Both the position numbers and the translations under genes were made by a program. From Salana multivorans (lineage in GTDB: Bacteria; Actinomycetota; Actinomycetes; Actinomycetales; Beutenbergiaceae), in assembly GCF_003751805.1 (NCBI RefSeq), contig NZ_RKHQ01000001.1, positions 2,294,001 through 2,358,000 of the forward strand: a DNA stretch of 64,000 nucleotides. Reading direction: 5' to 3'. The notes beneath the pieces were generated by a model. That model saw nothing but the letters and a program-made list of their open reading frames with translations. It ran no database searches and was not told where the DNA came from. Positions 1-64,000 of this stretch are shown piece after piece (the stretch's first letter is position 1; each line of letters starts with the position of its first letter).

Positions 1-1265
1 GGCCGGACCGCTGCTACCTCGCGGTCGACGTGGACGGGCGGCTGGCCGGGTACGCGGGCGTCGCGCTCGACCCCGAGTGGACCGTCATGACGATCGGCGT
101 GCTGCCGTGGGCGCAGCGTCGCGGCATCGCCAGGGCCCTGCTGCACGCGCTCGTCGACGCCGCCCGGCGCGCCGGTGGGACGGAGCTGTTCCTCGAGGTC
201 AAGGCGCACGACGGAGGAGCCCAGCAGCTCTACCGCGACGCCGGGTTCCGACTGGTCGGGCTGCGCCGGCGGTACTACCAGCCGGAGGGCGTCGACGCCG
301 TCGTCATGCGTCTCGACCTCGGCGGGCCGACGCGCCGCGTCGGACCGGTCGGGGCCGAGGCCGTCGCGGCCGACCCTGCCGGGCAGCGGGAGGCGGCCCG
401 GCGGCGGGAGGCGGCCATGGACCCGTTCGTCGACGTCGCGGCGGCGCACGACCTGATCTGGAGCGCGGACCCACCCGTCGTGCTCGACGTCCGCTGGGCG
501 CTCGGGGCGCCGGACGGCCGCGCGGCGTACGCCGCCGGTCACCTGCCCGGCGCGGTGTTCGTCGACCTCGAGACCCAGCTCGCCGCGCCCGCCGCCCCGG
601 AGCTGGGCCGGCACCCGCTGCCCGAGGCGGCCCACCTCCAGGCATCGGCGCGGGCGTGGGGGATCGACACCGGCTCCACCGTCCTGGTCTACGACGACGC
701 CGGCGGCACGTCGGCCGCGCGCGCGTGGTGGCTGCTGCGCTGGGCCGGTCTCGACCGGGTCGCGATCATCGACGGCGGGCTGCGCGCCTGGGTCGACGCC
801 GGGCACCACCTGGAGCAGGGGATGATCCGTCCGCGCCCGGGGAACGTCGTGCTGCGGCCCGGCGGCCTGCCGACGATCGACATCGACGAGGCCGCCGCGT
901 GGACGGCGGACGGCACCGGCGTGCTGCTCGACGCCAGGGCCGGCGAGCGGTACCGCGGCGAGGTCGAGCCCGTCGACCCGCGCGCCGGGCACGTCCCGGG
1001 CGCGACCTCGGCCCCGACCGTCCAGAACCTCACCGAGGCCGGCTGGCTGCGCGAGCGGGCCGAGCTGCTCGACCGGTTCGCCCGGCTCGGCGTGACGCCG
1101 GCGGCCGCGGACGCGCCGCGGGTCGCCGCGTACTGCGGCTCCGGCGTCACCGCGGCGCACACCGTCGCCGTGCTCGCCTCGCTCGGGATCGAGGCCGCGC
1201 TGTTCCCGGGGTCCTGGTCGCAGTGGAGCAACGACCCGGCCCGGCCCGTCGCGACCGGTCCGTAG
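1..1265 (+). CDS. RimI-type N-acetyltransferase fused in frame to a sulfurtransferase (5' partial)
   Basis: The reading frame enters from the window edge (first full codon at 3) and stays open to the TAG at 1263-1265. The first ~100 visible codons are a GNAT domain of the RimI type (ribosomal protein S18 N-alpha-acetyltransferase): acetyl-CoA loop QRRGIA, then AQQLYRDAGF and a C-terminal RRRYYQPEGVDAVVM. After an Ala/Arg-rich linker come two rhodanese domains ending in CGSGVTA (Cys codon 1134-1136), the active-site loop of SseA-type thiosulfate/3-mercaptopyruvate sulfurtransferases. No stop separates the two parts. An ATG at 417 with GGGAGG at 406-411 could start a free 282-residue sulfurtransferase. 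The RimI part belongs next to tsaD as in other actinobacteria; the added sulfurtransferase is unusual. Either a true fusion, or two proteins made by internal initiation. Confidence 0.8.
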   Translation, partial: PDRCYLAVDVDGRLAGYAGVALDPEWTVMTIGVLPWAQRRGIARALLHALVDAARRAGGTELFLEVKAHDGGAQQLYRDAGFRLVGLRRRYYQPEGVDAVVMRLDLGGPTRRVGPVGAEAVAADPAGQREAARRREAAMDPFVDVAAAHDLIWSADPPVVLDVRWALGAPDGRAAYAAGHLPGAVFVDLETQLAAPAAPELGRHPLPEAAHLQASARAWGIDTGSTVLVYDDAGGTSAARAWWLLRWAGLDRVAIIDGGLRAWVDAGHHLEQGMIRPRPGNVVLRPGGLPTIDIDEAAAWTADGTGVLLDARAGERYRGEVEPVDPRAGHVPGATSAPTVQNLTEAGWLRERAELLDRFARLGVTPAAADAPRVAAYCGSGVTAAHTVAVLASLGIEAALFPGSWSQWSNDPARPVATGP

Positions 1266-1328
1266 CGACCGGCCGACCGCGGTGGGACCGGGGCGCCGTG
1301 GGCTGCCCGGACGGACGGCGCGACGGCG

Positions 1329-1976
1329 CTACAGGACGGTGACGGCCTCCGCGGCGTCGAGCCGCGGCGCCCGCGGGTGCGTGCCGCCGGGGGCGGCGGC
1401 GCGTCCGACGTTGAGGACGAGCAGGCTCGTCCAGCCCGACTCCGCGAACAGGTCGGCGTCGAGCCCGGCGGCGTCGAACCCGCCCATCGGCCCGACGTGC
1501 AGGCCTCGCGCGCGCAGCGCGAGGACGAGGTAGCCGATCTGGAGCAGTGCGTTCGTCCGCGCCATGCCCGCGCGGCGCTCGGCGTGCGGCTCGAGCTCGT
1601 CGGCGAGGCCGGCGCGGTGCGGGGCCAGCGTGTCGAGCCGGGAGTGGAAGCGCGGGTCGGCGGCCGCGACCACGGCGAGCGGGGCGGCCAGCGTCTTGGC
1701 GCGGTTGCCCTCGCTCAGGTGTGACACGAGGCGCTCGCGCGCCTCGCCGCGCGGCACGACGGCCAGCCGCAGCGGCGAGACGTTCATCGCCGTCGGCCCC
1801 CACTTCGCCAGGTCGTAGGCGGCGAGCACCTCGGCCGGGTCGACGTCGTCGTCCGTGAAGGCGTTGACGGAGCGGGCCTCGCGGAAGAGCAGGTCGAGCG
1901 CGGCGTCGTCGAGGCCGGCGAGGGCCTCCAGGTCCGTGTCGATCCCGGCGGTGGTCTGGTCGAGCGTGAGCGTCAT
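1329..1976 (-). CDS. nitroreductase-family protein, malonic semialdehyde reductase (RutE/HadB) type
   Basis: 215-residue FMN-dependent nitroreductase-fold protein. It shows the RutE/HadB family features: N-terminal [19 protein letters not shown], the [13 protein letters not shown] segment that contacts flavin, and [12 protein letters not shown] near the C terminus. Family members reduce 3-oxopropionate (malonic semialdehyde) or related aldehydes and nitro compounds with NAD(P)H. It stands alone, divergent from tsaD, with no pyrimidine-degradation genes nearby, so the substrate is open. The ATG at 1976 is chosen because the family N terminus begins there; upstream in-frame codons read antisense through tsaD. 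Confidence 0.78.
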
Positions 1977-1992
1977 GGTTGCTGGAACAACC
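1977..1992. promoter_or_regulatory. imperfect 16-bp inverted repeat before the RutE-like start
   Basis: GGTTGCTGGAACAACC directly abuts the start codon of the reductase gene on the minus strand, with 5-bp arms GGTTG/CAACC. It lies in the 73-bp divergent gap with tsaD and could be an operator or a short leader hairpin. No family assignment is possible from sequence. Confidence 0.3.
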
Positions 1993-2035
1993 TTTGTCGG
2001 GGCGTCCTTCCCGGCTGTGGCGCAGATCACGCGAG

Positions 2036-2052
2036 TAGGCTCGACGTTCGTG
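2036..2052 (+). promoter_or_regulatory. -10 box and leaderless start of tsaD
   Basis: TAGGCT (2036-2041), 8 bases, then the GTG start at 2050. No Shine-Dalgarno fits, so transcription probably begins at the start codon. Confidence 0.5.
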
Positions 2053-3114
2053 AGTGAGGCGCGCGACCCCCTGGTGCTCGGCATCGAGTCGACCTGTGAC
2101 GAGACCGGTTTCGCGCTCGTGCGCGGACGCGAGCTGCTCGTCGACGTGACGGCCTCCTCGATGGACGAGCACGCCCGGTTCGGCGGGATCGTGCCCGAGG
2201 TCGCCTCCCGTGCCCACCTCGAGGCGTTCGTCCCGACGCTCACGGAGGCGCTCGCCCGCGCCGGTCTGGAGCTGGGTGACGTCGACGCGGTCGCGGTCGC
2301 CTCGGGCCCCGGCCTCGTCGGCTCGCTCACGGTCGGCACGGCGGGGGCCAAGGCGCTCGCGGTCGCCCTCGGCGTCCCGCTCTACGGCGTCAACCACGTC
2401 GTGGGCCACGCGGCCGTCGACGAGCTGGTCGACGGGCCGTTCCCGGAGCGTCTCCTCGCGCTCGTCGTCTCCGGCGGGCACTCCTCGCTGCTCCTGGTGA
2501 ACGACATCGCGACCGACGTCGTCGAGCTCGGCCAGACGCTCGACGACGCAGCCGGCGAGGCCTTCGACAAGGTCGGGCGTCTGCTCGGGCTGCCCTACCC
2601 CGGGGGGCCGCACGTCGACCGGCTCGCCCGCGAGGGCGACCCGGACGCCATCCCGTTCCCGCGCGGCCTGTCCAAGGGCCGCGAGCTCCAGCGTCACCCG
2701 TACGACTTCTCGTTCTCCGGGCTCAAGACCGCGGTCGCCCGCTACCTCGAGGCGCACGAGGACTCGGGTGAGCCGTACTCGAGGGCCGACGTCGCCGCGT
2801 CCTTCTCCGAGGCGGTCGCCGACGTGCTCGTGACCAAGACGCTCCGGGCCGCGCGGCTGCACGAGGTCGGGACCGTCGTCATCGGCGGTGGGTTCTCCGC
2901 GAACTCGCGGCTGCGCGAGCTGGCGGCCGAGCGGTTCGCCGAGGCCGGGATCGAGCTGCGCATCCCACCGATCCGCTACTGCACCGACAACGGCGCGATG
3001 ATCGCCGCGCTCGGGTCGGCGCTCGTCCGCGCCGGTGTTGCCCCGTCGCCGCTCGACCTCGCCGTCGACTCGCAGATGCCGCTCTCGCTCACGTCGGTTC
3101 CCGCCTCGGTCTAG
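2050..3114 (+). CDS. tsaD: tRNA N6-threonylcarbamoyladenosine (t6A37) synthase TsaD
   Basis: 354 residues, the usual length for the family. TsaD transfers the threonylcarbamoyl group to A37 of ANN-decoding tRNAs in the cytoplasm, together with TsaB, TsaC and TsaE. The sequence opens with the ASKHA phosphate-1 motif [12 protein letters not shown] and carries the metal-binding [11 protein letters not shown] (HxxxH), SGGHSSLL, and the late [11 protein letters not shown] and CTDNGAMIA motifs. The GTG at 2050 is chosen from the family N terminus and the -10 box 8 bases upstream. A RimI domain lies two genes upstream and groES-whiB-guaB downstream, the standard actinobacterial order. Its end overlaps the convergent arfB gene by 4 bp. 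Confidence 0.97.
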
Positions 3115-3554
3115 TCTCCCGGCCCGGGCCGACGGCGGGCCTGCTTGATCGAGCCCCGCTGCTTCTTCGCCTCGACGCGGCGCTGCTGCGAGCCCCGCGT
3201 CGGCCTGGTCGGGCGTCGACGGGGTCCCGGCGGGGCGAGCGCGGCGGCGACGGCCTCGGCCAGACGTCGCCGGGCCGCCTGTCGGTTGTCGAGCTGGGCG
3301 CGGTGCTCGGACGCGACGACGGTGAGGACGCCGCGCACCAGCCGCGGACCGAGCCGTTCCAGCACGCGCGCGAGCTGCGCCTCCGTCAGGGCCTTCGACG
3401 CGGTGACGTCCCAGCTCAGCTCGACCCGCGAGTCCGTCGTGTTGACGCCCTGACCGCCGGGGCCGGACGCCCGGGAGAAGCGCCAGCTCAGCTCCCGCTC
3501 GGGGATCGTGACGGCGGCCGTCACCCGCAGACCGGTGGGGGCGACGTCGGGCAC
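3111..3554 (-). CDS. arfB: peptidyl-tRNA hydrolase ArfB (YaeJ), stalled-ribosome rescue
   Basis: 147-residue release-factor-like protein with the catalytic GGQ at residues 33-35 in [17 protein letters not shown], and a long basic C-terminal tail rich in Arg, Lys and Gln that in this family enters the empty mRNA channel. ArfB hydrolyses peptidyl-tRNA on ribosomes stalled on mRNAs without a stop codon. The GTG at 3554 is preferred over the GTG at 3572: GACGAT (3561-3566) sits 6 bases before it as a leaderless -10, and the family usually starts just before this point. Confidence 0.92.
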
Positions 3555-3585
3555 CGTCCCATCGTCCCGCACTCGCCGTCCCGGT

Positions 3586-3624
3586 GCGCGGCCCCGACGC
3601 GCGGCCCCGACGCGCGGCTTCGAC
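3586..3624. repeat. three tandem copies of a 13-bp unit
   Basis: GCGCGGCCCCGAC occurs at 3586-3598 and 3599-3611, and as the variant GCGCGGCTTCGAC at 3612-3624. It fills the divergent gap between arfB and the hydrolase gene, just upstream of the latter's -10. Confidence 0.85.
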
Positions 3625-3627
3625 GCG

Positions 3628-3643
3628 TAGGGTCGACGAGGTG
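3628..3643 (+). promoter_or_regulatory. -10 box and leaderless start of the hydrolase gene
   Basis: TAGGGT (3628-3633), 7 bases, then GTG at 3641. This spacing decides the start over the GTG at 3584. Confidence 0.45.
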
Positions 3644-4429
3644 ACCCCGCAGGAGCCGAGCCCGCAGGAGCCAGGCCGGCAGGAGCCGGGCCAGCGCCAG
3701 CCGGCCCTGGTCGAGCGCACCGCCCTCGTCGTCCGGGGCGTCCAGCGCCGCGCGCTGCTGACCCTCCCGCCGGCCGCGCGCCGGGTCGTCGTCCTCGTCC
3801 ACGGGAGCGGCCACGGCGACGCCGAGGGGTTTGGTCCGTACCGCGAAGCGCTCGCGGAGCTGGGCTGCGCGAGCCTCGTCGTCGACAAGGCGATGGAGGG
3901 GTACTCGGCGCTGCGGCGCGACTACGACGCGCTCGCCCGGGACGCGGCGGAGACCGTGGCCTGGGTCCACCGGCGCCTGCCGGGCCTCCCGGTCTCGCTG
4001 CTCGGCTACAGCGAGGGGTCCTGGGTGGCGCTCAAGGCCGCGTCGCTCGTCCCGATCGACCGGCTGGTCCTGTGCTCGGCGCCCCTCGTCCGGCCGAAGG
4101 AGCAGACGGCCCACCACTGGGCGGCCGAGCACGGCCACCTGCCCGGACCGCTCCGGCGGTGCGGCGCGCTGGTCGTGCGCACGGTGCTCGGCTGGACCGA
4201 CTACGGCGACGTCGACCCGCGCCCGGACCTCGCTCGCCTGGGCGTGCCCGTGCTCCTCGTGCTCGGGGGAGAGGACCGCACGCTCGACGTCGCGGGTGCC
4301 GCCCGGGTGCTGGAGGAGCACGTGCGGGGCGAGCGCGCCGTCGTCGTCGAACGGTCGGGCCACGCGCTCCCGGCCGACGGACGGTGGCTCCACCGCGTCG
4401 CGGCGGAGTGGCCGGGCGGCCGGGGCTGA
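3641..4429 (+). CDS. alpha/beta-hydrolase family protein
   Basis: 262 residues. After a Pro/Gln/Glu-rich N-terminal stretch the core has VVVLVHGSGHGD (oxyanion-hole HG), the nucleophile elbow GYSEGS, a late Asp in LGGEDRTLD, and His in ERSGHALP, giving a complete Ser-Asp-His triad. No signal peptide is visible, so it is probably a cytoplasmic esterase or dienelactone-hydrolase-like enzyme of unknown substrate. It stands alone, divergent from arfB. Confidence 0.75.
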   Translation: MTPQEPSPQEPGRQEPGQRQPALVERTALVVRGVQRRALLTLPPAARRVVVLVHGSGHGDAEGFGPYREALAELGCASLVVDKAMEGYSALRRDYDALARDAAETVAWVHRRLPGLPVSLLGYSEGSWVALKAASLVPIDRLVLCSAPLVRPKEQTAHHWAAEHGHLPGPLRRCGALVVRTVLGWTDYGDVDPRPDLARLGVPVLLVLGGEDRTLDVAGAARVLEEHVRGERAVVVERSGHALPADGRWLHRVAAEWPGGRG

Positions 4430-4463
4430 GCCCGGGTGACCGCGGCGGCGACGCCGCGCGTGG

Positions 4464-4478
4464 CAGGCTGGTCCGGTG
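4464..4478 (+). promoter_or_regulatory. -10-like box before the acetyltransferase gene
   Basis: CAGGCT (4464-4469), 6 bases, then GTG at 4476. This is the same arrangement as at several other genes here. Confidence 0.35.
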
Positions 4479-5168
4479 CCCATGACACTCGCCGATCTCT
4501 GGCCCGCCACCGCCGTGCGCGCCCGCGCCGGTGACCTGGAGCTGCGCTGGCCGGACGACGCCGTGCTGCTCGACCTCGCCGAGCTGGCCTCGCGCGGCGT
4601 CCACGCGCCCGACGCGATGCCGTTCCAGGTCCCGTGGACCCGCGGCACGCCGCGCGAGGTCGCGCGCAGCGTGCTGACCTACCAGTGGGGCGTGCGCGGC
4701 CGGGTCGGACCCGAGGCCCTGCAGCTCGAGCTCGCGGTGCTCGTGGCCGGCGAGCCGGTCGGCATGCAGGGCGCGGGCGGCCGCGACTGGGCCGTGCTCC
4801 GGACGGCCGAGACCGGGTCGTGGCTGGGGCGCGAGCACCAGGGCCGCGGCATCGGCTCGCGGATGCGTGCGCTCATGCTCGAGCTGCTCTTCGACGGGCT
4901 CGACGCGCGCGCCGTGACGTCGGGGGCGTGGGCCGACAACGGGCCGTCGAACGCGGTGTCCCGCCGCGTCGGGTACCTCCACGACGGCGACGACGAGATG
5001 GTCAGGGACGGGCGGGCGACGCTGCACCACCGCTACCGGATGACGCGCGAGCGCTGGCTCGAGGTGCGGGACGCGAACCGGCGGCTGCTCGGCGCCCCGG
5101 TCGAGATGTCCGGCGTCCGGGAGCTGCGGGCGGAGCTGGAGCGACCGGGGGACGGCGCCGGGTCCTAG
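4476..5168 (+). CDS. GNAT-family N-acetyltransferase, RimJ/RimL-like
   Basis: 230 residues. The acetyl-CoA loop is SWLGREHQGRGIGSRMRALMLELLF, followed by SGAWADNGPSNAVSRRVGY, typical of RimL-like GNATs. The C-terminal LHHRYRMTRERWLEVR matches the Rv0802c-like group of acyl-CoA transferases. The acceptor is unknown. The GTG at 4476 follows a leaderless-type -10; an ATG two codons later is an equal alternative. Confidence 0.75.
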   Translation: MPMTLADLWPATAVRARAGDLELRWPDDAVLLDLAELASRGVHAPDAMPFQVPWTRGTPREVARSVLTYQWGVRGRVGPEALQLELAVLVAGEPVGMQGAGGRDWAVLRTAETGSWLGREHQGRGIGSRMRALMLELLFDGLDARAVTSGAWADNGPSNAVSRRVGYLHDGDDEMVRDGRATLHHRYRMTRERWLEVRDANRRLLGAPVEMSGVRELRAELERPGDGAGS

Positions 5169-5226
5169 CCGGCACCGCGCGCTGACCGGTGCGGGAGCGG
5201 GCGAGCCGTCGTCGCCCGAGGCGTCG

Positions 5227-6375
5227 CTAGAGCGGCCGGTCGGCCCGCATCTCCCGCGTCAGCAGGTCGACGACGGCCGTGAGCGAGCCGCCGTTGCGGC
5301 GCGCCGCCGCGCGCTGACGCTGGTAGGACGCGCCCATCCGCAGGATCGTCCGCACGCCGTCGAGGTCCTCCAGGCAGCCGAGGCGCTCCGCGACGGGCTC
5401 CAGCGTCCGCAGCCAGGCCGTGACCGAGTCCGTGACGAGCTCCTCGTTCCCCTCGCGGTCGAGGATGATGATGGCGTCCATCCCGTACCGCGCCGAGCGC
5501 CACTTGTTCTCGGTGACGAACCACGGCGGCATCGTCGGCAGCTCGCGGCCCGCGTCCAGCTCGGACGAGAAGTGCTCGACGAGACAGTGGATCAGCGCCG
5601 CCAGCGCGCGCAGCTCCAGCAGCGACGGCGTGCCGTCGCAGATCCGCACCTCCAGCGTGCCGAGGCCGGGTGAGGGGCGGATGTCCCAGCGGACCTCGTT
5701 GAACTCCTCGATGACGCCGGTGTGCACGAGGTCGCCGACGTACTGCTCGAGCTCGCCCCAGTCGGCGAACTGGTAGGGCAGCCCCGCGGTGGGCAGCTGC
5801 TGGAACATGAGGGCCCGGTTCGACGCGTACCCGGTGGTGTCGCCGCCCCAGAACGGGGAGGAGGCCGAGAGCGACTGGAGGTGCGCGAACACCGTGAGCA
5901 GCGCGCGCATGATCGGCAGCACCTTGCGCTGGTCCTCGATCCCGACGTGCACGTGGACGCCGAAGATGAGCATCTGCCGGCCCCACCACTGGGTGCGGTC
6001 GATGAGCGTGGTGTAGCGCTGCTTGTCGGTGACCTTCTGGTCGGTCCAGCGGGCGAACGGGTGGGTCCCGGCGCACATCAGCTCGACCCGGAGCTGGTCG
6101 GTCACCGTGCGCAGCTCCCCGACGGCGCGCTCGATGTCGCGCGCGGCGCCGGCGACGGTCTCGTTCACCCCGGTAACGATCTCGACCGTGTTGAGCAGGA
6201 GCTCCTGCTTGATCATCGGGTGCTCGCTCTGCCCGGGCGGGCGCAGCTCGTCCAGCACCGTCGCCGCGCACTGGCGCAGGTCGCCGGAGTCGGCGTCGAC
6301 GAGCGCGAGCTCCCACTCGATCCCGATGGTCCCGCGGCGCGAGGTCGCGAACGGGACGGGGAAGGGCTGCGCCAT
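5227..6375 (-). CDS. glutamate-cysteine ligase-like carboxylate-amine ligase (YbdK family)
   Basis: 382 residues of the GCS2/YbdK family, ATP-dependent ligases joining glutamate to an amine. Signature segments are TIGIEWELALVDADSGDLR, IKQELLLNTVEIVTGV, FGVHVHVGIED, SSPFWGGDTTGYASNRALMFQQLPTAG-like, and LEVRICDGTPSL. Actinobacteria make mycothiol rather than glutathione, so the product may be gamma-glutamylcysteine or another gamma-glutamyl amide. GGAGGAA lies just upstream of the ATG at 6375. Confidence 0.85.
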   Translation of the reverse strand: MAQPFPVPFATSRRGTIGIEWELALVDADSGDLRQCAATVLDELRPPGQSEHPMIKQELLLNTVEIVTGVNETVAGAARDIERAVGELRTVTDQLRVELMCAGTHPFARWTDQKVTDKQRYTTLIDRTQWWGRQMLIFGVHVHVGIEDQRKVLPIMRALLTVFAHLQSLSASSPFWGGDTTGYASNRALMFQQLPTAGLPYQFADWGELEQYVGDLVHTGVIEEFNEVRWDIRPSPGLGTLEVRICDGTPSLLELRALAALIHCLVEHFSSELDAGRELPTMPPWFVTENKWRSARYGMDAIIILDREGNEELVTDSVTAWLRTLEPVAERLGCLEDLDGVRTILRMGASYQRQRAAARRNGGSLTAVVDLLTREMRADRPL

Positions 6376-6410
6376 CGTTCCTCCAGTGCTCGGGAGCTGC
6401 CGGTGGCGGC

Positions 6411-7682
6411 TCAGGCGGGTGCCGGCGGGTCGACGCGCTCGACGACGACCACGCGGTGCTCGCCCGCGACCCTGGTGAGGATGATCGTCCCCGACGCGGT
6501 TCCGCGCAACGCAAGCTGCTGGCGCAGGCGCGCCGGGTCGAGGTCCCAGCCGCGCTTCTTGATCTCCAGCGTGCCGATCCGACGCTCGCGCAGGTAGGAG
6601 CGCAGCCGCTTGAGCGAGTAGGGCATGACGTCGAGCACGCGGAAGGCCGCGACGCAGCGCCCGGTGTCGTCGTCGGCGGGCAGCCGGTCGCCCGTGAGGA
6701 ACGCGATGGTGGGGTCGAGCAGTCGCGCGTCGAGGAGCTCGGCGAGGCGGTGGACCAGGCCGGCCCGGATGATCGCGCCGTCCGGCTCGAAGACGTAGCG
6801 GCCGACGGCCGCGCCACCGCTCGCGCCCGGTCCGCTCGGCGCCGGCGTGATCGGACCGGTGGGGTCACCGGGGTCGAGCAGCGTCGTCGCGCGGCCGTCG
6901 CGTCCGACGACGACGGCGCCGCGGCCCGTCCCCTCCGGTGCGAGGTCGCCGAACCAGAGGTCGGCCTCCAGGACGTCGCCGGCGACGCTCAGCCACTGGA
7001 CGAGGGCGTCGCCGGGGAGGTCGCGATGGGCGATGCCGGGGCCGAGCTTCATCCCGAGCGCCGGGACGCGCGAGCGCAGGGCGAGCAGGTCGGCGACGGC
7101 GGGGGAGTAGTCCTCGAGGCGGTGCAGCCGCCCCCTGCTGGTGCGCCGCGCCGGGTCGGCCCACACGCCGTCGACGGGTCCCGTCGACGTCCCGGCGAGG
7201 ACGTCCCGCAGGACGTCCGGGTCGAGTGCGTCACCGGCGACGACGCGGGCCTCGGGGAACTGGCGCAGGTTGACGGCGGCAACCAGGGCGGTGACGGGGT
7301 CGCGCTCGACGGCGACGACGTCGAGCGCCATCCCGGCCAGCGCGAGCGCGTCGGCGCCGATGCCGCACCCGAGGTCGGCGACGACGCGGACGCCGGCCGA
7401 CCGGAACCGGTGGGCGTGGCGAGCGGCGACGGACAGGCGCGTCGCCTGCTCGAGGCCGTCCGGCGTGAAGAGCATGTCGGCCGCGAGATCGCCGAACTTG
7501 CCGGTCGCCCGGGCGCGCAGCCGCGACTGCGTGAGCGCCGCCGAGACGAGCTCCGGTGCGAAGCCGGCCTGTCGCAGGGCCGTGCCGAGGGCGAGGCTCT
7601 GCTTCTCGTCGTAGGCCGGAAGGTCCGCGAGGAGGGCCCAGCCCGCGGGTTCGGCCAGCTGTCGCAGCGCCTCGAGATCCAC
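6411..7682 (-). CDS. class I SAM-dependent methyltransferase with C-terminal THUMP-like domain
   Basis: 423 residues. SAM-binding motif I is VVADLGCGIGADALALAG; the acidic end of strand 2 is VAVERD; motif IV-like VWADPARRT follows. The last ~90 residues (SLKRLRSYLRERRIGTLEIKKRGWD) form the THUMP-like domain found in a widespread actinobacterial family of uncharacterised methyltransferases, probably acting on nucleic acid. The GTG at 7682 is chosen: CAGGAT lies 6 bases upstream (7689-7694) and the protein similarity starts at VDLEALRQLAEP. Head-to-tail with the YbdK-type gene at 36-bp spacing. Confidence 0.8.
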   Translation of the reverse strand: MDLEALRQLAEPAGWALLADLPAYDEKQSLALGTALRQAGFAPELVSAALTQSRLRARATGKFGDLAADMLFTPDGLEQATRLSVAARHAHRFRSAGVRVVADLGCGIGADALALAGMALDVVAVERDPVTALVAAVNLRQFPEARVVAGDALDPDVLRDVLAGTSTGPVDGVWADPARRTSRGRLHRLEDYSPAVADLLALRSRVPALGMKLGPGIAHRDLPGDALVQWLSVAGDVLEADLWFGDLAPEGTGRGAVVVGRDGRATTLLDPGDPTGPITPAPSGPGASGGAAVGRYVFEPDGAIIRAGLVHRLAELLDARLLDPTIAFLTGDRLPADDDTGRCVAAFRVLDVMPYSLKRLRSYLRERRIGTLEIKKRGWDLDPARLRQQLALRGTASGTIILTRVAGEHRVVVVERVDPPAPA

Positions 7683-7785
7683 CCCCCGATCCTGCCCCAC
7701 GCTCCGCGGTGCCCCAACCCTCGGGGGTCCGACGCTCGCCGAGCCGGGCCGACGCGGCTCCACCGCGCGCGCCGGGACGCGACAC

Positions 7786-7812
7786 CTGGCACTCGCCTTG
7801 ACCGAGTGCTAA
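7786..7812. promoter_or_regulatory. CIRCE element (HrcA operator)
   Basis: CTGGCACTC, 9 bases, then GAGTGCTAA. The right arm is a perfect CIRCE half-site; the left arm matches TTAGCACTC at 7 of 9 positions. CIRCE binds the repressor HrcA and controls groES/groEL operons. It overlaps the -35 region of the groES promoter. Confidence 0.85.
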
Positions 7813-7826
7813 CTCATTTCTAGAAT
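7798..7826 (+). promoter_or_regulatory. groES promoter
   Basis: TTGACC (7798-7803), 17-bp spacer, TAGAAT (7821-7826): a near-consensus housekeeping promoter embedded in the CIRCE right arm. It predicts a leader of about 155 nt before groES. A short palindrome, CTCATT/AATGAG, surrounds the -10. The rest of the 308-base gap shows nothing else recognisable. Confidence 0.8.
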
Positions 7827-7990
7827 GAGCGAGGCACCGGGACCGGGTGGCAGCGACTCTCGTCGCGGCGGCCCGCGCTCCCCGGAACCACGGGCAGTGA
7901 GCAGATCGTCCGATCCCCGCGACGGCGGCCGGTCGGCGCACTCGTCCTCGTCAACGTTGTCAACTGAAGCTACGGAAGGGGAGGTCCGAC

Positions 7991-8287
7991 GTGTCGGTCT
8001 CCATCAAGCCCCTCGAGGACCGGATCGTCGTCCAGCCGGTCGAGGCGGAGCAGGTCACTGCGTCCGGTCTCGTGATCCCGGACAGCGCGAAGGAGAAGCC
8101 CCAGGAGGGCAAGGTCCTCAGCGTCGGCCCGGGCCGGATCGACGACAAGGGCAACCGCGTCCCGGTCGACGTCGCCGTCGGCGACATCGTCATCTACAGC
8201 AAGTACGGCGGCACCGAGGTCAAGTACGCGGGTGCCGAGTACCTCATCCTCTCGGCGCGCGACGTCCTCGCCATCGTCGAGAAGTGA
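7991..8287 (+). CDS. groES: co-chaperonin GroES
   Basis: 98 residues, normal GroES length. It forms the heptameric lid of the GroEL chamber. Visible features: N-terminal [28 protein letters not shown] containing the mobile loop, [10 protein letters not shown], and the terminal [15 protein letters not shown]. The GTG at 7991 has a strong GGAAGGGGAGG upstream. The gene is monocistronic: two hairpins follow and no groEL is present, although groEL1 follows groES in related genomes. The partner GroEL must be encoded elsewhere. Confidence 0.97.
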
Positions 8288-8295
8288 CGCTCGCC

Positions 8296-8364
8296 CGCTG
8301 ACGTCGGCCGAGCCGACGTCAGCGAGCAGCAGAACGGGCCCCGGTCTCAGACCGGGGCCCGTTC
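8296..8364 (+). terminator. tandem hairpin terminators after groES
   Basis: Hairpin 1 pairs 8297-8308 with 8312-8323 (12 bp, loop CGA). Hairpin 2 pairs GAACGGGCCCCGGT (8332-8345) with its complement ending at 8364. No U tract, as is common for actinobacterial terminators. Confidence 0.8.
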
Positions 8365-8481
8365 GCTGTCCGTCCGCGACCCTCACCGCGAACAGCAGGA
8401 GCACCGAACGTGTTCTCTGGGGCTCCTCCGCCCCGGGCGCAGGGGGTCACCCGGGGAAGTCGTTCCAGGCCGACAGACTAG

Positions 8482-10722
<2,241 letters not shown>

Positions 10723-10749
10723 GGCCCGGGGCGCCGGCCGAGTCCGGCG

Positions 10750-11313
10750 TCAGGGTGCGTCGTCCGGCCCGTCCTCCCCGCTGCCGACGCGGTCGGGCCG
10801 GGGGTTGAGGTCGGGGTGGACGACGGTCACGACGGAGAACGTCTCGCCGTCCTCGTCCGGCGCGCGCTCCTTGAACTCCGTGAGCAGGGCGTGGACGCGC
10901 TCGCGCAGCTCCTCGGCGTGCTCGGCGTTGAGGCGCAGGCCGAGCCAGCTCACCTCGACCCGCTCGGGGTCGACGCCGACGAGCTGCTGGCGCATCGTCT
11001 CCAGGAGCACGACGGACTGGTTCGGGACGTGCGGCGCGCGCCAGGACAGCCCGGTCGAGCGGTACGGGACCTCCCGCGCCCCCTTGGTGCCGGTGCGCTC
11101 CGGCTCGGGCACGAGGAACCCGGTGCGGACGAGCGTGCGCACGTGGTGCAGCATCGTGCCCGGGTTGACGTCGAGCAGCTCCGCCAGCTCCTTGTTCGTC
11201 CGGGCGTCGAAGCCGCACAGCCGCAGGATCCGCAGCCGCAGCGGGCTCGACAGCGCCCGGGCCTGCGCCTGCGCCTCCCGCTCGCCCGCCGCGTCGTCGG
11301 CGTTGGTGCTCAT
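10750..11313 (-). CDS. ArsR-type winged-helix transcriptional regulator
   Basis: 187 residues. The N-terminal ~90 residues form an ArsR-like winged helix: SSPLRLRILRLCGFDARTNKELAELLDVNPGTMLHHVRTLVRTGFL with recognition helix NPGTMLHHVRTL. No ArsR metal-binding cysteines are evident, and the C-terminal half is a separate effector-like domain. It lies divergent from an MFS transporter, suggesting it controls that gene. Start ATG 11313; TAGCGT is 6 bases upstream on the minus strand (11320-11325). Confidence 0.82.
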   Translation of the reverse strand: MSTNADDAAGEREAQAQARALSSPLRLRILRLCGFDARTNKELAELLDVNPGTMLHHVRTLVRTGFLVPEPERTGTKGAREVPYRSTGLSWRAPHVPNQSVVLLETMRQQLVGVDPERVEVSWLGLRLNAEHAEELRERVHALLTEFKERAPDEDGETFSVVTVVHPDLNPRPDRVGSGEDGPDDAP

Positions 11314-11404
11314 GCCCCCACGCTAGGCCGTGCTCGCCCGGCGAGGTCTGCCCTGCGCCGCGCGGGTCTATCCCGGGCGCGGTGGGTGCGACGGCGGCCC
11401 GACT

Positions 11405-11436
11405 GATTGACAAGTCCCAATCGATCGGGCGAGACT
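11405..11436 (+). promoter_or_regulatory. MFS transporter promoter with overlapping operator
   Basis: TTGACA (11407-11412), 18 bases, GAGACT (11431-11436), then 6 bases to the ATG at 11443. The inverted repeat GATTG-N8-CAATC (11405-11422) covers the -35 and is a plausible site for the divergent ArsR-type regulator. Confidence 0.5.
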
Positions 11437-11442
11437 GTGCCG

Positions 11443-12834
11443 ATGAGCGAGCCGCAGGACGTCCCAGTCGTCGTGGCCGACGTGGTGGACGCGTCGCCCG
11501 ACGCCCCCGCGGCCGCCCCGGACGTCGCGGGCGGCGCGGGCGCCGCCCCGTACGAGCTGACGGCCGCCGCCGCGCCGCCGTCGCTGTGGCGGGACCGCAC
11601 GTTCCTCACCTTCTGGGGCGGGCAGGGCGCGGCCCAGCTCGGCAGTCAGATCACCGAGATCGCGCTGCCGGTCGTCGCGGTCGTCCTGCTGTCCGCGACC
11701 GAGCAGCAGATGGGCTGGCTCAACGCGGCCGGCGTCGCGGCCTTCCTGCTCGTCGGGCTGCCGGCCGGCGCCTGGGTCGACCGGTGGAGCAAGCGGCGGA
11801 CGATGATGGCGGCCGACCTGGTCCGCGTCGTCGCCCTCGCGGCCGTGCCGGTCCTGTGGTTCACCGGGAGCCTCGAGCTGTGGCACCTGCTCGTCGTCGC
11901 CGCCGTCGTCGGCCTCGCCAACGTCTTCTTCGACGTCGCGTACCAGAGCATCGTCCCCGCCCTCGTCCCGCGGCCGTCGATCCCGGACGCGAACGGCAAG
12001 CTCGAGTCGACGGCGCAGGTCGCCGGCATCGCCGGACCGGGCATCGGCGGCTGGCTGGTCGGGCTGCTCAGCGCCCCCGGCGCGATGCTGGTGACGGCCG
12101 GCGGGTACGTCGCGTCGTTCGTCGCGCTCGCGGCCACGCGCGTGGAGAACGACGGCCCGACGCCGAAGGCCGACCGGCCCGCGCTGCTGCCGGCGATCCG
12201 GGACGGCGTGCGGTGGGTGTTCGGGAACCCGTGGCTGCGCCGGATCGTCGCCACGACGGCGATCTCCAACTTCTTCTCCACGATGACGTTCACCCTGCTG
12301 CCCCTGTTCCTCCTGCGCGACCTGGGGTTCACGGCGCTGCACCTCGGCCTCGTGTTCGGGGCGGGTTCGGTCGGCGGGCTGGTCGGCGCGGTGCTGGCGC
12401 CGCGGATCGCGCTGGCCGTGGGGGAGATGCGGGCGATCCCGCTCGGCGCGCTGGCGTTCGGCGTCCCGGCCTCGCTGCTGCCGCTCGTCGCGCTGGTCCC
12501 GGGGATCGCGACGCCGGTCCTCCTGCTGTACGGGTTCGCGGGGTCGTTCGGGATCCTGCTCTACAACGTCGTCCAGGTGAGCTTCCGGCAGCGGATCACG
12601 CCGCACGACCTGCTCGGGCGGATGAACGCGTCGATCCGGTTCGTCGTGTGGGGTGTCATGCCGATCTCGGCGCTCCTGGCCGGCTGGCTCGGCTCCGAGC
12701 TCGGTGTGCTGCCGGTGCTGTGGATCGCGGCCGGGGGTGCCCTCGCCTCGACGCTGCCCGTCCTCGGGGCGCGCTTCTGGCGCGCGGGTGCCGTCGACGT
12801 CGACCGCGCCGGCGGAGCGCCCGCCGGCACGTGA
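11443..12834 (+). CDS. MFS transporter, probable drug/metabolite exporter
   Basis: 463 residues with about 12 hydrophobic segments after a ~40-residue Ala/Pro-rich cytoplasmic N terminus. The first loop GAWVDRWSKRRTMM matches the MFS motif A pattern. The subfamily is that of macrolide-efflux-like exporters (first helix near TFLTFWGGQGAAQLGSQITEIALPVVAV). Substrate unknown. The ATG at 11443 fits the promoter 6 bases upstream; an in-frame GTG-type start at 11407 would overlap the -35. Downstream of a divergent regulator that probably represses it. Confidence 0.82.
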   Translation: MSEPQDVPVVVADVVDASPDAPAAAPDVAGGAGAAPYELTAAAAPPSLWRDRTFLTFWGGQGAAQLGSQITEIALPVVAVVLLSATEQQMGWLNAAGVAAFLLVGLPAGAWVDRWSKRRTMMAADLVRVVALAAVPVLWFTGSLELWHLLVVAAVVGLANVFFDVAYQSIVPALVPRPSIPDANGKLESTAQVAGIAGPGIGGWLVGLLSAPGAMLVTAGGYVASFVALAATRVENDGPTPKADRPALLPAIRDGVRWVFGNPWLRRIVATTAISNFFSTMTFTLLPLFLLRDLGFTALHLGLVFGAGSVGGLVGAVLAPRIALAVGEMRAIPLGALAFGVPASLLPLVALVPGIATPVLLLYGFAGSFGILLYNVVQVSFRQRITPHDLLGRMNASIRFVVWGVMPISALLAGWLGSELGVLPVLWIAAGGALASTLPVLGARFWRAGAVDVDRAGGAPAGT

Positions 12835-12915
12835 GCGCGAGGTGAGTCGACGGCCGAGTCGTGGCACGATCGCTGGGGGCAACCCGACGAGCAACCCGAC
12901 GAAGGAGCAGGCGCC

Positions 12916-14313
12916 GTGAGCGAGACCGAGTACCGCATCGAGCACGACACGATGGGCGAGGTCCGCGTGCCGAGGGACGCGACCTACGCGGCCCAGACGC
13001 AGCGTGCGGTGGAGAACTTCCCGATCTCCGGACGCGGGCTCGACCCCCACCACATCGCGGCGCTCGGCCAGGTGAAGAAGGCGGCCGCCCGCGCCAACGC
13101 CGACCTCGGGGTGCTCGACGCCGAGATCGCCGCCGCCGTCGTCGCCGCGGCCGACCGCGTCATCGCCGGGGAGCTCGACGCCGACTTCCCGATCGACGTG
13201 TTCCAGACCGGCTCGGGCACGAGCTCGAACATGAACGCGAACGAGGTCATCGCGACGCTCGCGACCCGTGCGCTCGGCCGCACCGTCCACCCGAACGACC
13301 ACGTCAACGCGTCGCAGTCCTCCAACGACGTGTTCCCGACCTCCGTCCACATCGCGGCGCTCGAGGCCGTGACGACGGTGCTCCTGCCCGGTCTCGAGCT
13401 GCTCGCCGACTCGCTCGAGGCCAAGGCGCGGGAGTTCGCCGACGTCGTGAAGTCCGGCCGGACCCACCTCATGGACGCGACGCCCGTGACGCTCGGCCAG
13501 GAGTTCGGCGGCTACGCGACGCAGGTGCGCTACGGCGTCGAGCGGGTGCGGGCGACCCTGCCGCGCCTGGGGGAGCTGCCGCAGGGCGGCACCGCCGTCG
13601 GGACGGGGATCAACACCCCCGCCGGCTTCCCGCAGAAGGTCATCGCCTACCTCGCGGAGCAGACGGGGCTGGCGGTGACCGAGGCGCCGAACCACTTCGA
13701 GGCGCAGAGCGCGATGGACTCCTTCGTCGAGACCTCGGGCGCGCTCAAGACCGTCGCGGTCTCGCTCACGAAGATCTGCAACGACCTGCGCTGGATGGGC
13801 TCGGGCCCGCGCGCCGGTCTCGGCGAGATCGCGCTGCCGGACCTGCAGCCCGGCTCGTCGATCATGCCCGGCAAGGTCAACCCCGTGCTGCCCGAGGCGA
13901 CGCTCATGGTGTGCGCGCAGGTCATCGGCAACGACGCGACCATCACCTACGGCGGCGCCTCGGGGCTGTTCGAGCTCAACGTCATGATCCCGGTCATCGC
14001 CCGCAACGTCCTGGAGTCCACGACGCTGCTCGGCAACGCCGCGCGGGTCCTCGCGACGCGGTGCGTCGACGGCATCACGGCGAACGCCGAGCGCTGCCTG
14101 GAGCTGGCGGAGTCCTCGCCGTCGATCGTCACGCCGCTCAACCGGCTCATCGGCTACGAGGCCGCGGCCGCGATCGCGAAGAAGGCGGTCAAGGACGGCA
14201 CGACGATCCGCCAGGCCGTCCTCGACCTCGGGTACGTCGAGCGGGGCGAGGTGACCGAGGAGCAGCTGGACGCCGCCCTCGACGTCACGGCGATGACGAC
14301 GCCGCGGGCCTGA
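12916..14313 (+). CDS. fumC: class II fumarate hydratase
   Basis: 465 residues. It interconverts fumarate and L-malate in the TCA cycle as an iron-independent homotetramer. Family markers: [49 protein letters not shown], and the signature loop [11 protein letters not shown] (residues 313-323) with the catalytic Ser. The GTG at 12916 is preceded by GAAGGAG at 12900-12906. The upstream gap lacks the palindrome seen at sucC and icd. Confidence 0.97.
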
Positions 14314-14319
14314 GCTCCC

Positions 14320-14375
14320 GGCCTGCGGCCCGCGGCCCGCGGCCTGCGGCCTGCGGCCTGCGGCCTGCGGCCCGC
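14320..14375. repeat. eight tandem heptamers GGCCYGC
   Basis: Eight consecutive 7-bp units alternate between GGCCTGC and GGCCCGC, starting 6 bases after the fumC stop and ending before the convergent exonuclease gene. The array can fold on itself and may serve as a terminator for both genes. Confidence 0.85.
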
Positions 14376-14400
14376 GGTCGCGCCGGTGCGGGACCGGGCG

Positions 14401-15219
14401 CTATGCGCCGTACGCGACGGGCCGCGCCACCGCGGCCCGTCGGGCCCGCTCGACCAGCGCGACGAGGAGCTCCGTCGGCGGCGCGTACCGGCCCCCGAGC
14501 GGCCACGCCAGGTCCGCCGGCTCCCGCTCGAACCCGTTCGAGGTCAGCCAGTCGTTGAAGCTCGACGCCCAGCGGTAGTGCGCCCGGATCTGCCGGTCGT
14601 GCAGCGCGTCGAGCGTCAGCTCGCCCAGCTCGGGGAACCGCCGGACGAGCGCGCCCAGCACGTCGAGCGTCGCGTCGACGTCCACGTCCGCCGCGTGCAG
14701 CTCGCCCGAGGCGACGACGCCGTAGAACGAGGCGAGGTCGCCGAGGCGTCGCTTGCCCGGGCGGTAGCGGTCGAGCGCGCGGTCCAGCACGAGCGGGTCG
14801 ATCGCTGGCGAGGGCGCGCGGCCGATCCGCTCCGTCAGCGTCGGAAGGCCGTGCCGGTCGAGCTCGTACTCCAGGAGCGTGAGGTCGAAGCACGCGTTGT
14901 AGGCGACGACGGGGCAGTCCGCCGACATCGAGGCGGCGAGCAGCGAGGCGATCTCCTCCAGCGCCTCGCGCGGCTGGACGCCGTGTGCGCGGGCGTGCTC
15001 GGTGGTCACGCCGTGGATGGCGCTCGCGGCCTCGGGGATCTCGACGCCCGGGTCGATGAGCCACGTGCGGACCTGGGACAGCCCGCCGATGCCCGCGCGG
15101 ATCACGAGCGCCGCCGTCACGATCCGGTCGGTGCGCACGTCGACGCCCGTCGTCTCCGTGTCGAAGCCGACGATCCGTCGCGTGGTCCACCCGGTCGATG
15201 AGTCCATGCCGACACTCAA
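14401..15219 (-). CDS. DEDDh 3'-5' exonuclease, DNA polymerase III epsilon-like
   Basis: 272 residues. Motif ExoI FDTETTGVD supplies the first Asp and Glu, ExoII lies in AYNACFDLTLLEYEL, and ExoIII ends in HAADVDVD with the HxxxxD spacing of the DEDDh class. The last ~70 residues (HDRQIRAHYRWASSFNDWL) form a separate C-terminal region. Probably a proofreading or DNA-repair exonuclease outside the replicative holoenzyme. The TTG at 15219 has GGAGG 7 bases upstream; the ATG four codons later (15207) is an alternative. Confidence 0.85.
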   Translation of the reverse strand: MSVGMDSSTGWTTRRIVGFDTETTGVDVRTDRIVTAALVIRAGIGGLSQVRTWLIDPGVEIPEAASAIHGVTTEHARAHGVQPREALEEIASLLAASMSADCPVVAYNACFDLTLLEYELDRHGLPTLTERIGRAPSPAIDPLVLDRALDRYRPGKRRLGDLASFYGVVASGELHAADVDVDATLDVLGALVRRFPELGELTLDALHDRQIRAHYRWASSFNDWLTSNGFEREPADLAWPLGGRYAPPTELLVALVERARRAAVARPVAYGA

Positions 15220-15322
15220 CCACCGACCTCCGACACGATGCGGGAGGGTCCAGCCCGTGTCCCTCGTCCGGCGCGGCGCGCCAGCTCCCCGGACGGCGAA
15301 CCGAGGTGTCGGAGCTGGCGAC

Positions 15323-15337
15323 TAGCCTGGTGGGGTG
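15323..15337 (+). promoter_or_regulatory. -10 box and leaderless start of guaB3
   Basis: TAGCCT (15323-15328), 6 bases, GTG at 15335. Confidence 0.5.
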
Positions 15338-16459
15338 AGCAACGAGATCGAGATCGGCCGGGGCAAGCGGGGACGGCGCGCCTACACGTTCGACGACATC
15401 GCGGTCGTCCCGTCCCGCCGCACCCGCACGCCCAGCGACGTGTCGACCTCCTGGCAGATCGACGCCTACCACCAGGAGATCCCGGTGCTGGCGGCTCCGA
15501 TGGACTCGGTCATGAGCCCGGCGACGGCGATCGAGCTGGGCCGGCTCGGCGGCATCGGCGTCCTCGACCTCGAGGGTCTGTGGACCCGCTACGAGGACCC
15601 GGCACCGCTCCTCGAGGAGATCTCGACGATCCCGTCGGGTGACGCGACGCGCCGGATGCAGGAGCTCTACGCCGCCCCGATCGTCCCCGACCTCATCACG
15701 CAGCGCATCCGCGAGATCCGCGAGGCCGGGGTGCCCGTCGCCGGCGCGCTCTCGCCGCAGCGCACGCAGGAGCTGTGGCGCACGGTCGTCGGCGCCGGTG
15801 TGGACCTGTTCGTCATCCGAGGGACGACGGTCTCGGCGGAGCACGTCTCCTCCTCGGCCGAGCCGCTCAACCTCAAGCGGTTCATCTACGAGCTCGACGT
15901 CCCGGTGATCGTCGGCGGCGCCTCCACCTACACGGCGGCGCTCCACCTCATGCGCACCGGCGCGGCCGGCGTCCTCGTCGGCTTCGGTGGCGGCGCGGCC
16001 CAGACCACCCGGATCACGCTCGGCATCCACGCGCCGATGGCGACGTCCGTCGCGGACGTGGCGGCGGCGCGGCGCGACTACATGGACGAGTCCGGCGGCC
16101 GGTACGTCCACGTCATCGCCGACGGGTCGGTCGGCCGCAGCGGCGACCTGGTCAAGGCGATCGCCTGCGGCGCCGACGCCGTCATGCTCGGGGCCGCGCT
16201 GGCCCGCGCCGTCGAGGCCCCCGGTCGCGGCTGGCACTGGGGGAGCGAGGCGCACCACCCCGACCTGCCGCGCGGCGAGCGCGTCCGCGTGGGGACGGTC
16301 GGCACGATGGAGGAGATCCTGTTCGGGCCGGGCGGCCGTGCCGACGGCACGCTCAACATCATCGGCGCGCTGCGCAAGGCCATGGCCACCACCGGCTTCT
16401 CGGACGTCAAGGAGTTCCAGCGGGTCGAGGTCGTCGTCTCGCCGTACGACCCCCGCTGA
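15335..16459 (+). CDS. guaB3: GuaB3-family IMP dehydrogenase-related protein
   Basis: 374 residues, an IMPDH/GMPR-fold TIM barrel without CBS domains. It opens with YTFDDIAVVPSRRTRTPSDVSTSW and has VLAAPMDSVMSPATAIELGRLGGIGVLDLEG. The loop where IMPDH has its catalytic Cys reads GFGGGAAQTTRITLG, with no cysteine, so classical IMPDH chemistry is doubtful for this protein. Its role is not settled from sequence. It lies downstream of guaB as in other actinobacteria and shares a transcript with the next acetyltransferase (10-bp gap). Confidence 0.9.
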   Translation: MSNEIEIGRGKRGRRAYTFDDIAVVPSRRTRTPSDVSTSWQIDAYHQEIPVLAAPMDSVMSPATAIELGRLGGIGVLDLEGLWTRYEDPAPLLEEISTIPSGDATRRMQELYAAPIVPDLITQRIREIREAGVPVAGALSPQRTQELWRTVVGAGVDLFVIRGTTVSAEHVSSSAEPLNLKRFIYELDVPVIVGGASTYTAALHLMRTGAAGVLVGFGGGAAQTTRITLGIHAPMATSVADVAAARRDYMDESGGRYVHVIADGSVGRSGDLVKAIACGADAVMLGAALARAVEAPGRGWHWGSEAHHPDLPRGERVRVGTVGTMEEILFGPGGRADGTLNIIGALRKAMATTGFSDVKEFQRVEVVVSPYDPR

Positions 16460-16469
16460 CCGCCGGCCG

Positions 16470-16964
16470 ATGCCCGACGACGCGAGACCGTTCGTGCTCG
16501 ACCCCGTCGCCGGCGTGCGCATCGCTGGGCTCTCCGACGACGGGCCCGACGGTGTGGCGCCCGAGGACGTCGCGGCCGTCGTCGCCCTGTGGGAGGCGTG
16601 CGGACTGACGCGGCCGTGGAACCCGCCCGAGCGCGACCTCGCCGACGCGCTGGCGTCGCCCGCCTCGACCGTGCTCGTCGCCCGCGCGACCGGTGACGAC
16701 GCGAGCGTGGCAGGCGGCCTCGTCGGCACGGTCCTCGCCGGCTACGACGGCCACCGCGGCTGGCTCTACTACCTCGCCGTCGCACCCGGGCTGCGGGGCG
16801 CGGGGATCGCCCGGGCGCTGATCGCGGCGGCCGAGGCCTGGCTCGCCGAGCGCGGCGCGCGCAAGGTCCAGCTCATGGTGCGCCGGGGCAACCCCGCCGC
16901 GTCCCTCTACCCGCACCTGGGCTACGAGCCGCAGGACACGGAGGTCTACGGCCGCTGGCTCTGA
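16470..16964 (+). CDS. GNAT-family acetyltransferase (YpeA-like)
   Basis: 164 residues. The central and C-terminal parts are GNAT: GWLYYLAVAPGLRGAGIARALIAAAEAWLAE (acetyl-CoA loop RGAGIA) and VRRGNPAASLYPHLGYEPQDTEVYGRWL, which matches the small YpeA group. The N-terminal LWEACGLTRPWNPPERD is also characteristic. Acceptor unknown. It sits 10 bp after guaB3 and is probably co-transcribed. Confidence 0.8.
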   Translation: MPDDARPFVLDPVAGVRIAGLSDDGPDGVAPEDVAAVVALWEACGLTRPWNPPERDLADALASPASTVLVARATGDDASVAGGLVGTVLAGYDGHRGWLYYLAVAPGLRGAGIARALIAAAEAWLAERGARKVQLMVRRGNPAASLYPHLGYEPQDTEVYGRWL

Positions 16965-17100
16965 CCGCGCACGACCCGCCGCCGCTGACTGGACGCTGCT
17001 CCGCGCGCAGCCCGGCCGGTCGCCGCTGACACGCGGGCCGCCGGGCCGGTCGACCCCGGTGCCACGCGAGAGCATCAGCCCCGGACGACCGCCTCGATGA

Positions 17101-17141
17101 TGCCCGTTTTCGTTGGACACGAGACCCGACTCTGCCCGTTT
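17101..17141 (+). promoter_or_regulatory. direct repeats upstream of the fructose operon (candidate FruR sites)
   Basis: TGCCCGTTT occurs at 17101-17109 and 17133-17141, 32 bp apart (three helical turns). An inverted partial copy, TCGGGCA, lies at 17173-17179 next to the -10. Spaced repeats are typical of DeoR-family operators. Confidence 0.5.
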
Positions 17142-17153
17142 AAGTGGAATCGC

Positions 17154-17182
17154 TTGACAGAAACCACACAGTCGGGCATTGT
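17154..17182 (+). promoter_or_regulatory. fructose operon promoter
   Basis: TTGACA (17154-17159), 17-bp spacer, CATTGT (17177-17182). Consensus -35 with a moderate -10, giving a ~60-nt leader before fruR. Confidence 0.65.
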
Positions 17183-17251
17183 CGGGTGTGTCGACGATGG
17201 CCGTCGGCGAGAACGCACCAGCGGCGCATCGATGCGCCGGAAGGAGCAGCC

Positions 17252-18013
17252 GTGTACGCACCGGAACGTCACGCCGAGATCGTGATGCTGGCGCGCGCGG
17301 ACGGCCGGGTCGACGTCACGGCCCTCGCCGCCAGGTTCGACGTCGCGACCGAGACGATCCGACGCGACCTCACCGCGCTCGAGCGCCGGGGCCTGCTGCG
17401 GCGCGTGCACGGCGGCGCGGTCGCGCTCGAGCGACTCCCGTTCGAGCCGACCGTCGTGGAGCGCGACGCCGTCCACACGGCACAGAAGGACGCCATCGCC
17501 CAGGCCGCGCTGGCCGAGATCGGCGACGCGACGACGATCCTCATCGACGGGGGGACGACGACGGCGCGTCTCGTCCAGGTCCTGCCGACCGATCGACAGC
17601 TCACCGTCATCACGCAGGCGATCCCGATCGCGAACGCGCTCGCGCAGCGCGACAACGTCACGTTGCTCGTCGTCGGCGGCACGACGCGCGGAACCACCCT
17701 CACGAACGTCGGCCCCTGGGCCACCTCCGCGATCTCGACGCTCACGACCGACCTCGCCTTCCTTGGGACCAACGGGCTGACGCTGGAGCGCGGGCTCTCG
17801 ACCCGCGACGTCGCCGAGGCCGAGGTGAAGAGGGCCATCACCGGCGCGGCCCGGCGCGTCGTCGTCCTGGCCGACCACAGCAAGATCGGTCACGACGAGC
17901 TCGTCACCTTCGCCCAGCTCGAGGCCGTCGACACGATCGTGACCGATGCCGCCGTCGACGCCCATCTGGCATCCGAGATCGCCGCAGCCGGCGTGGAGGT
18001 CGTTCGCGCATGA
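17252..18013 (+). CDS. fruR: DeoR-family regulator of fructose uptake
   Basis: 253 residues. The N-terminal HTH reads APERHAEIVMLARADGRVDVTALAARFDVATETIRRDLTALE-like with the DeoR signature TIRRDLTALERRGLLRRVHGGA. The C-terminal sugar-phosphate-binding (ISOCOT-fold) domain has IDGGTTTARL, VVGGTTRG and LADHSKIG. It heads the operon whose fruK follows at an ATGA overlap, so it probably represses the operon and responds to a fructose phosphate. The GTG at 17252 has AAGGAG at 17241-17246. Confidence 0.9.
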   Translation: MYAPERHAEIVMLARADGRVDVTALAARFDVATETIRRDLTALERRGLLRRVHGGAVALERLPFEPTVVERDAVHTAQKDAIAQAALAEIGDATTILIDGGTTTARLVQVLPTDRQLTVITQAIPIANALAQRDNVTLLVVGGTTRGTTLTNVGPWATSAISTLTTDLAFLGTNGLTLERGLSTRDVAEAEVKRAITGAARRVVVLADHSKIGHDELVTFAQLEAVDTIVTDAAVDAHLASEIAAAGVEVVRA

Positions 18014-18972
18014 TCATCACCCTGACCCCCAACCCGTCGGTCGACCGGGCCTACGACCTGGACGTGCTCCAGCTCGGCGAGGTCAACAGGGCCGACGCGG
18101 TCCACGTCGACGCCGGCGGCAAGGGCATCAACGTCTCCCGCGCGCTGGCCGCGAACGACGTCCAGACGCTCGCCGTCCTCCCGGTCGGCGGTCACGACGG
18201 CGACCTGCTCGTCGCGCTGCTCGAGCCGACCGGCGTCGCCGTCCGCGCGGTGCCACTGCCCGGACGGACGCGCTCGAACGTCACGCTCCAGGTCGCCTCC
18301 GGCGTCACCACCAAGGTGAACGCGCCCGGCCCGGTGCTCGACGACGCAGGCCAGGCCGAGCTGTTCGCCGCCGTCGCCGCCGCGGTCGGGCCGGGCGACG
18401 TCGTCGTCGGCGCCGGCAGCCTCCCGCGGGGAGCCAACGACCGGTTCTACGTCGCCCTCGGCGAGGTGGTCCGCGCAGCCGGAGCCCACCTCGTCCTCGA
18501 CACGTCCGGTCCGGCGTTCGACGCGGCCGTCGCCGTCGGCGGGCTCGCGCTCGTCAAGCCCAACGACGAGGAGCTCGCCGAGCTCGCCGGACGCCCCCTG
18601 CCGACCGTCGGGGACGTCGTGGCCGCGGCGCGGGAGGTGGTGGCGCTCGGCACGACGCGCGTGCTGGTGAGCCTCGGCTCGCACGGCGCCCTGCTCGTGT
18701 CCGCCGACGCCGCCTGCTGGGCCGGCGGCCCGGCCCTCGTCCCCGCCTCGACGGTGGGCGCGGGCGACACGACGCTCGCCGGGTTCCTCGCCGCCTCGGG
18801 CGGCGACCTCGACCAGGTCGACGACGCGGAGTGCCTGCGCACCGCCGTCGCCTGGGGCCGCGCGGCGGTCCTCCTGCCGGGCACGGCCGTTCCGACCCCC
18901 GACCTCATCGACGCGCGCGCCGTCCGCGTCGACCTCGACCTCGACCCCACCACCCCCATCAAGGAGCTGTAA
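18010..18972 (+). CDS. fruK: 1-phosphofructokinase
   Basis: 320 residues, PfkB/ribokinase family. It phosphorylates fructose 1-phosphate, the product of the fructose PTS, to fructose 1,6-bisphosphate. Markers: N-terminal IITLTPNPSVDRAYDL, the substrate motif DAGGKGINVSRAL, and the C-terminal catalytic motif TVGAGDTTLAGFLA with the base Asp. Translationally coupled to fruR by ATGA at 18010-18013. Confidence 0.95.
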   Translation: MIITLTPNPSVDRAYDLDVLQLGEVNRADAVHVDAGGKGINVSRALAANDVQTLAVLPVGGHDGDLLVALLEPTGVAVRAVPLPGRTRSNVTLQVASGVTTKVNAPGPVLDDAGQAELFAAVAAAVGPGDVVVGAGSLPRGANDRFYVALGEVVRAAGAHLVLDTSGPAFDAAVAVGGLALVKPNDEELAELAGRPLPTVGDVVAAAREVVALGTTRVLVSLGSHGALLVSADAACWAGGPALVPASTVGAGDTTLAGFLAASGGDLDQVDDAECLRTAVAWGRAAVLLPGTAVPTPDLIDARAVRVDLDLDPTTPIKEL

Positions 18973-18974
18973 CC

Positions 18975-19424
18975 ATGTCTGACACCCTCATCACCGCCGA
19001 TCTGGTCGCCGTCGGGCTGGACGCCGTCGACAAGGACGCCGTCATCGAGGCCCTCGCGGGCAGGCTCGCGGCCGCCGGCCGAGTGACGGACGCCGCTGCG
19101 TTCGTCGCGGACGTCACGGCCCGCGAGGCGCAGACCGCCACCGGCATGCCGGGCAACATCGGCCTGCCGCACGCCAAGTCCGCCGCCGTCACCGTGCCGT
19201 CCCTCGCCGTTGCGACCGTCCCCGGCGGCGTCGACTTCGCCGGCCCCGACGGCCCGGCGACGCTGGTGTTCCTCATCGCCGCCCCCGCCGAGGGCGCGAA
19301 CGAGCACCTCCAGATCCTCGCGAAGCTCGCCCGCAAGCTGGTCAACCCCGCCTTCACCGGCTCGATCCGCGACGCCGCGGACGCCGACGCCGTCGCCGCG
19401 ATCGTCACCGAGGCGGTGTCCTGA
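18975..19424 (+). CDS. PTS fructose-specific EIIA component
   Basis: 149 residues, cytoplasmic EIIA-Fru (Mtl/Fru type). The phosphorylated histidine is His66 in GMPGNIGLPHAKSAAV. It accepts phosphate from HPr and passes it to the EIIB domain encoded next. The ATG lies 2 bp after the fruK stop, and AAGGAG precedes it inside the fruK end. Confidence 0.93.
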   Translation: MSDTLITADLVAVGLDAVDKDAVIEALAGRLAAAGRVTDAAAFVADVTAREAQTATGMPGNIGLPHAKSAAVTVPSLAVATVPGGVDFAGPDGPATLVFLIAAPAEGANEHLQILAKLARKLVNPAFTGSIRDAADADAVAAIVTEAVS

Positions 19425-19426
19425 CC

Positions 19427-20920
19427 ATGAAGTTCGTCGCAGTCAGCTCGTGCCCAACGGGCATCGCCCACACGTACATGGCCGCCGAGGCCCTCGAGCA
19501 GGCCGGGCGCGCCGCCGGCCACGAGGTCGTCGTCGAGACGCAGGGCTCGATCGGGACCGACGAGATCCCGCTCAGCGTCATCCAGGACGCCGACGGCGTC
19601 ATCTTCGCCGCCGACCTCGAGGTCAAGGGCAAGGAGCGGTTCGCGGGCAAGCCGACCATCAGCGTCGGCGTGAAGCGCGCCGTGCACGAGCCGGCCAAGG
19701 TGATCGACGAGGCCGTCGCCGCCGTGGCGAGCGGCGTCGCGACCCCCGCGGCCAGCGCGCCGGTCCCCACCTCGTCGGGGCCGGCCGACAGCGGGCTCTC
19801 ACGCGTCCGCAAGCAGCTCATGACCGGCGTCTCGTACATGATCCCGTTCGTCGCCGCCGGCGGCATCCTCATCGCCATCTCGTTCATGCTCGCCCAGGTG
19901 GCCTGGGGCGGCGCCGAGGGTGCCATCGAGGTCACGGCCGCCGACCAGGTGGCGGTCTTCTCCGACTTCGACCTCGGCTCGCTGCAGCACTGGTCGATCG
20001 TGCTGCTGGCCACCGGTCAGCTCGCCTTCGGCTTCCTCGTCCCCGTGCTGTCCGGCTACATCGCGTTCGCGATCGCCGACCGGCCGGGCCTCGTTCCGGG
20101 ATTCGTCGGCGGCGCCGCGTCGGTGCTCGTCGGCGCGGGCTTCCTCGGGGGTCTCCTCACCGGCTTCGCGGCCGGCTTCCTCGCCCTGTGGATCAGCCGG
20201 TGGAAGGTGCACAAGGGCGTTCGGGGCATCATGCCGGTCGTCGTCATCCCCCTGCTGTCCTCGCTCGGTATCGGCATCCTCATGCTGGTCCTGATCGGCC
20301 GCCCGATCGCCGCGCTGATGGGCGGGCTCACGTCGTGGCTCGAGGGCCTGTCCGGGGGCTCGATCGTCCTGCTCGGCGTCCTGCTCGGAGCCATGATGGG
20401 CTCCGACCTCGGCGGCCCGATCAACAAGGTGGCGTACACGTTCGCTGTCACGGGCCTCGCGACGCAGGGACTCGCGAGCGACGCCGCCCAGTACAAGATC
20501 ATGGCGGCCGTCATGGCGGCTGGCATGGTCGCCCCGCTCGGCATGGCCCTCGCGTCGACGGTCCGGAAGAAGCTCTTCACGCCGATCGAGCGGGAGAACG
20601 GCAAGGCGAGCTGGTTGCTCGGCGCCTCGTTCATCTCCGAGGGCGCCATCCCGTTCGCGGCCGCCGACCCCTGGCGCGTCATCGTCTCCTCGATCGCCGG
20701 CTCGGCGGTCACCGGGGGCCTCGTCATGGCGTTCGGATCGACGCTGGTCGCTCCGCACGGCGGCGTGTGGGTGCTCCCGCTCATCGGGAACCCGTTCCTC
20801 TTCCTCCTTGCCGTCGCCGCGGGGACCTGCGTCACCGCGGGTGCCATCATCGTCCTGAAGTCGATGCGCGCCACGTCCGCGGTCAAGGAGGAGGCCGCCG
20901 CCGCCGTGGCCGCGGCCTGA
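19427..20920 (+). CDS. PTS fructose-specific EIIBC transporter
   Basis: 497 residues. EIIB is residues 1-~100 with phosphorylated Cys9 in AVSSCPTGIAHTYMAAE. A Pro/Ser/Ala linker (~105-125) leads to the membrane EIIC domain starting KQLMTGVSYMIPFVAAGGILIAISFML, with 8-10 hydrophobic segments and the conserved GSDLGGPINKVAY and EGAIPFAAADP. It imports fructose as fructose 1-phosphate. Here EIIA is a separate gene; many organisms have a fused FruA. Confidence 0.95.
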   Translation: MKFVAVSSCPTGIAHTYMAAEALEQAGRAAGHEVVVETQGSIGTDEIPLSVIQDADGVIFAADLEVKGKERFAGKPTISVGVKRAVHEPAKVIDEAVAAVASGVATPAASAPVPTSSGPADSGLSRVRKQLMTGVSYMIPFVAAGGILIAISFMLAQVAWGGAEGAIEVTAADQVAVFSDFDLGSLQHWSIVLLATGQLAFGFLVPVLSGYIAFAIADRPGLVPGFVGGAASVLVGAGFLGGLLTGFAAGFLALWISRWKVHKGVRGIMPVVVIPLLSSLGIGILMLVLIGRPIAALMGGLTSWLEGLSGGSIVLLGVLLGAMMGSDLGGPINKVAYTFAVTGLATQGLASDAAQYKIMAAVMAAGMVAPLGMALASTVRKKLFTPIERENGKASWLLGASFISEGAIPFAAADPWRVIVSSIAGSAVTGGLVMAFGSTLVAPHGGVWVLPLIGNPFLFLLAVAAGTCVTAGAIIVLKSMRATSAVKEEAAAAVAAA

Positions 20921-20983
20921 CGTCCACCCGCCCGTCCCACCTCGTCCCAGCACAGTCGCTGCCCTACCCCAAGGAGTCACCAC

Positions 20984-21247
20984 ATGGCCAGCCGCACCGT
21001 CGTCGTCGGTTCGTCCTCCGGGCTGCACGCCCGCCCCGCCGCACTCGTGAGCCAGGCCGCTGCGGCCGCCGCCCCCGCGACCGTCCTCATCGGCCGGCCG
21101 GGGGAGGACGGGGTCGATGCCTCGAGCGTCCTGCTCCTCATGTCGCTCGGGATCGCCGCGGGTGAGGAGGTCGTCCTCGCGAGCGACGACGACGCCGCGC
21201 TCGACCGCCTCGCCGAGCTCGTCGCCACGGACCTGGACGCCTCGTGA
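20984..21247 (+). CDS. ptsH: phosphocarrier protein HPr
   Basis: 87 residues. Phosphorylated His15 lies in GLHARPA, and the Ser region is VDASSVLLLMSLG. It carries phosphate from Enzyme I to EIIA. AAGGAG precedes the ATG at 20984. Overlaps ptsI by GTGA. Confidence 0.95.
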   Translation: MASRTVVVGSSSGLHARPAALVSQAAAAAAPATVLIGRPGEDGVDASSVLLLMSLGIAAGEEVVLASDDDAALDRLAELVATDLDAS

Positions 21248-22950
21248 GCGCGCGGGTGCTGCCCGGCGTCGGCGTCGGACGTCGCGCCGTCGTCGGGCCG
21301 GTCGTCCAGGTCCGCGAGCCGGTCCGGCCGGCGTCGGACGCCGTGATCGAGCGGGACGGCGCCCCCGTCCCGCACGACGAGCTGCCCGACGTCGTCGGAG
21401 CCGCGTTCGCGACCGTCTCGGCGGACCTCGCGGCCCGTGCCGAGCGCGCCTCCGGGAGCATGGGCGAGGTGCTGGCGGCGACGGCGCAGATCGCGGCCGA
21501 CCCCGCCCTGCTGACCGGGACGCGCAAGGAGCTCAGCACCGGGACGCCCCCCGTCGCGGCCGTGGAGAAGACCATCGGCGGCTTCATCGAGATGTTCACG
21601 GCGATGGGCGGCCTCATGGCCGAGCGCGTCACCGACCTCGCCTCGGTGCGCGACCGCGTCGTCGCCGTCCTCGTCGGGGCTCCGCTGCCGGGCGTGCCCG
21701 AGCTGGCCGAGCCGAGCGTCGTCGTCGCCCGCGACCTGGCGCCGGCGGACACGGCGGCCCTCGACCTCGACCGCGTCCTCGCCATCGTCACGGAGCTCGG
21801 CGGCCCGACGGGCCACACGGCGATCATCGCCGGGCAGCTCGGCATCCCGTGCCTCGTCCGGGTGACGGGGGCCGGCGACGTGCCCGACGGCACCCGCGTG
21901 CTCGTCGACGCGCGCGCCGGGCGCCTCGTCGTCGACCCGGACGACGAGGACGTCGCCGCGATCCGGCGGCTGGCCGACGCCGAGCTGGCGCTCGAGGAGG
22001 ACACGGCCCCCGGGGCGACGGCGGACGGCCACCCGGTCGACCTGCTCGTCAACATCGGGACCGCCGCCGACGCCGAGCGGGCGGCGGCCGCGACGGACGC
22101 GCGCGCGGTCGCCGGCTCCGGCCTGTTCCGGACCGAGGTGCTGTTCCTCGACGCGACGGCCGCCCCGAGCGTCGCGGCTCAGGCCGCCGAGTACACGGCG
22201 GCGCTCGCGGCGTTCGGCGGGCGCAAGGTCGTCGTCCGCACCCTCGACGCCGGCGCGGACAAGCCGCTGGCCTTCGCCACGCTCGCCGACGAGGAGAACC
22301 CGGCGCTCGGCGTCCGCGGCTACCGGATCGGGCGCGTCCACCCGCGGCTGCTGACCGAGCAGCTCGCGGCGCTCGGGCAGGCGGCGGCCGAGACCGGGAC
22401 GCAGCCGTGGGTGATGGCCCCGATGATCGCGACGCCGCAGGAGGCCGCGGAGTTCGCGGCGTCGGCCCGCGCCGCGGGGCTCACCCGCGTCGGCGTCATG
22501 ATCGAGGTGCCCGCGGCGGCGCTGCGCGCCGAGGCCGTGCTTGCCGAGGTGGACTTCGTCTCGCTCGGGACGAACGACCTCGCGCAGTACACGATGGCGA
22601 CGGACCGGCTGGCCGGCCAGCTCGTCGACCTGCTCGACCCGTGGCAGCCCGCCGTCCTCGAGCTCGTCGCGACGACCGCGCGGGCCGGGCGCGCGCTGGG
22701 GAAGCCGGTCGGGGTGTGCGGGGAGTCGGCCGGGGACCCGCTCATGGCGCTCGTCCTCACGGGCCTCGGCGTCACCAGCCTGTCGATGTCGCTCGGGTCG
22801 GTGCCCGCCGTGCGCTACGCGCTGCGCCGGCACACGCTCGCGCAGTGCGAGGCCATGGCGGAGGCCGCGCTCAGTGCCGCGTCGGCGACGCAGGGGCGCG
22901 CCGCCGTCGTCGATCTGCTCACCGAGGAGGCGCGTCGGCTCCTCGCGTGA
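21244..22950 (+). CDS. ptsI: PTS Enzyme I (phosphoenolpyruvate-protein phosphotransferase)
   Basis: 568 residues, standard length. It takes phosphate from PEP at His191 (GGPTGHTAIIAGQLGIP) and gives it to HPr. The PEP-binding barrel shows GSGLFRTEVLFL, VVVRTLDAGADKPLAF, GVMIEVPAA, FVSLGTNDLAQY and the active Cys492 in GVCGESAGDP. GTG start overlapping the ptsH stop, so the general PTS proteins are coupled to the fructose operon, suggesting fructose as a main PTS sugar. Confidence 0.96.
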   Translation: MSARVLPGVGVGRRAVVGPVVQVREPVRPASDAVIERDGAPVPHDELPDVVGAAFATVSADLAARAERASGSMGEVLAATAQIAADPALLTGTRKELSTGTPPVAAVEKTIGGFIEMFTAMGGLMAERVTDLASVRDRVVAVLVGAPLPGVPELAEPSVVVARDLAPADTAALDLDRVLAIVTELGGPTGHTAIIAGQLGIPCLVRVTGAGDVPDGTRVLVDARAGRLVVDPDDEDVAAIRRLADAELALEEDTAPGATADGHPVDLLVNIGTAADAERAAAATDARAVAGSGLFRTEVLFLDATAAPSVAAQAAEYTAALAAFGGRKVVVRTLDAGADKPLAFATLADEENPALGVRGYRIGRVHPRLLTEQLAALGQAAAETGTQPWVMAPMIATPQEAAEFAASARAAGLTRVGVMIEVPAAALRAEAVLAEVDFVSLGTNDLAQYTMATDRLAGQLVDLLDPWQPAVLELVATTARAGRALGKPVGVCGESAGDPLMALVLTGLGVTSLSMSLGSVPAVRYALRRHTLAQCEAMAEAALSAASATQGRAAVVDLLTEEARRLLA

Positions 22951-23000
22951 CGAGCATCACGTCGCCGTCGCGGGTGTGGCGTGCCCGGGCGGGCGGCGCG

Positions 23001-23043
23001 GGGACCTTCTTCCCCTTCGGCGCGCGACGGGAGACCCTAGCGT
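23001..23043 (+). promoter_or_regulatory. DosR-like box and promoter of the Acg-type nitroreductase
   Basis: GGGACCTTCTTCCC (23001-23014) matches the DosR core at 11 of 14. It is followed after 23 bp by the -10 TAGCGT (23038-23043). The box centre is ~42 bp upstream of the predicted start at ~23049, the geometry of activated DosR promoters. A 20-codon frame, 23049-23111, begins at that start and may or may not be translated. The same box-to--10 distance occurs at xfp. Confidence 0.5.
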
Positions 23044-23128
23044 GGGAGATGCAGTGCCAGGGCGACCGGCGCCCGACAGACCAGTCAGCACAGGACCCAG
23101 CAGTCCCCTGAGTACCCGGAGGAAACCC

Positions 23129-24157
23129 ATGGCCGACCGCGACCAGCTCGTTGCAGCGATCGAGGAGGCGACCTACGCCTCGTCCATCCACAACGCCCAG
23201 CCCTGGCGCTTCGAGATCCTCGGCGACTCGATCGCCGTGAGCCTCGACGCCGACGAGACGCCCCGCACCGTCGACCCGGTGGGTCGCTGGGCGCTCGCGT
23301 CGATCGGGGCGGTCGTCGCCAACCTCGAGCTCGCGCTCGTGGCGGCCACGGGCCAGGAGATCGCGACCGAGGTCCGCGTCGGCGACCTCGTGCCCGAGGG
23401 CGAGCTCGCCGGCGGGGCCGCGTACGCCGGTCGGCCGCTCGCCGTCCTCACGATCACGGACGTCCCGGCCGACGACGAGCGCCGCGCCGAGGCCGCGAGC
23501 CTCGGCGGCGCGATCCGCGAGCGGTTCACGACGCGCGAGCCGCTCACCGGCGGCGCCCCGACGCAGGTCGAGTGGGCGCAGATCGCCGCGGCCGTCCCCG
23601 GCTCGCAGGGCGTCATGGCGGCCCACGAGGCGCCGGAGTCGCTCGTCCGGGCGCTGCTGCGGCTCACGGCCGCGGCCGAGCTGGAGCGCCAGGACGACGC
23701 CGACTACCTCGAGGAGGTCGAGGCCTGGATCGAGCGCACGGAGAGCACGGGCATCCCGGCGGAGGCGGTCGGCCTGCCCGACGCCGAGGGCCGCATCCCG
23801 ACCCGCGACTTCAACCAGACGCCGATGGGCTCGGCCGCGACGGGCGAGGCCACGTTCTTCGAGCACGACCCGGCGCTGCTCGTGCTGACGTCCGGCTCGG
23901 ACGCCCCGCTCGACCAGTTCCTCGGCGGCTACGCGATGCAGCGCGCCATGCTGGCGGCCACCGCGATCGGGCTCGGCATCGGTGTGCTCGGCCAGGCGCT
24001 CGAGGAGGTCGACTCGCGCGCCGCGGTCGACGCGGCCGCGGGCGAGGCGCTCGGCGGTGACGTCGTGGTGCACCAGATCCTGCGTCTCGGCCACCCCGCG
24101 TCGCCGCTCACCCACCCCCGCACGCCGCGCCGCCCCGTGGCGGAGGTCATCCTCTAG
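23129..24157 (+). CDS. Acg-family FMN-binding nitroreductase-like protein
   Basis: 342 residues, a two-lobed nitroreductase of the Acg/Rv3131 type. Features: ATYASSIHNAQPWRFEILGD at the N terminus (flavin-contact SxHNxQPW), VGRWALASIGAVVANLELAL, and the second-lobe YAMQRAMLAATAIGLGIGVLGQALE. In Mycobacterium these proteins belong to the dormancy (DosR) regulon and may sequester flavin; function is not proven. GGAGGAAA precedes the ATG at 23129. It carries its own promoter after ptsI. Confidence 0.87.
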   Translation: MADRDQLVAAIEEATYASSIHNAQPWRFEILGDSIAVSLDADETPRTVDPVGRWALASIGAVVANLELALVAATGQEIATEVRVGDLVPEGELAGGAAYAGRPLAVLTITDVPADDERRAEAASLGGAIRERFTTREPLTGGAPTQVEWAQIAAAVPGSQGVMAAHEAPESLVRALLRLTAAAELERQDDADYLEEVEAWIERTESTGIPAEAVGLPDAEGRIPTRDFNQTPMGSAATGEATFFEHDPALLVLTSGSDAPLDQFLGGYAMQRAMLAATAIGLGIGVLGQALEEVDSRAAVDAAAGEALGGDVVVHQILRLGHPASPLTHPRTPRRPVAEVIL

Positions 24158-24178
24158 TCCCTGCGGCTCCGGCCCGCG

Positions 24179-24666
24179 GTGGCCACGGCGACGCCCGTGG
24201 CCACCGCGGGGCCGCATGTTCGACGCAACCCGGCCCAGTGGTGGCCACCGCAACACCCGCGGCCACCGCGGGACCGCATGTTCGGTGCGACCCGGCCCGA
24301 TGGTGGCCACGGCGCCACCCGGGGCTACAGCAGCACCCGTGGCCACCGTGGGACCGGATGCTCGGTGCGACCCGGCCCGATGGTGGCCACTGCAACACCC
24401 GTGGCCACGGCGCAACCGGATGCTCGATGCGACCCGGCCCTATCGTGGCCACGGCGCCACTCCCCGGCCACGGCATCGTTCGTGGCCACGTCACGACCGC
24501 ATCCCGGACGTGAGACGGCCCAGTGGTGGCTACGGCAGCACCCTGGCCCTGGCCCAACCGGATGCTCGTTGTGACCCGGCCCTGTCGTGGCCACGGCGCC
24601 ACTCCCGGCCACGGCATCGTCCGTGGCCACGTCACGACCGCATCCCGGACGTGAGACGGCCCGGTG
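24179..24666. repeat. non-coding tandem repeat array built on the palindrome GTGGCCAC
   Basis: Seven consecutive units start at 24179, 24241, 24303, 24383, 24445, 24526 and 24587, with lengths 62, 62, 80, 62, 81, 61 and 80 bp. A degenerate eighth begins at 24667. Most units hold two GTGGCCAC sites and end in a GACCCGGCCC or GAGACGGCCC block. Units 4+5 and 6+7 form a higher-order repeat of ~142 bp. Unit lengths are not multiples of three, so it is not a repeat protein, although several frames stay open. It fills the whole 560-base gap between the convergent nitroreductase and ackA. Confidence 0.9.
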
Positions 24667-24717
24667 GTGGACGCGGCGAACCGCGACCGCCACCGGGCCG
24701 TCGAGTGCTCGGTCGAC

Positions 24718-25914
24718 TCAGATGACCTCGAGCACCTGGTGGGTGATCTCGAGCTCCTCGTTCGTCGGCACGACCAGCACCGTGACGCGGGCGCCGTCGG
24801 GCGAGATGACGCGCGGCTCCTTGGACCGGACGGCGTTGCGCTCGGGGTCGACCTCGATGCCCCACATCTCGAGCCCCTCGAGGGAGCGGGCGCGCACCAC
24901 GTCGTCGTTCTCGCCGATCCCGGCCGTGAACGTGATGACGTCGAGCCGGCCGAGCTCCGCGTGGTAGGAGCCGACGTACTTCTTCAGCCGCAGCGCGTAG
25001 ACGTCGAGCGCGAGCTGCGCGGCCGGGTCGCCGGCCTTGACGAGCTCGTCGAGCTCGCGCATGTCGGTGACGCCGGCGAGGCCCTTGACCCCGGACCGGC
25101 GGTTGAGCACGTCGTCGATCTCGTCGATCGACAGCCCGGCGTTGCGGTACAGGTGCACGACGACGGCCGGGTCGATGTCGCCCGTCCGCGTCCCCATGAC
25201 CAGGCCCTCCAGCGGCGTCAGCCCCATGGACGTGTCGATCGGCGCACCGCCGCGCACCGCCGAGGCCGAGGCCCCGTTGCCGAGGTGGAGCACGATCTGG
25301 TTGAGGTCGGCGACGTCGCGGCCGAGGAACTCGGCCGCCGCCTTCGACACGTACTGGTGCGACGTGCCGTGGGCGCCGTAGCGGCGGACCTGGTGCTTCT
25401 CGGCCACCTCGCGGTCGAGGGCGTACGTCGCCGAGGCGGCGGGCAGGTTCGTGAAGAACGCCGTGTCGGCGACGATGACGTGCGGCACGTCCGGCAGCAG
25501 CCGGCGCGCCACGCGGATGCCCGTGAGGTTCGCGGGGTTGTGCAGCGGCGCCAGCGGCGCGAGCTCCGCCACGATCGCCTCGGCCGCGTCGTCGACCAGC
25601 GTCGGGCCGACGATCTGCGTCCCGCCGTGCACGACGCGGTGTCCGACCCCGACGATCCCGGCCTCGGCGAGCGAGGACGGGCCGAGCTCGTCGAACAGGC
25701 CGAGCATGACCTCGATGGCCACCTCGTGGTCGGGGATGGGGAGCTGGCGCGTGGTCTTCTCGCCGTTCGCCGTGTGGGCGACGTTCGAGTAGTCCTCGCC
25801 GATCCGGTCGATGAGACCGGTGGCGAGCGAGTCGCCCGTGTCGGCGTCGAGGAGCTGGTACTTCAGCGAGGACGAGCCGGAGTTGATGACGAGGACGGAG
25901 CGGGAGGTGCTCAT
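24718..25914 (-). CDS. ackA: acetate kinase
   Basis: 398 residues, ASKHA fold. It converts acetyl phosphate and ADP to acetate and ATP. Markers: VLVINSGSSSLKYQL, GHRVVHGGT, YGAHGTSHQYVS, HLGNGASASAV, GLTPLEGLVMGTRTGDIDP and FTAGIGENDDVVR. Last gene of xfp-pta-ackA; the ATG lies 8 bp after the pta stop, so the three genes are one transcript. Confidence 0.97.
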   Translation of the reverse strand: MSTSRSVLVINSGSSSLKYQLLDADTGDSLATGLIDRIGEDYSNVAHTANGEKTTRQLPIPDHEVAIEVMLGLFDELGPSSLAEAGIVGVGHRVVHGGTQIVGPTLVDDAAEAIVAELAPLAPLHNPANLTGIRVARRLLPDVPHVIVADTAFFTNLPAASATYALDREVAEKHQVRRYGAHGTSHQYVSKAAAEFLGRDVADLNQIVLHLGNGASASAVRGGAPIDTSMGLTPLEGLVMGTRTGDIDPAVVVHLYRNAGLSIDEIDDVLNRRSGVKGLAGVTDMRELDELVKAGDPAAQLALDVYALRLKKYVGSYHAELGRLDVITFTAGIGENDDVVRARSLEGLEMWGIEVDPERNAVRSKEPRVISPDGARVTVLVVPTNEELEITHQVLEVI

Positions 25915-25922
25915 GAAGGGGG

Positions 25923-28013
25923 TCAGTTCCTCTCCTCGTCCGGGGCGAGTGGCCCGGACGAGTCCTGTGCCTGGATCGCCGTGATGGCGACCGTCGTGAT
26001 GATGTCCTTGACCGTAGCGCCTCGGGAGAGGTCGTTGACCGGCTTGGCCAGCCCCTGGAGCACCGGGCCGACGGCGACGGCGCCGGCCGAGCGCTGGACC
26101 GCCTTGTACGTGTTGTTGCCGGTGTTGAGGTCGGGGAAGATCAGCACCGTCGCCTGGCCCGCCACGGGGGAGCCCGGCATCTTGGCCGCGGCGACACCGG
26201 GGTCGACCGCCGCGTCGTACTGGATCGGTCCCTCGACGACGAGCTCCGGCGCCCGCTCGCGCACGAGCTCGGTCGCGCGGCGCACCTTGTCCACGTCCTC
26301 GCCCTTGCCGGAGGAGCCCGTGGAGTACGACAGCATCGCGATCCGCGGCTCGACGCCGAACTGCAGCGCCGAGCGGGCCGAGGAGATCGCGATGTCGGCG
26401 AGCTGCTCGGCGTTCGGGTCCGGGTTGACGGCGCAGTCGGCGTACACGAGCACCTGGTCGGCGAGGCACATGAAGAAGCAGCCCGACACGACGGAGACGC
26501 CCGGCGTGGTCTTGATCGTCTCGAACGACGGCTTGATCGTGTGCGCCGTGGTGTGCGCGGCGCCCGACACCATGCCGTCGGCGTAGCCGAGGTGCACCAT
26601 GAGCGTGCCGAAGTACGACACGTCCTGGACGATCTCGCGCGCGCGCTCGACCGTCATCCCCTTGTGCTTGCGCAGCTCGGTGTAGACCTGCGCGAACTCC
26701 TCCAGGTAGGCGGAGGTGGCCGGGTCGAGGATCGTTGCCTCGGCGATGTCGAGGCCGAGCTCGCCGGCCCGCTGGCGGACGGCCGACTCGACGCCGAGGA
26801 TCGTCAGCCGGGCGACGCCGCGGGACAGGACCGTCGACGCGGCCCGCAGCACGCGGTCGTCGTCGCCCTCGGGCAGGACGATGTGGCGCTTCTGCGCCCG
26901 CGCCCGCTCGTAGAGCATGTGCTCGAACATGAGCGGGGTGACGACCTTGACCGGCTCGACGTCGAGCGCCGCGAGCACGACGGCCGGGTCGACCGTCTCC
27001 TCGAACGTCCTGCGCGCCAGGTCGATCTTGCGCTGCGAGCCCGTGGCGAGCGTGCCGCGCGTCGCGGCGACGGCGGTCGCCGCGGTGAACGTCCCGAGCT
27101 CGGTGCGCAGGATCGGCAGGCTCCGCGCGAGGGAGGAGACGAGGTTGCGGACGTTCGGCTTCAGCTCCTCCGGGCCGTTGAGCGCCACGCCGGACAGCGT
27201 CGGGAAGTCGGGGGAGGAGTGCGCGGCGAGGAGCGCGACGATCGCGTCGGACCGGTCCGACGGCGTGATGACGAACGAGCCCTCCTTGAGCCGCTCGATG
27301 AGGTGCTCGATGCCCATGGCTCCGACGAGCATGTGCTCGGCCTCGCGGTCGAGGAGCTCCTCGTCGCCGACGAGCAGGTGGGCGTCGAGCACGCGCATGA
27401 CGTCCCGCACCGACGGCGAGGACAGCAGCGAGATCTCCGGGAACGTGAACGCCGGGATCCCCTCGGAGCTCAGCTCGGCGGCGATCGCGCGCTGGTCCTG
27501 CGGCGCGCACCGGTTGGCGAACACCGCGGCGACGTGCGCGTGGTGCGCGAGGATCTCGGCGATGGCGACATCCGCGACCTGCTTCACCTGGGCCGGCGTG
27601 CGCTCGCGGGCGCCGACGGCCAGGACGACGGGCGCGTTGAGGTTCGCCGCGATCGTCGCGTTGAAAGCGAGCTCGGTCGGGCCGGCGACGTCGGTGTAGT
27701 CCGAGCCGACGGCGACCAGCACCTCGCACCGCTCGGCCAGGGCGCGCGCCTTGGTGAGGATCGCGTCGAGCGCGGCCTCGGGGTCGGCGTGCACGTCGTC
27801 GTAGGTGACGCCGACGCAGTCCTCGTAGGTGAGGTCGACGCCGTCGTGCCGCAGGAGCACCTGCAGGACGCCGTCGTCGGGACCGCTCACCACGGGCCGG
27901 AACACCCCGACGCGCTGGACCCGCGTCGCGAACATGTCGATCAGCCCGAGGGCGATCGTCGACTTCCCGATGTTCCCCTCGGGCGCCGCGAGGTAGACCG
28001 TGCGTGCCTTCAC
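25923..28013 (-). CDS. pta: phosphate acetyltransferase (long form)
   Basis: 696 residues, the long Pta type. The N-terminal P-loop-like domain ([22 protein letters not shown]), a middle DRTGG-type domain, and a C-terminal catalytic PTA domain of ~330 residues ([57 protein letters not shown]). It interconverts acetyl-CoA and acetyl phosphate. The GTG at 28013 overlaps the xfp stop by GTGA, so translation is coupled. Confidence 0.95.
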
Positions 28014-30544
28014 TCGTTGTCTCCACCTGTCGAAAGAGTTGCGTTGATACCTGTGCTGCCGTCGTCGCCGGTGGCCGCGGGGGCGGTCGCGTCCGGCCAC
28101 ACCCACTCGGCGATCTCGGGCAGGTCCTCGCCGTGCGCCCGCGTGTACGCCCGCGCCTCGATCCGCTTGTCCGCCATGCGCTGGCGCAGGCCCGCGTAGC
28201 GGGCGGCCAGGCCGGGGACCCGGTCGATGACGTCGATGACGAGCCGGAACCGGTCGAGGTCGTTGAGCATCACCATGTCGAAGGGCGTCGTCGTCGTGCC
28301 CTCCTCCTTGTAGCCGCGCACGTGGATGTTCGCGTGGTTCGTGCGGCGGTAGGTGAGGCGGTGGATGAGCCACGGGTAGCCGTGGTAGGCGAAGATGACC
28401 GGCCGGTCCGTCGTGAAGTAGGAGTCGAAGTCCCGGTCGGACAGGCCGTGCGGGTGCTCCGACTCGCTGTTGAGCCGCATGAGGTCGACGACGTTCACGA
28501 CGCGCACCCGCAGGTCCGGGACGTTGCGGCGCAGCAGGTCGGCCGCCGCGAGCGCCTCGAGCGTCGGGACGTCACCGGCGCAGGCCAGCACGACGTCGGG
28601 CTCCTCGCCGTCGACCTCCGACCCGGCCCACTCCCAGATGCCGAGGCCGCGCGTGCAGTGCGCGATCGCCTCGTCCATCGTGAGGTACTGCGGGGCCGGC
28701 TGCTTGCCCGCGACGACGACGTTGACGTAGTCGCGGCTGCGCAGGCAGTGGTCGTAGGTGGACAGGAGCGTGTTGGCGTCGGCCGGCAGGTAGACGCGGA
28801 CGACCTCGGGCTTCTTGTTGACGACGTGGTCGATGAAGCCGGGGTCCTGGTGGCTGAAGCCGTTGTGGTCCTGGCGCCAGACGTGGCTCGACAGCAGGTA
28901 GTTGAGCGAGGAGATCGGACGGCGCCACGGGATCTCCCGCGTCACCTTGAGCCACTTCGCGTGCTGGTTGAGCATCGAGTCGATGATGTGGATGAAGGCC
29001 TCGTAGCAGTTGAACAGGCCGTGCCGGCCGGTCAGGAGGTACCCCTCGAGCCAGCCCTGGCACTGGTGCTCCGAGAGCATCTCGACGACGCGGCCGTCGA
29101 CGCCCAGGTGCTCGTCCGTGTCCTCGCCCGCGTGCAGCTCGGCGTTCCACGCCTTGTCGGTCGCGCCGAACACCGCCTGCAGCCGGTTCGACGCGGTCTC
29201 GTCCGGACCGAAGATGCGGAAGTTCGTCGGGTTGAGCCGGATGACCTCGCGCAGCCACTCGCCGAGGACGCGGGTGTTCTCGTGCAGGCCGGAGCCCGGC
29301 GTCGGCACGTCGACCGCGAACTCGCGGAAGTCCGGCAGGCGCAGGTCGTGCATGAGGAGGCCGCCGTTGGCGTGCGGGTTGTCGCTCATCCGGAGCTGGC
29401 CGGCGGGGGTGATTGCCTCGATGTCGTCGTCGACCCGGCCGTCGTCGTCGAACAGCTCCTCGGGGCGGTAGGACGCGAGCCAGTCCGCGAGGACCTGGAG
29501 GTGCTCGGGGGTGTCCCGTGCGCTCGCGAGCGGCACCTGGTGGGCGCGCCAGGAGCCCTCGGCGCGCTTGCCGTCGATGTACTCGGGGCAGGTCCAGCCC
29601 TTGGGCGTGCGGAAGATGATCATCGGCCACATCGGACGGGACGTGTCGCCGGCCGCCGCGCGCTCCTTGATCGCGACGATCTCGTCGAGGACCTGGTCGA
29701 GCAGGACGGCGAACCGCCGGTGGATCGAGACGGGGTCCTCGTCGTCGAACCCGGCGACGAACTCGTGCGGTGTGTGGCCGTAGCCGCGCATGAGGTCGCG
29801 CAGCTCGTCGTCGCCGATCCGGGCGAGCACGGTCGGGTTCGCGATCTTGTACCCGTTGAGGTGGAGGATCGGCAGGACGACGCCGTCGGTGGCCGGGTCG
29901 ACGAACTTGTTCGAGTGCCACGACGTCGCGAGCGGGCCGGTCTCCGCCTCGCCGTCGCCGACGACCGCGAGGACGAGCAGGTCCGGGTTGTCGAACGCGG
30001 CGCCGTAGGCGTGGCTCAGCGCGTAGCCGAGCTCACCGCCCTCGTGGATCGAGCCCGGCGTCTCGGGCGCGACGTGGCTGGGGATGCCGCCCGGGAAGGA
30101 GAACTGGCGGAACAGCCGGCGCAGGCCCTCGGCGTCGCGCGTGATGTCCGTGTAGGTCTCCGAGTACGTGCCGTCGAGGTAGGCGCCCGCGACGAGGCCG
30201 GGCCCGCCGTGGCCGGGGCCCGTGATGTAGATGGTCGAGAGGTCGCGCTCCTTGATCGCCCGGTTGGCGTGCGCGTAGAGGAAGGTGAGCCCCGGCGTCG
30301 TGCCCCAGTGGCCGAGCAGGCGGGGCTTCACGTCCTCGCGCGTCAGGGGCGTGCGCAGGAGCGGGTTGTCGAGGAGGTAGATCTGCCCCACCGACAGGTA
30401 GTTGGCGGCGCGCCACCAGCGGTCGATGCGGTGGAGGGTGGTGTCGTCGAGCGGCGTGGCCGGGCGGTAGCGCCAGCCGGTGGCGGTCGACGAGTCCGTG
30501 GTGGGCTCGGGCGTGTGCTCGGGGGTGTGCTCCGCTGCTGCCAT
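28010..30544 (-). CDS. xfp: xylulose-5-phosphate/fructose-6-phosphate phosphoketolase
   Basis: 844 residues, TPP-dependent. It cleaves xylulose 5-phosphate (and often fructose 6-phosphate) with phosphate to acetyl phosphate plus a shorter sugar phosphate. Family signatures: [47 protein letters not shown], the TPP motif [19 protein letters not shown], and [15 protein letters not shown]. Downstream pta and ackA turn the acetyl phosphate into acetyl-CoA or acetate plus ATP, giving a bypass around lower glycolysis. The N terminus has a short HTPEHTPEP repeat. Confidence 0.97.
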
Positions 30545-30551
30545 GGGGTCT

Positions 30552-30594
30552 AGCCTGCCCTGTTTTCCCGGCTCGCACGAGGGACGTTCGCCCC
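30552..30594 (-). promoter_or_regulatory. xfp operon promoter with DosR-like box
   Basis: On the minus strand the box GGGGCGAACGTCCC (30581-30594; 11 of 14 core matches) is followed after 23 bp by CAGGCT (30552-30557), then 7 bases to the ATG at 30544. No Shine-Dalgarno is seen, so the transcript is probably leaderless. The box centre is ~43 bp upstream of that start. Confidence 0.5.
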
Positions 30595-30613
30595 CTCGCC
30601 GTCCGCGCGCGGA

Positions 30614-31489
30614 CTACCGCGGGTCCGGAGCCGGGGCTGCGGCCGGGGCCGGGCGGCGGTCGATGGCCTCGTCGCGGACCATCCGGTACCAGACGACGAG
30701 CGCGAACCCGGCGAACACGAACCACTCGGCGGCGTAGGCCAGGTTGCGCAGGTTCCCGCCGTCGTCGGTCTCCAGGGTCGGCCGGTCGAGCGTGACGAGC
30801 CCCGGGTCAGCCTCCGCCTGCACGACGTACACGTTGTAGATCGGCAGTCCCCAGACGCCGGCGAAGTACGCGGGGGAGAGCGAGGGCACCTCACCCTCGC
30901 GCGGGGGGGCGGGGACGTACGCCTCGCCGGCGGCGACCGAGCCGAGCAGCGTCACCTCGCCGGCGGGGGCCGGCGGGACGACGGGGCGCCCGTCGGCGTC
31001 GGCGGCCGCGTCCGTCGCGACGAAGCCGCGCACGACGACGACCCACGGCCGGTCGTCGCGGCCGGTCTCCCGCAGGGGGGTGACGACGAGGTCGCCCTCG
31101 ACGCCGTCGACCGAGCGGCCGGGCACGAGAACCTCCAGCTCGGGGACGAACACGCCCGTCACCGTGACCGGCCGGCCCACGTCGCGGCCCATGAGGTGCG
31201 CCCCCGGCTCGACGACCTCGCCGAGCGGACGCGCCGCCGTGTGGGCGAGCTCCTCCGCCTGGGCCTGCGCCGCCGCCTGGGTCGTGGCGTAGGCGCGGTC
31301 GATCTGCCAGGCGCCGAGCCGCACGCAGACGATCGCCGCGACGACGAGGATCGCGAGCAGCCCGAGCATCCGCGGGGTGCGGGCCGCGTCGACGAGCTCG
31401 CGTCGCGTCGGCCGGGACCGCAGTCCCGGGCGGGTGGCGGCGCCGGGGTCCGTCGTCGGGTCCGACGGTGCCGACGCGGTGGTGCTCAC
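30614..31489 (-). CDS. SURF1-family cytochrome oxidase assembly protein
   Basis: 291 residues, two membrane helices: LLAILVVAAIVCVRLGAWQIDRA (~43-65) and YAAEWFVFAGFALVVWYRMVRDE near the C terminus, enclosing an extracytoplasmic domain. LGAWQIDRA and NLAYAAEWFVFAGFALVVW are classic SURF1 features. SURF1 assists heme a insertion or assembly of aa3-type cytochrome c oxidase. GTG start with TAGGCT 6 bases upstream (31496-31501), so probably leaderless. Confidence 0.88.
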   Translation of the reverse strand: MSTTASAPSDPTTDPGAATRPGLRSRPTRRELVDAARTPRMLGLLAILVVAAIVCVRLGAWQIDRAYATTQAAAQAQAEELAHTAARPLGEVVEPGAHLMGRDVGRPVTVTGVFVPELEVLVPGRSVDGVEGDLVVTPLRETGRDDRPWVVVVRGFVATDAAADADGRPVVPPAPAGEVTLLGSVAAGEAYVPAPPREGEVPSLSPAYFAGVWGLPIYNVYVVQAEADPGLVTLDRPTLETDDGGNLRNLAYAAEWFVFAGFALVVWYRMVRDEAIDRRPAPAAAPAPDPR

Positions 31490-31501
31490 CCGGCCAGCCT
31501 A
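31490..31501 (-). promoter_or_regulatory. -10 box of the SURF1 gene
   Basis: TAGGCT on the minus strand (31496-31501), 6 bases before the GTG at 31489. Confidence 0.45.
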
Positions 31502-31527
31502 CGTCCGGGAGAGCACCACCGCCGTCG

Positions 31528-33303
31528 TCACTCCGTGCGCCAGCTGTGCCAGAGCCGGGCGTACTCGCCGTCCGCCTCGACGAGCTCGTGGTGCGAGCCG
31601 ATCTCGGCGATCCGGCCGGCGTCGATGACGGCGACGCGGTCGGCGTCGTGCGCCGTGTAGAGCCGGTGCGCGATCGCGACGACGGTCCGGCCCGCCAGCA
31701 CGGCCCCGAGCGACGTCTCCAGCTCGCGCGCCGCGCGCGGGTCGATGAGCGACGTCGCCTCGTCGAGCACGAGGGTGTGCGGGTCGAGCAGCACGAGCCG
31801 CGCGAGCGCGAGCTGCTGCGCCTGCGCCGGGGTCAGCTCGTGACCGCCGGAGCCGACCTCGGTCTCCAGGCCCTCGGGAAGCGCGAGCGCCCAGCCGAGG
31901 GCGTCGACGGCGGCCAGCGCGTCCCGCAGCTCGTCGGTCGTCGCCTCGGGCTTGGCGAGGTAGAGGTTGTCCGCGAGCGTCCCGACGAAGACGTGGTGCT
32001 CCTGCGTCACGAGCGCGACCTGGCGGCGCAGGTCCTCCAGCGGCAGCTCGACCAGCGGCACGCCGCCGACCGTCACCCGACCGGCCGTCGGGGGGTGCAC
32101 GCCGGCGAGCATCCGGCCGAACGTCGACTTGCCGGCGCCCGAGGGCCCGACGATCGCGAGCCGCTCGCCGACCTCGAGGTCGAGGTCGATGCCGTGCAGC
32201 ACGGGCGTGCCCTCGCGGTAGGCGTACTCGACGCCCTCGGCCACGACGTGGTCGTCGGCGGGGACGTCGTCGCCGGCCACCCGGTCGCCCGGGACGTCCT
32301 TGACGCCGTAGATGCGCGCGAGCGAGACGGTCGCGACCTGGATCTCGTCGACCCAGAAGATGAGCTCCCACACGGGGCCCATGAGCTGCATCGCGTACAT
32401 CGCGACCACGACGACGGCACCCTCGGTGACGTAGCCCTGGCCGACGAGCCAGGCGCCCCACACGAGGACCGCGACGGCGGGGATGCCGAACGCGAGGTCG
32501 ATCGAGGGGAACAGGACGTTGCGCAGGCGCATCGTCCGCGCCTCGGCCTTGGCGATCTCCCGGATGTCGGACTCGCCCCGGTCGCGGCGGCGCTTGGCGA
32601 GCGCGAGCGCCTCGACCGTCCGCGCGCCCTCGACCGTCTCGGCGAAGGTCCCGTTCATCACGGCCCAGCGCCGGGACTCCTCGAGGTAGGCGGGCGTCGC
32701 GCGCTTGAGGTACCAGCGCACGGCCGTCACGATGAGCGGCACGCCGAGCAGGATCGCGATCGCGGTCTGCCAGGACACGACGAAGGCGACGACGATCGTG
32801 ATGAGGATCGTCGCGACGCTCACGATGACGCGCGGGATGCCGAACCGGATCGTGTGCTGGACGCGGTCGACGTCGTTCGTCGTGCGGCTGACGAGGTCGC
32901 CCGTCCCGGCCCGCTCGATGGTCGACAGCGGCAGCGCCGTCACGGTCTCGATGAAGTCCTCGCGCATCTGCGCGAAGACCGTCTCGCCGAGGACGAGGGC
33001 CGAGCGCTGCGCGAACCGGATCGTCACGGCCTGGATCACGACGGCGACGACGAGGATGCCGATCATGACGTTGACGCCGGTGGCGGTCGCCGTGTCGTTC
33101 TGGAAGCCGTCGACCATCCGGCCGAGGACGATCGGGCCGGTGAGGCCGGCGACCGCGGCGACGACCTGGAGGATCGCGACGCGCGAGAAGCCGGCGCGGT
33201 GGCCGCGGAACAGGCCGGCGACGTGAGTGCGCAGGCGCTCGCCGTCGGCGACGGGGAGCATGGTCGGGTCACCGAGCGCGGTGGTGTTCGGGGTGATGCT
33301 CAT
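31528..33303 (-). CDS. ABC exporter half-transporter with intact Walker motifs
   Basis: 591 residues: six membrane helices then a nucleotide-binding domain. Walker A AIVGPSGAGKSTFGRML, Walker B TLVLDEATSLID and the H-loop AIAHRLYTA are canonical. The signature motif is degenerate (ELTPAQAQQLALAR instead of LSGGQ). It overlaps the upstream half-transporter by 4 bp (ATGA) and shows the complementary defect, so the two almost certainly form a heterodimer. Substrate unknown; family members export drugs, lipids or peptides. Confidence 0.92.
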   Translation of the reverse strand: MSITPNTTALGDPTMLPVADGERLRTHVAGLFRGHRAGFSRVAILQVVAAVAGLTGPIVLGRMVDGFQNDTATATGVNVMIGILVVAVVIQAVTIRFAQRSALVLGETVFAQMREDFIETVTALPLSTIERAGTGDLVSRTTNDVDRVQHTIRFGIPRVIVSVATILITIVVAFVVSWQTAIAILLGVPLIVTAVRWYLKRATPAYLEESRRWAVMNGTFAETVEGARTVEALALAKRRRDRGESDIREIAKAEARTMRLRNVLFPSIDLAFGIPAVAVLVWGAWLVGQGYVTEGAVVVVAMYAMQLMGPVWELIFWVDEIQVATVSLARIYGVKDVPGDRVAGDDVPADDHVVAEGVEYAYREGTPVLHGIDLDLEVGERLAIVGPSGAGKSTFGRMLAGVHPPTAGRVTVGGVPLVELPLEDLRRQVALVTQEHHVFVGTLADNLYLAKPEATTDELRDALAAVDALGWALALPEGLETEVGSGGHELTPAQAQQLALARLVLLDPHTLVLDEATSLIDPRAARELETSLGAVLAGRTVVAIAHRLYTAHDADRVAVIDAGRIAEIGSHHELVEADGEYARLWHSWRTE

Positions 33304-35288
33304 CGCACGGTCACCTCCTCGGGGTTCTCGCAGGTCTGGTCGGTCTGGTGGTGCGGATCGGCCGCGTCGTCCTCGGGGACGCCCGGCGTCTCGGCCGGGG
33401 AGTCGTCGACCGAGCGGCTGACGACGCGCCGGTAGGCGATGGCCGCCTCGCCGCGGTCGGCCGTCAGGCCGCCGGGGCGACCCGGCCGGTCGACCTCGCC
33501 GCGCGCGGCGCGCTCCGCGTCGTCCATGAGCTGCTCGTGCGTGCCTCGGGCGCGCACGACGCCGTCCTGCAGGAGCACGACCTCGTCCATCTGGTCGAGC
33601 ATGAGCGGGCTCGCGGTCACGACGACCGTCGTCCGCTCCCGGCGCGACGCCGGGAGCGACCGCGCGATGCGGGCCTCCGTGTGCGCGTCGACGGCGGACG
33701 TCGGCTCGATGAGGACGAGGACGTCCGCGTCGGTGAGCAGCGCGCGGGCCAGAGCGGCACGTTGACGCTGTCCACCGGAGAGCGAGCGCCCCTTCTCCTC
33801 GAGCCGGCCCTCGAGCCCGTCGGGGACGGAGTCGATGACGTCGGCGGCGTCCGCCACGGCGAGCGCGGCCCGCACGCGGGTCCTGTCACCGTCGCCGCGC
33901 GAGTCGAGCTCGTCGGCGAGGACGCCGGTGAACAGCGTCGGCGTCGCCTCGGAGACGACGATCCGCTCGCGCACCTCGGCCACGGGGACCGAGCGCAGCG
34001 GCACGCCCCCGAGGGTGGGGCTCGCGGCCGGGTCGGCGGTGTCCTCGAGCCGGCCGAGGCGCATGGCGAGCGCGGCCGAGGAGTCCGGGTCGGCGCTGAC
34101 GAGCGCGACGGTGCGGCCCGGTGCGACCGTGAGGCCGCTCGCCGGGTCGTGGAGCTCGCCCCGGCGCGGCAGCGTCGAGGACGCGGACGCCCGGTCGGCG
34201 CCCGTCCCGTCGGTCGTGTCAGCCGCGACGTCCGCGGCAGCGGCGTCGGACGCGGTGTCGCTGACGGCCGGTGCGACGTTGAGCACGCGCTGGACGCGGC
34301 GGATCGCGATGCGGGCGCGGGTGAGGAACGTGATGCCCTGGGTCGCGGAGCTGAGCGGGTTCGTCAGGTACGCGGCGAACCCGTAGAACATGACGAGGTC
34401 GGCGACGCTGAGGTCGCCGGCCAGCGCCATCCGGGCACCGATCCACATGACGACCGCGAGGAACAGGCCGGGCAGGAGCGCCTGCATGGCGTCGAGGAGC
34501 GACTGCACGCCGGCGACGGCGACACCGGCGTCCCGCACCTTGTGCGACTGGCGGCGGTAGCGGGCCGTGAAGACCTCCTCGCCGCCGATGCCGCGCAGGA
34601 TGCGCAGGCCCGAGACGGTGTCCGAGCCGAGCGTGGTGAGCTTGCCGTTCTGCTCGCGCTGGGCGCCCTGGAGACGCTGCAGCGGGCGCACGATGAAGGC
34701 GAGGACGGCCGCGACGAGCGGGACGCCGAGGAGCACGCCGATGCCGAGCGCGACCGAGGAGCGCATGAGCAGGACCGCCACCACGAGGTAGGCGATGATG
34801 CTGCCGAGGAAGCGGCCGAGGAACGAGTAGATCTCGCCGATGCGCGGGCCGTCGGTGCTCACGGTGGCGAGCACCTCGCCGGTCGGGACCTCCCGGCGCA
34901 GGGCGTCGCCGGTCTCGGTCACGTGCCGGCCGACGACGCTGACCGTCCCGAGGCACGCGCGCAGCCACGCTGCGACGTCGACCTGGTGGGCGAGCATCCC
35001 GGTGAAGGCGCGGACGACCCAGATGGCGAGCATCGCGCCGCACCACAGGAGCAGCGTGCGGGACAGGCCGTTGGACAGGCCGGCGCCGACGACCTGGCCG
35101 AGGATCCACGGCGCGGCGGCCTGGGTCAGTGCGTTGACGATGCCGAGGGCGATCCCGGCGGCGACGAGCCAGCGCTGTTCGCGCGCGCGCCAGAGGAGGA
35201 AACGCGCGACCGAGCGGGTCGGTGCGGGGGAGGCTGGGAGACGGTAGAGGTCGAGCACGCGGGAGACGCTACGCGGCACCTCCGACAT
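33300..35288 (-). CDS. ABC exporter half-transporter with degenerate ATP-binding site
   Basis: 662 residues from the chosen start. Six membrane helices are followed by a nucleotide-binding domain that has lost key residues: the P-loop reads VSADPDSSAALAM in place of GxxGxGKS, the Q-loop Gln is missing (VVSEATPTLF), Walker B Asp is replaced (VLVLIEPTSAVD), and the H-loop His is absent (VVVTASPLMLD). The signature LSGGQRQRAALAR is perfect. It can thus complete the partner's ATP site but probably not hydrolyse at its own. The ATG at 35288 is preferred over 35372: the 28 extra codons are rich in TTG, CCA, CAA, CGA, GAT, AAA and ACT, unlike the gene body. Confidence 0.9.
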   Translation of the reverse strand: MSEVPRSVSRVLDLYRLPASPAPTRSVARFLLWRAREQRWLVAAGIALGIVNALTQAAAPWILGQVVGAGLSNGLSRTLLLWCGAMLAIWVVRAFTGMLAHQVDVAAWLRACLGTVSVVGRHVTETGDALRREVPTGEVLATVSTDGPRIGEIYSFLGRFLGSIIAYLVVAVLLMRSSVALGIGVLLGVPLVAAVLAFIVRPLQRLQGAQREQNGKLTTLGSDTVSGLRILRGIGGEEVFTARYRRQSHKVRDAGVAVAGVQSLLDAMQALLPGLFLAVVMWIGARMALAGDLSVADLVMFYGFAAYLTNPLSSATQGITFLTRARIAIRRVQRVLNVAPAVSDTASDAAAADVAADTTDGTGADRASASSTLPRRGELHDPASGLTVAPGRTVALVSADPDSSAALAMRLGRLEDTADPAASPTLGGVPLRSVPVAEVRERIVVSEATPTLFTGVLADELDSRGDGDRTRVRAALAVADAADVIDSVPDGLEGRLEEKGRSLSGGQRQRAALARALLTDADVLVLIEPTSAVDAHTEARIARSLPASRRERTTVVVTASPLMLDQMDEVVLLQDGVVRARGTHEQLMDDAERAARGEVDRPGRPGGLTADRGEAAIAYRRVVSRSVDDSPAETPGVPEDDAADPHHQTDQTCENPEEVTVR

Positions 35289-35315
35289 CGGGCCAGTCGT
35301 TTTCCGCGTGTCGAT

Positions 35316-35327
35316 CGAATCGATTCG
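35316..35327. promoter_or_regulatory. 12-bp palindrome upstream of the ABC exporter pair
   Basis: CGAATCGATTCG is a perfect palindrome, ~30 bp before the chosen start at 35288, in an AT-richer patch. Possible operator. Confidence 0.35.
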
Positions 35328-35458
35328 GGGCGTGTCGTTCCGCGGGTCTTGCGTTGGCAACGCCGAGGTCATCCGGCGGTCACGGGAGCCTTTTTCACGG
35401 CCCTGGTCGGGACCGCGGCGCGCGCGGCCGGCTGGTCGGCCGGGCCGGCCGGGGTGGG

Positions 35459-36439
35459 TCAGCCGATGACGGCGAGGAGCGCGGTCTCGGCCGCGGCCAG
35501 GTTCGCGTCGATCGTCGCCGCGTCGCTCGCGAGCATCGAGGCGAAGGTCGCGGCGGGGTCGGCGACCTCGACGCCGGGGTTCGCGTCGCGCACGGCCTGG
35601 TCGAAGGCCGTTTGCTGGTCGGTGAGCGTGGTCTCGAGGTCGCCGCGCGCGCTCTCGACGGCGTCGCGGTCACCCGAGCGCAGCGCGTCGGCGTAGGCGG
35701 TGTAGAGCGGGACGAGCGCACCGCTCTGCTCGGCGACGAGCGAGCAGACCCCCGCGGTTGCCTCGCCGCACCCCGCGGCGAACAGCTCGGCCCGGCGCTG
35801 CGCCGGCTCGACGTACGCCGGCCCGACCGCGTCGGCGATCTGCCCCCACGTGTCCGTCTCGACCGGGACGCAGCCCGAGTCGGAGACCGAGCACTCCGCG
35901 AGGAGGCCGTCGAGCGTCGCGACGCCCGCCGTCTGCGCCTGCTGGACCTCGAGGATCGCCGGGTAGCTCTCGCAGAAGCCCGTTGCCAGCTCGGCCGCGG
36001 CCGCGACCTGCTCCTGGTACGCCGTGAGCGCCTCGGCATCGGCCGTGCGGCGGGCCTGGGCCTCGGCTCGGCCGGGGAACTCCTCGGGCACCTTGCCGAG
36101 CGAGACCTCGGGCGCGGCGGCGGCCGCGACGGTCGCGGCGTGCGTCTGGATCCGGTCGCACTCGGCGCGGAACGCCGCGACGCCGTCGGCATCGGCCGGG
36201 CTCGCCAGCGCGGCGAGGTCGATCGGCGGGGTCGCGAGCAGCCCGAGCGCGTCGGACTCCCAGGCGTCGAGGTCGGCGTTCGCCGTCGCGACCGCCTCCT
36301 CGTTCCACGCGGTCTGCTGGCTGCGCTGCCACACGAGCAGGGCGCCGAGGGCCACCGCGAGCGTCACGACGATCGAGATGAGCGCGGGGACGAACGAGCG
36401 GCGCTTGCGGGGACGAACGTGGGCGCGAGGGACGGTCAC
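35459..36439 (-). CDS. membrane-anchored extracytoplasmic protein with six cysteines (unknown function)
   Basis: 326 residues; not recognised. A basic N terminus (RPRKRRS) is followed by one membrane helix, [23 protein letters not shown], then ~290 Ala/Glu-rich, mostly helical residues outside the membrane. Six cysteines ([28 protein letters not shown]) could form three disulfides. The GTG at 36439 is chosen: it directly precedes the basic-helix N terminus, and CACAGT lies 7 bases upstream. The GTG at 36448 is an alternative. It stands alone between the ABC exporter and DUF3817. Confidence 0.65.
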
Positions 36440-36534
36440 GGGTTCCACTGTGCCAGGCCACGCGTCGATCCGGGCCTCACCGGCCGGGCGTGGGGGAGAA
36501 TCGACTCGTCCCACTGCCCCGCGAAGGACCCGAG

Positions 36535-36954
36535 ATGACGAGCGCCGCCAGCGCACCCGAGACCCCCGAACCGCCCCAGACGCCCGCGACGGACGCGCCG
36601 CCGGCCTCGACGGCGGAGCCGACCCGTGCCGCCTTCACCCGGTACAAGGTGATGGCGTGGGTGACGGGAACGTTCCTGCTCCTGCTGTGCGTCGAGATGG
36701 TCCTCAAGTACGTCCTGCAGGTCAACGGCCAGGACCAGCCGGTCATCGGGAACTGGATCGCGATCGTGCACGGCTGGATCTACGTCGTCTACGCGGCCAC
36801 CTGCCTGCAGATCTGGAGCGCCGCGCGGTGGGGCTTCGGCCGGCTCGTCGTCATGATCCTCGGCGGCATCGTCCCGGTGCTGTCGTTCGTGGTCGAGGCG
36901 CGGGCCGCGCGCTGGCCGCTCGTCGAGCGGACCGCCTACCCCGCATCGCCCTGA
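36535..36954 (+). CDS. DUF3817 membrane protein
   Basis: 139 residues. A ~30-residue Pro/Ala/Thr-rich N terminus is followed by [29 protein letters not shown] and two more membrane segments with [23 protein letters not shown], the DUF3817 pattern. This family regularly sits next to guaA in actinobacteria; its role is unknown. GAAGGA at 36523-36528 serves the ATG at 36535. Confidence 0.85.
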
Positions 36955-36975
36955 GCGCCGGCGGGCCGCCGGCGC
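36955..36975 (+). terminator. hairpin between DUF3817 and guaA
   Basis: GCGCCGGC (36955-36962) pairs with GCCGGCGC (36968-36975) around a 5-base loop, beginning at the DUF3817 stop and ending just before the guaA -10. Confidence 0.5.
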
Positions 36976-36979
36976 CGCC

Positions 36980-36992
36980 TATCCTTGGTGCC

Positions 36993-36995
<3 letters not shown>
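36980..36995 (+). promoter_or_regulatory. -10 box and leaderless start of guaA
   Basis: TATCCT (36980-36985), 7 bases, GTG at 36993. Confidence 0.5.
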
Positions 36996-38633
<1,638 letters not shown>

Positions 38634-38648
38634 CCCGCCGTCGGCGGG
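38634..38648 (+). terminator. short hairpin after guaA
   Basis: CCCGCC (38634-38639) and GGCGGG (38643-38648) directly follow the stop codon; 6-bp stem, no U tract. A weak terminator at best, so the next gene may be co-transcribed. Confidence 0.35.
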
Positions 38649-38682
38649 TGAGCCGGGTGGGCTGGGACACGGCCGGGCTGCC

Positions 38683-39870
38683 ATGAGGATCGTCCACGTC
38701 TCCGACTGCTTCGCCCCGCGGGTCGGCGGGATCGAGACCCAGGTCGGCGACCTCGCGGCCCACCAGGCGCGCGCCGGGCACGACGTCCACGTCCTGACGG
38801 CGACCGCCGCCCCGGCGGGCACGCCCGACCGGTACCGCGAGGTCGTCGTGACCCCCGACGGCGTCACCGTCCACCGGATCGCCTCGCGCTACGTCGCGGG
38901 TCTGCCGGTCCACCCGCGCGGCCGCACGCTCCTCGCGCGCGCCATGGCCGAGCTCCGGCCCGACGTCGTCCACGTCCAGGCCGGCGTCGTCTCGCCCTTC
39001 GCGTTCCAGGGGGCGCGGGCCGCGCGGGCCGCCGACCTGCCGCTTGCGATCACCTGGCACTGCATGCTCGACGGCGTCGAGCGCCCCCTGCGCGCGGGCG
39101 CGCGCCTGCTCGGCTGGGACGGGGAGAGCGCCGCGCTGTCCGCGGTCAGCGACGTCGCGGCGGCGCGCGTCGGGGAGGCGTTCCCGGTCGAGGGCCGCCC
39201 CGCCGAGGTCGGCATCCTGCCGAACGGGCTCGACCTCGACGCGTGGGCGCCGACGGACGGCGCCGACGCGGGCGGCCCGGGTGACGAGGACGGCCTCCCC
39301 GTGCGCCCGCTGCGGATCGTCGCGACGCAGCGCGTCGCCCCGCGCAAGCGCACGACGGAGCTCGTCGACGTGCTCGCGGCCGTGCTCGCCGAGCTCGGCG
39401 CGGGTGCCGTGAGGCTGACGATCGCCGGGGACGGCCCCGACCTCGCTCGGGTGCGCCGGCACGCGCAGTCGCGCGGCGTCGCGGGTGACGTCGACCTGCT
39501 GGGGCGCGTCCCGCGCGGTGAGCTGGCACGGCTGTACGCCGACCAGGACGTGTTCCTGTCCGTCGCCCGGCTCGAGGCCTTCGGCATCGCGGCGCTCGAG
39601 GCGCGCGCGTCCGGGCTGCCGGTCGTCGCGCTCGACGGGACGGGCATCACGTCGTTCGTCACGGACGGTGTCGACGGTCTGATCGCCAAGGACGACGCGG
39701 GGCTCGCCCGGGCCGTCGCGAGTCTCCTCACGACGCCGGGGCTGGCCGCGCGGCTGCGCCGGAACGCTCGTGAGCACCGACCGGCGGCGGGGTGGGACGA
39801 CGTGCTCGCCGCCGCCGAGCGGGAGTACTCCCGCGCCCGCCGACTCGTCCGGTTCCGGCCGCGACCCTGA
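38683..39870 (+). CDS. GT4-family glycosyltransferase
   Basis: 395 residues, GT-B fold. The N-terminal acceptor lobe begins RIVHVSDCFAPRVGGIETQVGDLAAHQARAGHD-like, typical of GT4 enzymes; the donor lobe shows IVATQRVAPRKRTTELVD, IAGDGPDLARVRRHA, DLLGRVPRGELARLYADQDVFL and the E-x7-E pattern in RLEAFGIAALEARASGLPVVA. Probably transfers a sugar from a nucleotide donor to a lipid or surface glycan; acceptor unknown. Confidence 0.87.
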   Translation: MRIVHVSDCFAPRVGGIETQVGDLAAHQARAGHDVHVLTATAAPAGTPDRYREVVVTPDGVTVHRIASRYVAGLPVHPRGRTLLARAMAELRPDVVHVQAGVVSPFAFQGARAARAADLPLAITWHCMLDGVERPLRAGARLLGWDGESAALSAVSDVAAARVGEAFPVEGRPAEVGILPNGLDLDAWAPTDGADAGGPGDEDGLPVRPLRIVATQRVAPRKRTTELVDVLAAVLAELGAGAVRLTIAGDGPDLARVRRHAQSRGVAGDVDLLGRVPRGELARLYADQDVFLSVARLEAFGIAALEARASGLPVVALDGTGITSFVTDGVDGLIAKDDAGLARAVASLLTTPGLAARLRRNAREHRPAAGWDDVLAAAEREYSRARRLVRFRPRP

Positions 39871-39906
39871 CGCCGGACCGCCCCGATCACGGAGGCGGGC
39901 CGACGA

Positions 39907-39927
39907 GGACGACCTCGCGGGTCGTCC
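39907..39927. terminator. bidirectional terminator hairpin
   Basis: GGACGACC (39907-39914), loop TCGCG, GGTCGTCC (39920-39927), between the convergent glycosyltransferase and small membrane-protein genes. Confidence 0.65.
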
Positions 39928-39941
39928 GGCGGGGCAGCCCG

Positions 39942-40310
39942 TCAGCGGCGGCGGACCGCGCTCACGATCGCGGCGAGGAGCAGTGCGACGCCCGTCGCGG
40001 CGAGCGCGACGATGGCCGCGAGCTGCACGTCGACCCGCCGCCCCAGCACCGCCATGACGAGGTAGGCGGCGGCGAGGATGACGAGCACGCCCCACACGAC
40101 CGTCCCGATCCGCGGCCCGCGGGGGAGCGGGTCGGGCAGCGTCGACGGGTCGGGCTGGGCCGGCTGGATCGATGGGTCGGGCTGCGCCGAGGGGCTCGGC
40201 TGAACGGGCGGCACGGGCGCGGTCGCGGTGGCGTCCGCGCCGGTCGGCTCGGCCGGCATCGGCTGACCGAGCGGCGTCGGCCGGTTCTCGGGTGTCGGCT
40301 GGGTGCTCAT
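39942..40310 (-). CDS. small membrane protein downstream of the PspC gene
   Basis: 122 residues; not recognised. The N-terminal ~65 residues are Pro/Ala/Gln-rich (PTPENRPTPLGQP), followed by two membrane helices, IGTVVWGVLVILAAAYLVMAVLG and LAAIVALAATGVALLLAAIVSAV, and a VRRR end. Its ATG overlaps the PspC gene stop (ATGA), so it is translationally coupled and probably acts with that protein. Confidence 0.7.
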   Translation of the reverse strand: MSTQPTPENRPTPLGQPMPAEPTGADATATAPVPPVQPSPSAQPDPSIQPAQPDPSTLPDPLPRGPRIGTVVWGVLVILAAAYLVMAVLGRRVDVQLAAIVALAATGVALLLAAIVSAVRRR

Positions 40311-41713
40311 GATGCCGCTCCCTGGATCGTCGCGTCGCCCGCACCGACCGACAGGTCGATGACGAGCCTCGGTTCGCCGTCCGGCCCGAACGGCACGGAC
40401 GCCTGGCTCCGCAGCCCGTCGTTCGCCGAGCCGCTGACGCCGTCGACGTCCCAGTCGGCCGAGCCGGCGAACACGTCGACGTCGAGCAGGACGGATACGC
40501 CCTCGGGCACCGTGATGACCGCGTCGCCGGCCGTCACGTGCACGGGGACCGTGACCGGCTCGGCGCCGACCGGGGGCAGCGGGATCTGCGTGAGGTCGAC
40601 CTCGGCGTGCCCGGCGACGATCTTGAGGCCGTCGCTCGCCTCGCGCGCCGTGACCGGGGTCCAGTCGGCGGTGCCGGCGACCGTGACGCCGGACGCGTCC
40701 CACTCCCAGCCGAGCGCGCTGTTCGCCGCCGCCGGCACGGCGATGAGCCCGACGACGGCGAGCAGGCTCAGCAGCCCGCCGCGCCGTCCGGCCAGCCCGG
40801 CGAGCACGATGCCGAGGCCGAGCACGCCGAGCACGACCGCGAGGACGAGCAACGCGCTCACCGAGATCGCGCCGGTGCGGTCGGCGATGAGCAGAGCGGC
40901 GGCCGTGATGCCCGCGAGACCGACGACCGAGGCGACGTACGCCGGGTTCGGGGCGGTGCGCGGCTTCGGGGCCTTGGGGGGCTTGGGCGGGCGCGGCGCC
41001 GCGACGGCCGCGGGCGGGGCGGCCGGCCCGAACCCCGCGTCGTGGACGCCGGTGGCGGTCGCGAACGACGCCACGGGGCCGGACGCGGCGGGGACCGGCG
41101 ACTCGGGGGTGCCCCACGGGGCGGACGGGTCGCCGGTCGTGCCGGAGGCCGCCGACGTGCCGGACGGGTCGCTCGACGGTGCACCCGGCTGGGCCGGGCC
41201 CGGCTGGGCGCCGCCCGACGTCGGCCGGTGCTGCGACCAGAGCCAGACGGCGAGCGTGATGAGCGCGATCCAGCCGAGGCCCTTGCCGATGCCCCACACC
41301 CACGCGCCGGAGCTGCCAACGTCGAACGGGTCGAGGCCGATGAGCAGGAAGACGACGATGCCGAGGTCCGCCTGGTCGAAGGTGCCCTTGACCGCCTCCT
41401 CCGCGTGGATCCGGCCGTCGGGCTCGGGCAGCAGCGCCCAGGCGATGGCGTAGGCGATGAAGCCGACGCCGCCGAGCATCGCTGCCACGACGAAGAGGCC
41501 GCGCACCAGCAGCGGGTCGAGCCCGAGCCGCGTGGCGACCCCGCCCGCGACGCCGCCGACCCAGCGGTCGGAGGAGCGCGTGATGCCGAGACCGCGCGCC
41601 CAGCGCCAGATCGGGGCGAGCGTCTCGCGGCCGTCGCGCTGCGGCTGTTGCGACGGGTGCGGCTGGCCGGGGGACGGCGGCACCTGGCTGTCGGGGGTGG
41701 TGTTCTGGGACAT
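40307..41713 (-). CDS. PspC-domain membrane protein with C-terminal toastrack (LiaF-like) domain
   Basis: 468 residues. The PspC domain is at ~45-95 (RSSDRWVGGVAGGVATRLGLDPLLVRGLFVV-like), followed by several membrane helices, a long Pro/Ala/Ser linker, more helices, and a C-terminal beta-rich segment (DLTQIPLPPVGAEPVTVPVHV, GVSVLLDVDVFAGSADWDVDG) resembling the toastrack/LiaF domain. Such proteins sense envelope stress and partner with PspC histidine kinases, one of which is encoded divergently 177 bp away. Start ATG 41713, CAGGCT 6 bases upstream (41720-41725) and GGAGG in the gap. Confidence 0.83.
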   Translation of the reverse strand: MSQNTTPDSQVPPSPGQPHPSQQPQRDGRETLAPIWRWARGLGITRSSDRWVGGVAGGVATRLGLDPLLVRGLFVVAAMLGGVGFIAYAIAWALLPEPDGRIHAEEAVKGTFDQADLGIVVFLLIGLDPFDVGSSGAWVWGIGKGLGWIALITLAVWLWSQHRPTSGGAQPGPAQPGAPSSDPSGTSAASGTTGDPSAPWGTPESPVPAASGPVASFATATGVHDAGFGPAAPPAAVAAPRPPKPPKAPKPRTAPNPAYVASVVGLAGITAAALLIADRTGAISVSALLVLAVVLGVLGLGIVLAGLAGRRGGLLSLLAVVGLIAVPAAANSALGWEWDASGVTVAGTADWTPVTAREASDGLKIVAGHAEVDLTQIPLPPVGAEPVTVPVHVTAGDAVITVPEGVSVLLDVDVFAGSADWDVDGVSGSANDGLRSQASVPFGPDGEPRLVIDLSVGAGDATIQGAAS

Positions 41714-41890
41714 GCCTCCAGCCTGCCGGGACGACGAGGCCGCCGCTATGGGGGGACCCCCGGATTCTCGGGCCCGGCGAGGGCCGGTGGGCGGCGGCGT
41801 CTCAGGGTTCCCCCTGGTCTCGACCCTGGGATCGGGCGGCCGGGCCGCCGCGGCCTGGTCGGTGCCGGGCGTCCGTGCGACGATCCCATG

Positions 41891-43435
41891 GTGACCGAGT
41901 CAGCACCCGAGCCGCGGGCTGCCCAGGCGAGTGCCGGGGCGACGCCCGCCCGCCCGCACGGCGACCGGTCGACCGCCGAGCCCGGGGCCTCGTCGCCGGC
42001 CGCATCCGCGACCCCGCCGACCCACGCGACCGCGGCGACGCCGACGACGCCGGTCCCGGACCCGACGGCGCCCGTCCCTGGCACGGACCCGACGTCGCCG
42101 ACTCCGTCGCCGCAGCGCCCCCCGCTCGTCCGCCCGCGCCGGGGGCGCTGGGTCGGCGGCGTCGCGGCCGGGCTCGCGCGCCACCTCGGGATCGACGTCT
42201 GGCTCGTCCGCCTCGGCTTCGTCGCGCTGACCCCGCTCCTGGGCATCGGCGTCGTCGGGTACGCGTTCTGGTGGCTCACGCTGCCGGAGGAGGGCGACCG
42301 CTCGCCGGGCAGCGACCGGCCGACGGTCATGGCGCGGCTCGCCCGGCCGCTGCGGCAGAGCCAGGGCCGCACGCTCCGCGTCGGCGACATCGTCGTCGCG
42401 CTCGGCCTGCTCGCCGTCGCGGCGGTCCTCGTCGCCTCGCGCCTCGGCGCGCCGCCGGTGCAGGGCTGGATCATCCCGGCGCTGCTCCTCGTCGCCGGGG
42501 CGGCCCTCGTGTGGGGCGAGCTCGACGCGCGGCGCGGTCAGCAGACGACCGGGCGGGTGCGCGTGCTCCGCCTGGTCGGTGGCGTCGCGATCGCCGCGAC
42601 CGCGATCGTCCTGCTCGTCGGCCAGCGCGCGGAGCCGGTCGTCGTCGTCCAGTCGGCGCTCGCCGCCGTCGCCGTGCTGGCCGGCGTCGCGCTCGTGCTC
42701 GCGCCGTGGTGGCTCCGGCTGGTCCGCGAGCTCGGCGACGCGCGGGCCGAGCGCGAGCGCGAGGCCGAGCGCGCGGACATCGCGGCGCACCTGCACGACT
42801 CCGTGCTCCAGACCCTCGCCCTCATCAAGACCCGCTCGACGGAGCCCGAGGTGATCCGCCTGGCCCGCGCCCAGGAGCGCGACCTGCGCGCCTGGCTGTA
42901 CGACGACCGCGCGCCGGCGGCCACGTCCGTCGCGCAGCAGGTGCGCGAGATGGTGGCGCTCGTCGAGGACACCCGCACGCACGCCGACGGCAGCGCGCCC
43001 GAGGTCGAGACGGTCGTCGTCGGCGACGTCGTGCCGGACGAGGGGACGCACGCGCTGCTGCAGGCGACGCGGGAGGCCCTGCTCAACGCCGTGGCCCACG
43101 GCGCCTCGCCCATCGCGGTCTACGTCGAGGCGTCAGACGACGGGGTCGAGGTCTCCGTCCGCGACCACGGCGACGGGTTCGACCTCGACCACGTGCCGCT
43201 CGACCGGTTCGGCGTGCGTGAGTCGATCATCGGGCGGGTGCGCCGGCGCGGCGGTGACGCGAGCGTCGTCGCGATGGCCGACGGCGGGACGGAGGTGCGC
43301 CTGTACCTCCCGAGGCGGCAGGCTGATCCCGAGTCGCCGAAGCACCAGGGTCAGGGCGCCGGCCAGGGCGGTGCCGGTCACGGCAGCGGTCAGAGCAGCA
43401 GCAGTCAACGCAGTCAGGAGGCCGCGGCATCATGA
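41891..43435 (+). CDS. PspC-domain sensor histidine kinase
   Basis: 514 residues. An ~80-residue Thr/Pro/Ala-rich N terminus precedes a PspC domain (GRWVGGVAAGLARHLGIDVWLVRLGFVAL), about five membrane helices, then a HisKA_3 region with the phospho-acceptor in ADIAAHLHDSVLQTLALIKTR, and an HATPase with REALLNAVAHG and VRDHGDGFDLD. The tail is Gln/Gly/Ser-rich. It phosphorylates the response regulator encoded next (ATGA overlap). GTG 41891 is chosen for GACGAT 6 bases upstream; ATG 41888 is the alternative. Confidence 0.88.
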   Translation: MTESAPEPRAAQASAGATPARPHGDRSTAEPGASSPAASATPPTHATAATPTTPVPDPTAPVPGTDPTSPTPSPQRPPLVRPRRGRWVGGVAAGLARHLGIDVWLVRLGFVALTPLLGIGVVGYAFWWLTLPEEGDRSPGSDRPTVMARLARPLRQSQGRTLRVGDIVVALGLLAVAAVLVASRLGAPPVQGWIIPALLLVAGAALVWGELDARRGQQTTGRVRVLRLVGGVAIAATAIVLLVGQRAEPVVVVQSALAAVAVLAGVALVLAPWWLRLVRELGDARAEREREAERADIAAHLHDSVLQTLALIKTRSTEPEVIRLARAQERDLRAWLYDDRAPAATSVAQQVREMVALVEDTRTHADGSAPEVETVVVGDVVPDEGTHALLQATREALLNAVAHGASPIAVYVEASDDGVEVSVRDHGDGFDLDHVPLDRFGVRESIIGRVRRRGGDASVVAMADGGTEVRLYLPRRQADPESPKHQGQGAGQGGAGHGSGQSSSSQRSQEAAAS

Positions 43436-44124
43436 GCGAGTCAGCGAGCGGCGCGGTGGGTGCCGCGGGCGAGCCGGTGAGCGTCGTCCTCGTCGACGAC
43501 CACGACATGTTCCGCGCCGGGGTCCGGGCCAGCCTCGGTCCGGGCATCCGCGTCGTCGGGGAGGCCGCCGACGTGCCCGACGCGATCGCGGTGGTCCGCC
43601 GGACGCGGCCGGCGGTCGTCCTGCTCGACGTCCACCTGCCCGGCGGCGAGGGCGGGGGTGGCGCCGAGGTGGCGCGGGCCTGCGTCGACCTCGCGCCGGG
43701 GACGCGGTTCCTCGCGCTCTCGGTGTCCGACGCGGCGGAGGACGTCGTGGCCGTCATCCGCGCCGGTGCGCGCGGGTACGTGACCAAGTCGATCACACCG
43801 GCGGCGCTCGTCGACGCCGTCGCGCGCGTGGCCGGTGGCGACGCCGTGTTCTCCCCGCGGCTGGCCGGGTTCGTGCTCGACGCGTTCGGCGCCGCCGGCC
43901 CGGGCGAGGTCGAGGTCGACGACGACGAGCTCGACCGGCTCACGGCTCGCGAGCGCGAGGTCATGCGACTCATCGCGCGCGGACGCTCCTACCGCGAGGT
44001 CGGCGCCGAGCTGTTCATCTCGGTCAAGACGGTCGAGACCCACGTGTCGGCCGTCCTGCGCAAGCTCCAGCTCTCCTCGCGCCACGAGCTCACCCGCTGG
44101 GCGGCGCAGCGCCGCCTCCTCTGA
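43432..44124 (+). CDS. NarL/LuxR-family response regulator
   Basis: 230 residues. The receiver domain has VLVDDHDMFRAGV, phosphorylated Asp66 in VVLLDVHLP, and Lys in RGYVTKSITP. The LuxR-type HTH is LTAREREVMRLIARGRSYREVGAELFISVKTVETHVSAVLRKL. Partner of the PspC kinase; the likely target is the divergent PspC/toastrack operon, as in related envelope-stress loci. Confidence 0.92.
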   Translation: MSESASGAVGAAGEPVSVVLVDDHDMFRAGVRASLGPGIRVVGEAADVPDAIAVVRRTRPAVVLLDVHLPGGEGGGGAEVARACVDLAPGTRFLALSVSDAAEDVVAVIRAGARGYVTKSITPAALVDAVARVAGGDAVFSPRLAGFVLDAFGAAGPGEVEVDDDELDRLTAREREVMRLIARGRSYREVGAELFISVKTVETHVSAVLRKLQLSSRHELTRWAAQRRLL

Positions 44125-44140
44125 CGTCCCCGCGACGCCC

Positions 44141-45208
44141 TCAGAACAGGGTCGGTGCGACCGGCTCGCCCGGGACCGTCGGCTCCGGTCGCGCCAGTCC
44201 CCGCGAGCGGTCGGAGGAGCGGTCCAGGCCGAGCTGGCGCAGCAGGGGACGGACCCGACCGGCGAGCTCGGCGCGGTAGCCGCGGTCGGCCTGGCTCGTC
44301 CGCCCCGGGTAGAGCTGCCGGTAGCGCGGGACGAGGTCGGGGCGGGTCCGCTCGAGCCAGGCGAAGAACCAGGGCTTCACGTGCTCGCGCAGGTGCAGGG
44401 CGCCGTAGACGACCGACTGCGCCCCGGCGTCTCGGACGTCGAGGAGCAGCCGGCGCAGCTGGGCCGTCGAGTCGGTGAGGAACGGCAGGATCGGCATGAC
44501 GAAGACGTCGCAGTCGAGCCCGGCCTCGCGCGCGGCGGCGACGGTGGCGAGCCGCGCGGCCGTGGTCGGCGTCCCCGGCTCGACGAGCTGCTGGAGGGCG
44601 GGGTCGCCGATCGCGATGGACATCGAGAGGTGGACGCGGACGCGCCCCGCCGCCTCGGCCAGCAGCGGCAGGTCCCGGCGCAGCAGCGTGCCCTTGGTGA
44701 GGATCGAGAACGGCGTGCGGCGCTCGGTCAGCGCCGCGATGATGCCGGGCATGAGGCGGTAGCGACCCTCGGCGCGCTGGTAGGGGTCGGTGTTCGTGCC
44801 GAGCGCGACGTGCTCGGGCGACCAGGACGGCCGCCCGAGCTCCCGCCGCAGCACGTCGGCGACGTTGACCTTGACGACGATCTGCGAGTCGAAGTCGCGC
44901 CCGGCGTCCAGGTCGAGGTAGCGGTGCGACCCGCGGGCGAAGCAGTAGACGCACGCGTGCGAGCAGCCCCGGTAGGGGTTGATCGTCCATCGGAACGGCA
45001 TCGCCGACGCCGCGGGGACGCGGTTGAGCGCGCTCTTGGCCACGACCTCGTGGAACGTGATGCCGGGGAACTCGGGCGGGCGCACCGTGCGCAGGTGGCC
45101 GGGCATCGGAGCGACCCGCGCCAGGTCGAGCCCGGGCAGCGCCCCGTCGGACACCGGCGCCGACTCGCCGTCCCGCGCGGGGGCGAGCTCCTGCGCGCTC
45201 CATCTCAT
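44141..45208 (-). CDS. Rv2578c-family radical SAM protein
   Basis: 355 residues. The radical-SAM cluster cysteines are C82-x3-C86-x2-C89 in GCSHACVYCFARG, with YLDLDAGRDFDSQIVVKVN following, the hallmark of the Rv2578c/spore-photoproduct-lyase-like family. Later motifs are LGTNTDPYQRAEG, TKGTLLRRDLPLL and LSMSIAIGD. The reaction is unknown. The ATG at 45208 has GGAGG 6 bases upstream. Confidence 0.88.
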   Translation of the reverse strand: MRWSAQELAPARDGESAPVSDGALPGLDLARVAPMPGHLRTVRPPEFPGITFHEVVAKSALNRVPAASAMPFRWTINPYRGCSHACVYCFARGSHRYLDLDAGRDFDSQIVVKVNVADVLRRELGRPSWSPEHVALGTNTDPYQRAEGRYRLMPGIIAALTERRTPFSILTKGTLLRRDLPLLAEAAGRVRVHLSMSIAIGDPALQQLVEPGTPTTAARLATVAAAREAGLDCDVFVMPILPFLTDSTAQLRRLLLDVRDAGAQSVVYGALHLREHVKPWFFAWLERTRPDLVPRYRQLYPGRTSQADRGYRAELAGRVRPLLRQLGLDRSSDRSRGLARPEPTVPGEPVAPTLF

Positions 45209-45289
45209 CGCCGACCTCCGTCCCGCGTGGTTCCCTCGACCCCGCGAGGGTGGCCATGCTGCCCCCGGGGTCCGACATCCACGCGGTTG

Positions 45290-45329
45290 GCGGATGGGAA
45301 CACCAGTACGAGGACAGTCCCCCATCCGC
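45290..45329 (-). terminator. hairpin after DAHP synthase
   Basis: GCGGATGGG (45290-45298) and CCCATCCGC (45321-45329), a perfect 9-bp stem with a 22-base loop, 8 bp past the aroG stop. Confidence 0.55.
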
Positions 45330-45336
45330 GGTCCCC

Positions 45337-46431
45337 CTACCCGCGAGCGCGAGCGCGTCGTTCGCTGACCGCCTCCGCGAGCACGTCGAGCGCCTCGACC
45401 GTCGCCTCCCAGCCGAGGCACGCGTCCGTCACGCTCTGGCCGTAGACCAGCCCGGCCGGTCCGGCGGTCACGTCCAGCGGCTGCGCGCCGGCGACGAGGT
45501 GGCTCTCGAGCATGAGCCCGGCGATCGGCTCGTCGGCCGCGACCTGCTCCGCGAGCTCCGCCGCGACCCGCGCCTGACGGACGTGGTCCTTGCCGCTGTT
45601 GCCGTGGCTGGCGTCGACCACCACCCGGTCGACGAGACCGGCGTCGGCGAGCATCCGGGACGCCGCCAGCACGTGCTCGGTGGCGTAGTTGGGCCCGTCG
45701 GCGCCGCCGCGCAGGATGACGGACGTGTCCGGGTTGCCGGTCGTCGTGACGAGGCTGGCGCGTCCGTCGGCGCCGATCCCGAGGAAGCTCTGCGGGGCCG
45801 CCGCGGCGACGGCCGCGTCGAGCGCGACCTGGAGCCCGCCGTCCGTCCCGTTCTTGAACCCGATCGGCATCGACAGGCCGGACGCGAGCTGGCGGTGGAT
45901 CTGGCTCTCCGTCGTGCGCGCGCCGATCGCGCCCCACGCGACGAGGTCGGCCGTGTACTGCGGGCTGATCGGCTCGAGGAACTCGGTCCCGCACGGCACG
46001 CCGAGCGCGGTGACGTCGCGCAGGAACGCCCGGGCGAGCCGCAGCCCGGCCTCGATGTCGTGGCTCCCGTCGAGGTGGGGGTCGTTGATGAGGCCCTTCC
46101 AGCCGACCGTCGTGCGGGGCTTCTCGAAGTACGTCCGCATGACGACGAGGAGGTCCTCGCGGTGCCGGCGCGCCTCGCGCGCGAGGCGCGCCGCGTAGTC
46201 GAGCCCGGCCGCCGGGTCGTGGATGGAGCACGGGCCGACGACGGCGAGCAGCCGGTCGTCGGCCCGCGTCATGACGGCGCGCACCTCGTCCCTGGTGCGC
46301 GCGACGAACGCCGCGCGCTCGTGGTCGACCGGGAGGTCGGCGGCGACGCTGGCCGGGCTCGGAAGAGGGGTGAAGGCGGCGACGTGGACGTCGGAGGTCG
46401 TGTCGGTGCCGGTGGTGCGCGTGCTGGTCAT
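45337..46431 (-). CDS. aroG: 3-deoxy-7-phosphoheptulonate (DAHP) synthase, class I
   Basis: 364 residues of the class I (AroFGH) type. It condenses PEP and erythrose 4-phosphate, the first step of the shikimate pathway. Markers: RLLAVVGPCSIHDP, RTYFEKPRTTVGWKGLINDP, CGTEFLEPISPQY, GFKNGTDG and VVDASHGNSGKDH. The ATG at 46431 has AGGA 7 bases upstream. The frame stays open to an ATG at 46584, but that stretch is the structured attenuator leader and is not expected to be translated in this frame. Confidence 0.96.
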   Translation of the reverse strand: MTSTRTTGTDTTSDVHVAAFTPLPSPASVAADLPVDHERAAFVARTRDEVRAVMTRADDRLLAVVGPCSIHDPAAGLDYAARLAREARRHREDLLVVMRTYFEKPRTTVGWKGLINDPHLDGSHDIEAGLRLARAFLRDVTALGVPCGTEFLEPISPQYTADLVAWGAIGARTTESQIHRQLASGLSMPIGFKNGTDGGLQVALDAAVAAAAPQSFLGIGADGRASLVTTTGNPDTSVILRGGADGPNYATEHVLAASRMLADAGLVDRVVVDASHGNSGKDHVRQARVAAELAEQVAADEPIAGLMLESHLVAGAQPLDVTAGPAGLVYGQSVTDACLGWEATVEALDVLAEAVSERRARARG

Positions 46432-46496
46432 GGTCCCGTCCTGCTGTCGTGCTGGTGGTGGCAGGCGGACCCGACGCAGAGCCCGCCATACGGCGA

Positions 46497-46577
46497 GGGG
46501 CAGAGCATCAGCTCTGCCCCGTCGGCTCTGAAGGTGATGGTGGGCGCTAGATCGGCGCCGGCCCCTCCAGAGCCGAC
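46497..46577 (-). promoter_or_regulatory. candidate transcription attenuator of the DAHP synthase gene
   Basis: In mRNA order, segment 1 GTCGGCTCTG (46577-46568, inside the leader peptide frame) can pair perfectly with segment 2 CAGAGCCGAC (46530-46521). Directly adjacent, segment 3 GGGGCAGAGC (46520-46511) pairs perfectly with segment 4 GCTCTGCCCC (46506-46497) around TGAT: a 10-bp terminator-like hairpin. A third option pairs CCGACG+CAGAGC of segments 2-3 with GCTCTGCGTCGG further downstream. These mutually exclusive structures fit ribosome-controlled attenuation; the terminator lacks a clear U tract. Confidence 0.6.
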
Positions 46578-46606
46578 TCGACATAGACGTACCAACGCGT
46601 GATCAC
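46547..46606 (-). CDS. leader peptide with Trp and Tyr codons upstream of DAHP synthase
   Basis: A 20-codon frame, GTG 46606 to TAG 46547, encoding VITRWYVYVESALEGPAPI (first residue Met when initiated). Trp5, Tyr6 and Tyr8 cluster early, ahead of segment 1 of the attenuator. TAGCCT lies 7 bases upstream of the GTG, so the transcript would begin at this start codon. Stalling at Trp or Tyr codons would decide which hairpin forms. Confidence 0.6.
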   Translation of the reverse strand: MITRWYVYVESALEGPAPI

Positions 46607-46619
46607 GCAGAGCAGGCTA
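46607..46619 (-). promoter_or_regulatory. -10 box of the DAHP synthase leader transcript
   Basis: TAGCCT on the minus strand (46614-46619), 7 bases before the leader-peptide GTG at 46606. No clear -35. Confidence 0.5.
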
Positions 46620-46721
46620 GCCCACCCCGGGCGGTTCGGCGGCCAGCGGTGGCTCGAAGTGCCTCCGGCTGCCCCGCGCCGGGTAAGGCTCGACTCGCCT
46701 GACGGGTCGGGATTCGCGACG

Positions 46722-46736
46722 TACCGTCATCTCATG
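46722..46736 (+). promoter_or_regulatory. -10 box and leaderless start of the small membrane protein gene
   Basis: CTGACG (46699-46704), 17 bases, TACCGT (46722-46727), 6 bases, ATG at 46734. Confidence 0.5.
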
Positions 46737-47087
46737 AGCACCGTCGTCGGAGTCCTCGTCGTCCTGCACCTCCTCGGCTGGGCCATCGCGCTCGGCGGGA
46801 TCCTCGTCTCGATGAAGGAGCCGAAGATCGCGGGCGGCGTGCTGCACGGGCTGTACCTGGCGCTGGCGACGGGTCTGCTCTTCGCGGCGTTCGCCGGCAT
46901 GGCCTCCGACACCTGGTACCACCCGCTCGACTACGCCAAGATCGGCGTCAAGCTCGTCATCGCGCTCGTCGTCGTCGCGATGGGGATCGTCGGGAAGAAC
47001 CGGCCCGAGAAGGTGACCAGGGGCTACCTCGGGGCGATGGCGGGGCTGATCGTCGTCAACGTCGCCATCGCCGTCCTCTGGCGATGA
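46734..47087 (+). CDS. small four-helix membrane protein (unknown function)
   Basis: 117 residues with four membrane segments: VVGVLVVLHLLGWAIALGGILV, GLYLALATGLLFAAFAGMA, IGVKLVIALVVVAMGIVG and GAMAGLIVVNVAIAVLW. A His in the first helix and WYHPLDY in the second loop are notable but no family is claimed. The ATG at 46734 fits the promoter. Coupled by ATGA to the next gene. Confidence 0.75.
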   Translation: MSTVVGVLVVLHLLGWAIALGGILVSMKEPKIAGGVLHGLYLALATGLLFAAFAGMASDTWYHPLDYAKIGVKLVIALVVVAMGIVGKNRPEKVTRGYLGAMAGLIVVNVAIAVLWR

Positions 47088-47857
47088 CCCCGGCCGACCC
47101 AGCCGCGCCGGCCAGCCCCGCGCCGACCCGCATCGCGGTCGTCTCGGACGTCCACGGCAACGTCACCGCCCTGGCGGCCGTCCTCGCCGACATCGAGCGG
47201 CGCGGGATCGACCGGATCGTCAACCTCGGCGACACCGTCGGCAAGGGCCCGCGCGGCGAGGCGGCCGTCCGGCTGTGCCGCCGGGCCTGCGAGGTGAACG
47301 TCCGCGGCAACTGGGACGACTTCCTCCCCGGTCAGCCCGACGACGCTCCCGAGGAGCTGCGCTGGTGGCGCGACGAGCTCTCGCCCGAGAGTCGCGCCTG
47401 GCTGGTCTCGCTGCCGCTCAGCCACGACCTGGAGCTGAGCGGGCGGCGGATCCGCCTGTTCCACGCCTCCGCCACGAGCCCGCACGTCCGGGTGCACGCC
47501 CACCACACGCCGGAGCAGTTCGCCGGCATGTTCGTCAACACCGAGATGACGGGCGACGGGCCGGAGCCGGACGTCGTCGGGTACGCCGACATCCACGACG
47601 CCTACCTCGAGACGGTCGACGGGCGGACCCTGTTCAACGTGGGGAGCGTCGGGAACCCGCTCGACGAGCCGACGCCGAGCTACGTCGTCCTCGAAGGGAC
47701 ACCCGGACCGGCGCCGGCGCCGTTCGAGATCCGGTTCGTCCGGGTGCCCTACGACGTGGAGGCCGAGATCGCCGTGGCGCACGAGCTGCGGATGCCGACC
47801 CGCGAGGTGTGGGCCGTCGAGCTGCGCACCGCCGTCTACCGCTCCCGCCAGCCCTGA
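47084..47857 (+). CDS. metallophosphoesterase, YfcE/MJ0936-like
   Basis: 257 residues, calcineurin-like fold. Metal-binding motifs: AVVSDVHGNVTALAAVLADI (DxH), NLGDTVGKGP (GD), VRGNWDDF in the GNHD position with W instead of H, FHASA, and the C-terminal TLFNVGSVGNPLD. Probably a phosphodiesterase of unknown substrate. Starts within the stop of the preceding membrane protein (ATGA). Confidence 0.85.
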   Translation: MTPADPAAPASPAPTRIAVVSDVHGNVTALAAVLADIERRGIDRIVNLGDTVGKGPRGEAAVRLCRRACEVNVRGNWDDFLPGQPDDAPEELRWWRDELSPESRAWLVSLPLSHDLELSGRRIRLFHASATSPHVRVHAHHTPEQFAGMFVNTEMTGDGPEPDVVGYADIHDAYLETVDGRTLFNVGSVGNPLDEPTPSYVVLEGTPGPAPAPFEIRFVRVPYDVEAEIAVAHELRMPTREVWAVELRTAVYRSRQP

Positions 47858-47862
47858 CGGAT

Positions 47863-47895
47863 CCGGCCGGCACCGCGCGATGCGGTGCCGGCCGG
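47863..47895. terminator. strong bidirectional terminator hairpin
   Basis: CCGGCCGGCACCGC (47863-47876), 5-base loop, GCGGTGCCGGCCGG (47882-47895): a perfect 14-bp stem between the convergent phosphoesterase and ABC permease genes. Confidence 0.8.
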
Positions 47896-47930
47896 GGTCG
47901 GGGTCGGTGGGGCCGAGCGGGCCGGCGGGA

Positions 47931-49073
47931 TCAGCGGCCCAGCGCCTCGCTCAGCTTGACGCGGTTGCCCATCCGCAGCAGCGACCCGGTGTAGATCCGC
48001 GCGGCCAGCATGACGACGAGGCCCGTCGTCGCGGCGAGGATGCCGAGCGAGAGCACGGGCTCCCACCACAGCGCCTCGCCGAAGAACATCCGCGCCGGCA
48101 TCGCGACCGGGGCGCTGAACGGCACGTACGACAGCACCTGCATGACCGTGAGGTTCGTCCCGAAGAACGCCACCCCCATGAACGGGAGCATGACGAGCAT
48201 CATCGCCGGCGTCATGACGGCGCCGGAGTCCTCCTGGCGCGAGACCATCGCGGCTCCCGCGGCGAAGATGCTCGCGACGAGGACGAACCCGAGCAGGAAG
48301 AACACGACGAACCACACCATGGGGGCCGTGAGCAGGGCGAGGAGCTGCGCCTGACCGGTCACGGCGAGGCCCAGGACGACGGCCGCCGCCATGACGACAG
48401 CTGAGCCGACCCCGATGATCGAGTTGCCGATGATCTTGCCGGCCATGAGCGCCCGGGCGGGGACGGCCGCGAGCAGGATCTCGACGATCCGCGACTGCTT
48501 CTCCGTGATCGTGTTCTGCATGATCATCGCGCCGGAGCCCAGCGCCGACATCATGAACACGAGCCCGAAGCCGTAGGCGACGAGGTAGCGCAGCCCGTCG
48601 GAGACGGCGTTCGGGTCGAGCAGCTCGACCGGCGGGGTGACGGCCAGCGCGTTGACGACGCCGTCCGGCGGGGAGGTGAGACCGATCACCGTGTACCCGA
48701 CGGGGGAGTCCGACGGGACGAGCACCGCGTCGACCTCGTCGCCGCGCAGCAGGGCCTCGCCGGCGGCCCGGTCGTCGACGGCGACGATCTCGATCGTCTC
48801 GTCCTCGACCGCGGACGCCGTGGCGCTCGCGGGCACGCCGTCGACGACGGCGACCTTCGCGGCCGACGTCCCGCCGCCCCCGACGAGGTTGGCGATGACG
48901 ATGCCGCCGATGATGAGCGCGATCGTGATGAGGTTGGAGATGACGAACGACTTCGACCGGATCTGGCTGGTCACCTCCCGCTCGGCCACGAGCCAGGTCG
49001 CGGACCAGGAGGAGAGGCTGGGGTTCGCGGAGGTCGCGGGCGTGCCGCCCTGGGGTGTCGTCGTGCTGGTCAT
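47931..49073 (-). CDS. ABC-2 type permease, NatB-like
   Basis: 380 residues. One N-terminal helix (SFVISNLITIALIIGGIVIANLV), a large extracytoplasmic domain (KVAVVDGVPASATASAVEDE), then five to six helices including NTITEKQSRIVEILLAAVPARALMAGKIIGNS, the ABC-2 signature region. NatAB pairs extrude Na+ or other substrates; the substrate here is unknown. Its ATG overlaps the ATPase gene stop (ATGA). Confidence 0.87.
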   Translation of the reverse strand: MTSTTTPQGGTPATSANPSLSSWSATWLVAEREVTSQIRSKSFVISNLITIALIIGGIVIANLVGGGGTSAAKVAVVDGVPASATASAVEDETIEIVAVDDRAAGEALLRGDEVDAVLVPSDSPVGYTVIGLTSPPDGVVNALAVTPPVELLDPNAVSDGLRYLVAYGFGLVFMMSALGSGAMIMQNTITEKQSRIVEILLAAVPARALMAGKIIGNSIIGVGSAVVMAAAVVLGLAVTGQAQLLALLTAPMVWFVVFFLLGFVLVASIFAAGAAMVSRQEDSGAVMTPAMMLVMLPFMGVAFFGTNLTVMQVLSYVPFSAPVAMPARMFFGEALWWEPVLSLGILAATTGLVVMLAARIYTGSLLRMGNRVKLSEALGR

Positions 49074-50014
49074 GCGACTGCCTCCTTCGTGGTGGCCTCG
49101 GTCGTGGGGTCGGTGGTGGTGTCGTCGGCCTCGTCGCGGATGACGTCGCGGAAGATCTCGCCGAGCGTCGGGCGCACGGGCGTGAACGACGTGACGCCGC
49201 CGCGGCCGACGGCCTCGGTGAGCACGAGCTGGGCGGCCGCGTCGTCGGCCGCGAACGTCACGTGGTCGCCGGCGAGCTCGTCGACGACGACGCCGGGCAC
49301 GCCGCGGACCCAGCCGGCGTCGCCGCGGGCGGCCATCGCCCAGCGGTTCCCCGCGTGCTCGGCGCGCAGGCCGTCGCGGGTGCCGCGGGCGCGGATCCGG
49401 CCGCCGGCGATGATGACGAGGTCGTCGCACAGGCGCTCGACCACGTCGAGCTGGTGGGAGGAGAACAGGACCGGGATGCCGCGCGCCGCGTGCTCGGCGA
49501 CGACGGAGACCACCTCGTCGACCGCGAGCGGGTCGAGGCCGGAGAACGGCTCGTCGAGGACGAGGACCTCCGGGGTGTGGACGAGGGCCGCGGCTACCTG
49601 GACCCGCTGCTGGTTGCCCAGCGAGAGCGAGTCGAGGTTGTCCTTGGCGCGCGCGGCGAGGTCGAACCGCTCGAGCAGGGCCATGGCGCGCTTCGTGGCG
49701 CTGGCGCGGTCGATGCCGTGCAGGCGCGCGAGGTAGGCGAGCTGCTCGCCGATGGCCATCTTGGGGTAGAGCCCGCGCTCCTCCGGCATGTAGCCGAACC
49801 CGCGGCGGTCGTCGCCCGTGATGGGACGGCCGTCGATGGTGGCGGTGCCCGAGGTCGGCGCGAGCACGCCGAGGAGGATGCGCATGGCGGTGGTCTTCCC
49901 GGCGCCGTTGCCGCCGACGAAGCCGGTGAGGCGGCCGGGTGCGACGTCGAACGTGACGCCGTCGAGGGCGCGACGCTCGCCGAATGTCTTGGTGACGTCC
50001 GTGAGGCTCAGCAT
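49070..50014 (-). CDS. ABC transporter ATP-binding protein, NatA-like
   Basis: 314 residues. Walker A GGNGAGKTTAMRILLG, signature SLGNQQRVQVAAALVH, Walker B VLVLDEPFSGLDP, H-loop SSHQLD. The C-terminal ~90 residues (DELAGDHVTFAADDAAAQLVLTEAV) are the regulatory extension usual in this subfamily. Works with the permease downstream. ATG 50014 with TAGCGT 7 bases upstream (50022-50027), probably leaderless. Confidence 0.92.
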   Translation of the reverse strand: MLSLTDVTKTFGERRALDGVTFDVAPGRLTGFVGGNGAGKTTAMRILLGVLAPTSGTATIDGRPITGDDRRGFGYMPEERGLYPKMAIGEQLAYLARLHGIDRASATKRAMALLERFDLAARAKDNLDSLSLGNQQRVQVAAALVHTPEVLVLDEPFSGLDPLAVDEVVSVVAEHAARGIPVLFSSHQLDVVERLCDDLVIIAGGRIRARGTRDGLRAEHAGNRWAMAARGDAGWVRGVPGVVVDELAGDHVTFAADDAAAQLVLTEAVGRGGVTSFTPVRPTLGEIFRDVIRDEADDTTTDPTTEATTKEAVA

Positions 50015-50021
50015 GCGTCCA

Positions 50022-50067
50022 ACGCTAGGAAGGAGCGAGGCCGGGGGGATCGGCCGCGTGGCCGATC
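50022..50067 (-). promoter_or_regulatory. NatA-like gene promoter with 20-bp palindrome
   Basis: TAGCGT (50022-50027, minus strand) is the -10. GATCGGCC (50048-50055), GCGT, GGCCGATC (50060-50067) lies across the -35 region, as an operator would; it could instead end the upstream response-regulator transcript. Confidence 0.45.
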
Positions 50068-50236
50068 TTCGGGGTGGAGGGCTCTCGCCCACGCGGCGGA
50101 CCCGGGCCGTGAGCCGGGGGCGATCCGGGCGCGTGGCGGGGGTGATCCGGGCGCGACCCCGCAGCGCTGGGCTCGACCCTCCTCGGTCCGCCGGGTCCGC
50201 CCGGTTCGCCCGGTCCCGCGGTTCGTCCGCGAGACC

Positions 50237-50275
50237 CGCGGGCGGGCAGGGCACGGCCGGGCAGGCCCGCCCGCG
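50237..50275 (-). terminator. hairpin after the NarL-type response regulator gene
   Basis: CGCGGGCGGGC (50237-50247) and GCCCGCCCGCG (50265-50275), perfect 11-bp arms with a 17-base loop, 7 bp past the stop. The remaining ~170 bases to 50067 hold nothing recognisable. Confidence 0.6.
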
Positions 50276-50281
50276 GACGGC

Positions 50282-51082
50282 TCAGGTGAGCGGGACCAGG
50301 CCGCTGCGGTAGGCGTACGCCACGGCCTGGACCCGGTCGCGCAGGCCGAGCTTGGCGAGCACGTTCGAGACGTGGGTCTTGACGGTCGCGCGTCCGACGA
50401 ACAGCCGCGCGGCGATCTCCTCGTTCGACAGCCCGAGGGCCAGCAGCTCCAGCACCTCGAGCTCCCGGTCGGTGAGGGGCACGACGACGCCGCCCGCCCC
50501 GGCCGGCGTCCCGAGGCCGCCGGTGTCGGCGCCAGCCGTCGGGGCGCCCGCGCCGACCGTCATGGCAGCCGCGCCGGTCGTCGCAGCCGTCCCGCCGGCG
50601 CGGACCGCCCGCTTGATGACGGCCATCGTGAGCTCCGGGGCCAGCAGCGCCTCGCCCGCCGCGACGGCGACGATGGCGTCGACGAGCTGCTCCGGCCGGG
50701 AGTTCTTGAGCAGGAACCCGCTCGCGCCGGCCTCGAGCGCGGTGATGAGATAGTCCTCGCGCTCGAACGTCGTGAGCACGAGCACCCGGCTGGTCACGCC
50801 CGGATCGGCCACGAGCCGCCGGGTCGCCTCCAGGCCGTCGAGCACGGGCATCTCGACGTCCATGCACACGACGTCGGGCGCCTGCTCGCGCACCACGGCG
50901 AGCGCCTCCTGACCGTTCGCCGCGGTCCCCACGACGTCGATCGCGCCCGAGGCCTGGAGGATCGTCCGGATGCCCTCGCGCATCATGGCGTGGTCGTCGA
51001 CGAGGACGACGCGAACGGGGCCGGCGGAACCGGTGTCCGGCGTCGGCAGGGTCGCGGGCAGGTGCGTCGCGTCGGACGGCAT
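50282..51082 (-). CDS. NarL/LuxR-family response regulator
   Basis: 266 residues. Receiver: VVLVDDHAMMREGIRTIL, phospho-Asp75 in VVCMDVEMPVLDG, Lys in GFLLKNSRPEQL. An unusually long Gly/Ala/Thr-rich linker (~45 residues, AGGTAATTGAAAMTVGAGAP) leads to the LuxR HTH (LTDRELEVLELLALGLSNEEIAARLFVGRATVKTHV). Coupled to the kinase by TGATG. Target genes unknown; the adjacent NatAB-like pair is a candidate. Confidence 0.92.
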   Translation of the reverse strand: MPSDATHLPATLPTPDTGSAGPVRVVLVDDHAMMREGIRTILQASGAIDVVGTAANGQEALAVVREQAPDVVCMDVEMPVLDGLEATRRLVADPGVTSRVLVLTTFEREDYLITALEAGASGFLLKNSRPEQLVDAIVAVAAGEALLAPELTMAVIKRAVRAGGTAATTGAAAMTVGAGAPTAGADTGGLGTPAGAGGVVVPLTDRELEVLELLALGLSNEEIAARLFVGRATVKTHVSNVLAKLGLRDRVQAVAYAYRSGLVPLT

Positions 51083-52464
51083 CACGTCAGCTCCTCGGTC
51101 AGGGTGTCGGCGGTGGAGCGGTCGGCGGCGGTGGGCCGGGCCTCGGCCCCGTCGGGGACGGTCGCCCGGACGATGAAGCCGCCCGAGCTGCGCGGTTCGG
51201 CCGTCAGCGTCCCCCGCATCGCGGCCACGCGCTCGCGCATGCCCTGGAGCCCGAGGCCGCCACCCCGCGGGCGGGGCATGGGACGGCCGCGGCCGTCGTC
51301 GGTGATCTCCAGCTCCACGGTGTCGGGCAGGTAGCGCAGCCGGACGCGCGTGCGCGTGCCCGTCCCGGTGTGCTTGACGACGTTGGTGAGCGCCTCCTGC
51401 CCGATCCGGTACAGGTTGAGCCCGACCAGCGGTGAGAGGTCCCGCGGCTGGCCGACCACCTCGAGGTCGGCCAGCAGACCGGCGCTCTGCGCCTCCTCGA
51501 CGAGCTGGGGGAGCTGGGACACCGTGAGCGAGGAGCTGGCCGACCCGGGCGGTGCGGTCGCGTCGGCGCCCCAGTCGGCGCCCCCGTCGTCGGACCCGGT
51601 GGCGGTGTCGTCCCGCAGCGTCCCGAGCAGGTCGTACAGCTCGCTGACGGCGGCGCGGGCCGAGTCCTCCAGCGCCACGAGCTGGCGCTGGGCGCCGGCC
51701 GGGTCGCGCGGGATGACGGCCCGCGCCGCGGCGGCCTGGATGCCCATGAGCGAGACGTGGTGGGCGACCGCGTCGTGCAGCTCGCGCGCGATCCGCAGCC
51801 GCTCGATCGTCACGGCCTGCCGCGACACGATCTCCTGCTCGGCCTCGAGCTGCGCCGTCCGGTACTCGACCAGCGCCCGCTCGCGCGCCGCGTTCCACGA
51901 GTGGCTCCCGAACCACCAGGCGCCAGCGAAGTAGAGGATGTTGATGAGGACCTGGCTGAGCATGAACGCCATGGTCGGCGTCAGGACGCCGAGCCCCTCG
52001 CCCGGCAGGTCGTCGTCGAACGCGGACAGGCCGGTGCGGAACAGGCTCACCACGAGCCACACGACCATGATGTCGATGACGATCGCGCGCACGAGCACCG
52101 CGCGGCGGCGGTTCGCGTCCCACGCGCCGACGGTGTAGAGCGCGCAGAACAGGGAGACGTTCGAGATCGTGCCCTCGGCGACGGGGAGCTCGCCGATGAG
52201 CACGAACGCGACCGTCACGACGCCGAGCACGACGGCCGGCCAGCGCCGGCGCACCGTGAGCGGCAGCGTCACCCCGGCGAGGACGAGCGCCGACACGCCC
52301 AGCGACGCCGCCTTCTCGCCGTACACCCCGGTCGCGGTGCCGAGCGCGAGCGAGAGCAGCGACAGCAGGTAGAGCCCGATGCCGCCGAGCACGTCGGTGC
52401 GCAGCTGCTCCGGACTCGGCTCGGCGCGCCGCCAGCCGGGCAGCTCGGGATCGGTCAGGGTCAT
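51082..52464 (-). CDS. sensor histidine kinase (HisKA_3/NarX class)
   Basis: 460 residues. An N-terminal sensor of about six membrane helices (LLSLLSLALGTATGVYG to LINILYFAGAWWF) is followed by a short coiled region, the phospho-acceptor helix RIARELHDAVAHHVSLMGIQ, an acidic/Gly/Ser insert, and the HATPase with QEALTNVVKHTG and ITDDGRGR. No PAS or GAF domain. ATG 52464 with TAGGTT 7 bases upstream (52472-52477). Confidence 0.92.
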   Translation of the reverse strand: MTLTDPELPGWRRAEPSPEQLRTDVLGGIGLYLLSLLSLALGTATGVYGEKAASLGVSALVLAGVTLPLTVRRRWPAVVLGVVTVAFVLIGELPVAEGTISNVSLFCALYTVGAWDANRRRAVLVRAIVIDIMVVWLVVSLFRTGLSAFDDDLPGEGLGVLTPTMAFMLSQVLINILYFAGAWWFGSHSWNAARERALVEYRTAQLEAEQEIVSRQAVTIERLRIARELHDAVAHHVSLMGIQAAAARAVIPRDPAGAQRQLVALEDSARAAVSELYDLLGTLRDDTATGSDDGGADWGADATAPPGSASSSLTVSQLPQLVEEAQSAGLLADLEVVGQPRDLSPLVGLNLYRIGQEALTNVVKHTGTGTRTRVRLRYLPDTVELEITDDGRGRPMPRPRGGGLGLQGMRERVAAMRGTLTAEPRSSGGFIVRATVPDGAEARPTAADRSTADTLTEELT

Positions 52465-52633
52465 GCCGATCAACCTAGCGAGGCCCACCGACACGCTGCC
52501 TCCCCCGCGCGGCGGAGGCCTGTGGGCGACGGCGTCGCGCTCGCCGCCCGCGGGCGTCACGGAGCCGGGGACGCGGGCGTCACGGACGTGCCCGGCGTCG
52601 ATGTCGGTGGTGGCGCCTACCCTGGGACTCGCC

Positions 52634-55246
52634 ATGAACAACCTCTTCGACGGCCTCGCCGGTCTCTCGTCCCTCACCGCGCCCGCGTCCGGGTCGACCC
52701 ACGATCGCGCGGCGGGTGCCGTCCTGCCCGGGATCGTCCCGGCGAACCGGGACGCGGCGGCCGCGCGCGGCGGCGGCACCGGGGCCGAGCCGGACGCGAG
52801 GGGCGAGCGTCCGGGCGGCGCGCGGCGGGGCCGGCCCTCGCCCGACGACCTCGTGGCGGGGCTCAACCCGCAGCAGCGCGAGGCCGTCGAGCACCGCGGC
52901 GGCCCCCTGCTCATCGTGGCGGGCGCCGGCTCGGGCAAGACCCGCGTCCTGACGAACCGGATCGCGCACCTGCTCGCGACCGGCGAGGCCCGCCCGGGGG
53001 AGATCCTCGCGATCACGTTCACCAACAAGGCGGCCGCCGAGATGCGCGAGCGCGTCGAGGCGCTCGTAGGCCCCGCGGCGCGGATGATGTGGGTGTCGAC
53101 GTTCCACTCCGCGTGCGTGCGGATCCTGCGCCGGGAGCACGCGGCGCTCGGGCTCCGGTCCAGCTTCTCGATCTACGACGCGGCCGACTCCCAGCGCCTC
53201 ATGCAGCTCGTCTGCCGGGAGATGGACCTCGATCCGAAGAAGTTCAACCCGAAGGCCTTCAGCCGCAAGGTGTCCGACCTCAAGAACGAGCTGATCGGCC
53301 CGCGGGAGTTCGCCGCGACCATCGCGGACGGCAACGCCTTCGACTCCGCGCTCGCGCAGGCGTTCGAGCGGTACCAGGCCCGGCTGGCGCAGGCGAGCGC
53401 GCTCGACTTCGACGACCTCATCGCCCAGACCGTCCGCCTGCTGCGCGAGTTCCCGGACATCAAGGAGAGCTACCGCCGCCGGTTCCGGCACGTGCTGGTC
53501 GACGAGTACCAGGACACCAACCACGCGCAGTACGTGCTCGTGCGCGAGCTCGCCGGCGTCGAGACCGAGGGCTGGGACACCCGCGGTGCGGTGCTGCCGA
53601 CGGGGCAGCTCACGGTCGTCGGCGACGCTGACCAGTCGATCTACGCCTTCCGCGGCGCGACGATCCGCAACATCCTCGAGTTCGAGGAGGACTACCCGAA
53701 CGCGCGGACGATCCTGCTGGAGCAGAACTACCGCTCGACGCAGAACATCCTCACGGCGGCGAACGCGGTCATCGCCCGCAACGCCGGCCGTCGCGCCAAG
53801 AACCTGTGGACGGCCGAGGGGGCCGGGCCGAGCATCGTCGGGTACGTCGCGGACTCCGACCACGACGAGTCGACGTTCGTCGTGGAGGAGATCGACCGGC
53901 TGGGCGACTCCGACGGGGTGAAGCCCGGCGACGTCGCGGTGTTCTACCGGACCAACGCGCAGTCACGGTCGCTGGAGGAGCGGCTCGTGCGCGCGGGCAT
54001 CCCGTACAAGGTGGTCGGCGGGACGCGGTTCTACGAGCGGCGCGAGATCAAGGACGCGATCGCCTACCTGCACGCCGTGGCGAACCCGGACGACGCGGTC
54101 AACGTCCGCCGCATCCTCAACGTGCCCAAGCGCGGCCTGGGGGAGCGGACGGAGGGGACGCTCGCGTGGTTCGCCGAGCGTGAGCGCATCTCGTTCGGTG
54201 CCGCGGTCGAGAGGTACGCCGAGGTCGGACTGCCGCCGCGGGCGGAGAAGGGCGTCGCCGGCTTCGCCGAGCTGATGGCGGGGCTGCGGGCGATGCTCGA
54301 GGGCGGGGCCAGTGCCGCCGAGGTGCTCGACGCCGCGCTCGACCGGTCCGGCTATCTCGCCGAGCTGCGCGCCTCCGACGACCCGCAGGACGCCTCGCGC
54401 GTGGAGAACCTCGCCGAGCTGCACGCCGTGGCCGAGGAGTTCGCGCAGGCGACGCCGGACGGCACGCTCGCCGACTTCCTCGAGCGGGTCTCGCTCGTCG
54501 CGGACGCCGACCAGATCCCGCTCGACGACGGGGGCCAGGGCGTCGTCACGCTCATGACGGTCCACACGGCCAAGGGGCTGGAGTTCCCGGTCGTGTTCGT
54601 CACGGGGCTGGAGGACGGGACGTTCCCGCACATGCGCTCGCTGGCCGACCCGGACCAGCTCGCGGAGGAGCGCCGGCTCGCCTACGTCGCGCTGACGCGC
54701 GCGCGGCAGCGGCTCTACCTGACCCGGGCCGCGGTGCGGACGTCCTTCGGGGTGCCGAACCAGATGCCGGCCTCGCGGTTCATCGACGACATCCCGCCCG
54801 AGGTGCTGGAGTGGCGTCGCGAGGAGTCGGCGACCGAGGCGATGCGCCGCGGCTGGGCCGGCGACGGGTACGGCTCGGGCGGGTACGGCGGCTACCGCTC
54901 GCGTCGCGACGACGACGGCGACTTCGCGCCCGCCTACGGCTCCGGCGCGCGCCGGGGCGAGCGCGGGTCGACGGGGCCGCGCGGGCCGCGCTCGTTCGGT
55001 GACGGCGCGCCGGCGTCCGGTGGGCTCGGGACCGGGACGAGCCGCGGGAGCGCCGCGACGCGGTCCACCGCCTCGGCCGACGTCCCGAGCCTCGCCGTCG
55101 GCGACCGGGTCACCCACGACTCCTACGGACTCGGCACCGTCGTGTCGCTCGAGGGTGCGGGGTCCAGCTCCGTTGCGAAGGTCGACTTCGGCTCGGCGGG
55201 CGTCAAGCGCCTCCTCCTGCGCTACGCCCCGGTCACCAAGCTCTGA
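52634..55246 (+). CDS. pcrA: UvrD/PcrA-type superfamily 1 DNA helicase
   Basis: 870 residues. After a ~75-residue Gly/Ala/Arg-rich extension: Q-motif LNPQQREAVEH, Walker A AGAGSGKTRVL, ITFTNKAAAEMRERV, DEYQDTNHAQY, VVGDADQSIYAFRGA, LEQNYRST, TVHTAKGLEFPVVFVTGLEDG and AYVALTRARQRL. A Gly/Arg-rich linker leads to the C-terminal Tudor-like domain GDRVTHDSYGLGTVVS, which in this family binds RNA polymerase. It acts in repair and transcription-coupled processes. TACCCT (52618-52623) lies 10 bases before the ATG. Confidence 0.95.
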   Translation: MNNLFDGLAGLSSLTAPASGSTHDRAAGAVLPGIVPANRDAAAARGGGTGAEPDARGERPGGARRGRPSPDDLVAGLNPQQREAVEHRGGPLLIVAGAGSGKTRVLTNRIAHLLATGEARPGEILAITFTNKAAAEMRERVEALVGPAARMMWVSTFHSACVRILRREHAALGLRSSFSIYDAADSQRLMQLVCREMDLDPKKFNPKAFSRKVSDLKNELIGPREFAATIADGNAFDSALAQAFERYQARLAQASALDFDDLIAQTVRLLREFPDIKESYRRRFRHVLVDEYQDTNHAQYVLVRELAGVETEGWDTRGAVLPTGQLTVVGDADQSIYAFRGATIRNILEFEEDYPNARTILLEQNYRSTQNILTAANAVIARNAGRRAKNLWTAEGAGPSIVGYVADSDHDESTFVVEEIDRLGDSDGVKPGDVAVFYRTNAQSRSLEERLVRAGIPYKVVGGTRFYERREIKDAIAYLHAVANPDDAVNVRRILNVPKRGLGERTEGTLAWFAERERISFGAAVERYAEVGLPPRAEKGVAGFAELMAGLRAMLEGGASAAEVLDAALDRSGYLAELRASDDPQDASRVENLAELHAVAEEFAQATPDGTLADFLERVSLVADADQIPLDDGGQGVVTLMTVHTAKGLEFPVVFVTGLEDGTFPHMRSLADPDQLAEERRLAYVALTRARQRLYLTRAAVRTSFGVPNQMPASRFIDDIPPEVLEWRREESATEAMRRGWAGDGYGSGGYGGYRSRRDDDGDFAPAYGSGARRGERGSTGPRGPRSFGDGAPASGGLGTGTSRGSAATRSTASADVPSLAVGDRVTHDSYGLGTVVSLEGAGSSSVAKVDFGSAGVKRLLLRYAPVTKL

Positions 55247-55341
55247 CCCGCGCGCCGACCTCCGGGTTCCGCGGGGAGTGCCCGTGGGTGTCTGGCCGGC
55301 GCACCCTCCCCCGGAGCGCCCTGTCGGGCGACCGGCGAGGT

Positions 55342-55384
55342 CCTCCGGACCCGATGTAGCGGACATCGGGCGGGGCCTCGGAGG
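55342..55384. terminator. nested hairpin between pcrA and sucC
   Basis: CCCGATGT (55350-55357), AGCGG, ACATCGGG (55363-55370), nested in a weaker CCTCCG/CGGAGG pair (55342-55347, 55379-55384). Probably ends the pcrA transcript ~100 bases after its stop. Confidence 0.45.
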
Positions 55385-55421
55385 CGGAGGTCCCGGAGCC
55401 CGCCCGGCACCCGCGGTGAAG

Positions 55422-55456
55422 TAGGCTGAGGCCGGAATCTCTCTACGTCGAGAGAT
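55422..55456 (+). promoter_or_regulatory. sucCD promoter with TCA-gene palindrome
   Basis: TAGGCT (55422-55427) is the -10. The 20-bp palindrome ATCTCTCTACGTCGAGAGAT (55437-55456, one mismatched pair) begins near the predicted transcription start. The icd promoter has TCTCTCGACGTCGAGAGA. Position downstream of the -10 suggests a repressor site. Confidence 0.65.
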
Positions 55457-55492
55457 CTCGGCTGCACTCCAGACACGACGGAAGGACCCGGT

Positions 55493-56674
55493 GTGGACCT
55501 GTTCGAGTACCAGGCGCGCGACGTCTTCGAGAAGCACGGGGTCCCCGTCCTGCGAGGCATCGTCGCCACCACCCCGGACGAGGCCGAGGCCGCGGCTCGC
55601 GAGCTGGGCACCGACGTCGTCGTCGTGAAGGCCCAGGTGAAGACTGGCGGACGCGGCAAGGCCGGCGGCGTCAAGGTCGCTCGCAGCCCGGAGGAGGCCC
55701 GCGCCCACGCCGAGGCCATCCTCGGGATGGACATCAAGGGCCACACCGTCCACCGCGTCATGATCGCCGAGGGTGCCGACATCGCCGAGGAGTACTACTT
55801 CTCCGTCCTGCTCGACCGCGCCAACCGCTCCTACCTCGCCATGGCGTCCAAGGAGGGCGGCATGGAGATCGAGCAGCTCGCCGTCGAGCGGCCCGAGGCG
55901 CTCGCGCGCGTCGCCGTCGACCCGCTCGTCGGGATCGACGCCGCGAAGGCGGCCGAGATCGTGGCGGCCGCGCACTTCGACGACGACGTCGCGGACCAGG
56001 TGGCCGAGGTCGTCCAGCGGCTGTGGGACGTCTACACCGGCGAGGACGCGACGCTCGTCGAGGTGAACCCGCTGGTCAAGACCGGCTCGGGCGCCATCGT
56101 CGCCCTCGACGGCAAGGTCTCCCTCGACGCGAACGCGGACTTCCGCCACCCCGACCACGCCGAGCTCGAGGACACGTCGGCCGCCGACCCGCTCGAGGCC
56201 AAGGCCAAGGAGAACGACCTCAACTACGTCAAGCTCGACGGCGAGGTCGGTGTCATCGGCAACGGGGCCGGGCTCGTCATGAGCACGCTCGACGTCGTCG
56301 ACCTCGCGGGCAAGAACCACGGCGGTGTCTCCCCGGCCAACTTCCTCGACATCGGCGGCGGCGCCTCGGCCGAGGTGATGGCGGCCGGCCTCGACGTCAT
56401 CCTCGGTGACCCGCAGGTCAGGAGCGTCTTCGTCAACGTCTTCGGCGGGATCACGGCGTGCGACGCGGTCGCCAACGGCATCGTCGCCGCGCTCGACATC
56501 CTCGGCGACGCCGCGACGAAGCCCCTCGTCGTCCGGCTCGACGGGAACAACGTCGAGGTGGGGCGCCGCATCCTCCTCGAGGCCGCGCACCCGCTCGTCA
56601 CGCTCGCCGACACGATGGACGGCGGCGCCGACAAAGCGGCCGAGCTCGCCGCCGCGGCCGGTCCCGCGGCCTGA
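55493..56674 (+). CDS. sucC: succinyl-CoA synthetase (ADP-forming) beta subunit
   Basis: 393 residues. The ATP-grasp domain includes [20 protein letters not shown] and VEVNPLVKT; the C-terminal CoA-ligase part has [14 protein letters not shown] and [13 protein letters not shown]. With SucD it converts succinyl-CoA to succinate with substrate-level phosphorylation. GTG 55493 with GGAAGGA upstream. sucD follows after 46 bp. Confidence 0.97.
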
Positions 56675-56720
56675 CCGCCACTACTCGCGCGACACCGACG
56701 CAGCTAAGGAAAGAAACGAC

Positions 56721-57611
56721 ATGGCGATCTTCATCGACGGCGACTCCCGCGTCATCGTCCAGGGCATGACCGGCTCCGAGGGCACCAAGCACACGACGCG
56801 CATGCTCGCGTCCGGCACGGCCATCGTCGGCGGCGTCAACCCCCGCAAGGCCGGTACCGCGCAGACGTTCGCGCTGCCCGACGGCACCGAGGTCGAGGTC
56901 CCGGTGTTCGGGACGGTCGCCGAGGCCGTCGCCGCCACGGGCGCCAACGTGTCCGTCATCTTCGTCCCGCCGGCGTTCACCAAGGCCGCGGCGGAGGAGG
57001 CGATCACCGAGGGCGTGCCCGTCGTCGTCGTCATCACCGAGGGCGTGCCGGTGGCCGACACCGCGCAGTTCTTCGCCCTCGCCGCCGAGAAGGGCGTGCG
57101 CCTCATCGGTCCGAACTGCCCCGGCATCATCAGCCCCGGCAAGTCCAACGTCGGGATCATCCCGGCCGACATCGCGGGACCGGGCCGGATCGGGCTCGTC
57201 TCGAAGTCGGGCACGCTGACCTACCAGATGATGTACGAGCTGCGGGACTTCGGCTTCTCCACCGCCATCGGCATCGGCGGCGACCCGATCATCGGGACGA
57301 CCCACATCGACGCCCTCGAGGCGTTCGAGGCCGACCCGGAGACCGAGCTCATCGTCATGATCGGCGAGATCGGCGGCGACGCCGAGGAGCGCGCGGCCGA
57401 GTACATCCGCGAGCACGTGACGAAGCCGGTCGTCGGCTACGTCGCCGGGTTCACGGCGCCGGAGGGCAAGACGATGGGCCACGCCGGCGCGATCGTCTCG
57501 GGCTCCGCCGGCACCGCGGCCGCCAAGAAGGAGGCCCTCGAGGCCGCCGGCGTGCGGGTCGGCACGACGCCCAGCGAGACCGCGCGGCTCGCCCGGGAGC
57601 TGCTCGCCTGA
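56721..57611 (+). CDS. sucD: succinyl-CoA synthetase alpha subunit
   Basis: 296 residues. The CoA-binding Rossmann domain begins [39 protein letters not shown] and the phosphohistidine loop [18 protein letters not shown] are conserved. Partner of SucC. AAGGAAAG precedes the ATG at 56721. Confidence 0.97.
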
Positions 57612-57622
57612 CCCCGGGGGGA

Positions 57623-57643
57623 GGGCACCCGTGACGGGTGTCC
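57623..57643 (+). terminator. hairpin after sucD
   Basis: GGGCACCCG (57623-57631), TGA, CGGGTGTCC (57635-57643), a 9-bp stem with one G-U pair, 11 bp past the sucD stop. The next ~190 bases hold no other signal I can support. Confidence 0.55.
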
Positions 57644-57837
57644 GCTCCGTGCGGATCGGACACCGACCGCCGCCGTCCTGCCGGAGGTCGCCGTGGCATC
57701 CCCGCTGGTCGGAGCCGTCGCGCCGCTGAACGGTCGCCGAGCTGACGCGTCGCATCCGCGCGGAGCGGACGGCCCGGTGGGGCCTCGTGCGGCGTGGCAC
57801 CCCGGCGCACCCCGTCGCGCGTTGCAGCATGGACGCG

Positions 57838-59445
57838 ATGGCACGTCCTCCAGCTCCCCGCGTCCGCCCGACCCCCCGGGCGGAGCCCGCGCGTCCCCGG
57901 CGCGACGCGGGTTCCCGCGCCGTCGACGTCGGACGCGACGACGCGGGGCTGGACCCGGCCCCGGACGACGATCCGGACGCCTACCTCGACGCCGACGTCC
58001 TCGACGACCAGGACGCGGCCACGGCGGACATCGGCGCCGAGCTCGTGGTCGACGACCTCTGGGACGACACCGCGGAGCTCGACCTGCTCGGGGGCACCGG
58101 GGAGTACGGCGCCTCGACCGGACGTCCAGGGGCCGCGACGGTGCGCTCGGCCCGCGCCCGGGTCATCGACGACGCCCCCTCGGCCGCCCGGCCCACGCCC
58201 GAGTGGCGGGTCGCGCTGGGCGACCTCGGCCGGGGCGCCCGCGTCGCGCTCGAGGCGCTCGTGGTGTCCTGGCTCGTCGTCGTGGTGCCGGTCGTGGCGG
58301 GGTACGTCGCGACCGTCACGGCCCCGAGCCTCGGCGGGACGAGCTGGAGCGACGCGGCGCGCAGCGCGACCTCCGGCTGGCTCCTCGGGCTGGGGGAGCC
58401 GTTCGACGTCGTGACCGCCGCGACCGCGACGACCCCCGAGGTCGTGACCCACGTGACGCTGGTCCCGCTCGGGCTCACCGCCCTCGTCCTCGCCCTGCTC
58501 GCGGGCGGCGTCCGCCGGGCCCGGATCGACTCGCTGCCCGGCGTCATCGGGCTGCTGCTCGCGGGTGGCGCCGTGCTCTGGCTCGCCTACACGATCGCTG
58601 GCACGACGCCGACGTCGCGCGCGGTGCTGACGCAGCTCGGCGTCGCGGCGCTCGCGCTCCTGCTCGGCATGCGGTCGACGCTCGCGCTGCTGCGCCCGCA
58701 CGACCCGCGCTGGCGCGAGATCACGGGCTGGGTCGTGGCCGGCGTGCGCGCCGGGGCCGCGCTGCTGGTCGGGCTCGTCGCGCTGGGCGCCGCGCTCCTG
58801 CTCGTCACCCTTCTCGGCTCGTTCGGCGACGTGCTCGCCGTCCACGCCGCCCTGGGGCCGGACCTCATCAGCACCGTCGTCCTCGTCCTCGCCCAGGCGG
58901 CGGCGCTCGTGACGCTGCTCGTCTGGGGCGTCGCCTGGCTCGCCGGCCCCGGGTTCGCGATCGGGGCCGTGAGCGTCTCGCCCGTCGCCGCGACGGCCGG
59001 CCCGCTGCCGGCGCTGCCCGTGCTCGCGCTCGTGCCGGACGCCGGCCCCGGCCCCGGCCGCTGGGTCGGCGTCGTGGTCGTCGTGCTCGCACTCCTCGTC
59101 CTCGTCCGTCCGCTCGGCCGCACGACCGGCTGGGTCGAGCTGGCGACGACGGCCGCCGTCCCCGTGCTCGTCGTCGCCCTCGTCGGCGGCGCGGCGGCCG
59201 GGCTCTCCGGCGGCGAGGTCGGCCCGCTCATGCCGGTCGGGACGAGCGGGCCGGCGGTCCTGCTCGCCCTCGCGCTGCTGACGGCGCTCGGCGCGCTGCT
59301 GGCCGTCGGTGCCGTCGTCGGGCTCCGGGCGCTGGGCCGCGACCCGGCGCTCCTCGGCGAGCCCGTCGTCCGGGCCGCCGGGAGCCTCCGCCGGACGCTG
59401 CGCGGCTGGCGCCGCTCGGTGCGCCGTCGCGTCCGCCGCGCCTGA
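57838..59445 (+). CDS. DUF6350-type polytopic membrane protein
   Basis: 535 residues. An Asp/Pro/Arg-rich cytoplasmic N terminus of ~130 residues is followed by roughly ten membrane helices (VALEALVVSWLVVVVPVVAGYVA through LLALALLTALGALLAVGAVVGLRALG) and a basic tail (RRSVRRRVRRA). Similar proteins sit directly upstream of purN in other actinobacteria. Function unknown. ATG 57838 is preferred for CAGCAT 7 bases upstream (57825-57830); ATG 57829 is in frame. Confidence 0.72.
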   Translation: MARPPAPRVRPTPRAEPARPRRDAGSRAVDVGRDDAGLDPAPDDDPDAYLDADVLDDQDAATADIGAELVVDDLWDDTAELDLLGGTGEYGASTGRPGAATVRSARARVIDDAPSAARPTPEWRVALGDLGRGARVALEALVVSWLVVVVPVVAGYVATVTAPSLGGTSWSDAARSATSGWLLGLGEPFDVVTAATATTPEVVTHVTLVPLGLTALVLALLAGGVRRARIDSLPGVIGLLLAGGAVLWLAYTIAGTTPTSRAVLTQLGVAALALLLGMRSTLALLRPHDPRWREITGWVVAGVRAGAALLVGLVALGAALLLVTLLGSFGDVLAVHAALGPDLISTVVLVLAQAAALVTLLVWGVAWLAGPGFAIGAVSVSPVAATAGPLPALPVLALVPDAGPGPGRWVGVVVVVLALLVLVRPLGRTTGWVELATTAAVPVLVVALVGGAAAGLSGGEVGPLMPVGTSGPAVLLALALLTALGALLAVGAVVGLRALGRDPALLGEPVVRAAGSLRRTLRGWRRSVRRRVRRA

Positions 59446-59512
59446 CGCCGGTCCGTTCGCCGACGGGCCCGCCGCGGTCCGGACCGGGGGCCAGGCCACC
59501 CGGCGGTCCGAC

Positions 59513-59527
59513 TACCCTCGCAGGGTG
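59513..59527 (+). promoter_or_regulatory. -10 box and leaderless start of purN
   Basis: TACCCT (59513-59518), 6 bases, GTG at 59525. Confidence 0.5.
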
Positions 59528-60154
59528 ACGTCTCCCCGCTCCGGCCAGCGCTGCCGCGTCGTCGTCCTCATCTCCGGCGGCGGGTCCAACCTCGCCGCGC
59601 TCCTCGCCGCGTGCGACGACCCGGGCTACGGCGTCGAGGTCGTCGCCGTCGGGGCCGACCGGCCGAGCGCCGCGGGGCTCGACCTGGCCGGCGAGCGGGG
59701 CATCCCGACGTTCGTCGAGCGCGTCGGCGACCACGCGACGCGCGAGGGGTGGGACGCGGCGCTCACCGCCGCCGTGGCCGCGCACCGGCCGGACCTCGTG
59801 GTCTCCGCGGGGTTCCTCAAGCTCGTCGGCGCCGAGTTCCTCGCCGCGTTCCCCGGCCGCTACCTCAACACGCACAACTCGCTGCTGCCGGCCTTCCCCG
59901 GCATGACGGCCCCGGCCGACGCCCTCGCGTACGGGGTCAAGGTCGCGGGTGCGACGCTGTTCGTCGTCGACGCCGGGGTCGACACCGGGCCGATCATCGC
60001 CCAGACCACCGTCCCGGTGCTGGACGACGACGACGTCGAGGTCCTGACCGAGCGGATCAAGCAGGCCGAGCGGGCCCAGCTCGTCGACGTCGTCGGCCGG
60101 ATGGCGCGCGAGGGCTGGAGCGTCGCGGACCGGCGCGTCCGGATCGGCGGCTGA
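59525..60154 (+). CDS. purN: phosphoribosylglycinamide formyltransferase
   Basis: 209 residues. It formylates GAR with 10-formyl-THF in purine synthesis. N-terminal VVVLISGGGSNLAALL binds the phosphoribosyl group; NTHNSLLPAFPG supplies the catalytic Asn and His, and VDAGVDTGPIIAQ the catalytic Asp. Lies directly upstream of the ZTP riboswitch and purH. Confidence 0.95.
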   Translation: MTSPRSGQRCRVVVLISGGGSNLAALLAACDDPGYGVEVVAVGADRPSAAGLDLAGERGIPTFVERVGDHATREGWDAALTAAVAAHRPDLVVSAGFLKLVGAEFLAAFPGRYLNTHNSLLPAFPGMTAPADALAYGVKVAGATLFVVDAGVDTGPIIAQTTVPVLDDDDVEVLTERIKQAERAQLVDVVGRMAREGWSVADRRVRIGG

Positions 60155-60212
60155 CGCCCGACGCCCGAGGGTCGGCAGGCCAGCCGGACCGACGGGCCCG
60201 CGGACGCGCCGG

Positions 60213-60218
60213 TAGACT
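60213..60218 (+). promoter_or_regulatory. -10 box of the purH leader
   Basis: TAGACT; predicted start at ~60225, exactly at the 5' end of the riboswitch. Confidence 0.5.
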
Positions 60219-60221
60219 GGC

Positions 60222-60310
60222 GGACGGGCCGCGACTGGCGAACGAGGTGGAGCACCACCGGGGAGCTGCCCAGTGCTGGTGACCACCCCGCGTGCCGGAC
60301 GCCTGGGCCC
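60222..60310 (+). promoter_or_regulatory. ZTP/ZMP (pfl) riboswitch
   Basis: The conserved core GGGCCGCGACTGGCGAAC begins at 60226. A GGTGG/CCACC hairpin follows, then CCGGGGAGCTGCCCAGTG, and after a variable loop the second half GCCGGACGCCTGGGC (60294-60308). CTGGGC pairs with the earlier GCCCAG. This matches the pfl motif, which binds ZTP or ZMP (AICAR phosphate). PurH consumes ZMP, so the switch would raise purH expression when ZMP accumulates. Confidence 0.93.
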
Positions 60311-60325
60311 GCGGCCTGCAGACCC

Positions 60326-60356
60326 GACCCCGGGCCGCCAACGATCGCCCGGGGTC
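60326..60356 (+). terminator. expression-platform terminator of the ZTP riboswitch
   Basis: GACCCCGGGC (60326-60335) and GCCCGGGGTC (60347-60356), perfect 10-bp stem, 11-base loop, 9 bp before the AGGAG of purH. It may terminate transcription without ligand; no U tract, so control of initiation is also possible. Confidence 0.65.
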
Positions 60357-60375
60357 CGCACACCCAGGAGCACCG

Positions 60376-62109
60376 ATGGCCACGCACGCCACCCGTACCG
60401 CCGAGCGCGTCCCGGTCGAGACCCCGGACGTCGTCCCGGTCCGCCGCGCCCTCATCTCCGTCTACGACAAGACGGGCCTCCTCGACCTGGCAGCCGCGCT
60501 CGCCGCCGCCGGCGTCGAGATCGTCTCGACCGGCTCGACGGCCGCCACGATCGCCGACGCCGGCATCGCCGTGACCGCCGTCGAGCAGGTCACGGGCTTC
60601 CCCGAGATGCTCGACGGCCGCGTCAAGACGCTGCACCCGCGCATCCACGCCGGGATCCTCGCCGACCGCCGCTTCGCCTCGCACGTGGAGGCGCTGGCCG
60701 ACCAGGACATCGCGCCGTTCGACCTCGTCGTCGTCAACCTCTACCCGTTCTCGCAGACGGTCGCCTCGGGCGCGAGCGAGGACGACTGCGTCGAGCTCAT
60801 CGACATCGGCGGCCCGAGCATGGTTCGCGCCGCGGCGAAGAACCACGCGAGCGTCGCCGTCGTCGTCGACCCGTCGTCCTACGGCGAGGTCGGGGAGGCG
60901 GTGACGGCCGGCGGGTTCACGCTCGCGCAGCGCCGGCGCCTCGCCGGTCTCGCGTTCCGCCACACCGCGAGCTACGACGTCGCGGTCGCGTCCTGGTTCG
61001 GCGACGTGCTCTCGCCCGACGACCAGATCGAGACGCTGGCCGGCCCCGTGCGCTCGGGCTTCCCGGGCTGGGTCGGCGCCACCTGGGAGCGCGCCGCCGT
61101 GCTGCGCTACGGCGAGAACCCGCACCAGCGCGCCGCGCTCTACGTCTCCCACCACGGCTCGCCGGGCCTCGCGCAGGCCGAGCAGCTCCACGGCAAGGAG
61201 ATGAGCTTCAACAACTACGTCGACGCCGACGCCGCGTGGCGCGCCGCCTGGGACCACCCCGGTCCGGCGGTCGCGATCATCAAGCACGCGAACCCGTGCG
61301 GCATCGCGGCAGCTCCGGCGCGCGGTGCCGCGGGTGACGGGGGCGCCGAGGCGTCCATCGCCGAGGTCTACGCCGCCGCCCACGCGTGCGACCCGGTCTC
61401 GGCCTACGGGGGCGTCATCGCCACCAACCGCGAGGTGACCAGGGCGATGGCCGAGGCGATCGGCGAGGTGTTCACGGAGGTGGTCATCGCGCCGTCGTTC
61501 GCGCAGGACGCGCTCGAGGTGCTGACGCGCAAGAAGAACCTCCGCCTGCTCGTCGCGGCGCCGCCCGTGCGGGACGACGTCGAGATGCGCCCGATCTCGG
61601 GCGGCATGCTGCTGCAGGCCCGCGACGCGATCGACGCGGAGGTCGAGGGCGGCGGCGACGCCGCCGAGGCGTGGCAGCTCGCCGCGGGGGAGCCGGCCGA
61701 CGCCGCGACGCTCGAGGCGCTCCAGTTCGCCTGGAACGCGGTGCGGGCGGTGAAGTCGAACGCGATCCTGCTCGCCGCCCCGGCCGAGGTGGTCGTGGCC
61801 CCCGACGGCGACGTCGTCGACCGGGTCGTGGCGTCCGTCGGCGTCGGGATGGGGCAGGTCAACCGGGTCGACTCGTGCCGGCTGGCCGTCGAGCGCGCGA
61901 ACGCCAACGGGGTGGAGCGGGCGCGCGGCGCCGTCGCGGCCTCGGACGCGTTCTTCCCGTTCGCCGACGGCCTGCAGGTGCTGCTCGACGCGGGGGTGCG
62001 CGCCGTCGTCCAGCCCGGCGGGTCGGTCCGCGACGCCGAGGTGATCGAGGCCGCGCGCGCCGCCGGCGTCACGCTCTACCTCACGGGGACGCGGCACTTC
62101 GCCCACTGA
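60376..62109 (+). CDS. purH: bifunctional AICAR formyltransferase/IMP cyclohydrolase
   Basis: 577 residues. The N-terminal MGS-like cyclohydrolase has [46 protein letters not shown]; the C-terminal formyltransferase has [33 protein letters not shown] and [10 protein letters not shown]. It performs the last two steps to IMP, using ZMP. A small Gly/Ala insert ([15 protein letters not shown]) follows the KHANPCG motif. ATG 60376 with AGGAG upstream. Confidence 0.97.
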
Positions 62110-62162
62110 GGCGCCCGGGCCGAGCGGGGGCGGACGGAGGGGTCGGCGGGGTCGACTGCCTC

Positions 62163-62177
62163 TAGGCTGACCCGGTG
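62163..62177 (+). promoter_or_regulatory. -10 box and leaderless start of the DUF3017 gene
   Basis: TAGGCT (62163-62168), 6 bases, GTG at 62175. Confidence 0.5.
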
Positions 62178-62447
62178 AGCACACCGCAGGAGCGACCGAC
62201 CTGGCAGCTGCGCCCCATGGTGTGGTGCTGCCTCGGGCTCGCCGTCGTCTCGACGCTGCTGTCCGTCCTCGGCCCCGTCCTGCTCGGCCTGTACGTGCTG
62301 GCGGGCGGGCTCGTGGCGCTCGCGGTGCTGCGCGCCGTCGGGCCGGGGGAGGACTGGCGGATCGCCCGCTCGCGCGGCTTCGACGTGGTGCTGCTGCTCG
62401 CGCTGGCCGCGGCGGTCGCCTACCTGGCCAGCACCCCCGACCTCTGA
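62175..62447 (+). CDS. DUF3017 small membrane protein
   Basis: 90 residues, three membrane segments (CCLGLAVVSTLLSVLGPVLLG, LYVLAGGLVALAVLRAV, FDVVLLLALAAAVAYLAS) separated by GPGEDWRIARSR. The pattern and place after purH match DUF3017, a family kept near purine/folate genes in actinobacteria. Function unknown. Confidence 0.75.
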   Translation: MSTPQERPTWQLRPMVWCCLGLAVVSTLLSVLGPVLLGLYVLAGGLVALAVLRAVGPGEDWRIARSRGFDVVLLLALAAAVAYLASTPDL

Positions 62448-62496
62448 CCGCCGGTCCGCGGACGCCGAGCCGGTCGCGGACGCCGCGGCGGGACGA

Positions 62497-62530
62497 CGAA
62501 GGCCCCCACCCGAGCGGGTGGGGGCCTTCG
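62497..62530. terminator. strong bidirectional terminator
   Basis: CGAAGGCCCCCACCCG (62497-62512), AG, CGGGTGGGGGCCTTCG (62515-62530): a perfect 16-bp complement between convergent DUF3017 and aquaporin genes. Confidence 0.88.
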
Positions 62531-62563
62531 TGTGTCGTGTCGACGCCGAGCGTCGGGACGGGC

Positions 62564-63748
62564 TCAGGCGCGCGCGGCGCCGTCGTCGTCGCTCTCGGGC
62601 TCCTCGGCCTGGACGGCCTCCGCGGGAGCCGCCTCCTCGGCGGCAGCCTCCGCCGCAGCCGCAGCCGCAGCCGCGACCTCGGCCGCGGCGAGCTCCGCCT
62701 GGGCCGTCGTCTCGGCCTCGACCCCGACGGTCTCCGCCGCGGTGACCTCGGCGGCCTCGACCTCGACGGTCTCCGCGGCCTGCGTCGCGGCGGCCCGGGA
62801 GAGCAGCGCGTCGATGCCGTCGGCCTCCACGTCGTCGAAGCCGAGCTCGGTCGCGACGGCCGCGGCCGCCGAGCCGGACGCGATGACCTCGGTGGCCTCG
62901 GGGTCGCGCCCCTCGGTCAGCTCGAGCGACGCCTCGGGCCACTCGCCCTCGGTCGACGGGGTGGGCGTCACCATGAGGTAGACGACGCCGGCGATCGCGG
63001 CACCGAGCAACGGCGCGGCCCAGAACACCCAGAGCTGGCTGATCGCCCAGAAGTCGGAGAACAGCGCGCTGGCCGTGGAGCGGGCCGGGTTGATGGACGC
63101 GTTGGTGAACGGCACCGTGAGCGCGACGAGCGCGGCGAGCGTGAAGCCGATGGCGACGGGGGCGTTGCTCACGTTGGCGCGCTTGTCCGTGACGCCGAGG
63201 ATGACGCCGACGAACACCGCGGTCGCGATGACCTCGATGAGGATCGCGTGGCCGAGGCCGAACTGGACCGCGCCCTGCGTCGAGGTCGCGAGCGGGGAGT
63301 GGTCGCCGAAGCCGTTGCTCGCGCCGGAGAACCAGCCCCGGTTCGTGCCGCCCGTCACCGTGGCCAGGCCGGAGGGCATGAGCAGGAACAGGAGCGTCGA
63401 GGCGAGGATGCCGCCGATGAGCTGCGCGACCCAGTAGGGGACCAGGTCGGCCCACGAGATGCGGCGAGCGATCGCGGCGCCGAGCGTCACGGCCGGGTTG
63501 AAGTGGCCGCCCGACACGTGACCGACGGCGCTGGCCGCGCCGAGCACGGCGATGCCGAACGCGAGCGGGACGACCAGGCCGTTGCCGGCGACGCCGCTGG
63601 CGGTCGCCCACAGCGCCGTCCCGACACCGAGGAGGACGAGCACGAAGGTGCCGAACACCTCGGCGCCCACGCGGGCGAGGAGCGAGTAGCTGGGGACGAC
63701 GTCGAGCTCGAGCTCGACGTCGTCGGTGGCCTCGACGGCAGTGGACAT
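62564..63748 (-). CDS. aquaporin (MIP family) with long Ala/Glu C-terminal tail
   Basis: 394 residues. Six membrane helices and both pore NPA motifs: HFNPAVTLG (84-86) and SINPARSTA (220-222) with the pore Arg after the second. It conducts water or small neutral solutes across the cytoplasmic membrane. Usual length is 230-270; here ~130 further residues from about position 265 are rich in Ala, Glu and Val (AEVAAAAAAAAEAAAEEAAP), probably cytoplasmic. AAGGAGG lies 7 bases before the ATG at 63748. Divergent from icd. Confidence 0.92.
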   Translation of the reverse strand: MSTAVEATDDVELELDVVPSYSLLARVGAEVFGTFVLVLLGVGTALWATASGVAGNGLVVPLAFGIAVLGAASAVGHVSGGHFNPAVTLGAAIARRISWADLVPYWVAQLIGGILASTLLFLLMPSGLATVTGGTNRGWFSGASNGFGDHSPLATSTQGAVQFGLGHAILIEVIATAVFVGVILGVTDKRANVSNAPVAIGFTLAALVALTVPFTNASINPARSTASALFSDFWAISQLWVFWAAPLLGAAIAGVVYLMVTPTPSTEGEWPEASLELTEGRDPEATEVIASGSAAAAVATELGFDDVEADGIDALLSRAAATQAAETVEVEAAEVTAAETVGVEAETTAQAELAAAEVAAAAAAAAEAAAEEAAPAEAVQAEEPESDDDGAARA

Positions 63749-63872
63749 GAGAGTGCCTCCTTGGGCATGGTCGGGTGGGCGCCGGCGGCACCAGCACCCA
63801 ACGATGCCACCCCCGCCGGCCCAGCGCGATACTGGCGCGCCACCGTCCAGCATCGTGGACGAACCTGTGAGA

Positions 63873-63912
63873 TCTCTCGACGTCGAGAGAACCGGCCTCG
63901 CTCGGGTAGCCT
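63873..63912 (+). promoter_or_regulatory. icd promoter with TCA-gene palindrome
   Basis: TCTCTCGACGTCGAGAGA (63873-63890) is a perfect 18-bp palindrome; TAGCCT (63907-63912) is the -10. The palindrome spans about -46 to -29, covering the -35. Same core as at sucC (55437-55456). Confidence 0.7.
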
Positions 63913-63943
63913 GGCAGCACACCACGCAGCGGAAGGACGCTCC

Positions 63944-64000
63944 ATGTCGAAGATCAAGGTGGCCGGGCCCGTCGTCGAGCTCGACGGCGACGAGATGACG
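63944..64000 (+). CDS. icd: NADP-dependent isocitrate dehydrogenase (3' partial)
   Basis: Only 19 codons are in the window: SKIKVAGPVVELDGDEMT after the initiator Met, the characteristic N terminus of the homodimeric, eukaryote-like (type II) isocitrate dehydrogenases. It oxidises isocitrate to 2-oxoglutarate. GGAAGGA precedes the ATG at 63944. Confidence 0.85.
   Translation, partial: MSKIKVAGPVVELDGDEMT

Follow-up and report, generated by a model that had tools for sequence, protein, structure and literature searches.

On its minus strand the window, that is, the whole 64,000-nucleotide stretch of Salana multivorans DNA analysed here, carries a gene for a class I DAHP synthase. Ahead of the gene lie a short reading frame with aromatic codons and a succession of RNA segments that can pair with one another in more than one way:

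46614..46619, minus strand: -10 box TAGCCT, 7 nt 5' of the leader GTG (predicted leaderless transcript)
46547..46606, minus strand: leader ORF VITRWYVYVESALEGPAPI followed by a stop, read from the sequence; leaders of the same kind occur at 135 of 196 loci
46583..46585, minus strand: Tyr8 codon TAT, predicted best-placed control codon, 11 nt 5' of GGCUC
46568..46577, minus strand: segment A, GTCGGCTCTG, inside the leader; covaries with B
46560..46565, minus strand: segment A', GGGGCC, which can pair with GGCTCT of A
46521..46530, minus strand: segment B, CAGAGCCGAC, exact complement of A; pairs with A or with D
46497..46520, minus strand: hairpin C, GGGGCAGAGC TGAT GCTCTGCCCC, perfect 10 bp (46520-46511/46506-46497), terminator-like
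46484..46495, minus strand: hairpin H, CGCC/GGCG, formed between C's tail and the 5' side of D
46477..46483, minus strand: segment D, GGCTCTG, which pairs with B (three-way junction) or with E
46464..46472, minus strand: segment E, GGGTCCGCC, which can pair with GGCGGGCTC (46487-46479)
46439..46442, minus strand: AGGA, by inspection the likely Shine-Dalgarno sequence of the DAHP synthase gene
45337..46431, minus strand: class I DAHP synthase, 364 aa (TIGR00034, E 2e-134; PF00793)

The leader frame runs from GTG at 46606 to TAG at 46547 and specifies 19 residues, among them Trp5, Tyr6 and Tyr8, and no Phe. The initial annotation described this 20-codon frame and the TAGCCT box 7 nt before its GTG, and both are where it placed them (box at 46619-46614, GTG at 46606). 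It also supposed that the frame is leaderless, and relatives support this. When start codons are picked blind to the promoter, TANNNT lies 6-9 nt 5' of the start in 118 of 127 distinct upstream sequences; when the promoter is taken into account it does so in 125 of the 127, and in mononucleotide shuffles in 3%. Sequences resembling a Shine-Dalgarno precede the leader start in two of the 127. With a -10 box a few nucleotides from the start codon and no Shine-Dalgarno, the leader transcript is, to judge from the sequence, leaderless.

Leaders with an aromatic core lie upstream of the class I DAHP synthase gene at 135 of the 196 loci scanned (135 of 143 loose candidates were retained), and so the short frame and its aromatic codons prove to be conserved, which was the check that the initial annotation itself had set. 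The 196 loci are part of the matches, with the window's own locus and some duplicates counted in. They derive from relatives (matches in 23 of 59 genomes), a collection of genomes (the best 80 of 595 confirmed candidates), the order (100 of 396 genomes, with 40 further stretches picked by hand) and the class (58 of 296 genomes with a match, 30 of these loci being scanned). All but one of the leaders are in actinobacterial records. The exception, L043, is a record titled Sporosarcina beigongshangi (Bacillota) that holds an Arthrobacter-type DAHP synthase together with its leader; contamination, misnaming or transfer are all possible. No leader was found at the 18 f4/Bifidobacteriaceae loci scanned (f1, f4, f9, f12 and f38 are family labels assigned by the search tool), nor, the L043 record excepted, at the tree's 25 loci of other phyla. 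A less stringent inspection of 13 loci without a match disclosed leaders in six (L006, L108, L110, L118, L121 and L195) and none in the other seven.

The leaders fall into types that go with lineage: RWYAYF-ALEGP in Microbacterium and Arthrobacter, RWFTYA in Brachybacterium, RWYWRF-APGGA in Promicromonosporaceae, RYPYF in f38, AYWRF in Mycobacterium and relatives, QYWF in Pseudonocardia, and RFYF in Corynebacterium, where leaders of this kind occur at 14 of 15 loci. One position after the window's Tyr8, 53 of 75 distinct leaders have a Phe codon; the window has Val. In L014, L016 and L017-L019 the aromatic run is shifted or altered (MRCAQQYWFSV and VTVQFYWRPAL, for example), and these leaders amount to natural variants of codon position. 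Control known from one genus is thereby extended to leaders in 13 actinobacterial families, as named by the organism labels of the tree. Natural variation among them in the position and rarity of codons and in RNA pairing makes of them a comparative system in which one can ask which codon of a mixed leader is read.

The leaders favour the rarest synonyms. Over all their Phe and Tyr codons, 101 distinct leaders use TTT for 94 of 108 Phe and TAT for 131 of 139 Tyr. The genes downstream, taken from 84 loci, use TTT for 5 of 571 and TAT for 3 of 411, or about 1%; Fisher values for this bias overstate independence because the rows are related. Five ORFs of the window have TTT at 0 of 44 Phe codons and TAT at 0 of 20 Tyr codons. 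In the window's leader Tyr8 is TAT and Tyr6 is TAC. TTT and TTC are usually read by one tRNA, as are TAT and TAC, and for this reason the theory of selective charging does not directly explain the bias. In that theory codon choice in attenuators is modelled through selective charging of isoacceptors (PMC1183508). Part of the bias may serve to keep the leader region unstructured.

Segment A, within the leader, and segment B, beyond it, are perfectly complementary, as originally claimed (46577-46568 with 46530-46521), and the 10-bp perfect hairpin said to adjoin B is also there (46520-46511 with 46506-46497, loop TGAT). These helices covary among relatives. In A:B, tested on 54 distinct pairs, the two flanking base pairs have 21 and 19 double changes, against 5.7 and 7.1 in shuffles; at one core position 14 of the 54 have a C-A mismatch. 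Helix B:D, at least 5 bp long in 108 of 111 leaders, scores 18.2 for cognate and 14.1 for non-cognate pairs, and encloses hairpins C and H to form a three-way junction. In 65 sequences, selected as R1 matches and aligned by fitting to the structure model (a few rows, such as L188 and L178, look shifted in B:D), 98.8% of the junction's cells are paired and 13 of its 21 pairs have double changes; double-changed cells number 153, against 38.4 in shuffles, and none of 500 shuffles reached as high. An unfitted alignment of 13 sequences agrees, with 98.2% paired and 17 double-changed cells against 6.0. In the 65 sequences, double changes occur in 9 of the 10 pairs of hairpin C and, as CG to UA, in 2 of the 4 pairs of hairpin H. 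For three leaders (L085, L102 and L174) the search for segments chose the wrong B. A:B, which begins inside the leader frame, and B:D are mutually exclusive helices.

A further small hairpin, A:A', would lie within the leader frame and is likely real. Its energy is -9.8 kcal/mol. Recodings that follow gene-like codon usage give -7.1, and the hairpin falls within the best 5% of them in 12 of 61 leaders, a modest effect; recoding with uniform synonymous codons, a control that is too easy, gives -4.8 kcal/mol and 44 of 61. In L128 and L139 small indels alter how the peptide ends and leave A and A' intact as RNA, which indicates that this region is conserved as RNA.

The position of the ribosome would decide between these helices. 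The distance from the last aromatic codon to A is nearly fixed: counted from the first base of that codon, GGCUC begins at 8 nt in 88 of the 111 leaders and at 11 nt in 21, the window's among them. These 111 leaders were folded with the ribosome footprint masked; left out of the 135 were 16 in which no gene start was found, one without a match to A and seven that were identical. With a ribosome at the stop codon, the mean probability of A:B is 0.81 and that of B pairing downstream 0.10. With a stall at the last aromatic codon these become 0.04 and 0.73, and with no ribosome 0.68 and 0.23. The modelled switch depends on the offset of the codon: at 8 nt it is full, at 11 nt partial, and from 14 nt upward it is off. 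On the 111-leader average, then, ribosome position appears to pick the helix clearly, and in the window weakly. There, a stall at Tyr8 with the standard footprint lowers the probability of A:B from 1.00 to 0.59, and that of B:D is 0.00, 0.01, 0.46 or 0.95 for footprints that extend 13, 15, 17 or 18 nt past the first base in the P site. Two types of leader do not switch in the model. In Sinomonas-type leaders B pairs downstream with a probability of 0.99 at stop and 1.00 stalled. In the six Pseudonocardia-type leaders, which the downstream measure misses since their D is nearer than 30 nt, B:D stands at 1.00 at stop and 0.96-1.00 stalled, and forms in all states modelled but one.

The initial annotation had Trp and Tyr read jointly, which the models do not demonstrate: by the covering of A only Tyr8 can switch, and the models make Tyr8 (TAT), not Trp5, the best-placed sensor. 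At equilibrium, a stall at the first aromatic codon leaves A:B formed (0.89), so that sensing at Trp5 or Tyr6 needs a kinetic argument. Before B is transcribed, A:A' has a probability of 0.89 in free RNA, 0.85 with a stall at the first aromatic codon and 0.16 with the ribosome at stop, where A' would sit beneath it. Free f1 leaders reach 0.43, and at stop the hairpin persists in the Pseudonocardia type (0.73) and f38 (0.44). In the window, before B is made, the core of A is paired downstream with a probability of 0.82 for stalls at Trp5 or Tyr6 and 0.00 at stop, the partner not always being A' itself. According to the models, a stall at a late codon can act through the covering of A, and one at an early codon perhaps by letting A:A' persist, a kinetic route. 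Trp5 and Tyr6 could act, we infer, only if an earlier hairpin of the leader holds A.

It is quite likely, from the sequence comparisons, that the class I DAHP synthase gene is under the control of a ribosome-mediated attenuator, itself on a leaderless transcript. The leader would very probably be the switch by which the ribosome senses a shortage of aromatic amino acids, and the conserved leader and covarying alternative helices support an attenuator of this type, as first proposed. A 70S ribosome would load on the 5' GTG and, given ample aromatic aminoacyl-tRNA, would reach the stop codon. A would then pair with B, D would be left free for E near the gene's ribosome binding site, and expression would be low. 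A ribosome stalled at the late aromatic codons would cover A, and one stalled at the early codons would leave A in the hold of A'. With A blocked, B would be free to pair with D around hairpins C and H, D:E would be excluded, and expression would be high. That the leader is translated, that events follow this order, and that the A:A' step takes place, we infer.

How the switch acts on the gene is less plain. We would give an even chance to D:E acting on the start of translation. This gene-proximal hairpin, which in the window is GGCGGGCUC with GGGUCCGCC, followed by no T-run, is in some lineages a second competitor of B:D besides A:B. D:E outscores shuffles in 37 of 108 leaders: 5 of 6 of the Microbacterium/window group, 7 of 10 Brachybacterium, 4 of 4 Sinomonas, 15 of 34 Arthrobacter, 3 of 6 Pseudonocardia, 2 of 13 f1, 1 of 6 others, and none of the 19 f9 or 10 f38 leaders. 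A compensating change, judged by eye, is present in the Sinomonas type. The end of E lies 6-8 nt 5' of the Shine-Dalgarno in Brachybacterium, 6-12 nt in the Microbacterium group and 21 nt in the window. Between stop and stall, modelled access to the Shine-Dalgarno goes up in 33 of the 111 leaders and down in 10. The gains are mainly of the Arthrobacter type (20 of 34); none of the 6 Microbacterium/window leaders gains, and one falls. In several lineages, by eye, the ribosome binding site is a further possible partner of E, and such pairing would reverse the sign; as a uniform device this pairing was set aside, being variable among lineages, judged by eye and wrong in sign for the Microbacterium type.

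In the enterobacterial trp and phe attenuators, too, the position of the ribosome sets which of several alternative pairings forms; those systems differ from the window in their Shine-Dalgarno-led leaders and in an output that is a U-run terminator. The nearest known system is AroR, the Phe-Tyr-Phe leader of Corynebacterium glutamicum aroF (PMC4046766, PMC11802643), credited to Neshat et al. 2014 in PMC11802643, PMC7356990 and PMC4046766. AroR resembles the window in that a short aromatic leader precedes a DAHP synthase gene, and the Corynebacterium relatives of the window's gene have RFYF leaders and, by eye, A:B pairing of the window's kind. AroR is reported there to answer Phe and not Tyr, whereas the window's leader is Trp/Tyr and lacks a Phe control codon. 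The Corynebacterium loci mostly have a T-run terminator and neither D nor H, where the window has a three-way junction; right after B the window does have a hairpin, its tail poor in T. Two others are alike by their published descriptions. The uORFC-13-1 motif before aroF in Acholeplasma (PMC8632094) is also a leader frame before a DAHP synthase gene, with Phe codons and a terminator; it belongs to another phylum and has a ribosome binding site in its consensus. The leaderless cysteine-responsive leaders of mycobacteria (Canestrari et al. 2020, cited in PMC13236596) are leaderless frames that control biosynthetic genes, by what is termed translation attenuation, but with Cys codons and other genes. 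A 2005 survey reports, for actinobacterial operons of Phe or Tyr, no conserved RNA structure (PMC1262725). The leaders named in passages of a transcriptome paper on C. diphtheriae are those of trp, ilvB and leu, with none for aro (PMC5784534). Our search, which reached few subscription papers, found no report of such a leader in Micrococcales.

Control at the level of transcription, by termination, is an appreciable but somewhat less than even prospect, and its particular form in which leader and switch are the same and the output is intrinsic termination at hairpin C, as reported for AroR, strikes us as possible though on the doubtful side. Corynebacterium relatives have A:B and then, at once, a hairpin mostly with a T-run (by eye), and L137 and L138 have hairpin C followed by TTTT. 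A C-like hairpin with the tail TTCGCC or TTCGTC also occurs directly after tmRNA and two tRNA-Met genes in relatives (L210:2001-2065, L212:1531-1590 and L212:1730-1791, minus strand), so that C looks like an ordinary terminator; hairpin and tail are possibly the usual terminator form of these high-GC genomes, and C may well terminate a constant share of transcripts. The review that calls AroR a transcription attenuator states that transcription of the aroF operon rises under Phe limitation (PMC11802643), but another paper terms AroR a translational regulatory leader (PMC7356990). The tail of the window's C, TCGCCGTAT, is poor in T. In transcripts ending just past C, moreover, the mean probability of the hairpin is 0.90-0.92 in all three ribosome states, B:D forms only once RNA polymerase is past C, and a conserved pairing that opens C was looked for and not found. 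The initial annotation had cast a third pairing, with GCTCTGCGTCGG (46482-46471, minus strand), as an antiterminator. This part of it falls: B:D (D at 46483-46477) encloses C and does not compete with it, and GCTCTGCGTCGG is predicted to pair around the hairpin instead of opening it. For the same reason we dropped the notion of C as a terminator opened by B:D, for C lies inside B:D and remains formed.

Nor do other readings of the locus fare better than ribosome-mediated attenuation. The three-way junction might itself be the sensor, an RNA that binds a metabolite or protein, with the leader frame secondary; it is conserved, it covaries, and it matches no Rfam family. We consider this improbable, as leader codons, the distance to A and the use of rare codons are all conserved as well, tyrS leaders (below) have Tyr at the sensor position, and Corynebacterium leaders mostly lack D and H (by eye). 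It is more improbable still that the peptide arrests the ribosome by a motif at its conserved end, ALEGPA or APGGA. Those residues do recur across families, but A covaries with B, and we discarded peptide arrest on account of the indel leaders L128 and L139, which change the residues and keep the RNA. DNA of this kind abounds in short frames and GC-rich hairpins, and yet chance can hardly be credited with a leader at 135 of 196 loci, a -10 spacing kept in 118 of 127 upstreams and junction covariation of 153 against 38.4; conservation and covariation refute it.

The window's genome encodes a class II DAHP synthase elsewhere, and the class I enzyme is therefore a second isozyme; class II enzymes are present in 38 of the 39 genomes of the relatives set, the window's included. 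The window's protein, placed in a quick tree of 141 DAHP synthases, clusters with Microbacterium (SH-aLRT 89), apart from the other members of its own family; the gene was thus probably acquired along with its leader.

At E <=1 the window's genome has a single match to a covariance model of the junction. Across 396 genomes of the order the model has 64 matches with E <=8.8e-5, and 62 of them lie 37-193 nt upstream of the class I gene; weaker matches, followed in two cases, often lie elsewhere. Of the two remaining strong matches one lies after tmRNA and the other before a second, divergent tyrS (NCBIfam TIGR00234). The latter, in G160 (f12, which groups with Brachybacterium; L211:1995-2061, minus strand), has a -10 box and a leader beginning MLTRFDYPYGSEES. 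Three genomes of the window's own family (L229, L230 and L231) have a related second tyrS with similar hairpins and the leader VLTRRVYPNGSG or VLMRRVYPNSSG, also leaderless, in which a TAT codon lies 9 nt before the GGCUC-like position, in agreement with the predicted position of the sensor. Might all of these form one family of leaderless actinomycete attenuators, which sense aromatics through the rarest synonym, adopt a three-way junction as the ON state, travel with their gene, change specificity by single codons (the window having lost Phe and kept Tyr), and have been recruited to a second tyrS? We rate this comprehensive view slightly below an even chance.

As far as Rfam, NCBIfam and Pfam tell, the element goes unannotated. 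Five leader peptides searched against NCBIfam and four against Pfam gave no match, peptides this short hardly reaching the thresholds, and at Rfam gathering scores no family, T-box included, matches the leader element. The sole Rfam match in the window is elsewhere: a ZMP/ZTP riboswitch (RF01750) at 60221-60315, just before an ORF that starts at 60376 and that we take, from the way it reads, to be purH.
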